DNA of 46,479 nt, from contig JAJTGP010000046.1 in assembly GCA_021299265.1 (NCBI GenBank), forward strand, positions 1-46,479, given 5' to 3'. The translations under genes and the position numbers were made by a program. Shown piece after piece: positions 1 through 46,479 of the stretch (position 1 is the first letter of the stretch; every line of letters starts with the position of its first letter). Below the pieces are notes generated by a model. That model ran no database searches, was not told the origin of the DNA, and worked only from the letters and a program-made list of their open reading frames with translations. The DNA comes from Hyphomonadaceae bacterium (GTDB taxonomy: Bacteria > Pseudomonadota > Alphaproteobacteria > Caulobacterales > Aquidulcibacteraceae).

Positions 1-568
1 CAAACCCTTCGGCAAATAGGACAGCTTCGTTGCGGGCCGAGGCTTCATAGCGGCGAGTGCCATAAAGCATCGCCCAGCCTGCCAACAGAACTGCCGCGCA
101 AACAGGGATCAACGGTGAATTCTGCGTGCCCGAAACCAAGGCATAGGTACTGCTCAAGGACTTCAACTGGAGCGCGATATATGGGACCGCGCCCAATAGG
201 GCCAAAAGCGTGACTAACGCGGCCACGCTACGACTGGATCCAAACCGCCCGCCAATGAATTCAGAAATGGAGTTTGCGCCATCTGCTTTCACGGCCTCAA
301 CCATGCGCACGAGAAACTTTCGGCCAAGAATGAATACGAGGATCGGACCAAGATAAATGGGCACATAGGCCCATCCGTCGGCAACGGCACTGCCAACCGC
401 ACCGTAAAAGGTCCAGCTGGTGCAATAGACACCCAAAGCGAGGATATAGGTGGGTCGACGCAAGTGAGCCTTCAAGCGTTGCCCGCCCCGCCCTTCAGCC
501 CAAGCCGCACAGGCAAAAAGAAGCGCTGCATAGCTTAGGATGATGATTAGCGGCAGTGAGCCTTCCAT
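1..568 (-). CDS. Partial: Na+/solute symporter (SSS)-like N-terminal region, probably of a membrane sensor histidine kinase; runs off the left edge
   Basis: Translated from the reverse strand starting at CAT 566-568: MEGSLPLIIILSYAALLFACAAWAEGRGGQRLKAHLRRPTYILALGVYCTSWTFYGAVGSAVADGWAYVPIYLGP. The ALGVYCTSWTFYGAVGSA motif is typical of SSS-domain sensor kinases. The kinase part is not in the window. Confidence 0.7.
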   Translation of the reverse strand, partial: MEGSLPLIIILSYAALLFACAAWAEGRGGQRLKAHLRRPTYILALGVYCTSWTFYGAVGSAVADGWAYVPIYLGPILVFILGRKFLVRMVEAVKADGANSISEFIGGRFGSSRSVAALVTLLALLGAVPYIALQLKSLSSTYALVSGTQNSPLIPVCAAVLLAGWAMLYGTRRYEASARNEAVLFAEGF

Positions 569-623
569 GATCCCCCCAGATCCACAGTCCTTTGGACTTT
601 GTGTTTGTTTAGGCGCGACCGTT

Positions 624-1424
624 TCAGGCCGCTTTTTGGACAGTTTCTCCGGTTAGCGCTTGATAGCAATGGTAGGTTGCATGTCCGAGCCACGGAAACA
701 CAATGATGAGACCGACAAAGCCTGTCGCCAGCGACAGAGCAACCAACATGGCGATATTAAACGCAAAAGAGGCCATTGCGCCTTTATTGCGGGAGACTGC
801 AATAACCGAAACTAGCATGGCCGTCATGGCGTCAACAGGGCGGTTGGCTGCGAGCGGAATCGAGACCACGGAGACCACATAGCCGATGGTGGCAAGGGCA
901 CCGCCAACGACAGTACCGATCGTGACCATGATTAGGCCTTCTGGCGTCTGCAAGGCAAAATCCAAAAAGTCCAAATGCATCGCGGGCTCTCGCGCGCTCG
1001 ATGCAAAGGCGTAGAGGAAGCTGGCCAGTCGTGCCCAGACCATCAAAATCAACATGAGAACAAAGGCGACAATTGCCACTTGTCCGGGCGAGACGATGCG
1101 CGGTCTGAAGACTGCCCTCAGGGTGATCGGCTGACCTAGTACCCGCAACCGCGAAACCTCATAGCAGCCAATGGCTAGAATCGGCCCCACCAAAGCAAAA
1201 CCGCCGCAAACAGCGGGCAAGAACCCAAGCATATCGGCCTGCCAAAGTACCAGAGTCATCACCCACGCCACCACAACTGGAACGAGGCCAATCAACATGC
1301 CATAGCGCCACGTCGCTTTAAAATCGACCCAACCTTTGGCAAGCCATAACCAATGCGCATCGGGCATCAGGCGGACAATTTGCACCCGTTCGTCTTCCCC
1401 AAGCGTGATCTCAAACTGGCTCAT
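624..1424 (-). CDS. DUF2189-type multi-pass membrane protein
   Basis: 266-aa ORF with several hydrophobic segments and DUF2189-like composition; downstream of the cbb3 genes. Confidence 0.65.
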   Translation of the reverse strand: MSQFEITLGEDERVQIVRLMPDAHWLWLAKGWVDFKATWRYGMLIGLVPVVVAWVMTLVLWQADMLGFLPAVCGGFALVGPILAIGCYEVSRLRVLGQPITLRAVFRPRIVSPGQVAIVAFVLMLILMVWARLASFLYAFASSAREPAMHLDFLDFALQTPEGLIMVTIGTVVGGALATIGYVVSVVSIPLAANRPVDAMTAMLVSVIAVSRNKGAMASFAFNIAMLVALSLATGFVGLIIVFPWLGHATYHCYQALTGETVQKAA

Positions 1425-1444
1425 GTCGGCCTCCGGGCTTGGCT

Positions 1445-1597
1445 CTAGGGTAAAGGAAAATCATCGTCATTCAGGATGCGCATTGCTGCCCCCTTAGGGT
1501 CGTCATATTGCCGGTTCTTGAGGTTCCACAGGAAAGCGAGAAGGCCGATAAAGCCCATGAGCAAGGCGATGGGGATCAAAAATATCATACCATCCAT
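1445..1597 (-). CDS. ccoS: cbb3-type cytochrome oxidase assembly protein CcoS
   Basis: MDGMIFLIPIALLMGFIGLLAFLWNLKNRQYDDPKGAAMRILNDDDFPLP: one TM helix followed by W-x-L-K-x-x-Q-Y/F-D-D-x-x-G. Start shortened from the ORF-track start at 1642. Confidence 0.9.
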   Translation of the reverse strand: MDGMIFLIPIALLMGFIGLLAFLWNLKNRQYDDPKGAAMRILNDDDFPLP

Positions 1598-1601
1598 AGT
1601 C

Positions 1602-3848
1602 TTAGCTCCCCGTTCTGCGATCTGATGCGAGGCGAAGCGCATTCAAGGTCACGATAATGGAAGACGAAGACATGGCAATGGCGGCAATAAAGGGCGTTAC
1701 TAGACCCAGCATGGCAATCGGTGCAGCGATAAAGTTGTAAAGGGCTGCAAACCAGAAATTCTCCATGACGCGCTTTTTCGCTGCGCGCGCCACTTCAATC
1801 GCCTCCAGCACAGCGCCTAATTGCTCGCCTTGGAACACGAGGTCTGCCGCCGATTGACTGGCATCGGCTGCAGTACCGGGCGCAATCGACACAAAGGCCT
1901 TGGCCAAAGCAGGCGCATCGTTCAAGCCGTCCCCCACCATCAACACGCGGCGTCCCTGCGCTTTCAAACCATCCAGATAGGCGGCCTTCTCAAAGGGGGT
2001 TAGCTCACCCCAATAGGTTTCAATGCCTGTTGCCAAAGCGGCACGTGCGACGGCCCCGTTCCGGTCACCCGAGAGTATGATTGGCTGGAACCCGCGTGCC
2101 TTTAAGGCTTGGATGGTTTGTATCGCATCAGGTCGCAAGGTGTCTTCAAAGCAGAAGCGCACAGGGGCTTGGCCTTGAATGGCAAAATAGAGTTCCGTCT
2201 CTTCTGACTGGGCGTCCTCGACCCCAACCCAGGACGCACGGCCCAAGCGCGCCCGTAGCCCGTCGATCTGGCCTTCCACGCCACAACCGGGCACTTCGCG
2301 GGCATTTTCGATTGCGGGTCCAGGCCCGGCTGCGCGCGCAATGGCGCGGGCGAGTGGATGACGGGATGCGCGCGCCAATAGGGCGGATTGCGCAAGTGCG
2401 CCCTTGGGAATGGCTTCCTCCCCGCTAAGGCGTAGCTGACCCAATGTCAAAACACCTGTTTTGTCAAAGGCGATGAAGTCAATCTCGGCCAAGCGCTCTA
2501 AGGCATCACCAGACTTCAGCAAAATCCCCCGCTTAAACAAACGCCCAGATGCCACCACCTGCACAGCGGGGACCGCAAGGCCAAGCGCGCAGGGACAGGT
2601 TATAATCAGGACAGCACAGGCATTGAGAATGGCTATGCGCGGCTCGGCCCCTAAAAGCAGCCACGTCACGGCGGTCAAGAAAGCAGCCGCATGAACAACA
2701 GGCACATAGAGTTTCGCAGCTTTATCAGCCCAGCGCACATAAATACTTTTGCTTTGCTCCCCCATTTCAACAAGGCGGGCAATCTCGGCTAGAAAGCTGT
2801 CGTCGCTGCGCGCACTGGCTCCCAGAACCAAGCGCCCCGATAGATTCAATGCCCCGGCCCGCACCTTTTGGCCTAACCCCAATGCCACAGGAGCTGTTTC
2901 ACCTGTCAACAATGAGAAGTCAGCTTCCGACACGCCTTCAAGGATGGTGCCGTCAACGGGGATGCGGTCACCCGGCAGGATGATGACATGATCGCCTGGA
3001 CGGATTTCGCTGACTGCGACACTGACGGCTGTACCGTCCGGTTCAAGCCGCGAAGCCGTAACAGCCTGCAGCGCCAATAGATCGCGCGCGGCTTGGCGGG
3101 CCTTCTGTCGTAAGGCATGGTCAAGGTAGCGGCCGATCAACAAGAAGAAGAGCAACATGGCAACGGCATCAAAATAGGCGTGCTCGCCACCGCGCACAGT
3201 CTCTACGACGGATAGGCTCGACGCTAACAAAACGCCTAGGGAGATAGGCACGTCCATGTTGGCGCGCCCCTTTTTCAAAGCGTTCCACGCGCTTTTGAAA
3301 AAAGGCATGCCCGCATAAGCAGCTGTCGGCAGCGCGATACAGGCCGAAATCCAATGGAACATGGTCCTTGTACCCTCTTCCATTTCACCATTGAAATGGG
3401 CCGACCAAATGGGCACCGAAAACATCATGATGTTCATGGCGGCAAAGGCCGCTACGGCCATACAGATCAGGAGGTGACGGCCTTCTTGATCGATCACCGC
3501 TTGGGCTTTGCTGGGATCAAATGGCTGGGCTTGATAGCCGAGATCAATCACCCGTTGAACAATGGTACGCGGATCAATGCGATCATCCTGCCACGTGACG
3601 CTTAAGCGCCCGGTGGTTAGATTGAGGCGCGCGGTAGAAACGCCGGGAAGTGCCGCCACACCGGTTTCAATCTTGCGCAAGCACCCTGCACAACGCGCAC
3701 CGCGAACAAGCAGTTCAAGCGACAGCCCGCTGGCGCGGTCTTGCTGGACAAAGGCACGCGGGTCGGCCGCCGCAGCGGCCGCTGTCGGTGGCTCTGGCCC
3801 CGAAGGACAACCAAGAGCGGGCTCGGTGGTAGGGTTTAGCGTAGTGAT
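1602..3848 (-). CDS. ccoI: Copper-translocating P-type ATPase CcoI/FixI; N-terminal boundary uncertain
   Basis: P-type ATPase motifs TCPCALGLAVP, FDKTG, GDGLNDAPAL; N-terminal GARCAGC metal-binding motif lies upstream of the ORF-track start at 3680. The open frame extends to the stop at 3900-3902, but the start codon is unclear (see findings). Confidence 0.85.
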   Translation of the reverse strand: MTTLNPTTEPALGCPSGPEPPTAAAAAADPRAFVQQDRASGLSLELLVRGARCAGCLRKIETGVAALPGVSTARLNLTTGRLSVTWQDDRIDPRTIVQRVIDLGYQAQPFDPSKAQAVIDQEGRHLLICMAVAAFAAMNIMMFSVPIWSAHFNGEMEEGTRTMFHWISACIALPTAAYAGMPFFKSAWNALKKGRANMDVPISLGVLLASSLSVVETVRGGEHAYFDAVAMLLFFLLIGRYLDHALRQKARQAARDLLALQAVTASRLEPDGTAVSVAVSEIRPGDHVIILPGDRIPVDGTILEGVSEADFSLLTGETAPVALGLGQKVRAGALNLSGRLVLGASARSDDSFLAEIARLVEMGEQSKSIYVRWADKAAKLYVPVVHAAAFLTAVTWLLLGAEPRIAILNACAVLIITCPCALGLAVPAVQVVASGRLFKRGILLKSGDALERLAEIDFIAFDKTGVLTLGQLRLSGEEAIPKGALAQSALLARASRHPLARAIARAAGPGPAIENAREVPGCGVEGQIDGLRARLGRASWVGVEDAQSEETELYFAIQGQAPVRFCFEDTLRPDAIQTIQALKARGFQPIILSGDRNGAVARAALATGIETYWGELTPFEKAAYLDGLKAQGRRVLMVGDGLNDAPALAKAFVSIAPGTAADASQSAADLVFQGEQLGAVLEAIEVARAAKKRVMENFWFAALYNFIAAPIAMLGLVTPFIAAIAMSSSSIIVTLNALRLASDRRTGS

Positions 3849-4339
3849 AGCGTTGTCTCCGTCGAAAATTGGGGCGCGCCGTCTAGCTTGGCAGAGGCGC
3901 TAAACTTCCAGCGCCCGGGTCGAATTTGGTGGATCACTGCACGATAAATGCCAGGTGCTGTCTCTGTGAAGCTTAATACTTGGTCCTCGTTCGCATCTGT
4001 CGTGCGACCGATCGTGCCCTGCAAGCGTGCGCCAGTGAGGGGCTGCTGAGAACGGTCAGTTAAGCGCGCTTCAAGAACCGCGCCGCCACCCGTTGGCCGC
4101 TCCAAGCCCAAAGTCATGGTCCAGCCAAGCTCGGCTTGACGCGCATTGGCGGCCAAAGTCTCGTTGAATTTCAAACCACTGATATAGGCGTGATCGGTTT
4201 CACCCGAGAAAGTCTTAAGCGCCAAAACGACGAACAGAATATTGACAGCCAACATCACAGCGAACAGACCGCCAAACATCGCCAAAACATGCCAGCCGGT
4301 TAGACGAAAGGGCTTAGACGGAACGGTAAGGTCAGTCAT
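3836..4339 (-). CDS. fixH: FixH/CcoH family protein
   Basis: Single N-terminal TM then a periplasmic domain (MTDLTVPSKPFRLTGWHVLAMFGGLFAVMLAVNILFVVLALKTFSGE); located between ccoG and ccoI. Confidence 0.85.
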   Translation of the reverse strand: MTDLTVPSKPFRLTGWHVLAMFGGLFAVMLAVNILFVVLALKTFSGETDHAYISGLKFNETLAANARQAELGWTMTLGLERPTGGGAVLEARLTDRSQQPLTGARLQGTIGRTTDANEDQVLSFTETAPGIYRAVIHQIRPGRWKFSASAKLDGAPQFSTETTLSLR

Positions 4340-5870
4340 CGTCGTCTCTCTCCTCAGATTGATCTCCACGAATGAAGACAGATTTGGATTTCGCGATCTC
4401 GCCATCCTTGGGAGATGTCACTTCGATCATCACGGGCACCGAACGATGTTCAAGGCGCTCTGGGTCCGCGACAATAAACAAACGGACTTGGGCGACGCGA
4501 TCAGGTCCGGCAGTCAAAACAACGCTATTGTCGACGACAGGCATCTCATTGGCCTGTAATTGCCCGCCTTCCACGCCTTGCATGCGAATTCTGACCTCGC
4601 GTGTATGGTCAGCCTTGTTGAGAACTTTGACGGTATAAGCATTGCGCACTTGGCCGGTGGAGAGCGGCACAAACAAGGGTGCGCGGTCCCGCTGAACATT
4701 GACGTCCAAGCTCGTGCGCATAAACAGGCTGACGAGCATCAGGCCGCCGATGCCGACAAACAAAACCCCATAAAACAGCGTGCGTCCACGAATAAAACGA
4801 TAGCCGGACTTTTCCCCGGCCTGTCGACGTTCAATATTCTGGATGGTGTCGTAAGCGATCAGGCCCTTGGGCCGATCAATTTTCACCATGATCTCGTCGC
4901 ACGCGTCGATACACAGCGCGCAATTGATACACTCAATTTGTAAGCCATCGCGGATATCAATCCCGGCAGGGCAAGCGGCAACGCATTGGCGACAATCGAT
5001 ACAATCGCCGCGGCCTTCCCAACTATCATTCTTCTTATGGGGGCCACGTGGGTCGCCGCGGTCATAGCGATAGGTAACCGATAGGGCTTCCTGATCCAGC
5101 ATGGCGGCCTGAATGCGCGGCCAAGGGCACATATAGGTGCAGACCTGCTCCCGCAGGGTACCGGCAAAAACATAAGTCGTTGCCGACAGAAGGCCAGCAA
5201 ACACATAGGCCGACATCGGGGCCTTTAAAGTAAAAAAGCCAGCAAATAAGGTTGGCGCGTCGTGGAAATAGGCCACAAACCAGCCGCCCGTCGCAAGCGA
5301 GATCATCAGCCATACCATATGCTTGCCGACTTTCCGCCAGGCCTTGTTGAAGTCCCAAGGCTGTTTGTCGAGCCGAATGCGCTGGTTGCGATCGCCCTCA
5401 AACCAATGTTCGACTGCGATGAAGAGGTCCGTCCAGACCGTCTGCGGGCAGGCATAGCCACACCAGATGCGACCAAATAGGGCTGAGGCCAGAAACAGAC
5501 CAATCGCGCCCAAAATCAAGAGCCCGGTTACGTAGTAAAGTTCTTGAGGCCAAATCTCGATTGGGCCGAAGTAAAATCGCCGCCCCGTGAAATCAAACAG
5601 CAGGAATTGGTCTGGCGCGGCCCCGGGTCGGTCCCATCGCAAGAATGGCACCAAATAATAGATTCCCAGCAACAGGCCTACGATCAGCCATTTGGTTCGC
5701 CGCCAAAACCCGTGCACTGCCTTGGGATAGATCTGCTGGCGCTTCTCATACAGCTCCCGTTGCTGCGCGTTGTTCACCGCAACAGCATCAGAGCGCGCCA
5801 CACCGTGCGCGGCCTCACCACTCGCAAGAGCGGCAGGGCCTGCAACGTCTAGAGTGTCAATGATCTTCAT
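4332..5870 (-). CDS. ccoG: Cytochrome c oxidase accessory protein CcoG (FixG, polyferredoxin-like)
   Basis: Motifs CGYACPQTVWTDLF, CTYMCPWPRIQAAMLD, CIDCRQCVAACPAGIDIRDGLQIECINCALCIDACDEIM. Confidence 0.95.
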   Translation of the reverse strand: MKIIDTLDVAGPAALASGEAAHGVARSDAVAVNNAQQRELYEKRQQIYPKAVHGFWRRTKWLIVGLLLGIYYLVPFLRWDRPGAAPDQFLLFDFTGRRFYFGPIEIWPQELYYVTGLLILGAIGLFLASALFGRIWCGYACPQTVWTDLFIAVEHWFEGDRNQRIRLDKQPWDFNKAWRKVGKHMVWLMISLATGGWFVAYFHDAPTLFAGFFTLKAPMSAYVFAGLLSATTYVFAGTLREQVCTYMCPWPRIQAAMLDQEALSVTYRYDRGDPRGPHKKNDSWEGRGDCIDCRQCVAACPAGIDIRDGLQIECINCALCIDACDEIMVKIDRPKGLIAYDTIQNIERRQAGEKSGYRFIRGRTLFYGVLFVGIGGLMLVSLFMRTSLDVNVQRDRAPLFVPLSTGQVRNAYTVKVLNKADHTREVRIRMQGVEGGQLQANEMPVVDNSVVLTAGPDRVAQVRLFIVADPERLEHRSVPVMIEVTSPKDGEIAKSKSVFIRGDQSEERDDDD

Positions 5871-5895
5871 TGGACCTCAGGGGGAAATGACACGT

Positions 5896-6765
5896 TTAGG
5901 TGCCACCGCCGAGTGAATGGACATAAACGGCCAAGGCATCCAAAGTCGCGGGATCAAGGCGTTGCGACATTGTGGGCATGACCCCACCGCGTCCCAGATT
6001 GATCTGGGTCGTAATTTCTTGCGCGCTGCTGCCATACAGCCATTCCTTGTCGGTTAGGTTAGGGGCACCTTGGAGTAAATCGCCCTTACCTTCTGCACCA
6101 TGGCATGCCACGCAGTTAGTCGCGTACACCTGTGCTCCACGGGCGGCAGCACTAGCATCCGCTGGTTGGCGCGACAGCGTCAACACATATTGGGTAACAT
6201 CGGCAATTTGCTGCGGTTCCAACAATTTATCGCGACCAAAGGATGGCATTTGGCTGAAGCGCGCATCCGGGTGGTCTGTCCGGATCCCGGTTTGCAAGGT
6301 GGAACGAATGCCTTGGATTGACCCGTCCCACAGCCATACGTCATCGACAAGACTTGGGTAGCCTTTAGCACCTTGGCCGCCAGCCCCATGGCAAGTTGAG
6401 CAATTTTGGGCAAAGGCGACCCGACCGGACTCTTGGGCAAACTGAAACAATTCTTTGTTTTTGCTGACCATCTCAATCGGGGTTGCTTGGAGTTGGGCAA
6501 ACTGAGGTGCCCGTGAGCTAACGAGCTTTGCCACCTCTTGATCGACTTGGCGGCGGTCCGACATGCCCAAGAGGCCCCTTGTATGGCCCGAAATGGTTGG
6601 CCACGCGGGCATTGCAATCCAATATACCACAGCCCAGGCGATGCAGGCATAAAAGGTCAGCACCCACCATCGAGGCAGAGGATTGTTCAACTCTGTAATG
6701 CCATCCCAAGAATGGCCCGTGGTCTCCACGCCGGTGATTTCGTCCTTTGGTTTCTTATCGGACAT
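5896..6765 (-). CDS. ccoP: cbb3-type cytochrome c oxidase subunit III, diheme
   Basis: Two heme-binding CXXCH motifs (CSTCHGAGGQG, CVACHGAEGKG); N-terminal TM. Start at ATG 6765 (MSDKKPKDEITGVETTGHSWDGI). Confidence 0.95.
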   Translation of the reverse strand: MSDKKPKDEITGVETTGHSWDGITELNNPLPRWWVLTFYACIAWAVVYWIAMPAWPTISGHTRGLLGMSDRRQVDQEVAKLVSSRAPQFAQLQATPIEMVSKNKELFQFAQESGRVAFAQNCSTCHGAGGQGAKGYPSLVDDVWLWDGSIQGIRSTLQTGIRTDHPDARFSQMPSFGRDKLLEPQQIADVTQYVLTLSRQPADASAAARGAQVYATNCVACHGAEGKGDLLQGAPNLTDKEWLYGSSAQEITTQINLGRGGVMPTMSQRLDPATLDALAVYVHSLGGGT

Positions 6766-6922
6766 GATCAATATCCTCATTCTCGAGTGGCATACGGGCA
6801 GCCTTGTCGAATTTGGCGCGATTGCTGGGCCAGAAAACATACAGGCAAACGGCGGCGAAGATGGCCATGAAGTAAATCATGCCCGAAGTTTGCGCGAAGG
6901 CAGACAATTGTTCGTAAGACAT
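6755..6922 (-). CDS. ccoQ: cbb3-type cytochrome oxidase subunit CcoQ
   Basis: 55-aa ORF not in the supplied track: MSYEQLSAFAQTSGMIYFMAIFAAVCLYVFWPSNRAKFDKAARMPLENEDIDHVR. Correct position between ccoO and ccoP; overlaps the ccoP start. Confidence 0.9.
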   Translation of the reverse strand: MSYEQLSAFAQTSGMIYFMAIFAAVCLYVFWPSNRAKFDKAARMPLENEDIDHVR

Positions 6923-6932
6923 AGACGCCTCC

Positions 6933-7673
6933 CTAGCGCAGGTTTTCAGCCTTCATGGGCTCATAGGTTTTGAAATCAACCATGGTGCCTAAGACCTGCA
7001 AATAGGCCACAAGAGCATCCATTTCCGTGACTTTGGATGGATCGCCGTCAAAGTCACGGACAGTAACCTTGCCGCCATAGCGGGATTGCAACCCTTCGCT
7101 ATCGGCATTGGGATCAGCTTGAGCCATCAAGTCCGTCTTCGCATTGTCGATATCGGCTTGAGTATAGGGCACACCGACCCGAGTTTGGGCGACGATATGC
7201 TTGTCAACAACATCCTTGATGCCGATTTCGCGGCCTTCGAGGAAGGCATAAGGCGGCATGATGGATTCAGGCACGACTGAGCGGGGATTGATCAGATGCT
7301 GAACATGCCAAGCATCGGAATATCTTCCCCCAACGCGGGCCAAGTCTGGTCCAGTGCGCTTCGAGCCCCATTGGAAGGGGTGGTCATACATACTCTCAGC
7401 GGCGAGACTATAATGGCCATAACGCTCAATCTCGTCACGCAAAGGCCGGATCATCTGGCTGTGGCAGGTATAGCAGCCTTCGCGGATATAGACACCGCGC
7501 CCTGCCAGTTCGAGCGGTGTGTAGGGGCGTACCCCGTCGACCTTCTCAATAGTTTGTTCAATGCGGAACAATGGGGCGATCTGAACGATCCCACCAATTG
7601 AGACCACCAACAAGATCCCAACTAACAGGATCATAGAGTTGCGCTCGATAATGCCGTGATTTTTGAAAAGCAT
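6933..7673 (-). CDS. ccoO: cbb3-type cytochrome c oxidase subunit II, monoheme
   Basis: [30 protein letters not shown] and [26 protein letters not shown]. Confidence 0.96.
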
Positions 7674-7684
7674 GATCGTTGCTC

Positions 7685-9340
7685 CTACTCAGCGGGGACA
7701 AGGTTGGGGTTGGCGAGGGTAAGCGGCTCCTTTTTGGCTACGGCCCCATCGATCGTGCGCCACAGATTATACGCCATGATGCAGGTGCCGATGAGGTAGA
7801 GGAGGCCGCCGATTGCCCGGACGATATAGGGCAAGTGCATGGCTTTAACGGTTTCGACGAAGGAATAGGTCAAGAAGCCAAACTCATTATAGGACCGCCA
7901 CATCAGGCCCTGTTGAATGCCTGACACCCACATGGAGGAGATGTAGAACAAGATACCGATGGTGGAGAGCCAGAAGTGCATCTCAACGAGCTTCAAGGAA
8001 TAAAGTCGCTCGCGCTTCCACAACCAGGGTGTCAGGGCATACAGGGCACCAAACGATACCATGCCGACCCAACCCAGTGCACCCGAATGCACATGGCCGA
8101 TGGTCCAATCGGTGTAGTGGGAGAGCGAGTTGACCGCCCGCACCGACATGACTGGGCCTTCAAACGTACTCATGCCGTAGAAAGCCAGCGAGGCCACAAA
8201 CATCCGTAGCACCGGGTCTGTCCGCAACTTATCCCAAGCGCCAGACAAGGTCATCAAGCCGTTGATCATGCCACCCCAACTGGGCATCCAAAGGATGATG
8301 GAGAATGTCATCCCTAAAGTCTGCGCCCACTGCGGCAAAGCCGTATAGTGCAAGTGGTGGGGACCAGCCCAAATGTAGATAAAGATTAGGGCCCAGAAGT
8401 GCACGATCGACAACTGATAGGAATAAACCGGCCGATTCACTTGCTTTGGGATGAAGTAATACATGATGGCGAGGAAGCCAGCCGTCAGGAAGAAGCCCAC
8501 GGCGTTATGGCCGTACCACCATTGCGTCAAAGCGTTCTGGACCCCACCAAACAGAGGATAGGAGGTGGTGGCAAAGGCCGACGTTGGCACCGCCAGATTG
8601 TTCACCACATGCAACATTGCAATGGTGACGATAAAGGCGAGATAGAACCAATTGGCCACATAAATATGGGGCTCTTTACGCTTCCACAGCGTGCCTAAGA
8701 AAACAAGAAGATAGGCGACCCAAACGACCGTCAGCCACAGGTCCACATGCCACGTAGGTTCGGCATATTCTTGGCCGGAGGTAACCCCAAGCAGATAGCC
8801 TGTAGCCGCCAAAACGATGAAGAGCTGATAGCCCCAGAAAACGAACCAAGGCAGCATCCCGCCAAACAATCTGGCTCGGCAGGTGCGCTGAACCACGTAG
8901 AAGCTGGTTGCAAGCAGTACATTGCCGCCAAAGGCGAAAATGACTGCCGAGGTGTGCAAGGGCCGCAGACGTCCAAAGTTCAAGAAACCGAAGTCCTTGA
9001 AGTAGAGCATATCTGGGTAAGCTAATTGCGAGGCGATCACCACCCCCACCAGCATTCCAACGATGCCCCAGAAGGTTGAGGCAATCACCCCAAACCGAAT
9101 CACACCATCGCTATAGGTCGACGGATCGTTTTGAAGCGCGGTGCCATGAGCGGTGAAGACTAAGCCCAGCGCGGCCATGATGGCTGCGCCCAGGAAAATC
9201 CAACCATGGACAGTCATGCCCACGTCTTCGGCGTGCGACGTAGCAAAGATAGCCCACAGAGCCACCAAGAATGCGACGCCGCAGGTAAAAATAATATCGA
9301 AGCGAGGTAGCGCTTTCGATTTCAATAGTGTTGGTTCCAT
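7685..9340 (-). CDS. ccoN: cbb3-type cytochrome c oxidase subunit I
   Basis: HMM-like landmarks [72 protein letters not shown]. Start at 9340 ([14 protein letters not shown]). Confidence 0.96.
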
Positions 9341-9529
9341 CGTTAGACAGGCCCCCAGAAGCCAGTACGGTTTATCCGTACAACGGTCACGCAGTCGTGA
9401 TACGCCTAATTTCCACGCAAATAAAAGGGTTATTTTGTCGCAGGGTCTGACCACCATTTTTACTGGATGTCATCCAGCTTTTCAGGCATGGTGACATCCT
9501 CACAAACACGTGAAGAGGCTTTTGGTTCC

Positions 9530-9850
9530 ATGAGTACAATTCAGGCAATAACCAATAAAGCCACTAAAATGCCAATTTTTTCAAAGGACCATCGTATCCT
9601 GGTATTGGCGCTCGTCAGCCTTGGCGGTGTGCTCATTGCATTGGGCCCTTGGTTGTCGGGGACACCGCAGTCACTGGGGACGTGGTGTCATCATGCCGCA
9701 AGTTTCGGCGCGCAATTCTCGATCCAAGATCTCATCTGGATGGCAAACCAGCACTGTAGCTATTGCTACCTCGGTGCGGCAATGATTGGAATCGGCATTG
9801 CGACAGGGTTGCTAAGGCCACCCAAGCGGCACGCTTCAGCAGCAACTTAG
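9530..9850 (+). CDS. Hypothetical small membrane protein with Cys/His motifs
   Basis: MSTIQAITNKATKMPIFSKDHRILVLALVSLGGVLIALGPWLSGTPQSLGTWCHHAASFGAQFSIQDLIWMANQHCSYCYLGAAMIGIGIATGLL; two predicted TM segments, divergent from ccoN. Confidence 0.55.
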   Translation: MSTIQAITNKATKMPIFSKDHRILVLALVSLGGVLIALGPWLSGTPQSLGTWCHHAASFGAQFSIQDLIWMANQHCSYCYLGAAMIGIGIATGLLRPPKRHASAAT

Positions 9851-10851
9851 ATTGGCGCTTTCAGATCAAAGCCAAACGCAGACTCGTCACCAGTACTACG
9901 GCTTGATGCGCCATCTGGCGACAGGATCTGGGCTATAGACTTCATTCCCAAGAGAGACTGGATGATATCAAGGCCAGCCTCTTCCTGCTTTTGATCCCCT
10001 GCCCCATAAAGTTGAGCAAGCATGGTGGGGTTCAAACCCGACAGGGACTTCTCATCGCCGTCGGCAACTTGCCCCAAGAGACGCATGAAGTCATTAGGCT
10101 GACCATTAAACGAATCATTTTCCATCAGGCTTGACATTAGACGACTGGCCATTCCACGATCAATTGTGCCTGCTGCATAAGTCTTGGGACCAAACAAATG
10201 GGCGGGCTCGTCACCTAATTCGTGCTGGCTCACAGCGGGTGCTTGCCGGTTAGCAGTCGCGCGCAGATTGTCCAAGACTTCTGCAACCGTGCGCTCGGCC
10301 CCCCCATTTTTATAAAAAATCGGACGGTTCGCGGCTGCTGCACTAGGAAACAAGTCGGCAGCGCTGGCCCATGGCCGGTCGCGCGCGGCATTGACCAATT
10401 CAGCAGCCCCGCCTGCCCCGAGAAAGTGCGCGGCATAGAGGTCGCCGGCTTCAGGCTCCTGACCGGTGCGACCGCGCAAATAATCTGCATTGTCGCTGGC
10501 AAATTCTGCCGCCATCAGGGATGAAATTTTGGGGTCATAGCGCAGATCCAAGATGGCTCGACGCAGGCCAGGGTCCGACACATTTGGGCGGCCATTGGCC
10601 CCCATTTCAATCATCGACGCCTCCGCGCCCAAGCCGTGCTTGGCGCCGTGTCGCTTGACCGTTGTGAGCCATGTTGCGTCAAGAAACTGAAACAGGCCCG
10701 TGGCGCTAGACGTTTTGGCTTCAGCCTTAGGATTGAGCGAGCTCTCACGGACAGCGGTCGACAACAGAAACTGGAAACTCATGCCCGTGGTGCGCGAGGC
10801 GTGGGCAATAGCTTGGCGTACGGGTGAGCCGCCAATGGCTTCAGGTGTCAC
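9847..10851 (-). CDS. Lytic transglycosylase (SLT-domain-like) protein
   Basis: SFQFLLSTAVRESSLNPKAEAKTSSATGLFQFLDATWL (E-S-S and G-L-F-Q-F transglycosylase signatures), AAHFLGAGGA. Confidence 0.8.
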   Translation of the reverse strand: MTPEAIGGSPVRQAIAHASRTTGMSFQFLLSTAVRESSLNPKAEAKTSSATGLFQFLDATWLTTVKRHGAKHGLGAEASMIEMGANGRPNVSDPGLRRAILDLRYDPKISSLMAAEFASDNADYLRGRTGQEPEAGDLYAAHFLGAGGAAELVNAARDRPWASAADLFPSAAAANRPIFYKNGGAERTVAEVLDNLRATANRQAPAVSQHELGDEPAHLFGPKTYAAGTIDRGMASRLMSSLMENDSFNGQPNDFMRLLGQVADGDEKSLSGLNPTMLAQLYGAGDQKQEEAGLDIIQSLLGMKSIAQILSPDGASSRSTGDESAFGFDLKAPI

Positions 10852-10925
10852 TTGCTTGTCTCCTACAGCGCTTCAGCCGCACTTCGGGCGTCCGGTTCCA
10901 CGGGTGCAGGATCAACCAAACATGG

Positions 10926-10940
10926 TTAAGACTCTGTTAG
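10926..10940. promoter_or_regulatory. CtrA-like box (TTAA-N7-TTAG) overlapping a GANTC site
   Basis: TTAAGACTCTGTTAG; reverse strand CTAACAGAGTCTTAACC. One mismatch from TTAA-N7-TTAA; GACTC at 10930-10934. Lies about 75-90 bp upstream of the transglycosylase start. Confidence 0.45.
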
Positions 10941-10961
10941 CGTAACTCTAACATGCAGAAA

Positions 10962-12131
10962 TCAATAAGATTTTGGTAGGCCCAAAACCTTCTCCGCCAC
11001 GAAATTGAGAATCATTTCGCGCGAAACCGGTGCGATCCGAGCAATCATTGATTCGCGGAACATGCGTTCGACCTGATATTCCTTGGCATAGCCCATCCCG
11101 CCATGCGCCAGCACGGCTGCCTCGCAGGCATGGTAACCAGCTTCTGCGCCAAGATATTTGGCGGCATTGGCTTCTGCGCCGCAATCAAGGCCTGCGTCAA
11201 ACAAGGCGGCAGCCTTCATCACCAAAAGCTCTGCGGCTTCCAATTCGCACCAAGACTTAGCGAGTGGATGCGCGACGCCTTGATTCATGCCGATTGGACG
11301 GCCAAACACAACGCGCTCCTTGGCATATTGGGCAGCACGGGCAAGCGCTGCACGACCCAAGCCAATGGCTTCGACGGCAAACAACACCCGCTCTGGGTTC
11401 AGGCCTGAAAGAATGTATTTAAAGCCCTTGCCCTCTTCACCAATCAGGGCGTCATGGGGGACTTTCAAATCCTCGATAAACAGCATGTTACATTCCACTG
11501 CCTTGCGGCCCATTTTCGGGATGGGCTTGGCATCGATGGTGGTGCGGTCAAAGTCGCAGTAAAACAAGCTGAGGCCGTCGGTTGGGCGAGCAGCTTCTTC
11601 GCGCGGCGTGGTGCGTGCCAGAATCAGGATTTTGTCGGCACGCTGGGCAGAGGTGGTCCAAATCTTTCGGCCCGTAATCGTATAGCCTTCATTGGTCCGT
11701 AAGGCGCGCGTGGTGATTGCAGCGGTCTCAAGGCCAGCATTCGGCTCTGTCACGGCAAAGCACATCTTGTGTTCACCGGTAATGAGCTTGGGCAAGAAGG
11801 CCTGCTTTTGGGCTTCAGTCCCAAATTTCTCGATCGGCTTTGGGCCAAAGATGTTCAAATGGATGGCCGAAGCGCCTGAAAAGCCAGCGCCAGATTGGGC
11901 CACTGTCTTCATCACGATGGCAGCTTCAACCAAGCCAAGCCCCGCCCCGCCATAGGCTTCTGGGAAGGCACAACCCAACCAACCGCCATCTGCCATATCG
12001 GCCACAAAAGGCTCTGGGAAACAGCCCGTCTCGTCGGTTTCAGACCAAAAGGCATCATCATATTTGGCGCAGATGCGGCCCACGGCTTCTTCAATCGCAC
12101 GGTGCTCTTCACTCATTTCAAAGCCGCTCAT
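10962..12131 (-). CDS. Acyl-CoA dehydrogenase family protein
   Basis: CFAVTEPNAGLETAAITTRA, ITGRKIWTTSAQRADKIL, AHGGMGYAKEYQVERMFRESMIARI. Start taken at MSGFEMSEEH. Confidence 0.93.
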   Translation of the reverse strand: MSGFEMSEEHRAIEEAVGRICAKYDDAFWSETDETGCFPEPFVADMADGGWLGCAFPEAYGGAGLGLVEAAIVMKTVAQSGAGFSGASAIHLNIFGPKPIEKFGTEAQKQAFLPKLITGEHKMCFAVTEPNAGLETAAITTRALRTNEGYTITGRKIWTTSAQRADKILILARTTPREEAARPTDGLSLFYCDFDRTTIDAKPIPKMGRKAVECNMLFIEDLKVPHDALIGEEGKGFKYILSGLNPERVLFAVEAIGLGRAALARAAQYAKERVVFGRPIGMNQGVAHPLAKSWCELEAAELLVMKAAALFDAGLDCGAEANAAKYLGAEAGYHACEAAVLAHGGMGYAKEYQVERMFRESMIARIAPVSREMILNFVAEKVLGLPKSY

Positions 12132-12177
12132 TCTACTCGTCTCCCGTGCATTTGTCCGGACATTTATGACCCGCCTT

Positions 12178-13272
12178 TTAGCTGGAAAAGCGCTCGGGTG
12201 CAAAGAGGTTCATCAAAACCCCATCCAGTATTTTGCCAGATATAAGCTGGCTTAAATAGGCGCCAATAGCGGGTGCCAGCAGCCAGCCATTCCGATAGGT
12301 CCCTGTAGCGAGATAGACACCAACTGCTCCACTTGCCCCGACCAGGGGCAGATGGTCCGGCGTATTGGGGCGCAGCCCTGCCCACGCCTCGACGACCGGA
12401 GACGCATCCAATGATGGGAGGATGGCTTTGGCTTCGGCCAGCAGTGCCAACACTGGATCGATGTCGACGCTAATTGTGGGGGCTGCCAGCGGGTCAGAGG
12501 ACGCGCCAATGATGAGGCTCCCACCCCGCGACAACAGATAAATCCGGCCAGCACGCACAATAGGGCTAGCCATTCCTGGATGCGCCACGCGCACCATCTG
12601 GCCCTTGACTGGGCTTAAGGCTCTTAAGGTCGAGATAGATTGACCCAGACTTGCCGCGCCATAGCCATGGGCAAGCACAATTGTTTCCGCTTCAAGGGTA
12701 CGTCCATCCAAAAGGTGAACGCGATGCGGGGCGAGTATCTCGGCTTGGCCGGTGACAAGGTCGCCACCGAGCACTTGAAACTGGTTCAGCAGGCTCTTGA
12801 GGGCCGCACGGGGGTCCAACGCGCGCTCGCCTAGCGCTCTAAAGGCCGCCCGTGCGGTTAGGCCGTTTGGCACAGAAACAAGTTCGAGGTCCAAGCCTAG
12901 TGTAGCGGCCCGGCGCTGTAAGGCTGAAAGCGCCCCCTCTTCATCTTGCGTGCGAGCTAGGAAAAGGCTGGGTGCTTGCAAATCGATCGCGCAAGTCTGC
13001 GCCAATTGTTGCCATTGTTCAGCGCTCTTCAAGGCGAATTGGACATAAGCGTCCGGACAGGCTGGATCAGCTGCCATCTCATAAAGCGGTGCCAGCATGC
13101 CGCCAGAGGCCCAACCAGCGCCACGCACGCCTGAATCAACAATCGCAACGCGATAGCCATCCCGGAGAAGCGCGATGCCAGTACAAAGGCCGACAGGTCC
13201 TGCCCCGACGATCAAAATGGATGGTTGATGCGGCATTCTCATTGGATCGGCTGTGTCATGGGGAAGGCTCAA
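12178..13272 (-). CDS. FAD-dependent oxidoreductase (glycine/D-amino acid oxidase, DadA/ThiO-like)
   Basis: SILIVGAGPVGLCTGIALLRDGYRVAIVDSG (Rossmann fold); WAGLRPNTPDHLPLVG near the C-terminus. Confidence 0.85.
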   Translation of the reverse strand: MSLPHDTADPMRMPHQPSILIVGAGPVGLCTGIALLRDGYRVAIVDSGVRGAGWASGGMLAPLYEMAADPACPDAYVQFALKSAEQWQQLAQTCAIDLQAPSLFLARTQDEEGALSALQRRAATLGLDLELVSVPNGLTARAAFRALGERALDPRAALKSLLNQFQVLGGDLVTGQAEILAPHRVHLLDGRTLEAETIVLAHGYGAASLGQSISTLRALSPVKGQMVRVAHPGMASPIVRAGRIYLLSRGGSLIIGASSDPLAAPTISVDIDPVLALLAEAKAILPSLDASPVVEAWAGLRPNTPDHLPLVGASGAVGVYLATGTYRNGWLLAPAIGAYLSQLISGKILDGVLMNLFAPERFSS

Positions 13273-13344
13273 CCCTCAGCCAAAGAGATGAAATGTCGAA
13301 AAGGCCATCTGAGGCCGTAAATGGCCAAAAGGCAAAAACTCGCA

Positions 13345-13421
13345 TGGTACCGTGAAGTGGAATTGAACCGCTGACCTCCAGAGCCACAATCTGGCGCTCT
13401 AACCAACTGAGCTACCACGGC
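13345..13421 (-). tRNA. tRNA-His (anticodon GTG), CCA encoded
   Basis: GCCGTGGTAGCTCAGTTGGTTAGAGCGCCAGATTGTGGCTCTGGAGGTCAGCGGTTCAATTCCACTTCACGGTACCA; cloverleaf assigned by eye. Confidence 0.93.
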
Positions 13422-13441
13422 ACACATGCGAGGGGGCGGGA

Positions 13442-13469
13442 GATATACTGTCCGCCCTTTTTCTTCAAG
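13442..13469 (-). promoter_or_regulatory. Putative promoter of tRNA-His
   Basis: On the minus strand: CTTGAA (13469-13464), 16-nt spacer, TATATC (13447-13442), about 21 nt upstream of the tRNA 5' end. Confidence 0.4.
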
Positions 13470-13508
13470 TCCCCTAGTGTTCAAATCCATGTTTTGCTTC
13501 AGCTTGCG

Positions 13509-14120
13509 CTAGAACAAATAACCCAATTTTTCGATCTGGGTCCGCAACGCGCCGAGACGCGTGCTCGTTCCAGGGATGTCTTTGAACCGGCTGGAACTGC
13601 GCAAACTTTCTATGGTGGCCCGGCGTCTCCTGAAGGTCAGGACAGCGCGAGGGTCATAGCCTGAGGCAAGATGGGCCTCCAAAGCACCGCGGTCTAAAGC
13701 CTCGCCGCGAACAGCAGGTCGAGCAGCCAGTGTGCGCTGGCAGAACCAAGCGGCTAATTCTGCCTCTGACTGGCAGGCCGCAATAAAGCCGGACGTGGCC
13801 CAAACCTTGCCACCAGACAAAACCTCCGCGCGAACAGCTCCGGTTTCCAGAACGCCGACTTCCAAACCCGCATTGGGCTGACCTAAAGTGCGCCAGATCC
13901 GATCCGTCACATTCAAAAGCCGGGCGTATTCACGGCCAGATTGGCGAAAATTTGAAAGCGACTTCAGGGCTATCCAATCTTGGGTGCCCTTTGAGCGCGC
14001 ATGAGCTTGGCCCGCAAAACCTGTCAGCGACAATGACAAAAAGCTTAGGACGGTGCGCCGCTTCAGCACATCCCCCACATGGCGCTTGCAGCCCTCCATT
14101 TCCTGCACGCTCTCGCTCAC
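13509..14120 (-). CDS. M48-like (pseudo)peptidase or hypothetical exported protein
   Basis: LSGGKVWATSGFIAACQSEAELAAWFCQRTLA and LASGYDPRAVLTFRRR resemble M48 flanking motifs, but HEXXH is absent. Confidence 0.5.
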   Translation of the reverse strand: MSESVQEMEGCKRHVGDVLKRRTVLSFLSLSLTGFAGQAHARSKGTQDWIALKSLSNFRQSGREYARLLNVTDRIWRTLGQPNAGLEVGVLETGAVRAEVLSGGKVWATSGFIAACQSEAELAAWFCQRTLAARPAVRGEALDRGALEAHLASGYDPRAVLTFRRRRATIESLRSSSRFKDIPGTSTRLGALRTQIEKLGYLF

Positions 14121-14195
14121 GCTGCACCGCCCTCGCCTTTGCTTAACAAAGGCCGCTACGCCGCTCGGATAAGCAAATCAAGCCCGCCCGTCGCT

Positions 14196-17153
14196 TCAGG
14201 GTTTGGTCAGGGCAGCCTTAGAGTCCGACGGAGCGGCCTTCTCTGGCAAGACCTGAATGCGAATGGCGTTTTGCGGCAACAGATAACGCTTCGCGATCTC
14301 GTGTAATTGCGCGGGCGTGATAGCCAATAGACGCGCTTCTGCTTGCGCTTCGCGATCCTTTCGGAAGCCAGAGTTCGAGCCAGGCAGCTTAGGTGTGTCC
14401 AATTCAGAAAGAATTGAGGACCAATAGCCATTGTTCTGGCGTGACCGCTCTTGACCCTTCACAGCAGGTTCGACCACACGCTTCAGCTCGTCCAAGGTCA
14501 CCCCGTCTCGCACCAGATCAGCGGCGATACCGTCGATAATGGCTTCGACCGGCTTGACTTGATCTGGCGTCACCGAAGCATGCGCATAGAAGCGTCCAAG
14601 ATCGGCATAGGACGTCGACGTCCAACCGCCATTTGGCGAGTAGGACTGGCCTGCAGCTTCACGGACCTTATCGGTCAGGCGCAATTGGAGGATTTCCGCC
14701 AGAATGTAAAAGCGCTCAGCCTCGAACGGATCAATGCCGCCTTTGGTACGCCAGGATACATGGACAATCGCCTGTTCGGGTGGCCCCTTATGCGTCAGGA
14801 CGCGCGCTGGCTGGCCAGTTGGCTTAGAACGGATCGTTGCCAGTTGAGCTGTGTTTAAGGCCAGCCCCGCACGTTTGGGTAAGGTTCCAAAGGTCTTGGC
14901 CACCGCAGCTACGACAGAATCAAACTCTGCATCGCCGACAACGACGACATGGATGGTGCCTTCTTCCCGCAACCGCTTCAGATAGGCCTTACCCTTCTCG
15001 TCATCATTGGCGAGATACTTCTGCAAGCTTGGTTCTTCGTAGGCCGGATTGCCAGTCTCAAAATAGGTCGAACTGTAAAATCCAAAAACGCCTGAAGCCG
15101 TCTGATTATAGGAGTCCCAACTTGTTTTGAGTGCATCGCGCATCATTAGAGCCGGGCGTGGACCCATCCGTGGTTCAACCACTTGGCTCAACATGACTTG
15201 CAATTGCTCAGGCAAATCCGCGATCGCTGGGCTTGCATACATTTCCAGCGTGTCAGGATCGATCCGGACCGAGGCTAATGAAGTTGACCGACCTGCAAAG
15301 GCGCTGATCGATTGATCCAATGTCAAATCTCCAACACCGTCACCACCCCAAGCAGCATCGGCAAATGTAGACCAGAAAGGATTATCTTGTGGGAAGGCCA
15401 AATGGCCCGCATTAATCCCAATGCGGATATTGGCGCGGTCTTTTGTATAATCGGTATGCATGAAGGACAGGCGCACACCGTTCTCAAAAATCACCACTTT
15501 GGCTTTAGGATGAGCGAGTTCTTCGACTTTTTTGACCTTGCCCGGAGGCCCAAGATTGAGGGGTTTAAACTCAGCCTTTTTGACCTCCTCACGTTTGGGC
15601 AGCGGAGCCGCCATGGCGGTTTTCCAAGCATCAAGAACCGTCTTTTCGCCGCCGTTGACTGGTGCTTTAGCAATCAGAATGAGCGCTGGATCCCCACCCT
15701 GCCACCAAGAGACGAAAGCACGATTGACCGCCTCTGGCGTTGCAGCTGCGGCCAATTGGTCAAAAATGGCCAAATTATCTTGCGGACTGGTTGTCACGCC
15801 ATCAGCACCAAGCGCACCGATCAATGAGCCGGATATCCCTGTCGTCCGGCGCGTAGGCTCTTCCTTAATTGCGCGCTCAAGTCCAAGCCTGTTCTCTTTG
15901 ATCTCTTCTTCAATTTCTGCCGCTGTGAAGCCGGTGGCTAAAGCCTGACGCAATTCTATCACAACAGTCTTCAAGGCCTCTTGCCACGCGTCTTCTCTCG
16001 GCAGAACGGCAAAAGTGGCCGTTAGTCCATTCTCATCTGTCACCTTTTGATAAAAGACCCCCAGGGTAGGCGGATTATCAACCAACTGAAGGCGGGCGAG
16101 CCGTCGTTGGAATACGCCTTGCGCCAAGGACTGTAAGCCCGACCATTTGCGTTTCGCCTGTGTATCGAGATCGCCGTAATCGGTCTCATCGGGACGGGTC
16201 TGCGCCACCATAACAACAATGGGCTGCTCAGGTTCAACAATGATTTTGGCCCGAAGTGGGCTCACGTCCCACGTGCCATTGTTCGGATCAGATGGTGCTT
16301 TGGCCGCTTTCGGCTTCCAATCTGAGAACTTTGCAGTGATGAGGGCCTTTGTGGCTTCCACATCCACGTCGCCTGTAACCACTAGAACAGCGCGCTCTGG
16401 CCGATACCACGTTTCGTAGAATTCGCGCACTTTGGCGGCAGTCGCAGTCTCCAAGGTTTCCTTCACACCAATAGGATCGCGCAGCGTGCTGATGTCTTTG
16501 GGGTACAAGAATTCAGTGATTTGCCGCGATATCCGCCGCCCCGGCCCATCACCGTCATTCATCTCGGAAATGACCACGCCGATCTCGCGCTTAATCGCAT
16601 CGTCTTTCAACAACAGACGATCGGCCGTCTCGCGAAAAATCGATAGAGCCGTATCCAACCGGCCACCATCGGCGCTGGGGATGTCGAGCTTATACATTGT
16701 CTCTTCAAGATTCACATGCGCATTGACGTGGCTACCAAAACTTGCGCCCAAACGCTCCATCGTCTTGGTGAGTTCACCTTCGGGAATATTGGTAGAGCCG
16801 TTAAACGCCATATGCTCGATGAAATGGGCAAAGCCACGCTGATCGTCACGCTCGTACTTCGAGCCCGCCTCAATCCGAAAGCGCAGCGACACTTGTTTTT
16901 CCGGTAATTTGTTAGGGCGGATGGCATAGCGCAGGCCGTTCGGCAAAACGCCATAGACCACATCTTTACTGGGCTTAAGATCCGATCCTTCCCACGGCCA
17001 AACTGCACCGGGCGGCGTGGCCGCGACTGGGCGCGTTTGGCTAATGGCTTGGGCTGCAACCTGTTGAGGTAGAGCGGGCAAGGCAAGCAAAACTGAAATA
17101 CAAAAAAGCGAAGCGGTGCGAACAATGAACTGTTTAATCATAGACCGATCCAA
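14196..17153 (-). CDS. M16 family zinc metallopeptidase (pitrilysin/insulinase-like)
   Basis: GFAHFIEHMAFNGSTNIP is the inverted zinc motif HXXEH (HFIEH); two M16 halves; N-terminal signal peptide. Confidence 0.94.
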   Translation of the reverse strand: MDRSMIKQFIVRTASLFCISVLLALPALPQQVAAQAISQTRPVAATPPGAVWPWEGSDLKPSKDVVYGVLPNGLRYAIRPNKLPEKQVSLRFRIEAGSKYERDDQRGFAHFIEHMAFNGSTNIPEGELTKTMERLGASFGSHVNAHVNLEETMYKLDIPSADGGRLDTALSIFRETADRLLLKDDAIKREIGVVISEMNDGDGPGRRISRQITEFLYPKDISTLRDPIGVKETLETATAAKVREFYETWYRPERAVLVVTGDVDVEATKALITAKFSDWKPKAAKAPSDPNNGTWDVSPLRAKIIVEPEQPIVVMVAQTRPDETDYGDLDTQAKRKWSGLQSLAQGVFQRRLARLQLVDNPPTLGVFYQKVTDENGLTATFAVLPREDAWQEALKTVVIELRQALATGFTAAEIEEEIKENRLGLERAIKEEPTRRTTGISGSLIGALGADGVTTSPQDNLAIFDQLAAAATPEAVNRAFVSWWQGGDPALILIAKAPVNGGEKTVLDAWKTAMAAPLPKREEVKKAEFKPLNLGPPGKVKKVEELAHPKAKVVIFENGVRLSFMHTDYTKDRANIRIGINAGHLAFPQDNPFWSTFADAAWGGDGVGDLTLDQSISAFAGRSTSLASVRIDPDTLEMYASPAIADLPEQLQVMLSQVVEPRMGPRPALMMRDALKTSWDSYNQTASGVFGFYSSTYFETGNPAYEEPSLQKYLANDDEKGKAYLKRLREEGTIHVVVVGDAEFDSVVAAVAKTFGTLPKRAGLALNTAQLATIRSKPTGQPARVLTHKGPPEQAIVHVSWRTKGGIDPFEAERFYILAEILQLRLTDKVREAAGQSYSPNGGWTSTSYADLGRFYAHASVTPDQVKPVEAIIDGIAADLVRDGVTLDELKRVVEPAVKGQERSRQNNGYWSSILSELDTPKLPGSNSGFRKDREAQAEARLLAITPAQLHEIAKRYLLPQNAIRIQVLPEKAAPSDSKAALTKP

Positions 17154-17255
17154 CCACAGGTTAGCCCCTTTGCCAAGGTGGCAGACGCGCTAGATGACGA
17201 GGATAACAATGTTGTTTACAGTGCCTCAAATTGGCGACTTAGGGGGTCTACGCGC

Positions 17256-19064
17256 ATGCGAATCTCAACTCACTTTTGGCAAAAAATTGGCTCTTGTGCG
17301 CTTGCAGGCTGTATCGCTCTTGCGCCCTTACAAAGCGTGCAAGCTCAGACTGGTCCAACCGCAGGGATCGTTCGTCCAGGCGACCGCATCGCCGGACCAG
17401 CCTTCGCTACCCGCAGCCCCGCCTATGGCATGAATGGGGCAGCCGCCACGGCTCACCCTATCGCGACCCAGATTGCCATTGACACACTGAAACAAGGCGG
17501 AACGGCCGTAGATGCTGCAATCGCCGCCAATGCGGCCTTGGGCCTGTTGGAACCTACTGGCAACGGCATTGGTGGCGACCTGTTCGCCCTGATCTGGGAC
17601 CCCAAGACGCAAATGCTTTACGGCATCAATGGCTCTGGCCGCGCGCCCATGGGCATGAGCCTCGCCGATCGCGCAGCACGCGAGGCCAAGATCAAGACCA
17701 GAATCCCAGGGAGCAGACCGTCGTTTGGCAGCTTGACCGTCACCGTACCCGGGGCCGTCGATGCTTGGTACACGATGCACAGCCGCTTCGGGAAATTGCC
17801 TATGGCCAAAGTATTGGCTCCAACCATCGCTTATGCTGAAGCCGGCACCCCCGTCCCGCCTGTGATTGCTTATTATTTGGCGGGAAATCTCAAACGCCTC
17901 GATGAGCGTGCGAAAGCGGGGGAAGTGGAAGAGTTTGACAATGCCCGTAAAACCTATTTCGCCAATGGCCCCGTTAAAGCAGGCGAAGTTTTCAAAAACC
18001 CCGATCTGGCCAAGACCCTTAGCTTGATCGCCCGTGGCGGACGGGACGCTTATTACAAAGGTCCTATCGCCCAGACAATTGACGCCTATATGCGCCGGAT
18101 TGGCGGGCCCCTGCGGGCGAGCGACCTCGCAGCCCATAAGAGTGAATGGGTCGAGCCGATCTCGGTCAAATATCGTGGCTATGATGTCTGGCAATTGCCA
18201 CCCAATAGCCAAGGCGTCACCACACTACAAATGCTGGGCATCCTCAATCAGTTTGACTTAGCAGGCGCAGGATTTGGCACACCCGAAAGCTTGCATTTGC
18301 AAATAGAAGCCAAGCGCTTAGCATTTGAAGATCGCGCGAAGTTTTTGGCTGACCCTGCTTTTGCAAATGTTCCGACTTCGGGCCTGATCAACCCGGCCTA
18401 TTTAAAAGGCCGTGCCGGGCTGATCGATCCAAGCAAGGCAACAGTCGAAGCAAGTGCCGGCGACCCCAGTCAATTTGAGAAAGGCGACACCACATTTCTG
18501 GTCACCTCAGATTCCAGCGGCATGATGGTCGCGTTGATCCAGTCCAATTATCGCGGCATGGGTTCTGGCCTTGTCGCCGATGGCTTGGGCTTTATGTTTC
18601 AGAATCGTGGCGAGGCCTTCGCGCTCGATCCAGCTCTGCCCAACGTCTATGCACCCGGCAAGCGGCCCTTCCACACGATCATTCCGGGCTTTGTGACCAA
18701 GGATAATCAAGCCTTTATGGCCTTCGGCGTCATGGGTGGCGCGATGCAGCCACAAGGCCAAACCCAGATTGTCGTCAATATGATCGATTATGGCTTGGAC
18801 GCCCAATCGGCAGGCGATGCGCCTCGTTGGCGACATGAGGGCGGTTGCGAACCTGAAGGCGGCTGTAAGCCGGGACTGGGTCGGGTTGCCATTGAATCTG
18901 GCTATCCCGATGCAACGCGCGCAGGCCTTACCCAGAAGGGCTGGACCTTGAGTGGCGCGGACGGTGATTTTGGCGGTTATCAAGCCATTAAGCGGGACCC
19001 CAAAACAGGGGCCTATGAAGCCGCCACTGAAAGCCGCAAGGATGGCACAGCCTTGGCCTATTGA
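17256..19064 (+). CDS. Gamma-glutamyltransferase family protein
   Basis: GGTAVDAAIAANAALGLLEPTGNGIGGDLFALIWD; GDTTFLVTSDSSGMMVALIQSNYRGMGSGLV around the predicted catalytic Thr; N-terminal signal peptide. Confidence 0.92.
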   Translation: MRISTHFWQKIGSCALAGCIALAPLQSVQAQTGPTAGIVRPGDRIAGPAFATRSPAYGMNGAAATAHPIATQIAIDTLKQGGTAVDAAIAANAALGLLEPTGNGIGGDLFALIWDPKTQMLYGINGSGRAPMGMSLADRAAREAKIKTRIPGSRPSFGSLTVTVPGAVDAWYTMHSRFGKLPMAKVLAPTIAYAEAGTPVPPVIAYYLAGNLKRLDERAKAGEVEEFDNARKTYFANGPVKAGEVFKNPDLAKTLSLIARGGRDAYYKGPIAQTIDAYMRRIGGPLRASDLAAHKSEWVEPISVKYRGYDVWQLPPNSQGVTTLQMLGILNQFDLAGAGFGTPESLHLQIEAKRLAFEDRAKFLADPAFANVPTSGLINPAYLKGRAGLIDPSKATVEASAGDPSQFEKGDTTFLVTSDSSGMMVALIQSNYRGMGSGLVADGLGFMFQNRGEAFALDPALPNVYAPGKRPFHTIIPGFVTKDNQAFMAFGVMGGAMQPQGQTQIVVNMIDYGLDAQSAGDAPRWRHEGGCEPEGGCKPGLGRVAIESGYPDATRAGLTQKGWTLSGADGDFGGYQAIKRDPKTGAYEAATESRKDGTALAY

Positions 19065-19090
19065 GGCTTGGTGCAACATCGTAAAGATCC

Positions 19091-19119
19091 AGGGGCCGTG
19101 TTCACATGGCCCCTTTTTT
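19091..19119 (+). terminator. Rho-independent terminator
   Basis: AGGGGCCGTG-TTCA-CATGGCCCCT followed by TTTTT; 10-bp stem with one G-U. Confidence 0.85.
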
Positions 19120-19250
19120 CGTTTCGTGCGTTGAGCCAAAGATGAACGCAAATGAAATGGCGACCTCACAGGTCGTTCAGATGGCGCGCTTTAAAAAGAG
19201 GGTCATCGCCCCAAGCACTCGGTCTTGGTGCCTGCGTCTGGAGACTGAAG

Positions 19251-19868
19251 ATGAAAAAAGCTCTGATACTTGCCTTAACTGGCCTTGCCACTCTGGCCAG
19301 TGCCCCTGCCGCTGAAGCCCAGCGCTTTGACCGTAGCCGCCCTTCCATCACCTTGTACGCCGGAACCGATTTCCGCGGACAGGCGGTAACCATTACCGGC
19401 GACGTGCCTGACCTGCGCCAGCTCAATTTCGACGAAGCCGCCGGGAGTTTGGTGGCACGCGGCGACTGGCAGGTCTGTCTAGACCCCAATTATGGCAGCC
19501 GTTGCCGGACGTACAGCGACTCTATCCCCAATCTGGAGTCGTTTAAGGGTCGCATTTCGTCCATTCGCTATGTAGGGCGGGGCAGCGTCATAAACCCCGG
19601 GCCAGGCGGTGGTTATGGCCCCGGTGGCGGCTACCGCCCACCAAGTGGTGGCTTTGGCAATGGTGGCAATTATGGTAATCCACCGCGCTACACTGGCCAA
19701 ACAACATCGGGTCGCGCCACGGTGTTCTTCCCCGGCTCGGTCTCCCAGGGCCAGTTTAGTGGCCGCAATGACGCAAACCAATTTTGCCGCGACCAAGGCC
19801 TGCGCGATGCGGTCTATTCCGGCCAAGATCGCAATGGCAATCTGGAAGATGTCCTCTGCCGCCGCTAG
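19251..19868 (+). CDS. Secreted beta/gamma-crystallin-like protein with Gly-rich linker
   Basis: Signal peptide MKKALILALTGLATLASAPAAEAQ; SITLYAGTDFRGQAVTITGDVPDLRQLNFDEAAGSLVARGDWQVCLDPNYGSRCRTYSDSIPNLESFKGRISSIRYVG; linker GPGGGYGPGGGYRPPSGGFGNGG. Confidence 0.8.
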   Translation: MKKALILALTGLATLASAPAAEAQRFDRSRPSITLYAGTDFRGQAVTITGDVPDLRQLNFDEAAGSLVARGDWQVCLDPNYGSRCRTYSDSIPNLESFKGRISSIRYVGRGSVINPGPGGGYGPGGGYRPPSGGFGNGGNYGNPPRYTGQTTSGRATVFFPGSVSQGQFSGRNDANQFCRDQGLRDAVYSGQDRNGNLEDVLCRR

Positions 19869-19893
19869 TCTAACCCAAACCTAAAACAGAATT

Positions 19894-19922
19894 GGCCGCG
19901 GTGTTCCCACCGCGGCCTTTCT
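19894..19922 (+). terminator. Strong hairpin terminator between convergent genes
   Basis: GGCCGCGGTG-TTCC-CACCGCGGCC perfect 10-bp stem then TTTCT. Confidence 0.8.
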
Positions 19923-19944
19923 ATTTGACGGGTCTGGTCAACAA

Positions 19945-22470
19945 TTAGAAGTCGAGCGAGACGCGGCCGTACACATAACGGCCCGAGAAGCCGAATGGCG
20001 AATAACGCGAGAACGCAGATGCGCCCGAGTTGTTCAAGGTCGTGAAAGTCGAGGGTGTCAGGACCGTGGTGCCTGGCGTCTTACGCGGATAGACGTCGGT
20101 TGCGTTTTCAACGCCCAAGGTCAGGCTGATCTTGTCGGTCAGCTTGTAGCGGCCTTCGATGTCGAACAAGACCTCTGGGGACAGGACGATATCGCGCGCG
20201 GCATCGGTGCCGGGCTCAGTCACTTCACCATAATAGGTGGCCTTAAACGTCGTACCAAACTTGCCGAGCGTCCAATTGGTATTGAACGAGGCCTTTTCTT
20301 TTGGCTGGCCTTCGGTCAGCGTCAAAGTATTGATACGGTTGAACAATTGGGTTGGGGTCAAGCCAATTGCGGTCAAAGCTGGGATGACGGGGGTCTTATC
20401 CAGCTTGGTTTCGTTGACGCTGATGCTGCCGGTGAAGTCAAAGCGACCAAAGTCGGTGCGCAGACGATAGCTGGCAACCAGATCCGCGCCCTTAGTGGTG
20501 CTGTCCACACCGTTCAGGAAGAAGCGAACCGCGTTGATGCCAACGATCCCATTAGCGGCAAGCAAGGTTGACACTGCTGGCTGGTTCAAGTTTTCCGACA
20601 ACACGATGCGGTTGGTCAACTCAATTTGGTAAGCGTCCAAAGTGACGTTGAAGTCACCAAAGCGCAGAACGCCGCCTAGCGAGTAGTTTACCGATTCCTC
20701 TGGCTTCAAATCCGTGCCGCCCAAAGCGCGACCGATCCGCGATGTCGATGGCACCGTTAGGATTTCCAGCGGCACACCTGCAACCACGTTGGTGGACGAG
20801 GCGGTGAAGAATTGCTGTTGCAAGCTTGGAGCACGGAAGCCATTGGAAACCGACCCACGCAGCGCAAACACTTCATTGAAGTCATAGCGGCCCGAGACCT
20901 TGCCGCTGACATTGTTGCCAAAGTCGGTGTAGTCTTCAACGCGAACAGCTCCCGAAACCAACAACGCGTCGGTTACATTGACTTCGAGGTCGATGTAACC
21001 GCCGATGGCGTCACGGGACACACCGATTTCGTTTGATGGCTTAAAGCCACCAAAGCCTTGCGAACCAGCGACAAAGGAACCTTGCTGGAAGTAAGAGCCT
21101 GGCTCACCGGCAAAGATTTCGTAATGATCGCGACGGGCTTCGAGGCCGACGGCGACGTTCAAATCAGACGCCAAGCCAACATTGTAGCCCTTCACAGCCG
21201 ACACGCTTGCAACGGTTTGGGTGTTATTAAAACCACCAGCGTTAAATGACGTTGGGCTAGCGACTCCCAAGGAGCGATTCAACGTGTTGCGGATCACAAA
21301 TTCCATCTCGTTGAAACCGCGGTTCAAGCTCAGATCCACATCCCAGCCATTCCACTTGGTTTCCATGCCCAAAGCGAACGAATTATCCGTGATCAGTGAG
21401 TTGATCTTGGGCAAGAAGCCGTTTGGATAGATTTCGACGACGTTGCGGCTATCGGCTGGCCAACGGAAGAAGGCTGCCGAAGTGGAATCGCGGCCTTGGA
21501 CACTCGCCCAACCATACAGGCGGGTGGTGTCGGTCAAATCGATGCTGGCATTAGCGAACAAGGTGCCTTGGATCAGCTCACCGTCACCATATTGCTGATT
21601 CCAGCGGTTGATGGTGGCCTCACGAGGGTCAAGCGCGCCGCCTGGCAGCAAGTTATAAAGACGGCGGGTGTCATAACCTTGGCGGTTGATCGACTCACGG
21701 TTCTGAATTTCCGCAGCAATGGTCAAAGAGCCATTTTCGAACAAAGGCAAACCGACCCAAGCATTCACTGTGGTGGTCGCGCCGTCGTTCGCGTCGCGCG
21801 AACGGATCGATTGCCAGCTTGGGTTTGCGACGATGTTAGCAGCCGTGAAGTTGGTGGTGCCGTTTGGCAACGCAGGTGCGGGATCAGTGTTCACAGTGGT
21901 TTGGCGTTGGCCGTAAGACACAGTGACATTGCCACCTTCGCGGCGCTGCTTCAGGCGCAAGTTGATCACGCCGGCGATCGCGTCGGAACCATATTGAGCC
22001 GACGCGCCATCGCGCAGCACTTCAACGGATTCTAGAATGCCGGTTGGGATAGTGTTCAAATCAACTGCCGATGAACCACGGCCGATCGAGCCGTTAATGT
22101 TGACCAAAGACGCGGTGTGACGACGTTTGCCATTAACCAAGACCAAAGTTTGGTCCGGTGCCAAGCCGCGCAAAGTGGCTGGACGCACGGAGTCGGTGCC
22201 GTCAACGATTGCAGGGCGAGGGAAGTTGAAGCTTGGCAAAGCGGTTGCCAATTGCTGGTTCAATTCTGGCGAACCTTGTTGCGCCAATTGTGCAGAAGAT
22301 ACAACGTCGACAGGTGCGGCGGTGCTGAGTGCGGAACGAGCAGCAACCCGGGTACCGGTCACAACAACGACTTCGGCTTCCTTAGTGGCGGGGCCTTCTT
22401 GCGCAAACGCTGGCACAGCCAAAGCGGCGGCACCCATCGCGATAATCATCGCGCGAATAGAAATGTCCAT
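19945..22470 (-). CDS. TonB-dependent receptor
   Basis: Signal peptide MDISIRAMIIAMGAAALAVPAFAQ; plug motifs LRGLAPDQTLVLVNGKRRH and VEVLRDGASAQYGSDAIAGVINL; C-terminal beta strand YVYGRVSLDF. Confidence 0.95.
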   Translation of the reverse strand: MDISIRAMIIAMGAAALAVPAFAQEGPATKEAEVVVVTGTRVAARSALSTAAPVDVVSSAQLAQQGSPELNQQLATALPSFNFPRPAIVDGTDSVRPATLRGLAPDQTLVLVNGKRRHTASLVNINGSIGRGSSAVDLNTIPTGILESVEVLRDGASAQYGSDAIAGVINLRLKQRREGGNVTVSYGQRQTTVNTDPAPALPNGTTNFTAANIVANPSWQSIRSRDANDGATTTVNAWVGLPLFENGSLTIAAEIQNRESINRQGYDTRRLYNLLPGGALDPREATINRWNQQYGDGELIQGTLFANASIDLTDTTRLYGWASVQGRDSTSAAFFRWPADSRNVVEIYPNGFLPKINSLITDNSFALGMETKWNGWDVDLSLNRGFNEMEFVIRNTLNRSLGVASPTSFNAGGFNNTQTVASVSAVKGYNVGLASDLNVAVGLEARRDHYEIFAGEPGSYFQQGSFVAGSQGFGGFKPSNEIGVSRDAIGGYIDLEVNVTDALLVSGAVRVEDYTDFGNNVSGKVSGRYDFNEVFALRGSVSNGFRAPSLQQQFFTASSTNVVAGVPLEILTVPSTSRIGRALGGTDLKPEESVNYSLGGVLRFGDFNVTLDAYQIELTNRIVLSENLNQPAVSTLLAANGIVGINAVRFFLNGVDSTTKGADLVASYRLRTDFGRFDFTGSISVNETKLDKTPVIPALTAIGLTPTQLFNRINTLTLTEGQPKEKASFNTNWTLGKFGTTFKATYYGEVTEPGTDAARDIVLSPEVLFDIEGRYKLTDKISLTLGVENATDVYPRKTPGTTVLTPSTFTTLNNSGASAFSRYSPFGFSGRYVYGRVSLDF

Positions 22471-22497
22471 GATTTGTCCTCTTGAGCGGGTAAACAC

Positions 22498-22530
22498 CCT
22501 CGGGGGGCATGTGACGTTCGATCCCCGAGG
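22498..22530. repeat. Inverted repeat in the TBDR leader
   Basis: CCTCGGGG (22498-22505) and CCCCGAGG (22523-22530), 17-nt spacing, about 28-60 bp upstream of the TBDR start. Confidence 0.6.
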
Positions 22531-22714
22531 TTTCAAGTCAGCGCATGACACAATCGTGACTTCGAGGGGGTAAATCGCCGCCTTAACAGGTAAGATGTTG
22601 CACAATGGTCACAATTTCAGGTTCACGCGGAACTGACTTGCATCATTCCGCTGGGGGTGCCACGACTAACGCGGCGCCGAGATCACGAAGAATCTCGCAC
22701 TTTGGGAGACGTTC

Positions 22715-24256
22715 ATGCATCCAGTTCACCATGCAGCACAAACACCGGATAAGCCCGCCGTCATCATGGCGGGTACTGGCGAGGCTTTAAGCTATGCAGA
22801 GCTTAATGCGCGCTCTAATCAAGTTGCGCAATTGTTGCGCGGACAAGGGCTGAAGGCAGGCGACGCCATCGCGGTCTTATTAGATAATTGTTCTGATTAT
22901 TTCGAGATTGCGTGGGGTGCACAGCGGGCTGGCCTTTATTTCACCTGTCTGTCCACAAAACTTCAGGTCGATGAGATCGCCTATATCTTGACGGATTCTC
23001 ACGCCAAAGTCCTGTTTGTTGGGGCAAATCTTTTGGCATTGGCCGAAGAAGCTCTCGGCCATGCTGGGGTGAAAATTCCTGCTCTGGTGATTGGTGGCGA
23101 TCCCAAAGGGCACTCACCCTATTCAGCGGCGCGTAACGCCCAGACGACGGATCCGATTGTCGATGAAAGTGCCGGGGCCGACATGCTGTATTCGTCGGGC
23201 ACCACGGGCCGACCAAAAGGTATCAAAATCCCGCTTACCGGTGCGCCAATCGACACACCGAACGCGCTGCAAATGATGGCCCAAGCCATTTATGGCATTT
23301 CAGCAGACAGCCAGTATCTCTCGCCCGCCCCCCTCTATCATGCGGCACCTCTGCGCTGGTGCATGTCGGTCCATAAGATTGGCGGCACCGTTGTGGTGAT
23401 GGAGAAGTTTGAGCCTGAGACCTATCTGGCCACGGTTGAGCGCTACCGCATTACCGACAGCCAATTGGTGCCGACCATGTTTGTGCGCATGCTGAAGCTC
23501 AATGAAGCGATCCGCAAAACCTATGACCTTTCATCGCTCAAAATGGCGGTGCACGCTGCAGCTCCCTGCCCAGTCGCGATCAAACAGCAAATGATGGATT
23601 GGTGGGGCCCAATCATCCATGAGTATTACGCAGGCACCGAGGGCAATGGCTTTTGCACCATTTCGCCGCACGACTGGCTGCGCAAAAAAGGCAGCGTCGG
23701 CAAAGCGCTTTTGGGTGAGCTTCGGATCGTTGGCGAAGATGGCGATGTTGTGCCTACCGGGGAGTCTGGCACCGTCTTTTTCGCCAATGGCCCGCTGTTC
23801 GAATATCACAACAGTCCAGAGAAAACCGCTGACAGCCGCAATTCTTTGGGCTGGTCGACTTTGGGCGACGTGGGCTATGTCGATGAGGAAGGCTTCTTAT
23901 TCCTGACCGACCGCAAGGCCTTCATGATCATTTCTGGCGGGGTGAATATCTATCCGCAAGAAAGCGAAAATGTGCTGGTAACCCACCCCAAAGTCGCCGA
24001 TGTTGCCGTTTTTGGCGTGCCGAATGAAGAATTTGGCGAAGAGGTCAAAGCCGTGATTCAGCCGATGGATATGGCTGATGCCGGCCCCGAATTAGAAGCT
24101 GAGCTGCTGGCGTTTTGCCGAGCTAGCATCAGTCACGTAAAGGCACCCCGCTCCATTGACTTTATGGTGGAATTGCCGCGTTATCCCACCGGTAAACTCT
24201 ACAAGCGGTTGCTTCGTGACCGTTATTGGGCCGGTCGGGAGAGCAAACTTGTCTGA
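22715..24256 (+). CDS. AMP-dependent acyl-CoA synthetase/ligase
   Basis: MLYSSGTTGRPKGIKIP (P-loop), YYAGTEGNGF, GWSTLGDVGYVDEEGFLFLTDRKAFMIISGGVNIYPQE. Confidence 0.95.
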   Translation: MHPVHHAAQTPDKPAVIMAGTGEALSYAELNARSNQVAQLLRGQGLKAGDAIAVLLDNCSDYFEIAWGAQRAGLYFTCLSTKLQVDEIAYILTDSHAKVLFVGANLLALAEEALGHAGVKIPALVIGGDPKGHSPYSAARNAQTTDPIVDESAGADMLYSSGTTGRPKGIKIPLTGAPIDTPNALQMMAQAIYGISADSQYLSPAPLYHAAPLRWCMSVHKIGGTVVVMEKFEPETYLATVERYRITDSQLVPTMFVRMLKLNEAIRKTYDLSSLKMAVHAAAPCPVAIKQQMMDWWGPIIHEYYAGTEGNGFCTISPHDWLRKKGSVGKALLGELRIVGEDGDVVPTGESGTVFFANGPLFEYHNSPEKTADSRNSLGWSTLGDVGYVDEEGFLFLTDRKAFMIISGGVNIYPQESENVLVTHPKVADVAVFGVPNEEFGEEVKAVIQPMDMADAGPELEAELLAFCRASISHVKAPRSIDFMVELPRYPTGKLYKRLLRDRYWAGRESKLV

Positions 24257-25091
24257 AGGTAAAAACCAAGCGCAGAAAGAACTCTGGAACACATTTGCGG
24301 GAGAACGCTGGACCAGACGGCAGGTCGATATTGACGCCATGCTGTCAGGCTTCACGCAAGCCTTAATGCAGGCTTCTGGCCTTGAAGGCAGCGCCTCTCA
24401 AAATGTTCTCGACGTCGGCTGTGGCTCTGGTGAAACCTCCTTGATGATCGCAGATTTGGGCCACACGGTGACAGGGGTTGATATCTCAACCTCCTTGCTG
24501 GCGCTGGCCCAAAAGCGCGCGGGCGACCGCGCGGGCGTCACTTTCCTTGAAGCTGATGCGTCGGACGCTGTGTTCGACAGCCCGTTTGACCTATTGGTCT
24601 CCCGCTTTGGTGTGATGTTCTTTGATGACCCGCACGCAGCCTTTGCCCATATGGTTCAGCAACTGAAGCCCGGCGGTCGGGTCGTATTTGTCTGCTGGCG
24701 GCCACCTGCCGAGAACGAATGGGTGACGATGCCCATGCAGGTTTTGGTCAGTGTGACAGAACCACTTGCCCCACCACCACCCGATGCGCCCAGCCCATTT
24801 GCATTTGCCAATCCAGAAAGAACGACAGCCATTTTGGAAGCGGCAGGCTTAACCGACGTTAAGTTCACCCCGGTCGATGCAACCATGTCGATGGGCTCCG
24901 GCAAAGGCGCAATTAAGGCTGCCGATTTCGTAATGGAAGTTGGGCCTGCAGCTCTACCTATCGCGCAATTGCCGCCCGAGACTGTCGCTATGGTGCGGGA
25001 AAAAATGGAAACAGCCATCGAACCCCGCCTCGAAGATGGCTACCTCTCGCTCGGCGGCGCGATTTGGGTGGTTGAGGCGCGTAAGGCTTAG
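24249..25091 (+). CDS. Class I SAM-dependent methyltransferase
   Basis: NVLDVGCGSGETSLMIADLGHTVTGVDIS, SRFGVMFFDDPHAAFAHMVQQLKPGGRVVFVCWRP. TTG start at 24249 overlaps the synthetase stop. Confidence 0.88.
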   Translation: MSEGKNQAQKELWNTFAGERWTRRQVDIDAMLSGFTQALMQASGLEGSASQNVLDVGCGSGETSLMIADLGHTVTGVDISTSLLALAQKRAGDRAGVTFLEADASDAVFDSPFDLLVSRFGVMFFDDPHAAFAHMVQQLKPGGRVVFVCWRPPAENEWVTMPMQVLVSVTEPLAPPPPDAPSPFAFANPERTTAILEAAGLTDVKFTPVDATMSMGSGKGAIKAADFVMEVGPAALPIAQLPPETVAMVREKMETAIEPRLEDGYLSLGGAIWVVEARKA

Positions 25092-25102
25092 ATACCGACG
25101 GT

Positions 25103-26773
25103 TTACGGCTTATCCCGATACTTATTGGTGATGGGATAACGCCTGTCGCGGCCAAAGTTGCGCGTGCCAATCTTGACGCCCGGCGGCGCTTGGCGGCGTT
25201 TGTATTCGGCAACGTAGAGCAGATTCTGGATGCGGTGCAGCACGGCCGGGTCATGACCGCGTGCGATCACCTCCTCAATCTCGGCCTCTTCTTCGACAAA
25301 GCCGTGCAGCATGTCGTCGAGTGCGGGATAAGGCGGCAGGCTGTCTTGGTCGGTTTGGTTCTCGCGCAATTCCGCCGAGGGCGCTTTGTCGATAATGCGT
25401 TGGGGAATGACTTCGCCCGAAGCGCCAAGTCCGATGTGACAAACATGCGCATTTCGCCACCGCGACAGGGCGTAAACCTCCATTTTATAAAGGTCCTTCA
25501 AGGCATTATAGCCGCCACACATGTCACCATAGAGGGTGGCATAGCCGACCGCCATTTCGCTCTTATTCCCGGTCGTTAAAACCATATGGCCAAACTTATT
25601 GGACAGAGCCATCAGCAAGACGGCGCGGCTGCGGCTTTGTATATTTTCTTCGGCAACCCCAGTTTGCGTATCGGCGAACTGGCCGCTCAACATTTGCGCG
25701 AATGCCTCCACCGCCGGTTCAATCGAGATAACGTCATAGGGGATGGCCAAGCGGCGCGCGTTGTCTGCCGCATCATCGAGGCTTTCTTGACTGGTGAAGC
25801 GCGAGGGCATCATCACACAGCGCACGCGGTCTGCCCCCAAAGCATCGGCTGCAACCGCTGCACTCAAGCCGGAATCGATCCCGCCGGACAATCCCAGCAG
25901 AACGCCTGGAAAGCCATTTTTATTGACGTAATCTCGAAGCGAAAGCACCATCGCGGCATAATCAGCCGCCTCACCTTCCACTTGGTCGAGTTGCTCTGCC
26001 TGCTTGCAAACCCAGCTATCGCCGCGCTTTTCCCAAAGCGCACTCGACTGGCTTTCAGAAAAATTCGGGAGGGATTGCACACATGCCCCGCTCGCATCCA
26101 ACGCAAAGCTACCGCCATCAAAACAGAGTTCATCCTGTCCACCAATTTGATTGACATAAATAAGCGGCAAACCGGTTTCAGAAACTCTTGCGCGCGCGCT
26201 GGCCAAACGCTCTTGCTTGACTGGGCGGCGATAGGGCGAACCGTTGGGCACGATCAGAAGCTCAGCTCCCTGCTGCTTCAGGCTTTGGGTCACCCGGTCA
26301 AACCAGATGTCCTCACAAATCGGAATACCGACCAAGACCCCTGCAATCTTCACCGGAGCCGGCAAAGGCCCGGCATTGAACACGCGCTTTTCGTCAAACA
26401 CAGCATAATTGGGCAATTCGTGTTTGAACCGCAGATCGGCGACGCGCCCATCTGACAGGATCGCGACTGCATTATAGAGCCCATCCTCATTCCGCCACGG
26501 CGTGCCCATGATCACCGTAAGTTTGGTACCGGCTGTTAGCGCGGCCAATTCTTCCGTCGCTTCACCGCAATCCTTCACCGCAGCGGGCTTTAGCACGAGG
26601 TCTTCCGGCGGATAGCCAATCAAAAACAACTCAGTAAAAACAAGAACGTCCGCCCCAACGCTTAGGGCATGCCCCAAGCAGGTCTTGGCTTTGGCAAGAT
26701 TACCCCAAATATCCCCAACAATCGGGTTCAGTTGGGCGGAGAGGATGTGCAGCTTCTGTTGGGTCTGGCTCAT
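25103..26773 (-). CDS. nadE: Glutamine-dependent NAD+ synthase
   Basis: N-terminal nitrilase domain (FTELFLIGYPPEDL, GIPICEDIW) and C-terminal synthase domain (LLGLSGGIDSGLSAAVAADALG). Confidence 0.95.
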   Translation of the reverse strand: MSQTQQKLHILSAQLNPIVGDIWGNLAKAKTCLGHALSVGADVLVFTELFLIGYPPEDLVLKPAAVKDCGEATEELAALTAGTKLTVIMGTPWRNEDGLYNAVAILSDGRVADLRFKHELPNYAVFDEKRVFNAGPLPAPVKIAGVLVGIPICEDIWFDRVTQSLKQQGAELLIVPNGSPYRRPVKQERLASARARVSETGLPLIYVNQIGGQDELCFDGGSFALDASGACVQSLPNFSESQSSALWEKRGDSWVCKQAEQLDQVEGEAADYAAMVLSLRDYVNKNGFPGVLLGLSGGIDSGLSAAVAADALGADRVRCVMMPSRFTSQESLDDAADNARRLAIPYDVISIEPAVEAFAQMLSGQFADTQTGVAEENIQSRSRAVLLMALSNKFGHMVLTTGNKSEMAVGYATLYGDMCGGYNALKDLYKMEVYALSRWRNAHVCHIGLGASGEVIPQRIIDKAPSAELRENQTDQDSLPPYPALDDMLHGFVEEEAEIEEVIARGHDPAVLHRIQNLLYVAEYKRRQAPPGVKIGTRNFGRDRRYPITNKYRDKP

Positions 26774-26804
26774 GTGCCTAAACTAACCCGATGCGCGGTT
26801 TGGT

Positions 26805-27737
26805 TCAAAGGTTTGCGCTGAGAATGGTTTCAATTTGAAGGGCCAAGTCCATTGCGGTGAGTGCTTCTTGGTTGGACACCTCCGCATAAGGCGCAGAACA
26901 AGCGGCTACAAACTGAGCCAACATTTGGGCGACTGGGTCTGAATCCTGGGCCAAAAATGGCCTTGGACTTGGCCAATTAGCCCCATGCGTGACCACGCCG
27001 CGCACAAAATCGACGCTCATTTGCGCTTGCGCTTGCCCGGTATCCAACATCCATTGCGTGGTGCGAACACTCGCGGTCCGTGTCGCGCGCAGGCGGGCTT
27101 CCCCGCCGCCTTTGAATCGTACCCGCGCTTCAGCAGAATCAATTGCAGCACCGCGACCACCAAGCTTGGTCGCCCGCACCGAAACAGCGCGCGAGCCAAA
27201 CAAGACGGCTGCCACATAAATATCTTGGATCATCAGATCGAGAATAACGGAAACATCGCTGACATGCTCCCGCGGGGGGGCTTCGCGCACCGCTTCAAAG
27301 CTGCGTAATCCAACCATGCTAGGTGTTAGGCCCAGCGCACCAATCATCGGCCCTTCACGGTGGCCGACTTGCAAAATCAAGTTTTTGGCGCGCGCCTCGG
27401 CCACCATCTGTTGCGCTTCGTCGCGCGAGATCGCAATTGGACGCTCAACTAGGACATGGCATCCTTGAGCAAGGGCCTGAAGACTTAAACGACCGTGGGT
27501 CCCTGCAGGAGCCGCGATGATCACCGCGTCAGCCTGCTCAAGCAACGTCTCGAGTGACGAGGGCTCAATTCCAAACCGTGCGCATAAGCCTTCAGAGCGC
27601 CGCACATCTGGCTCATAGAGACCCAGGAGATTCGCCCCCAGCGTCACGCGTAGCGCAGCAGCATGCCGCTCCCCCGCAACACCAGCACCGATGAGTCCCA
27701 CCTTCAACAAGCTCTTACCGGCTCCTTTAACCCTCAT
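26805..27737 (-). CDS. Gfo/Idh/MocA family oxidoreductase
   Basis: KVGLIGAGVAGERHAAALRVTLGANLLGLYEPD; HVLVERPIAISRDEAQQMV. Confidence 0.88.
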   Translation of the reverse strand: MRVKGAGKSLLKVGLIGAGVAGERHAAALRVTLGANLLGLYEPDVRRSEGLCARFGIEPSSLETLLEQADAVIIAAPAGTHGRLSLQALAQGCHVLVERPIAISRDEAQQMVAEARAKNLILQVGHREGPMIGALGLTPSMVGLRSFEAVREAPPREHVSDVSVILDLMIQDIYVAAVLFGSRAVSVRATKLGGRGAAIDSAEARVRFKGGGEARLRATRTASVRTTQWMLDTGQAQAQMSVDFVRGVVTHGANWPSPRPFLAQDSDPVAQMLAQFVAACSAPYAEVSNQEALTAMDLALQIETILSANL

Positions 27738-28013
27738 TGGGCACCCTTGATTGGGCCCCCATCATCGGGTCTGTCGTCCCTATTTGTCACAGTGGCTTCA
27801 CGCATCTGTCACAAGCGCGTGGTGCTCAAGCATAAAACGCTTGCGTCCATCAATCGTGCGCCAGAAAAAACTTCAGCAAACCAGCGATTTCCCGGAAACA
27901 TTTACAGCAGGCTCCAAATGCCTTCGCCTGGATGACTTGACCCGCCCCCAAAAAGACCGTCATTCCCATCCTAGAAGCGTACAAGAGTACCACCACATAA
28001 CAGGGAGAAACAC

Positions 28014-29021
28014 ATGCCAGCAGTTACATCTAAAGAAGTACGCCTGAAGTCGCGGCCAGAGGGTTCGCCAGTCGCTGAAAACTTCGAGATCGCGAGCGTC
28101 GAGAGCACAAGCCCAGCTGCAGGCTTTGTTCAAGTGAAGAACCACTGGATGAGCGTTGACCCTTATATGCGCGGCCGCATGTACGACCGCCCAAGCTATG
28201 TGCCGCCCTTCCAATTGGGCGAAGCGCTGCAAGGCCACGCGATTGGCGAAGTGATTGAGAGCGGCGATCCTGACTTTCAAGTAGGTGACATTGTCAGCCA
28301 CATGCTGGGTTGGCGCGAATTTGTAACAGGTCCCAAAGTCCTATTCACCAAGATCGACACCCATGGCATCCCGTTGCAGGCCTTTTTGGGCGTGATGGGC
28401 ATGCCCGGCATGACCGCTTATTGCGGTTTTCTTGAAATCGGCGCGCCAAAGCCCGGGGACACCGTCTTCGTCTCCGGCGCAGCAGGAGCTGTTGGCTCGC
28501 TCGTATGCCAGATCGCCAAGATCAAAGGCTGCAAGGTCGTGGCCTCTTGCGGTTCGGATGAAAAAGGCGAGTGGCTTAAATCTGTCGGCGTTGATGAAGT
28601 CGTCAATTATAAGAAGGTGCCGGATCTCTTGGGGGCGGTTCGTGCGGCTGCCCCCCAAGGCATCGATATCTATTTCGACAATGTCGGCGGTGAACATCTC
28701 GAAGTCGCCCTCGAAGTGGCCCGCCCCGGTGCCCGCTTTGCTGAATGCGGCATGATCAGCCAATATAATGCGACGGAACCTGTCCCGGGGCCCAGTAATT
28801 TGGTTTACATTGTTGGTAAGAGCCTAAAGATCCAAGGCTTCATCGTGTCCAACTATGCCAGCATGCAAGGCCAATTCTTGGCTGAAATGGGCGGATGGAT
28901 CAAAGATGGTCAGATCAAGTGGGAAGAGACCGTGATGGACGGTATTGACCAAGCCCCTGCTGCTTTCATGGGCCTATTCAGTGGTGCGAATGCTGGCAAA
29001 ATGTTGGTCAAACTCGCCTAA
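28014..29021 (+). CDS. NADP-dependent oxidoreductase, MDR family (prostaglandin/leukotriene B4 reductase-like)
   Basis: NHWMSVDPYMRGRMYDRPSYVPPFQLGEALQGHAIGEVIES; GDTVFVSGAAGAVGSLVCQIAKIKGCKVVASCGSDEKGEWL. Confidence 0.93.
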   Translation: MPAVTSKEVRLKSRPEGSPVAENFEIASVESTSPAAGFVQVKNHWMSVDPYMRGRMYDRPSYVPPFQLGEALQGHAIGEVIESGDPDFQVGDIVSHMLGWREFVTGPKVLFTKIDTHGIPLQAFLGVMGMPGMTAYCGFLEIGAPKPGDTVFVSGAAGAVGSLVCQIAKIKGCKVVASCGSDEKGEWLKSVGVDEVVNYKKVPDLLGAVRAAAPQGIDIYFDNVGGEHLEVALEVARPGARFAECGMISQYNATEPVPGPSNLVYIVGKSLKIQGFIVSNYASMQGQFLAEMGGWIKDGQIKWEETVMDGIDQAPAAFMGLFSGANAGKMLVKLA

Positions 29022-29166
29022 GCGGACGTCCAACGCCCGAAAAGCCAAGGCCAGTCTCGCATGTGTTCGCAGGCTGGCCTGGCGCATTGCAATTCAAGGG
29101 TGACGAACGTCGTCTTGCCCTGTAGAAGCCGCGCTTCAATTTTCGACCCTGAATAGGAAACCACCC

Positions 29167-30057
29167 ATGAGCCGCCTTTTCGACAATTATGTGATGGTTG
29201 ACTGGTCGGCTGCGGCCAAACCTGCGACTGGGGCGGATTCCATTTGGATCGGCACGCTACGTCGCGACGTGCGCCTGCAATTGCGCTTTGAAGCGCAAAA
29301 TCCACCGACCCGCAAAGCTGCATTGGAAGCAATCACTGGCCTATTGGCAGAGTTTGATAAGCGCGGCGACCGCACATTGATCGGCTTTGACTTTCCCTTT
29401 GGCTATCCACAGGGGACTTCGGCTGCCCTGAAGTTTGAGGGCGCCCCTTGGCTCACTATGCAGGCTTTCTTAACCAAGGAAATCAAGGACAAGCCAGATA
29501 ATGCGAATAATCGCTTCCAAGTGGCGGCGATGATGAACCGCCTGATTTCGGGTGGGCCATTCCCATTCTGGGGGTGTCCACCACGCGACGTGTTGACGAC
29601 GTTGCAATCGAAGAAAACTCGCCCACATGGCCCAGGCGATCTGCCAGAGCATCGTCTAGCTGAGCAAGCCGCAAAGGGCGCGAGTCCGATCTGGAAGCTT
29701 TATACGGCAGGTTCTGTAGGCTCGCAGGCTTTAATGGGAATTCCGGTCGTCAAGAAGCTGCGCGATGCCCGGGCAGATGCGCGAATTTGGCCTTTTGAAA
29801 CCGGCTACAAGCCTTTATCGCGCGAGGACCTAGATAGGGTCAAAATCGTGATGGCAGAAATCTATCCCTCCATCGTCAAATCGACACCTGCCGTTGGCGA
29901 GGTGAAGGACTTGGCACAAGTGCGCGCGATTGCCGAACATTTCGCGGCCTTGGATGAGGCTGGAAAACTAGCCGCTGCCTTCGGCCCCGCTAAAGGCCTG
30001 ACCGACGCGCAAATTGAGACGATTGAGCAAGAAGAAGGCTGGATCTTGGGTGTTTAG
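29167..30057 (+). CDS. DUF429-like protein (related genes are sometimes annotated as molybdopterin-guanine dinucleotide synthesis)
   Basis: MVDWSAAAKPATGADSIWIG; LIGFDFPFGYP; PFWGCPPRDV; recalled family resemblance only. Confidence 0.5.
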   Translation: MSRLFDNYVMVDWSAAAKPATGADSIWIGTLRRDVRLQLRFEAQNPPTRKAALEAITGLLAEFDKRGDRTLIGFDFPFGYPQGTSAALKFEGAPWLTMQAFLTKEIKDKPDNANNRFQVAAMMNRLISGGPFPFWGCPPRDVLTTLQSKKTRPHGPGDLPEHRLAEQAAKGASPIWKLYTAGSVGSQALMGIPVVKKLRDARADARIWPFETGYKPLSREDLDRVKIVMAEIYPSIVKSTPAVGEVKDLAQVRAIAEHFAALDEAGKLAAAFGPAKGLTDAQIETIEQEEGWILGV

Positions 30058-30072
30058 CCCGCCCAGCCGGCT

Positions 30073-30318
30073 TTAGCGGCGCAGGACCCAGCCAATAACC
30101 GCACCGCCGACAACTGATGCGCCGGCATAAAGGGTCCAGTGCGCGGGTTCGCCTTGGCTGAACAACGCAAAGATCGCGATTGGCAAAAGTGCAGCCGACG
30201 TGCCGAGCAGACCTAAAAAGGCCGTCGCTCCTGCCGTACGTAATTGCCGCTTGCCAAAAGTGCGCACGTGATCCTCCCAACCTGTGCCGAAACCGTACAG
30301 GTGGGTGAAAGACCGCAA
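30073..30318 (-). CDS. Small hypothetical membrane protein
   Basis: 81-aa ORF with two hydrophobic segments. Confidence 0.5.
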   Translation of the reverse strand: MRSFTHLYGFGTGWEDHVRTFGKRQLRTAGATAFLGLLGTSAALLPIAIFALFSQGEPAHWTLYAGASVVGGAVIGWVLRR

Positions 30319-30366
30319 GATTGAGACCAGCGCAAATGCCCCAGTCGCTGTTTATGGGGATAAGGT

Positions 30367-31743
30367 CTAATTAGCTTGGGGATCGACTGCTTTTGCGGCC
30401 TCAGTCGAGGAGATCGGGCCTAACACCAAGAGGCGCAGAACCAAAATACCCGCTGAAACGATGCTGGCAAGCGCGACTGCTTCAACAAGGCCTCGTGCGC
30501 CACGTTCGAAATGAATACAAAACAGCCAGCCCAAGGGCGACATAACCAGCACATATGAGACAAAATGGCTCATTGTGGGAAACCAAGGCTTGCCAAGGGC
30601 GCGCAGGGCTTGGGCTGCCACGACTTGTAAGAAGTCGGGTACGGCCATCAACCAGACAAGTCCAACCAATACCGCGCCATAGGCCATCAGGCTCGGGTCG
30701 GTTGTAAATGCGCTCGCGATTGGTTTTGCGGCAACCCACGTTACCACGGAGAACAAAGCTGCATAAATTCCAGATAGGCCAAGGCCCATCCAAGCGATCT
30801 TGCGCGCACCTACCAGATCGCCTGCGCCACGCGCGTTAGAGGCGATCACAGCGGTTGCAGAGGCAATCCCCATGGCCGGCATAAAGCCAATCGACATGAT
30901 ATTCATCACAATGTTGAACGCCCCGACTTGGACGACACCGGCAAGGCCCGCAATGATGGTGAGGATGTTGAAGGAACCTGCCTCCAAAATCCCGCTACCC
31001 GCCGCTGACAAACCGATGGAGACTTGCTCTTTCGCCTCACCCGGTGCGGCGCGGGTGGTAAAGTCTAGAAAGCCAAACTGCTTGGCGTCAGGCATATTCA
31101 ACAGCCAGATCATTGCCCCTACGGCCAAAAACAGCCTCGCGCCCAACGTACTCCAAGCAGCACCATCAGCACCTTGAAGTGGCACGAGATAAGTCGCCAA
31201 AGCCAGATTGACCACATTCGCTCCCACCATTAGGGCAAGCGCAACCCGTGGCCGGGATAATGCTTCTAAGGTTTTTGCACAGGTCAGATAAATCGCGTTT
31301 GGTAACAGGCTGAGGCCCAAAATAGCCGCGCATGATGCAGCCCCCTTGGCCAGATCCGGCTGTTGGCCTAAGTGGTTGAGTGCCCAAAGCGCCCCAAAGT
31401 GCAGCACAAGGGCAAGCACAAAACCCATAGCGATCGAGGTTACAATACCACGCCGCCAAATCAAGCCAATGGAGCGCGGGTTATTCTCGCCATAGCGGCG
31501 CGCGGCCAACACTTGTACGCCCACTAACAGCCCGATGGTCGCGACCAGCGCCGTGCCATTCAGGCTCCACGCCAAAGCGAGTTCTGCCAGCTCTGTCGCA
31601 GAATGGCGGCCAACCAGAATGGAATCGACCAAGCCCATCAACATGACAAGCACATTCGATCCCGCTACGGGTCCGGCTAATAAAAGGAGCTTTTTCAACA
31701 GCCCACCTTGCGGCAGAACTGCCGCGTCGGGGGCAGAAGTCAT
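30367..31743 (-). CDS. MATE family efflux transporter
   Basis: 12-TM-like pattern; GPVAGSNVLVMLMGLVDSILVGRHSATELAELALAWSL. Confidence 0.93.
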   Translation of the reverse strand: MTSAPDAAVLPQGGLLKKLLLLAGPVAGSNVLVMLMGLVDSILVGRHSATELAELALAWSLNGTALVATIGLLVGVQVLAARRYGENNPRSIGLIWRRGIVTSIAMGFVLALVLHFGALWALNHLGQQPDLAKGAASCAAILGLSLLPNAIYLTCAKTLEALSRPRVALALMVGANVVNLALATYLVPLQGADGAAWSTLGARLFLAVGAMIWLLNMPDAKQFGFLDFTTRAAPGEAKEQVSIGLSAAGSGILEAGSFNILTIIAGLAGVVQVGAFNIVMNIMSIGFMPAMGIASATAVIASNARGAGDLVGARKIAWMGLGLSGIYAALFSVVTWVAAKPIASAFTTDPSLMAYGAVLVGLVWLMAVPDFLQVVAAQALRALGKPWFPTMSHFVSYVLVMSPLGWLFCIHFERGARGLVEAVALASIVSAGILVLRLLVLGPISSTEAAKAVDPQAN

Positions 31744-31746
31744 GGT

Positions 31747-32040
31747 TTACCGGCGTCCTGACACCATTTTCGAGCGCGCCCACTGACGGCACTCGTCAGC
31801 GACCTCGAAGGCAGAGCGAATTTGCGCTTCACCTGGCATTTGCGGATCAATATGGGTTGCAGCGTCTACCGCCTGCTTAAAGGCAATCTCGGCCGCGCCA
31901 ATCTGGCCCGACCGCAGATAGGCCCATGCCTCGACCAAGGATGGGGCAATTGGATCACGTGCCAAAAGCGTGAAAAACGGTTCGTCGGTTTCGGCCTTGG
32001 AATAGGCGTCAAACTGGCTTGGCTCGGTCTTGCTGCTCAT
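31747..32040 (-). CDS. Conserved hypothetical protein
   Basis: 97-aa ORF directly upstream of the MATE gene in the same orientation. Confidence 0.55.
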   Translation of the reverse strand: MSSKTEPSQFDAYSKAETDEPFFTLLARDPIAPSLVEAWAYLRSGQIGAAEIAFKQAVDAATHIDPQMPGEAQIRSAFEVADECRQWARSKMVSGRR

Positions 32041-32111
32041 GGGTGCTTCCTATGTGGTTGGGAGACCATAGCAAGCCGCCCAAGATAAGAAAGGGGGCCG
32101 ATGTGGGAGAG

Positions 32112-32777
32112 ATGCGAATTCTTGAGCGAATCCGCCATAGTGTTGCAGCGATGCCCGACCTGACCCTTGAAACAGCCTATGCCAAACAGCTGCGCGTGCC
32201 GCTTGAAGCGGTTTGTGGCATTGATGAAGCCGGACGCGGACCGTGGGCCGGCCCCGTATCGGCGGCTGCGGTCATCCTCAACCCCAAACACCTACCTAAG
32301 GGCATTGATGATTCTAAGCGCTTAACCCACGCCCAGCGCGAAGCCCTGTTCGATGTGATTCAAGACCAAGCCCTCGCCAGTTCCCTTGCGATGATCTCTG
32401 CGCAAGAAATTGATTCTACAAATATTCTAAAGGCTACTTTGAAGGCGATGGCGATGGCGGCTCAAGGGCTAAACCAAGTACCCAGTCTCGCGCTCGTGGA
32501 TGGGAATCGGACACCAGACCTAATCTGCCCTGCGTTTTGCGTGGTCGGCGGCGATCATCTTTCGCTGTCCATCGCAGCCGCCTCCATTCTGGCCAAGGTC
32601 GCACGCGACCGCTTGATGGCCGAGGCGGACGATCTCTATCCGGGCTATGGCTTTGCCCAGCACAAGGGCTATGGCACCAAAGCCCATCAAGACGCTTTGG
32701 CGCGCTTAGGCCCCTCCCCGATCCACCGGCTAAGTTACAAGCCCGTCGCAAAAGTGCTGCAGTCCTTCCAGGATTAA
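32112..32777 (+). CDS. rnhB: Ribonuclease HII
   Basis: VCGIDEAGRGPWAGPVSAAAVIL; GIDDSKRLTHAQREALF; ASILAKVARDRLM; GYGFAQHKGYGTKAHQDAL. Start 32112 or 32151. Confidence 0.95.
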   Translation: MRILERIRHSVAAMPDLTLETAYAKQLRVPLEAVCGIDEAGRGPWAGPVSAAAVILNPKHLPKGIDDSKRLTHAQREALFDVIQDQALASSLAMISAQEIDSTNILKATLKAMAMAAQGLNQVPSLALVDGNRTPDLICPAFCVVGGDHLSLSIAAASILAKVARDRLMAEADDLYPGYGFAQHKGYGTKAHQDALARLGPSPIHRLSYKPVAKVLQSFQD

Positions 32778-32866
32778 ACTTCTGCAATGTGGCGACAGCG
32801 TCAGACGGAATTGCGCCCATCGCTGCGTTTCTCATCTCGACGGGACCCAACCGATGGAGATGTAAC

Positions 32867-33289
32867 ATGAAACCTATTCCTAGCTTGCTTGCGGCTGCCG
32901 CTGCCCTCGTCCTACTGGCCGGTGCCGGTGCCCCTGCCTTTGCCAAGGATCGCGACAATAATCCCCCTGGTCGCGCTGGCGGTCCCGGCACCAATTGGGA
33001 AAACCCACCAGCCCCGCGCGGTGGCCCCGGCACGTCGCCCGATCGCTACTACCGTCACAATGGCATACGCTATGCCTTCGCGCCGCATAATCATGGCTAT
33101 TATTACAATGCCCATTTTGGCTATTGGCACCCGACTTTTGGGTTCTGGAACCAAAAGTCCCGCTGCTGGCTCGACAATGACAACAATCCGCCAAGCCCTG
33201 TCGGTGGTCGCGGTACAAATTGGGAAAACCCACCAGGTATCCGTGGTGGCCCAGGTGCCTCGCCTGACCGCTATGGCAAATGCCGCTAG
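32867..33289 (+). CDS. Secreted repeat protein of unknown function (NPP-x3-GG-x-G repeats)
   Basis: Signal peptide MKPIPSLLAAAAALVLLAGAGAPAFA followed by repeat - Tyr/His-rich core - repeat. ORF-track start (32537) rejected because it runs through rnhB. Confidence 0.75.
   Translation: MKPIPSLLAAAAALVLLAGAGAPAFAKDRDNNPPGRAGGPGTNWENPPAPRGGPGTSPDRYYRHNGIRYAFAPHNHGYYYNAHFGYWHPTFGFWNQKSRCWLDNDNNPPSPVGGRGTNWENPPGIRGGPGASPDRYGKCR
32948..33049 (+). repeat. 34-aa repeat unit 1
   Basis: DRDNNPPGRAGGPGTNWENPPAPRGGPGTSPDRY. Confidence 0.85.
33173..33274 (+). repeat. 34-aa repeat unit 2
   Basis: DNDNNPPSPVGGRGTNWENPPGIRGGPGASPDRY; 26 of 34 residues identical to unit 1. Confidence 0.85.
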
Positions 33290-33359
33290 TTTAGGACGTG
33301 GCTATCAAATTGGCCCGTCTTAACAAGGGGTCGCGCAAGCCCTGAAGCGACCCCCGAGC

Positions 33360-34592
<1,233 letters not shown>

Positions 34593-34632
34593 AGCCGCCA
34601 AATCCCACCAGAACCGTTGAGAACCCGCGACT

Positions 34633-34651
34633 GGCCGCTTTAAAAGCGGCC
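34633..34651 (+). terminator. Hairpin downstream of ccrM
   Basis: GGCCGCTT-TAA-AAGCGGCC; weak T-tract. Confidence 0.45.
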
Positions 34652-34717
34652 CGTTTGCACGCAATTGAGATGTCCATTTTAGCGCAATGATAACCTCAGG
34701 GTCGTATACAGCGGGTA

Positions 34718-36643
34718 ATGAACCTCAGTGCCGTAACCCCTCGAGCATTTAATCTGACGGCCAGCCTGACGGTTGCTGTTGCTGCCTTTCTGGCACCAAT
34801 AGCGCTTCTGCTTGTCTTGTTTTTGCAAGAGCAGCAAAAGGCCATCGACTTTGCAAGCAAGGAACTCCTCGGCGTTGAAATGGCCAAGGCTATCAACGAT
34901 GCCGACATCAGCATTGGCCAAGCGATGTTTCAGTCTGAGACCAGCGGCGCGCTAACCTCGCAACTTTTCACATCCGTTTCAGACCTCAAACTCGCTCAAG
35001 GCCGATTTGGCGCAGCGTTTTCCACCGAGGCCACGGTCGCACAAGTTTCTGAGGATTTGCTAGAAATTGCTGGAAGCGGCAGAGCCGAAATTGGTGCCGT
35101 CAACACCATTCGCGCAAAATTGCGGACACTGACAGGACAAGTTGGCGATGCATCTAACCTGATCCTCGATCCAGAACTTGATTCCTATTATCTCATGGAC
35201 TTGCTGATTGTCCGCTTTCCTGAGACGCAAGCGATCCTGGATTCCAAAGCCGCAGCGATGGGCTATTTCAGGAGCGAGGACAAATCCAACGTTACCACAG
35301 ACGGCAACGAGCTTTTGCGACTGAGTGGTGGTTATCGCGTGGCGATCGACCAGTTGGAGGATTCGGCGTCTTCAGCACTTCGCCACTCTCGTCGAGCCGA
35401 TCGGCTTGGCATTTTCCAAAGTGAGTTTGCCGAAGGTATTCGTGCGCTCGACCGCTTGGATACCTATACCCGTCGCCTATCGGTTGGAAGCGAGACCTTT
35501 GAGCCAAAGGTTGCTGCCTCACTGGAGTGGCAAGCGCGCAAGCAGTTTCATGACGTTAGCCTGATCGTTGCAACCGAGCTATCCAGCCTGTTACAAGAGC
35601 GTATTGACCGCCTCGAGTCTGCGCGCAGCCAATCGCTTTTGGCCACTTCAATCCTGTTTGGTGTGGCGCTTGTCTTTGTGTTCGCTTTCCTGCGCTTCCG
35701 TGTGACTAAGCCACTGACCCTTCTAACCCAAGTCGCCGAACGATTTGTTGCGGGCGATCTGAGCGAGAAAACGCCGTTGCAAGGGCGTGCGGATGAAGTG
35801 GGTGCCCTCGCCCGCGCATTTGAGCGATTGCGTATTGATGCTGCTGGGCGGCTTGAAGCCGAAGCCGAGCGGGCAAGCGCTGTAGCGGCCAACAAAGCGA
35901 AGTCGGCATTCTTGGCTATCATGAGCCATGAGTTGCGTACGCCGCTGAATGCCGTCATCGGCTATGCCGAAATCCTGGAAGAAGATCTTCAAGGCACCAA
36001 CCAAGCACAAAGCCGCGCCGATGCAGAGCGGATAAAAGCTGCGGGCACGCATTTGCTGGGCGTCATCAACCAGATTCTAGACTTGTCGAAGATTGAAGCG
36101 GGCTCCATGGAGACCGAGGCAATTCCCTATTCGCCTGCGTCCATACTCCAAGAAATCGCCGACACCATTCGCCCGATCCTTGAAGTTAACAACAATGTGC
36201 TCGCCGTCCAGTCTGCACCGATTATGAATGCCTATGGCGACCCAATGCGATTGCGGCAATGTCTGTATAATCTAGCTTCCAATGCAGCCAAGTTCACCAG
36301 CAGCGGCATCGTCTCTCTAGAACTCAAGCAGCGCGGGGATCATTTGCTGTTTCAGGTGAAGGATAATGGGATTGGGATGACGGCAGAACAATTGACGCGC
36401 ATCTTTGATCCCTTTGTGCAGGCCGATGACTCTACCACTCGCAAATTCGGCGGCACGGGCCTCGGTTTGGCAATCACTCGCAAGCTTGCTCGCCTCATGG
36501 GTGGCGATGTGACCGTCAGCAGTGAGACCAATATTGGCTCGATGTTTGAGCTGACCATCTTGCAATATGATGAGGCCCATCGCGCGGCTGAACCAATCCT
36601 TGAACCTGACGCGAAGCCAGAGGGTCGGTCGTTAGCCGCTTAA
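34718..36643 (+). CDS. Membrane-bound sensor histidine kinase with HAMP domain
   Basis: Two TM segments, HAMP ([43 protein letters not shown]), H-box [21 protein letters not shown] boxes [29 protein letters not shown]. Confidence 0.95.
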
Positions 36644-36647
36644 GCGG

Positions 36648-37733
36648 TTAAGCCGCCGCCAAGCCTAATTGTCCCGATGCGACAATTTTCTGCATCAAAC
36701 TGGGCAAAGCTGCCGTGCCCAATTCCCCTAGTGCCAAATGAAGATAACCAACCACGTTCTGGACTTGGGCGTGACTGGCCGCAAAGACCTGCATCCGCAG
36801 TTCAAAATGGGTGAAGACGTGGCGCACAGGCTCGCACGCTTGCCAGTCTGTTTTCGTTGGAAATCCGTCCATGACGCACGCAGAGGGTTCATAAGGTGTA
36901 TCGCGCCACGAAAGGTTCGGGACCTCCAGCATGCCACCCAACAGACCTTCATTTGGCCGGCGTCGGACCAAGATGCCGCCAGGATCTTGATGCACAAAAG
37001 CAACGCCATAGCGCACAGGCTTTGGCTTTTTCGCTTTCTTTTTCGGATAGTCGGCCGCAACACCCTGTGCGAACCCGGCACAACTCTCGGACCAAGGACA
37101 AAGCCCGCAGGAAGGGTTGCGTGGGGTACAGATGGTGGCGCCCAAGTCCATCAGCGCTTGAGCGAAATCGCCAGGTCTGTGGGTGTCCTCTAGCTTTGCA
37201 GCAGCATCGCGAAAAACAGGCTTGCCGGCAGGCAAAGCCGCCTCAATCAACCAAAGACGTGAGAGGACCCGTTCAACATTTCCGTCGACCGGCACGTGGG
37301 GCAGGTCAAAGGCAATGGCCGCTACCGCCGCCGCGGTATAAGGGCCAATGCCTTTGACCATCAGCAAGTCAGCTAGAGAAGTCGGAAACCCGCCTAAAGA
37401 TGCAACCCCTTTAGCGCCTGCATGCAGATTGCGCGCGCGGGCGTAATAGCCCAGCCCAGCCCACAACCCCAAAACATCGTCCAAGGGCGCAGCGGCCAGA
37501 TCTCCCAAGCGTGGATAGCGGATCAAGAAAGCCTCGAAATAAGGCTTTACCGTAACAACCCCGGTCTGTTGCAACATGATTTCTGATAGCCACACATGAT
37601 AGGGATCAGGGCGTCGGCCCGCTTTGCCCTCTGCTGGCGGCACGCGCCATGGGAGCTGACGTGCGTGGGCATCATACCAATCCAGCAATTGGTGCCTTAA
37701 GTCTTCAAGTGCGTTAGAAGCGGGCGTGTGCAT
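36648..37733 (-). CDS. mutY: A/G-specific adenine glycosylase
   Basis: LPWRVPP, SEIMLQQTGVVTVKPYFEAFLIRYP, VKGIGPYTAAAVAAIAFDLPHVPVDGNVERVLSRL, CTPRNPSCGLCPWSESC (FeS). Confidence 0.95.
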   Translation of the reverse strand: MHTPASNALEDLRHQLLDWYDAHARQLPWRVPPAEGKAGRRPDPYHVWLSEIMLQQTGVVTVKPYFEAFLIRYPRLGDLAAAPLDDVLGLWAGLGYYARARNLHAGAKGVASLGGFPTSLADLLMVKGIGPYTAAAVAAIAFDLPHVPVDGNVERVLSRLWLIEAALPAGKPVFRDAAAKLEDTHRPGDFAQALMDLGATICTPRNPSCGLCPWSESCAGFAQGVAADYPKKKAKKPKPVRYGVAFVHQDPGGILVRRRPNEGLLGGMLEVPNLSWRDTPYEPSACVMDGFPTKTDWQACEPVRHVFTHFELRMQVFAASHAQVQNVVGYLHLALGELGTAALPSLMQKIVASGQLGLAAA

Positions 37734-37810
37734 GTGCTGTCCCTAGCCGCTTCGCGTCTCAAATACATCAGGGCCTCGCAGATCAGCACCGAATAGGGTA
37801 AGCATCGATC

Positions 37811-38353
37811 ATGGCGGAACCAACTTCACCTGACGGCGAACAGACCGGCTTTGACGCGCAGTTAGAGGTCGCAGCAGCCGCTTGGTTATCGCAGCGGCGC
37901 GGCAAACCCGTTTGGTTAGGCCCGCCGCCAGTGGCACGCCTCATTGCCAATTTAGTTCCCCAAGATCAGCGCAAAGCCGGCATGACCGCGCGCGAGCTTC
38001 AAGGGCGGTGGGCTGAGATTGTGGGAGACAAGATTGCCACCATTTGCCAGCCCGATCAGATCAAGGGCGAAACGCTGGTGCTAAAAGTGGTAGCAGCAGC
38101 AGCACCTTTGCTTTCCATGCGATCAAACGAGATTGTTGGGCTTGTTCGGCTCGCCGGGGCCAGTAAGATCAAGAAGTTGTCTTTGGTTCGTGCGCCTCTC
38201 AAACAAGCAATGAAGGCACCGGCTTCGACAACAAAACGAAAATTGAACGCCACTGAGCAGCGAAAACTGGATGAACAGCTTGAACAGGTGACCCAACCAA
38301 GCTTGAAAGCAGCCTTGACTCGGTTGGCCGAAGCCACCGCATCTATCGACTAA
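37811..38353 (+). CDS. DUF721 domain-containing (DciA-like) protein
   Basis: ELQGRWAEIVGDKIATICQPDQIKGETLVLKVVAAAAPLLSMRSNEIVGLV. Confidence 0.8.
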   Translation: MAEPTSPDGEQTGFDAQLEVAAAAWLSQRRGKPVWLGPPPVARLIANLVPQDQRKAGMTARELQGRWAEIVGDKIATICQPDQIKGETLVLKVVAAAAPLLSMRSNEIVGLVRLAGASKIKKLSLVRAPLKQAMKAPASTTKRKLNATEQRKLDEQLEQVTQPSLKAALTRLAEATASID

Positions 38354-38436
38354 GGGATGACCTTGCCCGATAAAGGCACATAGGATGACAATGCGGCCTC
38401 GCCTCCACGCGATGCAGGCGCAATAGGAGTGACCAG

Positions 38437-39117
38437 ATGTCTATTCAGTTCCGCACTTTTGGTTTTGCAGCCAAACTCGCCTTCGTTGCCACTGCCTTGG
38501 CGTTGAGCGCTTGTAGCCCGTCGACTGGCGGCAAGTCTGGGGGTGCCCCCAGCAGTGCGCTTGAGAATGCCACCGATTTTCCAATGGGCTCCAAGGATGC
38601 CAAAGTGGTGATGATTGAATATGCGTCGATCACTTGCCCACATTGCGCTAATTTCCACACCAATGTGTTGCCCACAATCAAGGAAAAATACATCACGCCA
38701 GGTAAGGTGCGTTATGTGTTCCGCGAATTCCCGACCATGCCTGTCGAACTGGCAACCGCTGGCCATTTGTTGGCGCGCTGTGCGGGTGGTGAAAAGCGCG
38801 ACCAAGTGATCGATGTCCTGATGCGTGGGCAAAGTGATCTTGTCACGCAAGCCCAAGGCCCATCGGGTGCCAAGCAAGCCCTGTTAAACGTAGCGGTTTC
38901 CGTCGGGATGAATGAAGGCCAATTTGACGCCTGTATGGCCAATCAAGATCAACTCAAAATCTTGGTGGAAGTGCAAGAAGGCGGCGTTAAAGCTGGCGTT
39001 CAGGGCACTCCAGCCATCTTTATCAATGGCGAGAAGTTCGAAGGGCCAGGCGGTCGTGAAATGACTGCTGACGATGTCAGCAAGGCTCTTGATGCAGCTC
39101 TGGCCAAAGCAAAATAA
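38437..39117 (+). CDS. DsbA-family thiol:disulfide interchange lipoprotein
   Basis: Lipobox-like ALALSACSPS; thioredoxin-fold active site SITCPHCANFH; GVQGTPAIFINGEKFEG. Confidence 0.9.
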   Translation: MSIQFRTFGFAAKLAFVATALALSACSPSTGGKSGGAPSSALENATDFPMGSKDAKVVMIEYASITCPHCANFHTNVLPTIKEKYITPGKVRYVFREFPTMPVELATAGHLLARCAGGEKRDQVIDVLMRGQSDLVTQAQGPSGAKQALLNVAVSVGMNEGQFDACMANQDQLKILVEVQEGGVKAGVQGTPAIFINGEKFEGPGGREMTADDVSKALDAALAKAK

Positions 39118-39129
39118 GGTCATACGCTG

Positions 39130-39933
39130 TTGCTTAAACGCCGCCCGTTGCTAGACTTTTGTCGTGCTGCCACTTGGCATGCTCGGGCGGCTGCTTGCCT
39201 GCTGGCAAGTCTACTAGCGCTGACGGCGGCAGGCGGTTTCGCTGCGGCCAAGGAAAAGCCAAAAGCGCCATCGGCTGCAGCCAAGGCACCTACCGTTCCA
39301 GCCCCGGTTGCGGATTGGCCTTTGGGGTCCGAGCGGGCGCAAGTGACCCTTCTTGAGTATGGCAGCTTGACCTGTTCCCATTGCGCAGACTTCAACAATA
39401 ATGTGCTTCCAGGCATAAAGGAAAAATATGTCGACACGGGCCGCGTGCGATATGTATTTCGTGCCTTTCCAACTCCGCCAATGGGCTTGTCCTATCCCAT
39501 GCATAGTCTGGCGCGATGTGCTGGGCCCAAGGGCTATCACCGCGTACTGGATGCTTTCTTTCAAAAGCAACGCCAAATCTTTGACGCCGCCCAGCAAGGA
39601 AACGGTGCGAAGGATGCGGTCTATTCTGTCTTCACGGAAGCAAGCGGCATGAATGCAGCCCAAGCAGACATCTGTTTGCGCAACAAGTCTTTTGCCGAAG
39701 CCGTCAATCAGCAATCCTTGAAGGGGGAAGAGATGGGGGTTGAGGGCACCCCAACCCTATTCATCCAGACGTCTAAAGGCGTCACGCTTATTCAGCCACC
39801 CTACGATGCAGAAAGCGTGGGTCGTGCTTTAGATGAGGCGATCGCTACCTTGCCACCGCCTTCGGTTGCCCGACCTGCTAAGGCAAAGACCAAAACAGAA
39901 GTCAAAGCAAAGCCCAAGGCCAAAAAGCCATGA
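39130..39933 (+). CDS. DsbA-family thioredoxin-fold protein (second copy)
   Basis: SLTCSHCADFNNNVLPGIKEKYVDTGRVRYVFRAFP; GVEGTPTLFIQ; Lys/Ala/Pro-rich C-terminal tail KAKTKTEVKAKPKAKKP. TTG start. Confidence 0.88.
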   Translation: MLKRRPLLDFCRAATWHARAAACLLASLLALTAAGGFAAAKEKPKAPSAAAKAPTVPAPVADWPLGSERAQVTLLEYGSLTCSHCADFNNNVLPGIKEKYVDTGRVRYVFRAFPTPPMGLSYPMHSLARCAGPKGYHRVLDAFFQKQRQIFDAAQQGNGAKDAVYSVFTEASGMNAAQADICLRNKSFAEAVNQQSLKGEEMGVEGTPTLFIQTSKGVTLIQPPYDAESVGRALDEAIATLPPPSVARPAKAKTKTEVKAKPKAKKP

Positions 39934-42900
39934 GGGTAACCGATTTGCGCGTGGTCGGGTTCAAGTCCTTTGTGGACCCCGTCCATTTGAAGATTGAACC
40001 GGGCCTCACTGGCATAGTTGGACCAAATGGCTGCGGCAAATCCAATATTTTGGAATCGCTTCGTTGGGTGATGGGCGCAACCTCGGCCCGGGCGCTACGC
40101 GGCGGGGAAATGGACGATGTCATTTTCGCAGGTACTGACAAGCGTCCAGCCCGTGACATTGCCGAAGTTGTCATCAGTCTGGATAATCGCGAAGGCCGCG
40201 CCCCCGCTCCGTTTGATCAAGACCCGGTTCTGGAAGTGTCCCGGAAAATCCGTCGCGCGGCAGGCTCAAACTTCAAGATCAATGGCAAGGAGGTGCGTGC
40301 ACGCGATGTCCAGCTTCTATTTGCTGACGCTTCAACTGGGGCAAATTCACCGGCTTTGGTTCGGCAAAATCAAGTCAGCGAATTGATCAATGCCAAGCCC
40401 GAAAATCGCCGTCGCATTCTCGAAGAAGCTGCGGGTATTTCAGGTCTTTATACTCGACGTCATGAAGCCGAACTCAAACTACGCGGCGCGCAGACGAATT
40501 TGGAGCGGCTGGATGATGTGATCCAAGCGATGCAGGACCAATTGAATGGTCTACGTCGTCAGGCACGCCAAGCCACGAAATATCGCGCCGTTGCCGAAGA
40601 AATCCGCACGTTGGAAACATTCCTGTTCGCGCAACGCTATAATGAGGCCCAGTCTGCCCTCGCCCAAGCGCAAGTAAATCAGCGCAAAGCGGAGCAAGAG
40701 CTGGCCGATGCAACTTTGGCTGCCAATAAAGCTGCGGCGGCAGCAGAAAACTCAGACGAGAGCCTAGGCGGTCTGCGCGAAGAACAAGCGGTCGCAGAAG
40801 CCATCCTTCGTCGACTGGAGGGGCAACGGATCGCCTGCGAGCGTGATCTTCAAAGTGCGCGGGATGCCTTGAATGCCGCAGAAGCCGATATGATACGTAT
40901 CCGGAATGACAAGACGCGCGAACAAACCCTGTTTGAAGATGCGACCCAAAATCTCCAACTGGTATCGGAGGCTTTGGCAAACCTGCCTGATCGTAGCGCT
41001 TTGGATGGCGAGATCGAGCAGGCAAAGACCGCCACGTCTCAAGCCAATGAGCTGCGCGAAGCGGCGGAAGCTGCTTTGACTACAGCTATTTCCCAGCGCG
41101 CCGCAGCAGTCGCAGAACGCAATGCGCAGTCGCGCGCCTATGAGGATGCCAAAGCGCAATTGCGCCGTCGGCAAGAAGCGCTTGCCCGCATTGAAGCCGA
41201 AGTGGCCCGCCTCAAGCTGGCCCTGCCGAATGATGATGTGCTCGCCATTGCGCGCAAGGAAGCAGAGGCCATCAGCGACGCTGCCAATGCAGCCGCTGAG
41301 CGTGCAGACCAAAGCGAGAAAGAAGCCGAAGAGGTTGCCGCTCAAGAGACAGAGGCCCGCGAGGCCGCCCGTCAAGCGCAAAACCAGCTCGACCGCCTGA
41401 TGTCAGAACTAAAAGCGCTCGAGGCCATGACAAAAAAGCCTGTCGCAGGGTCTTGGGCCAAGGTCCTCGACACCATTCGTCCCAAAGCGGGCTATGAGCG
41501 CGCAGTAGCGGCAGCCTTTGGCGATGAATTGCAGGCAGCCCTTGACGCAAAGGCGCCATCCGCTTGGACAGGCCAAGAGGTGCGCAGCTTTGATTGGCCC
41601 AAAGAGGTCACGGCCGTGACGGACTTCATCACGCAAGTTCCCGTTCAGTTGGAAGCTCGCCTTGCTGGGATTGGATTGGTTGATAGCGCTTTGTTTGATC
41701 GCCTGACGGACTTGCCGACCGGTGGCCGCCTTGTGACGATGGAAGGCGACATGCGGCGCTGGGATGGGTTTGTTCGGCGCAAGGATGCGGTTTCATCCGC
41801 GGCGGTAGAACTTGAACAACGAAACCGCCTTGAAGCCTTGCAAGGCCAAGTGCCAGCAGCCCAAGACACCGCCCAAGGCCTAGCCAAATCTGCAGCAGAA
41901 GCACGCGCAAAAGCGGATCAAAAACGAGCTCAAGCGCGCCACGCTCGCGCAGAGGCACCCCGCGCTTTTGCAGCCGTCGCCGGAGCACGCGACCGCATCG
42001 CCCGCTTGGAAGCAGACTTTGCGAGGGCGCGAGCCAGCTTTCAACAAGCAGAGATCAGTGCTGCTGCCGCCGCCGAAGAACAAAACCAAGCGAGCCTGCT
42101 CGTTGATGTCGCCGCTGAATTGCTGGCCGCTTTGCCACCGGAAGAAGACACGAGCCAATTGAATGCGGTGCAAGGCCAAGCACAAGAGGCGCGCGCCGGG
42201 GCAAACCAAGCCCAAGCCAGTTTGAACCAAATCCTCGCCCGTGCCGGAGCCCGTGACAGCCAAGAAGCCAATCTAAAGCGCGACTTGGGTTCTTGGCAGA
42301 CCCGCTTGAAGGCCGCTGAAGCGCGGCTGACAGAACTGGATCAAGAAAGCGCCAAGGCGATGGCGCGCAAACAGGCCGCAAGCAATGCGCCGATTGACAT
42401 TGAAAAGCGCCAACGCGAACTCTTGAGCCAAGTCCCCGCCGCCCAAGCGCGCAAAGCAAAAGCTGATGACGCGCTGAGCCAAACCGAGGCCAGTATCCGC
42501 AGCCTGCGCGATCAAGACCGGGTAGCCAGCCAAGCTTTGTCAGCCGCACGAGAAGCCCGCGCCGCCGCTACCATCCGGACCGAGGCCGCTACCGAACGTC
42601 TGGCTGAACTGAGTGACGAGATCCGCCGCGCCCTACAAATGGACCCAGCCGATTGCGAACGTCGCGCGCGGGCCGCCTTGGGCGAAGCATTTGATCAAAC
42701 CACGATCCAAGCGACCGAGCAAAGGCTGGCGAAGTTACTTTATGACCGGGAGGCCATCGGCGGGGTCAATCTGCGGGCCGACGAAGAAGTGGCCGAACAA
42801 GAAGCCCGCTTAACCGCTCTGGTTGCCGATAAGGACGATCTGACTTCGGCCATCGCCAAGCTGCGTGGTGGTGTCGACCAAATCAATGAAGAGGGCAAGG

Positions 42901-43382
42901 AGCGCCTTGTTGCAGCCTTTGACACGGTGCATGGCCATTTCCGGGTCTTGTTTGAAGCCTTGTTTGACGGTGGCACAGCTGAACTGCGGCTGACGGAAAG
43001 CGATGACCCACTGGGCGGTGGCTTGGAGGTCTATGCCTGCCCGCCTGGAAAGAAGCTGCAGAGCCTGACCCTGATGAGCGGCGGTGAACAGGCGCTGACC
43101 GCTTCAGCCCTAATTTTTGCGGTGTTCCTATCCAACCCAGCGCCAATCTGCGTCCTAGACGAAGTCGACGCGCCTTTGGATGATTCCAACGTCGACCGTT
43201 ACTGCCGCTTGTTGAATGAAATGCGCCAGCGGACCGAAACTCGCTTTATCGTCATCACCCACCATCCCATCACCATGGCCCGTATGGACCGCTTGTTTGG
43301 CGTCACGATGGCAGAGCGCGGCGTGTCGCAATTGGTGAGTGTTGATTTGAGTCGCGCAGAAGCCTTGATCTCGGCAGAATAA
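39930..43382 (+). CDS. smc: Chromosome segregation protein SMC
   Basis: GIVGPNGCGKSNILESLRWVMG (Walker A), coiled coils and hinge, LMSGGEQALTASALIFAVFLSNPAPICVLDEVDAPLDDSNVDRY. ATGA overlap with the preceding gene. Confidence 0.97.
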   Translation: MRVTDLRVVGFKSFVDPVHLKIEPGLTGIVGPNGCGKSNILESLRWVMGATSARALRGGEMDDVIFAGTDKRPARDIAEVVISLDNREGRAPAPFDQDPVLEVSRKIRRAAGSNFKINGKEVRARDVQLLFADASTGANSPALVRQNQVSELINAKPENRRRILEEAAGISGLYTRRHEAELKLRGAQTNLERLDDVIQAMQDQLNGLRRQARQATKYRAVAEEIRTLETFLFAQRYNEAQSALAQAQVNQRKAEQELADATLAANKAAAAAENSDESLGGLREEQAVAEAILRRLEGQRIACERDLQSARDALNAAEADMIRIRNDKTREQTLFEDATQNLQLVSEALANLPDRSALDGEIEQAKTATSQANELREAAEAALTTAISQRAAAVAERNAQSRAYEDAKAQLRRRQEALARIEAEVARLKLALPNDDVLAIARKEAEAISDAANAAAERADQSEKEAEEVAAQETEAREAARQAQNQLDRLMSELKALEAMTKKPVAGSWAKVLDTIRPKAGYERAVAAAFGDELQAALDAKAPSAWTGQEVRSFDWPKEVTAVTDFITQVPVQLEARLAGIGLVDSALFDRLTDLPTGGRLVTMEGDMRRWDGFVRRKDAVSSAAVELEQRNRLEALQGQVPAAQDTAQGLAKSAAEARAKADQKRAQARHARAEAPRAFAAVAGARDRIARLEADFARARASFQQAEISAAAAAEEQNQASLLVDVAAELLAALPPEEDTSQLNAVQGQAQEARAGANQAQASLNQILARAGARDSQEANLKRDLGSWQTRLKAAEARLTELDQESAKAMARKQAASNAPIDIEKRQRELLSQVPAAQARKAKADDALSQTEASIRSLRDQDRVASQALSAAREARAAATIRTEAATERLAELSDEIRRALQMDPADCERRARAALGEAFDQTTIQATEQRLAKLLYDREAIGGVNLRADEEVAEQEARLTALVADKDDLTSAIAKLRGGVDQINEEGKERLVAAFDTVHGHFRVLFEALFDGGTAELRLTESDDPLGGGLEVYACPPGKKLQSLTLMSGGEQALTASALIFAVFLSNPAPICVLDEVDAPLDDSNVDRYCRLLNEMRQRTETRFIVITHHPITMARMDRLFGVTMAERGVSQLVSVDLSRAEALISAE

Positions 43383-43620
43383 GTCGGTCAAAGCCAAAGC
43401 ACCCACAATCGATTGCACAATTTTGATGCACACACCTCACGAATTTGTGACTGTTCTGCAACAAGTTTGAGTCAAAGACGCTTGCAGCGCCAATCTCGTG
43501 CGGAATTTCGGAGATTTGGATGCTCCCTGCCTTGTCATAACAATTTTGTGAGATATCGACGAAAAGTCAGTGTTTTTACAAATCTGACTTCGAGAAGTCA
43601 CCATTAAGGATAAAACATCC

Positions 43621-46125
43621 ATGAAGAAAACGATAACCTGAGCGGCGCAAGCATGCTGGCCCTTTCGGTCGCATCCGCGCTGATCGTAGCAGCTCCCCAA
43701 TTTGCCTTCGCTCAAGCGGCACCCGCAGCGGCTGATGAGCCCTCCGCAGAAGTGATCATTGTTACCGGTACACGCCGTGTGTCGCGTTCTGCTGCTGACA
43801 CCCCAGCACCGGTAGATATCATCGGCGGTGCCGAAATCGCGAAGCAAGGTGAATCCGACACGTCCAACCTGATCCGCAACTTGGTTCCGTCCTTCAACGT
43901 GAACACCCAAGCGATCAACGACGCCTCCTCTATCGTCCGTCCAGTTAACCTGCGCGGCTTGGCACCTGACCAAACCTTTGTACTGGTTAATGGTAAGCGC
44001 CGCCACCGCGCTGCCGTCATCAACTTCTTGGGCGGTGGTGTATCTGATGGTGCACAAGGTCCAGATATTTCTTCGATCCCCAGCATTGCTTTGAAGCAAG
44101 TTGAAGTTCTGCGCGATGGTGCAGCGGCTCAATACGGCTCTGACGCCATTGCCGGCGTGATGAACTTCATCCTGCGCACCGACTCGAGCGGCGCAGAAGT
44201 GGAAGCCAAGTACGGCCAATTCTACGAAGGCGATGGCACGACTTATCAAGTCGCCGGCAATTTCGGCCTCGGTCTTGGCGAGAATGGCTTTGCCAATGTC
44301 AGCCTTGAGTATCGTCAGTCTGGCGCGACCAGCCGTTCGGTCCAGCGTGGTGATGCTGCTGCTTTGGCAGCCGCTGGCAACACCGCCATTCCAAACCCAG
44401 CCCAAATCTGGGGTCAGCCAGAGTTGAAGAGCGACTATAAGGCCTTCGTCAATGCCGGGTTCGACCTTGGCAATGGCCGCAGCATCTATGCTTTCGGTAA
44501 TTATGGCACGCGCGAAACCGATGGTGGCTTCTATTATCGTAACCCAAACACCCGCGGTGGCGTGTTCTCGAACGATGGTGGCGTGACCCGTTTGGTTGCC
44601 GACACCACCCCAGGCACAGGCACCACCTGCCCTGTGATCACGATCAGTGCCGCAAATGAAGCAGCCCTGATCGCACAGGTCAAAGCTGACCCAACCTGTT
44701 TTGCCTTCATCGAGAAATTCCCCGGCGGCTTCACCCCACGCTTTGGCGATGAGTTGGTGGATTATGCCGGTGCTGTTGGGACCAAAGGCAATGTTGGCAA
44801 GTTGAACTATGACGTCAGCTTCAGCGCCGGTCGTAACGATGTGACCTTCCACATCAACAATACCATCAACGCATCCTTGGGCCCGAACTCGCCAACGGAG
44901 TTCACCCCCGGTCAGCAAATCCAAACCGAGAAGAACTTCAACATCGACTTGAGCTACGCCGTTCCAGTCAAGGGCTTTGCTTCGGACCTGAACATCGCTG
45001 GCGGCTTTGAATGGCGCAATGAAGAGTTTGAGTTGATCGCAGGTGATGCGGCTTCTTACACGGTTGGTCCTTTTGTGAACCAAGGCTTCTCGATCGGTTC
45101 GAACGGCTTCAACGGCTTCCGTCCTTCTGACGCTGGCGTTTGGGACCGCACCAATACGGCCTTCTATGTCGACTTGGAAGCCGACGTGACCGAGAAATTG
45201 GTTCTGGGTGCGGCTGTCCGTACTGAAGACTTCGACACCTTCGGCCAAACCACCAATTACAAGCTCTCGGGCCTGTTGCGGGCGACCGACGTTTTGACCT
45301 TGCGTTCGACCTATTCGACCGGTTTCCGTGCACCAACTCCGGGCCAAGCCAATGTGGTGAACACCACGACCAGCTTGATCGGCGGCGTTTTGGCTAACAC
45401 CGGCACGGTGTCGCCAACCAGCGTCTTGGGTCAATTGTTGGGCGGTAAGGAACTGAAGCCTGAAGAGTCCAAGAACTTCTCCTTGGGGGGTGCATTGGAC
45501 CTCGGTGGCCTGAAAGTTACCGTCGACTACTTCAACATCAAGATGGAAGATCGTATCCGTCTGCGTTCGGGCGTGCCTTTGACGCCAGCTCAAATCGCCG
45601 CTTTGACCCCAGCCCAATTGGCCGCCGTCAACGCGATCGGTGGTTTGACCTCTGACTTCACCAACTTCAAATATTTCGTCAATGGCGTGGACAGCACGAC
45701 CCAAGGCGTGGACTTTGTTGCGTCCTATCCGCTCGACTTGTTCGGCGGCAAGACCAGCTTGAACTTGGTGGCCAACTGGACCGAAACCGACATCACCCGT
45801 GGTGAGCGTTTGGCCGGTATCGAAGCTGATGGTTCGGCAGGTTTATTGCAGCTTGAGCAAGGCTTGCCCAAGTATCGTGGCAACATCTCGATCAACCATT
45901 ATCAAAACAAGTGGAGCGTTTCGGCTCGCCTGAACTATTATGGCGAATATTACGACCCACATGCCGATGACCCAACGCTGCCAATCTATGCAGACGCACA
46001 AGTTACCTTCGACACCGAAGTTGGTTATGACCTGACCGACAAGTTGAAGATCTCGGTGGGTGCCGACAATCTGTTCGACAGCTACCCAACCAGCAACCCC
46101 TCGTATGATGGACAAGTCCTTAGAC
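43621..46125 (+). pseudogene. TonB-dependent receptor, apparently frameshifted in the signal peptide and 3'-truncated by an IS110-family insertion
   Basis: Plug motifs LRGLAPDQTFVLVNGKRRH and VEVLRDGAAAQYGSDAIAGVMNF; body open to 46199 but receptor-like sequence ends near SYPTSNPSYDG. End coordinate approximate. Confidence 0.8.
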
Positions 46126-46309
46126 AAGGGTGTTTAAGGATAGTGACTGTCCAGCCTGAGTTATGCGCCTCAGTATCTAGAATACGTCGTCAAGCATAGG
46201 CGGGCAGTCATTTGTTTAATCTCCGAACAGTTGCCTGAGCTGTCGGAGGCCTAGCTAAGGGTTATCTTGGCGTGGCTTCTGGCAAGCTCGTATGCACGAG
46301 GAGGGAGCT
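46116..46309 (+). ncRNA. Candidate bridge RNA region of the IS110 element
   Basis: Consecutive stem-loops: 10-bp hairpin 46117-46126/46131-46140; long stem 46144-46158/46197-46210 enclosing an internal loop and terminal hairpin 46173-46176/46182-46185; hairpin 46221-46230/46240-46248. Position matches IS110-group bridge RNAs. Confidence 0.5.
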
Positions 46310-46479
46310 ATGACAGAGACACAAAAACCATCTTCTAGACCCTTTATTGGGATCGACGTTGCCAAATATCGCTTTGACGGGGCCAGTTCTTCTGGGCCTA
46401 TCATTGGACTTCACGTGCGGGAGCTACCCAGATTGGTTGACTGGGTAGAAAGCCAGAATCCGCAATTGGTGACGCTAGA
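46310..46479 (+). CDS. Partial IS110-family transposase (DEDD/RuvC-like N-terminus)
   Basis: MTETQKPSSRPFIGIDVAKYRFDGASSSGPIIGLHVRELPRLVDWVESQNPQLVTL; GIDVAK is the IS110 N-terminal motif. Confidence 0.88.
   Translation, partial: MTETQKPSSRPFIGIDVAKYRFDGASSSGPIIGLHVRELPRLVDWVESQNPQLVTL

What the first reader, a model, noticed from the sequence alone, without database searches (positions are those of the whole stretch)
46116..46309. Structured leader of an IS110-family element is a candidate bridge RNA
The roughly 190 nt before the transposase ATG is non-coding and folds into an ordered series. A 10-bp stem-loop (UCCUUAGACA/UGUUUAAGGA, AGGG loop) comes first. Next is a 14-bp stem with a one-nt bulge (46144-46152 + 46154-46158 with 46197-46201 + 46202-46210). 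It encloses an internal loop (left arm AGTTATGCGCCTCA, right arm GTCGTCAAGCA) capped by a GUAU/AUAC hairpin. A third hairpin CTCCGAACAG/CTGTCGGAG follows. A 5' stem-loop followed by guide-bearing internal loops is the published layout of IS110-group bridge RNAs that direct target and donor choice. The two internal-loop arms are the candidate target guides.
Basis: partly seen in the sequence, partly recalled or inferred. Interest (0 to 1): 0.78.

Follow-up and report, generated by a model that had tools for sequence, protein, structure and literature searches.

The report
Bridge RNA of an IS110 element
The stretch is the left end of a jumping gene that encodes a folded guide RNA of the recently described "bridge RNA" kind, and its guide letters match repeated palindromes found across its host genus; this is a well-supported new member of a known kind, not a new kind.

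Summary
A covariance model built from 16 relatives, without the window, finds one place in the 46.5-kb window: 46102-46313, 52.9 bits, E 2e-14. The relatives share 31 consensus pairs, 24 with compensatory changes.

The element starts earlier than stated: the core CT is 46100-46101 and the left end begins at 46102. Its tip carries TATGAT, half of a promoter completed only in the excised circle. Two complete relatives in Caulobacter MAGs show TTGACC-17-TATGAT at that junction and an IS110 DEDD transposase.

The first-loop arms are target guides. Across 16 relatives the left guide pairs with its own left target (mean 6.25 of 7; no label shuffle as good). The window's arms pair with the genus's REP-like palindromes (CGCGCCC/TGCACCC-CT-TGACG, up to 12 of 12 with GU). 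In a congener a related left end is joined to these palindromes at exactly that point.

Three caveats. The window copy sits in a TonB-receptor gene whose sequence fits the guides poorly. The right end and most of the transposase are missing from the assembly.

The parts
43653..46099 (+). TonB-dependent receptor gene interrupted near its 3' end (about the last 30 codons are displaced)
   Evidence: Pfam PF00593 and PF07715; intact orthologues in G001, G003, G004 run on as NPYATILGAKY...
46100..46101 (+). recombination core CT at the left junction
   Evidence: REP/element switch in G006 copies against empty REPs; core CT at both ends of L059, L062 and L089
46102..46479 (+). left part of an IS110-group insertion sequence, cut by the contig end
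   Evidence: tip shared with G006, L059, L062
46104..46109 (+). TATGAT, -10 half of the promoter that is formed at the circle junction
   Evidence: TTGACC-17-TATGAT at the reconstructed junctions of L059 and L062; no full promoter in the integrated window copy
46116..46309 (+). predicted bridge RNA (covariance-model match 46102-46313)
46117..46140 (+). 5' stem-loop
   Evidence: pair probabilities near 1; L059 and L062 have a similarly placed stem of other sequence
46142..46212 (+). target-binding loop with its closing stem
   Evidence: corresponding stem covaries in relatives
46164..46172 (+). left target guide UGCGCCU plus core position CA
   Evidence: register from relatives; pairs 7 of 7 (GU allowed) with REP left targets CGCGCCC and TGCACCC
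46173..46185 (+). apical hairpin between the target guides
   Evidence: MFE structure and the model alignment
46188..46194 (+). right target guide CGUCA plus core AG
   Evidence: pairs 5 of 5 with REP right target CT-TGACG
46221..46307 (+). donor-binding loop (inner stem 46237-46241/46285-46289)
   Evidence: consensus of relatives, model alignment, window pair probabilities
46227..46235 (+). left donor guide ACAGUUG plus core position CC
   Evidence: homologous guides equal the right-end tips ACAGCTG in L059 and L062 and ACAGTTG in L089
46293..46301 (+). right donor guide UGCACGAGG; ACGAG pairs with the left tip CT-CGT (46100-46104)
   Evidence: direct reading of the sequence; discontiguous right-donor pairing is the published pattern
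46310..46479 (+). start of the IS110 transposase ORF
   Evidence: 39% identity over 51 aa to the L059 transposase, E 7e-10, which passes PF01548 and PF02371

Best explanation
46102-46479 is the left end of an IS110-group insertion sequence whose 5' non-coding end encodes a bridge RNA. Inferred mechanism: the transposase excises the element as a circle. The circle joins right end, CT and left end and completes a promoter (TTGAC..-17-TATGAT) that transcribes from about 46116. The RNA folds into a 5' stem-loop, a target-binding loop and a donor-binding loop. Guides UGCGCCU-CA and CGUCA-AG choose the genomic target; ACAGUUG-CC and UGCACGAGG hold the element's own ends; the transposase then recombines the two at CT. 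The target guides are programmed for the REP-like palindromes of the host genus (CGCGCCC or TGCACCC-CT-TGACG). Shown here: layout, covariation, junction position, guide-target correspondence in relatives, and the guide-REP match of the window. Inferred: transcription, protein binding and activity.
For: Fold z -6.0. Model from 16 relatives without the window finds only 46102-46313, E 2e-14; 24 of 31 consensus pairs show compensatory changes. Complete relatives L059 and L062 with DEDD transposases. Left guide pairs with own left target 6.25 of 7 against 3.98 swapped, 0 of 20000 permutations; right guide 46 of 55 against 24, 0 of 20000. Window guides pair 12 of 12 (GU allowed) with REP ends, against two of about 5000 CT-centred window sites scoring 11 or more. 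A related left end lies in these REPs at the predicted point in G006. Junction promoter in relatives.
Against: No transcript, binding or activity data. The right end and most of the transposase are absent from the assembly, so the donor match at the right end is untested for this copy. The TonB site fits the guides poorly: 4 of 7 left and, if the lost right side was ACGCG, 3 of 5 right. The outer donor-loop stem is weak in the window alone. Guide registers were set by eye and several relatives share targets, so the permutation counts are not fully independent.
Confidence: 0.93

Rival explanations
1. The structure is an mRNA leader (5' UTR) that only regulates translation of the transposase, as described for ISPpu9, and does not guide the recombinase.
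For: It lies directly upstream of the start codon and its 3' end overlaps the GGAGGGAG ribosome-binding region; leader control of an IS110-family element is reported (PMC8450116, abstract).
Against: A leader would not need arms that match target and donor DNA in 16 relatives, nor a target loop whose arms change with the target. Both roles may coexist.
Confidence: 0.04
2. The RNA is real, but this copy is a dead relic, and the TonB insertion came from another process or an older guide.
For: The TonB site matches the guides poorly; the rest of the element and the gene's 3' end are not found in the assembly; G006 holds at least one remnant (L004), in which about 90 nt of left end run straight into a truncated gene.
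Against: The RNA is intact over its full length and fits the model; the available 56 codons are open; off-target insertions are known for IS621 (PMC11208160).
Confidence: 0.25
3. The join of the TonB gene to the element is an assembly chimera, and the element really lies in a REP.
For: The site fits the guides poorly and the receptor's 3' end is not found in the assembly.
Against: The receptor and REP flanks share only about 6 nt at the join (ACCC-CT), too little for a usual k-mer misjoin; the gene is collinear with G003 up to the junction (96.5% over 2446 nt).
Confidence: 0.1

Closest known systems
IS621 and the IS110-group bridge RNA (PMC11208160, PMC11208158)
   Same: Left-end location upstream of a DEDD recombinase, 5' stem-loop followed by target and donor loops, CT core, guide polarity, promoter formed at the circle junction, about 180-190 nt, REP-like targets.
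   Different: Other host lineage, other target and donor letters, a 32-nt longer donor-loop stem than its nearest relative L062; not matched by any Rfam 15 family; activity not shown.
seekRNA of IS1111 and IS110 elements (PMC11187229)
   Same: Non-coding region of an IS110-type element whose RNA selects the target; the same phenomenon under another name.
   Different: Only title and abstract were read here. IS1111 members carry the RNA in the right end (PMC11208160), the window element in the left end.
REP-targeting IS110 elements: ISPa11, ISPpu9, ISPpu10, ISRm19 (PMC1525189)
   Same: IS110 family inserting into repetitive extragenic palindromes.
   Different: Different hosts and palindromes; no sequence comparison with them was made here.

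Membership tests
IS110 family (DEDD transposase) | RuvC-like DEDD domain (PF01548) and PF02371 | tested here: inconclusive
   Only 56 codons are in the contig; no Pfam match. Linked through L059 (39% identity, E 7e-10), which has both domains.
IS110 group (against IS1111) | Long left non-coding end with the RNA, short right end | tested here: met
   208-nt left non-coding end with the RNA; in relatives L059 and L062 the right end lies within the last codons of the ORF. The window's own right end could not be seen.
IS110-group bridge RNA | Conserved secondary structure: 5' stem-loop and two loops | tested here: met
IS110-group bridge RNA | Target guides complementary to the target on both sides of the core | tested here: inconclusive
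   Met for relatives and for the genus's REPs; weak for the TonB site of this copy, whose pre-insertion right side is unknown.
IS110-group bridge RNA | Donor guides complementary to the element's own ends | tested here: inconclusive
   Right donor guide matches the left tip over ACGAG/CTCGT in the window; left donor guide testable only in relatives, where it matches.
IS110-group bridge RNA | Promoter formed at the circle junction | tested here: inconclusive
   TATGAT half present at 46104-46109; the whole promoter is seen in relatives.
IS110-group bridge RNA | Transcribed, binds its recombinase and directs recombination | not testable with these tools
   Needs RNA sequencing and biochemistry.

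The most novel reading that the evidence does not exclude
This IS110 lineage follows the REP palindromes of whichever host it lives in. The right half of the target (CT-TGAC) and its guide stay constant across Caulobacter and the window's genus, while the left guide changes with each host's palindrome (UCGCGUC, GCCCGUC, UGCGCCU): guide arms evolving in step with host repeats. The window copy in a TonB-receptor gene would then be an escape from that niche.
Probability: 0.35. Interest if true: 0.5.

Novelty: new member of a known kind. Interest (0 to 1): 0.33.

Why it matters
It adds a sequence-supported bridge RNA from a little-studied bacterial group. It also gives a small natural series (window, G006, two Caulobacter MAGs) in which guide letters can be read against host palindromes. 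That is useful for studying how RNA-guided insertion sequences change targets, and as a naturally programmed recombinase to test. The kind itself was described in 2024.

Tried and rejected
Rfam: no match. Pfam on the 56-aa fragment: none. Direct DNA and protein searches with the window fragment missed most relatives; the 17-nt left-end tip pattern found them. Of its 13 loci, three are G006's own (L055, L056, L060), two are the Caulobacter elements (L059, L062), and the other eight look like chance matches in other phyla. The 35-nt hits in G000:C287 and G003 are a chance match inside an unrelated gene. A search for the displaced TonB 3' end, and for right-end/REP junctions in G000 and G006, found none. 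An alternative right-guide register (GCAUAG, nearer to the TonB site) was rejected because L089, L129, L106 and L112 place the guide directly after the apical hairpin. A first table with wrong right-guide registers for L062, L059, L107 and L111 was corrected. In L062, GAAACAGCTGCC near locus position 5308 was first taken for the right end; CACAGCTG-CT-CGAC near 5184, shared with L059, replaced it.

Full report
OBSERVATION. The 194 nt 46116-46309 fold at -87.9 kcal/mol against -61.4 +/- 4.4 for shuffles (z -6.0, none of 200 as good). The third hairpin is not: probability ~0, and about 10 kcal/mol worse when enforced.

BOUNDARY. A related left end in the congener G006 (MAG JAIXQA01; L004, L006, L007) sits in a REP-like palindrome and switches from REP to element exactly after ..GATTGCACCCCT. 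Empty copies of the palindrome, present in all nine genomes of the genus, nearly all continue TGAC at that point. The window reads ..AACCC-CT-CGTATGATGGACAAG, the same tip. So the core is 46100-46101 and the element starts at 46102. Upstream is a TonB-receptor gene that is intact in G001, G003 and G004.

FAMILY. The tip CTCGTATGATGGACAAG, searched in the collection of 85,462 genomes, gave two complete relatives, both in Caulobacter MAGs (L059, L062). Their transposases pass PF01548 and PF02371. The window's 56 codons match L059 at 39% (E 7e-10). A wider search of the order found related transposases in 24 genomes; those read have the same left-end layout.

STRUCTURE. Sixteen relatives, window excluded, give 31 consensus pairs, 24 with compensatory changes. 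The model built from them finds the window at 46102-46313 with E 2e-14 and nothing else in 46 kb. In the genus it also finds other IS110 left ends, including a second one in the same genome (G000:C214). One caution: RNAalifold chose the structure on the same alignment in which the changes were counted.

GUIDES. Polarity follows Durrant et al. (PMC11208160; [quoted passage not shown] In 16 relatives the left guide pairs 6.25 of 7 with its own left target and 3.98 with others' (0 of 20000 permutations). In 11 relatives the right guide pairs 46 of 55 against 24 by permutation (0 of 20000). Several relatives share near-identical targets and registers were set by eye, so these are strong but not independent counts. 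In G003 the left target guide, left donor guide and right donor guide of another IS110 match its sites; its right target guide matches only the core and two further bases.

WINDOW TARGET. By the same register the window's guides are UGCGCCU-CA (46164-46172) and CGUCA-AG (46188-46194). They pair 12 of 12 (GU allowed) with the commonest REP end CGCGCCC-CT-TGACG and with TGCACCC-CT-TGACG, and 10-11 with the other REP variants found. Of about 5,000 CT-centred sites in the window itself, two reach 11 or more. The TonB site scores 4 of 7 on the left and, if the lost right side was ACGCG, 3 of 5 on the right. The pre-insertion allele of this strain is unknown: relatives read AACCCATACG or AACCCTTACG.

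DONOR AND PROMOTER. L059 and L062 right ends read TTGACC..TCACAGCTG-CT, equal to their left donor guide ACAGCUG. Joined to the left tip they form TTGACC-17-TATGAT. The window has only the TATGAT half (46104-46109) and no full promoter in the integrated form, so expression is expected from the circle, as in IS621. The window's left donor guide ACAGUUG predicts a right end ..ACAGTTG-CT, which is not in the assembly.

ODDITY. All 20 empty Caulobacter palindromes found read CCTTGAC, but the right junctions of L059 and L062 read CT-CGAC, with C as in the donor tip. Two cases only; unexplained.

VERDICT. A bridge RNA of an IS110-group element, by sequence, structure and guide-target evidence. Activity is untested and the copy is incomplete in this assembly. 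New member of a known kind.

Noticed in passing
L059 and L062, right junctions (L062 near locus position 5190): Right junctions read CT-CGAC although all 20 empty palindromes in those two genomes read CT-TGAC; the C equals the first base of the element's left tip, as if one base beyond the core had been converted.
   Followed up: partly
G003:C1 2466329, 2716292 and 3087366 (L089, L090, L091); also G004, G006, G007: A different IS110 in the same genus targets a second repeat, GGAATGCACC-CT-ACCGCGCG, with matching left target and donor guides.
   Followed up: partly
G000:C214:9-194, minus strand (L163): A second bridge-RNA-like left end of another IS110 lineage in the same genome, also cut by a contig end; its left flank reads CTCTCCCCTT.
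   Followed up: no
L004:1501-1603 (G006:C11): A REP carrying about 90 nt of this left end that runs straight into a truncated VOC-family-like gene: a remnant left by a deletion.
   Followed up: partly
L127, left end of its IS110: The left end holds a tandem duplication of about 100 nt that covers the tip, 5' stem-loop and left-guide region, so it has two candidate left guides.
   Followed up: no
G000:C274 (L148): A REP variant in the window's own genome reads TAAACCC-CT-TGACT, which equals the left guide UAAACCC of the G006 element.
   Followed up: no
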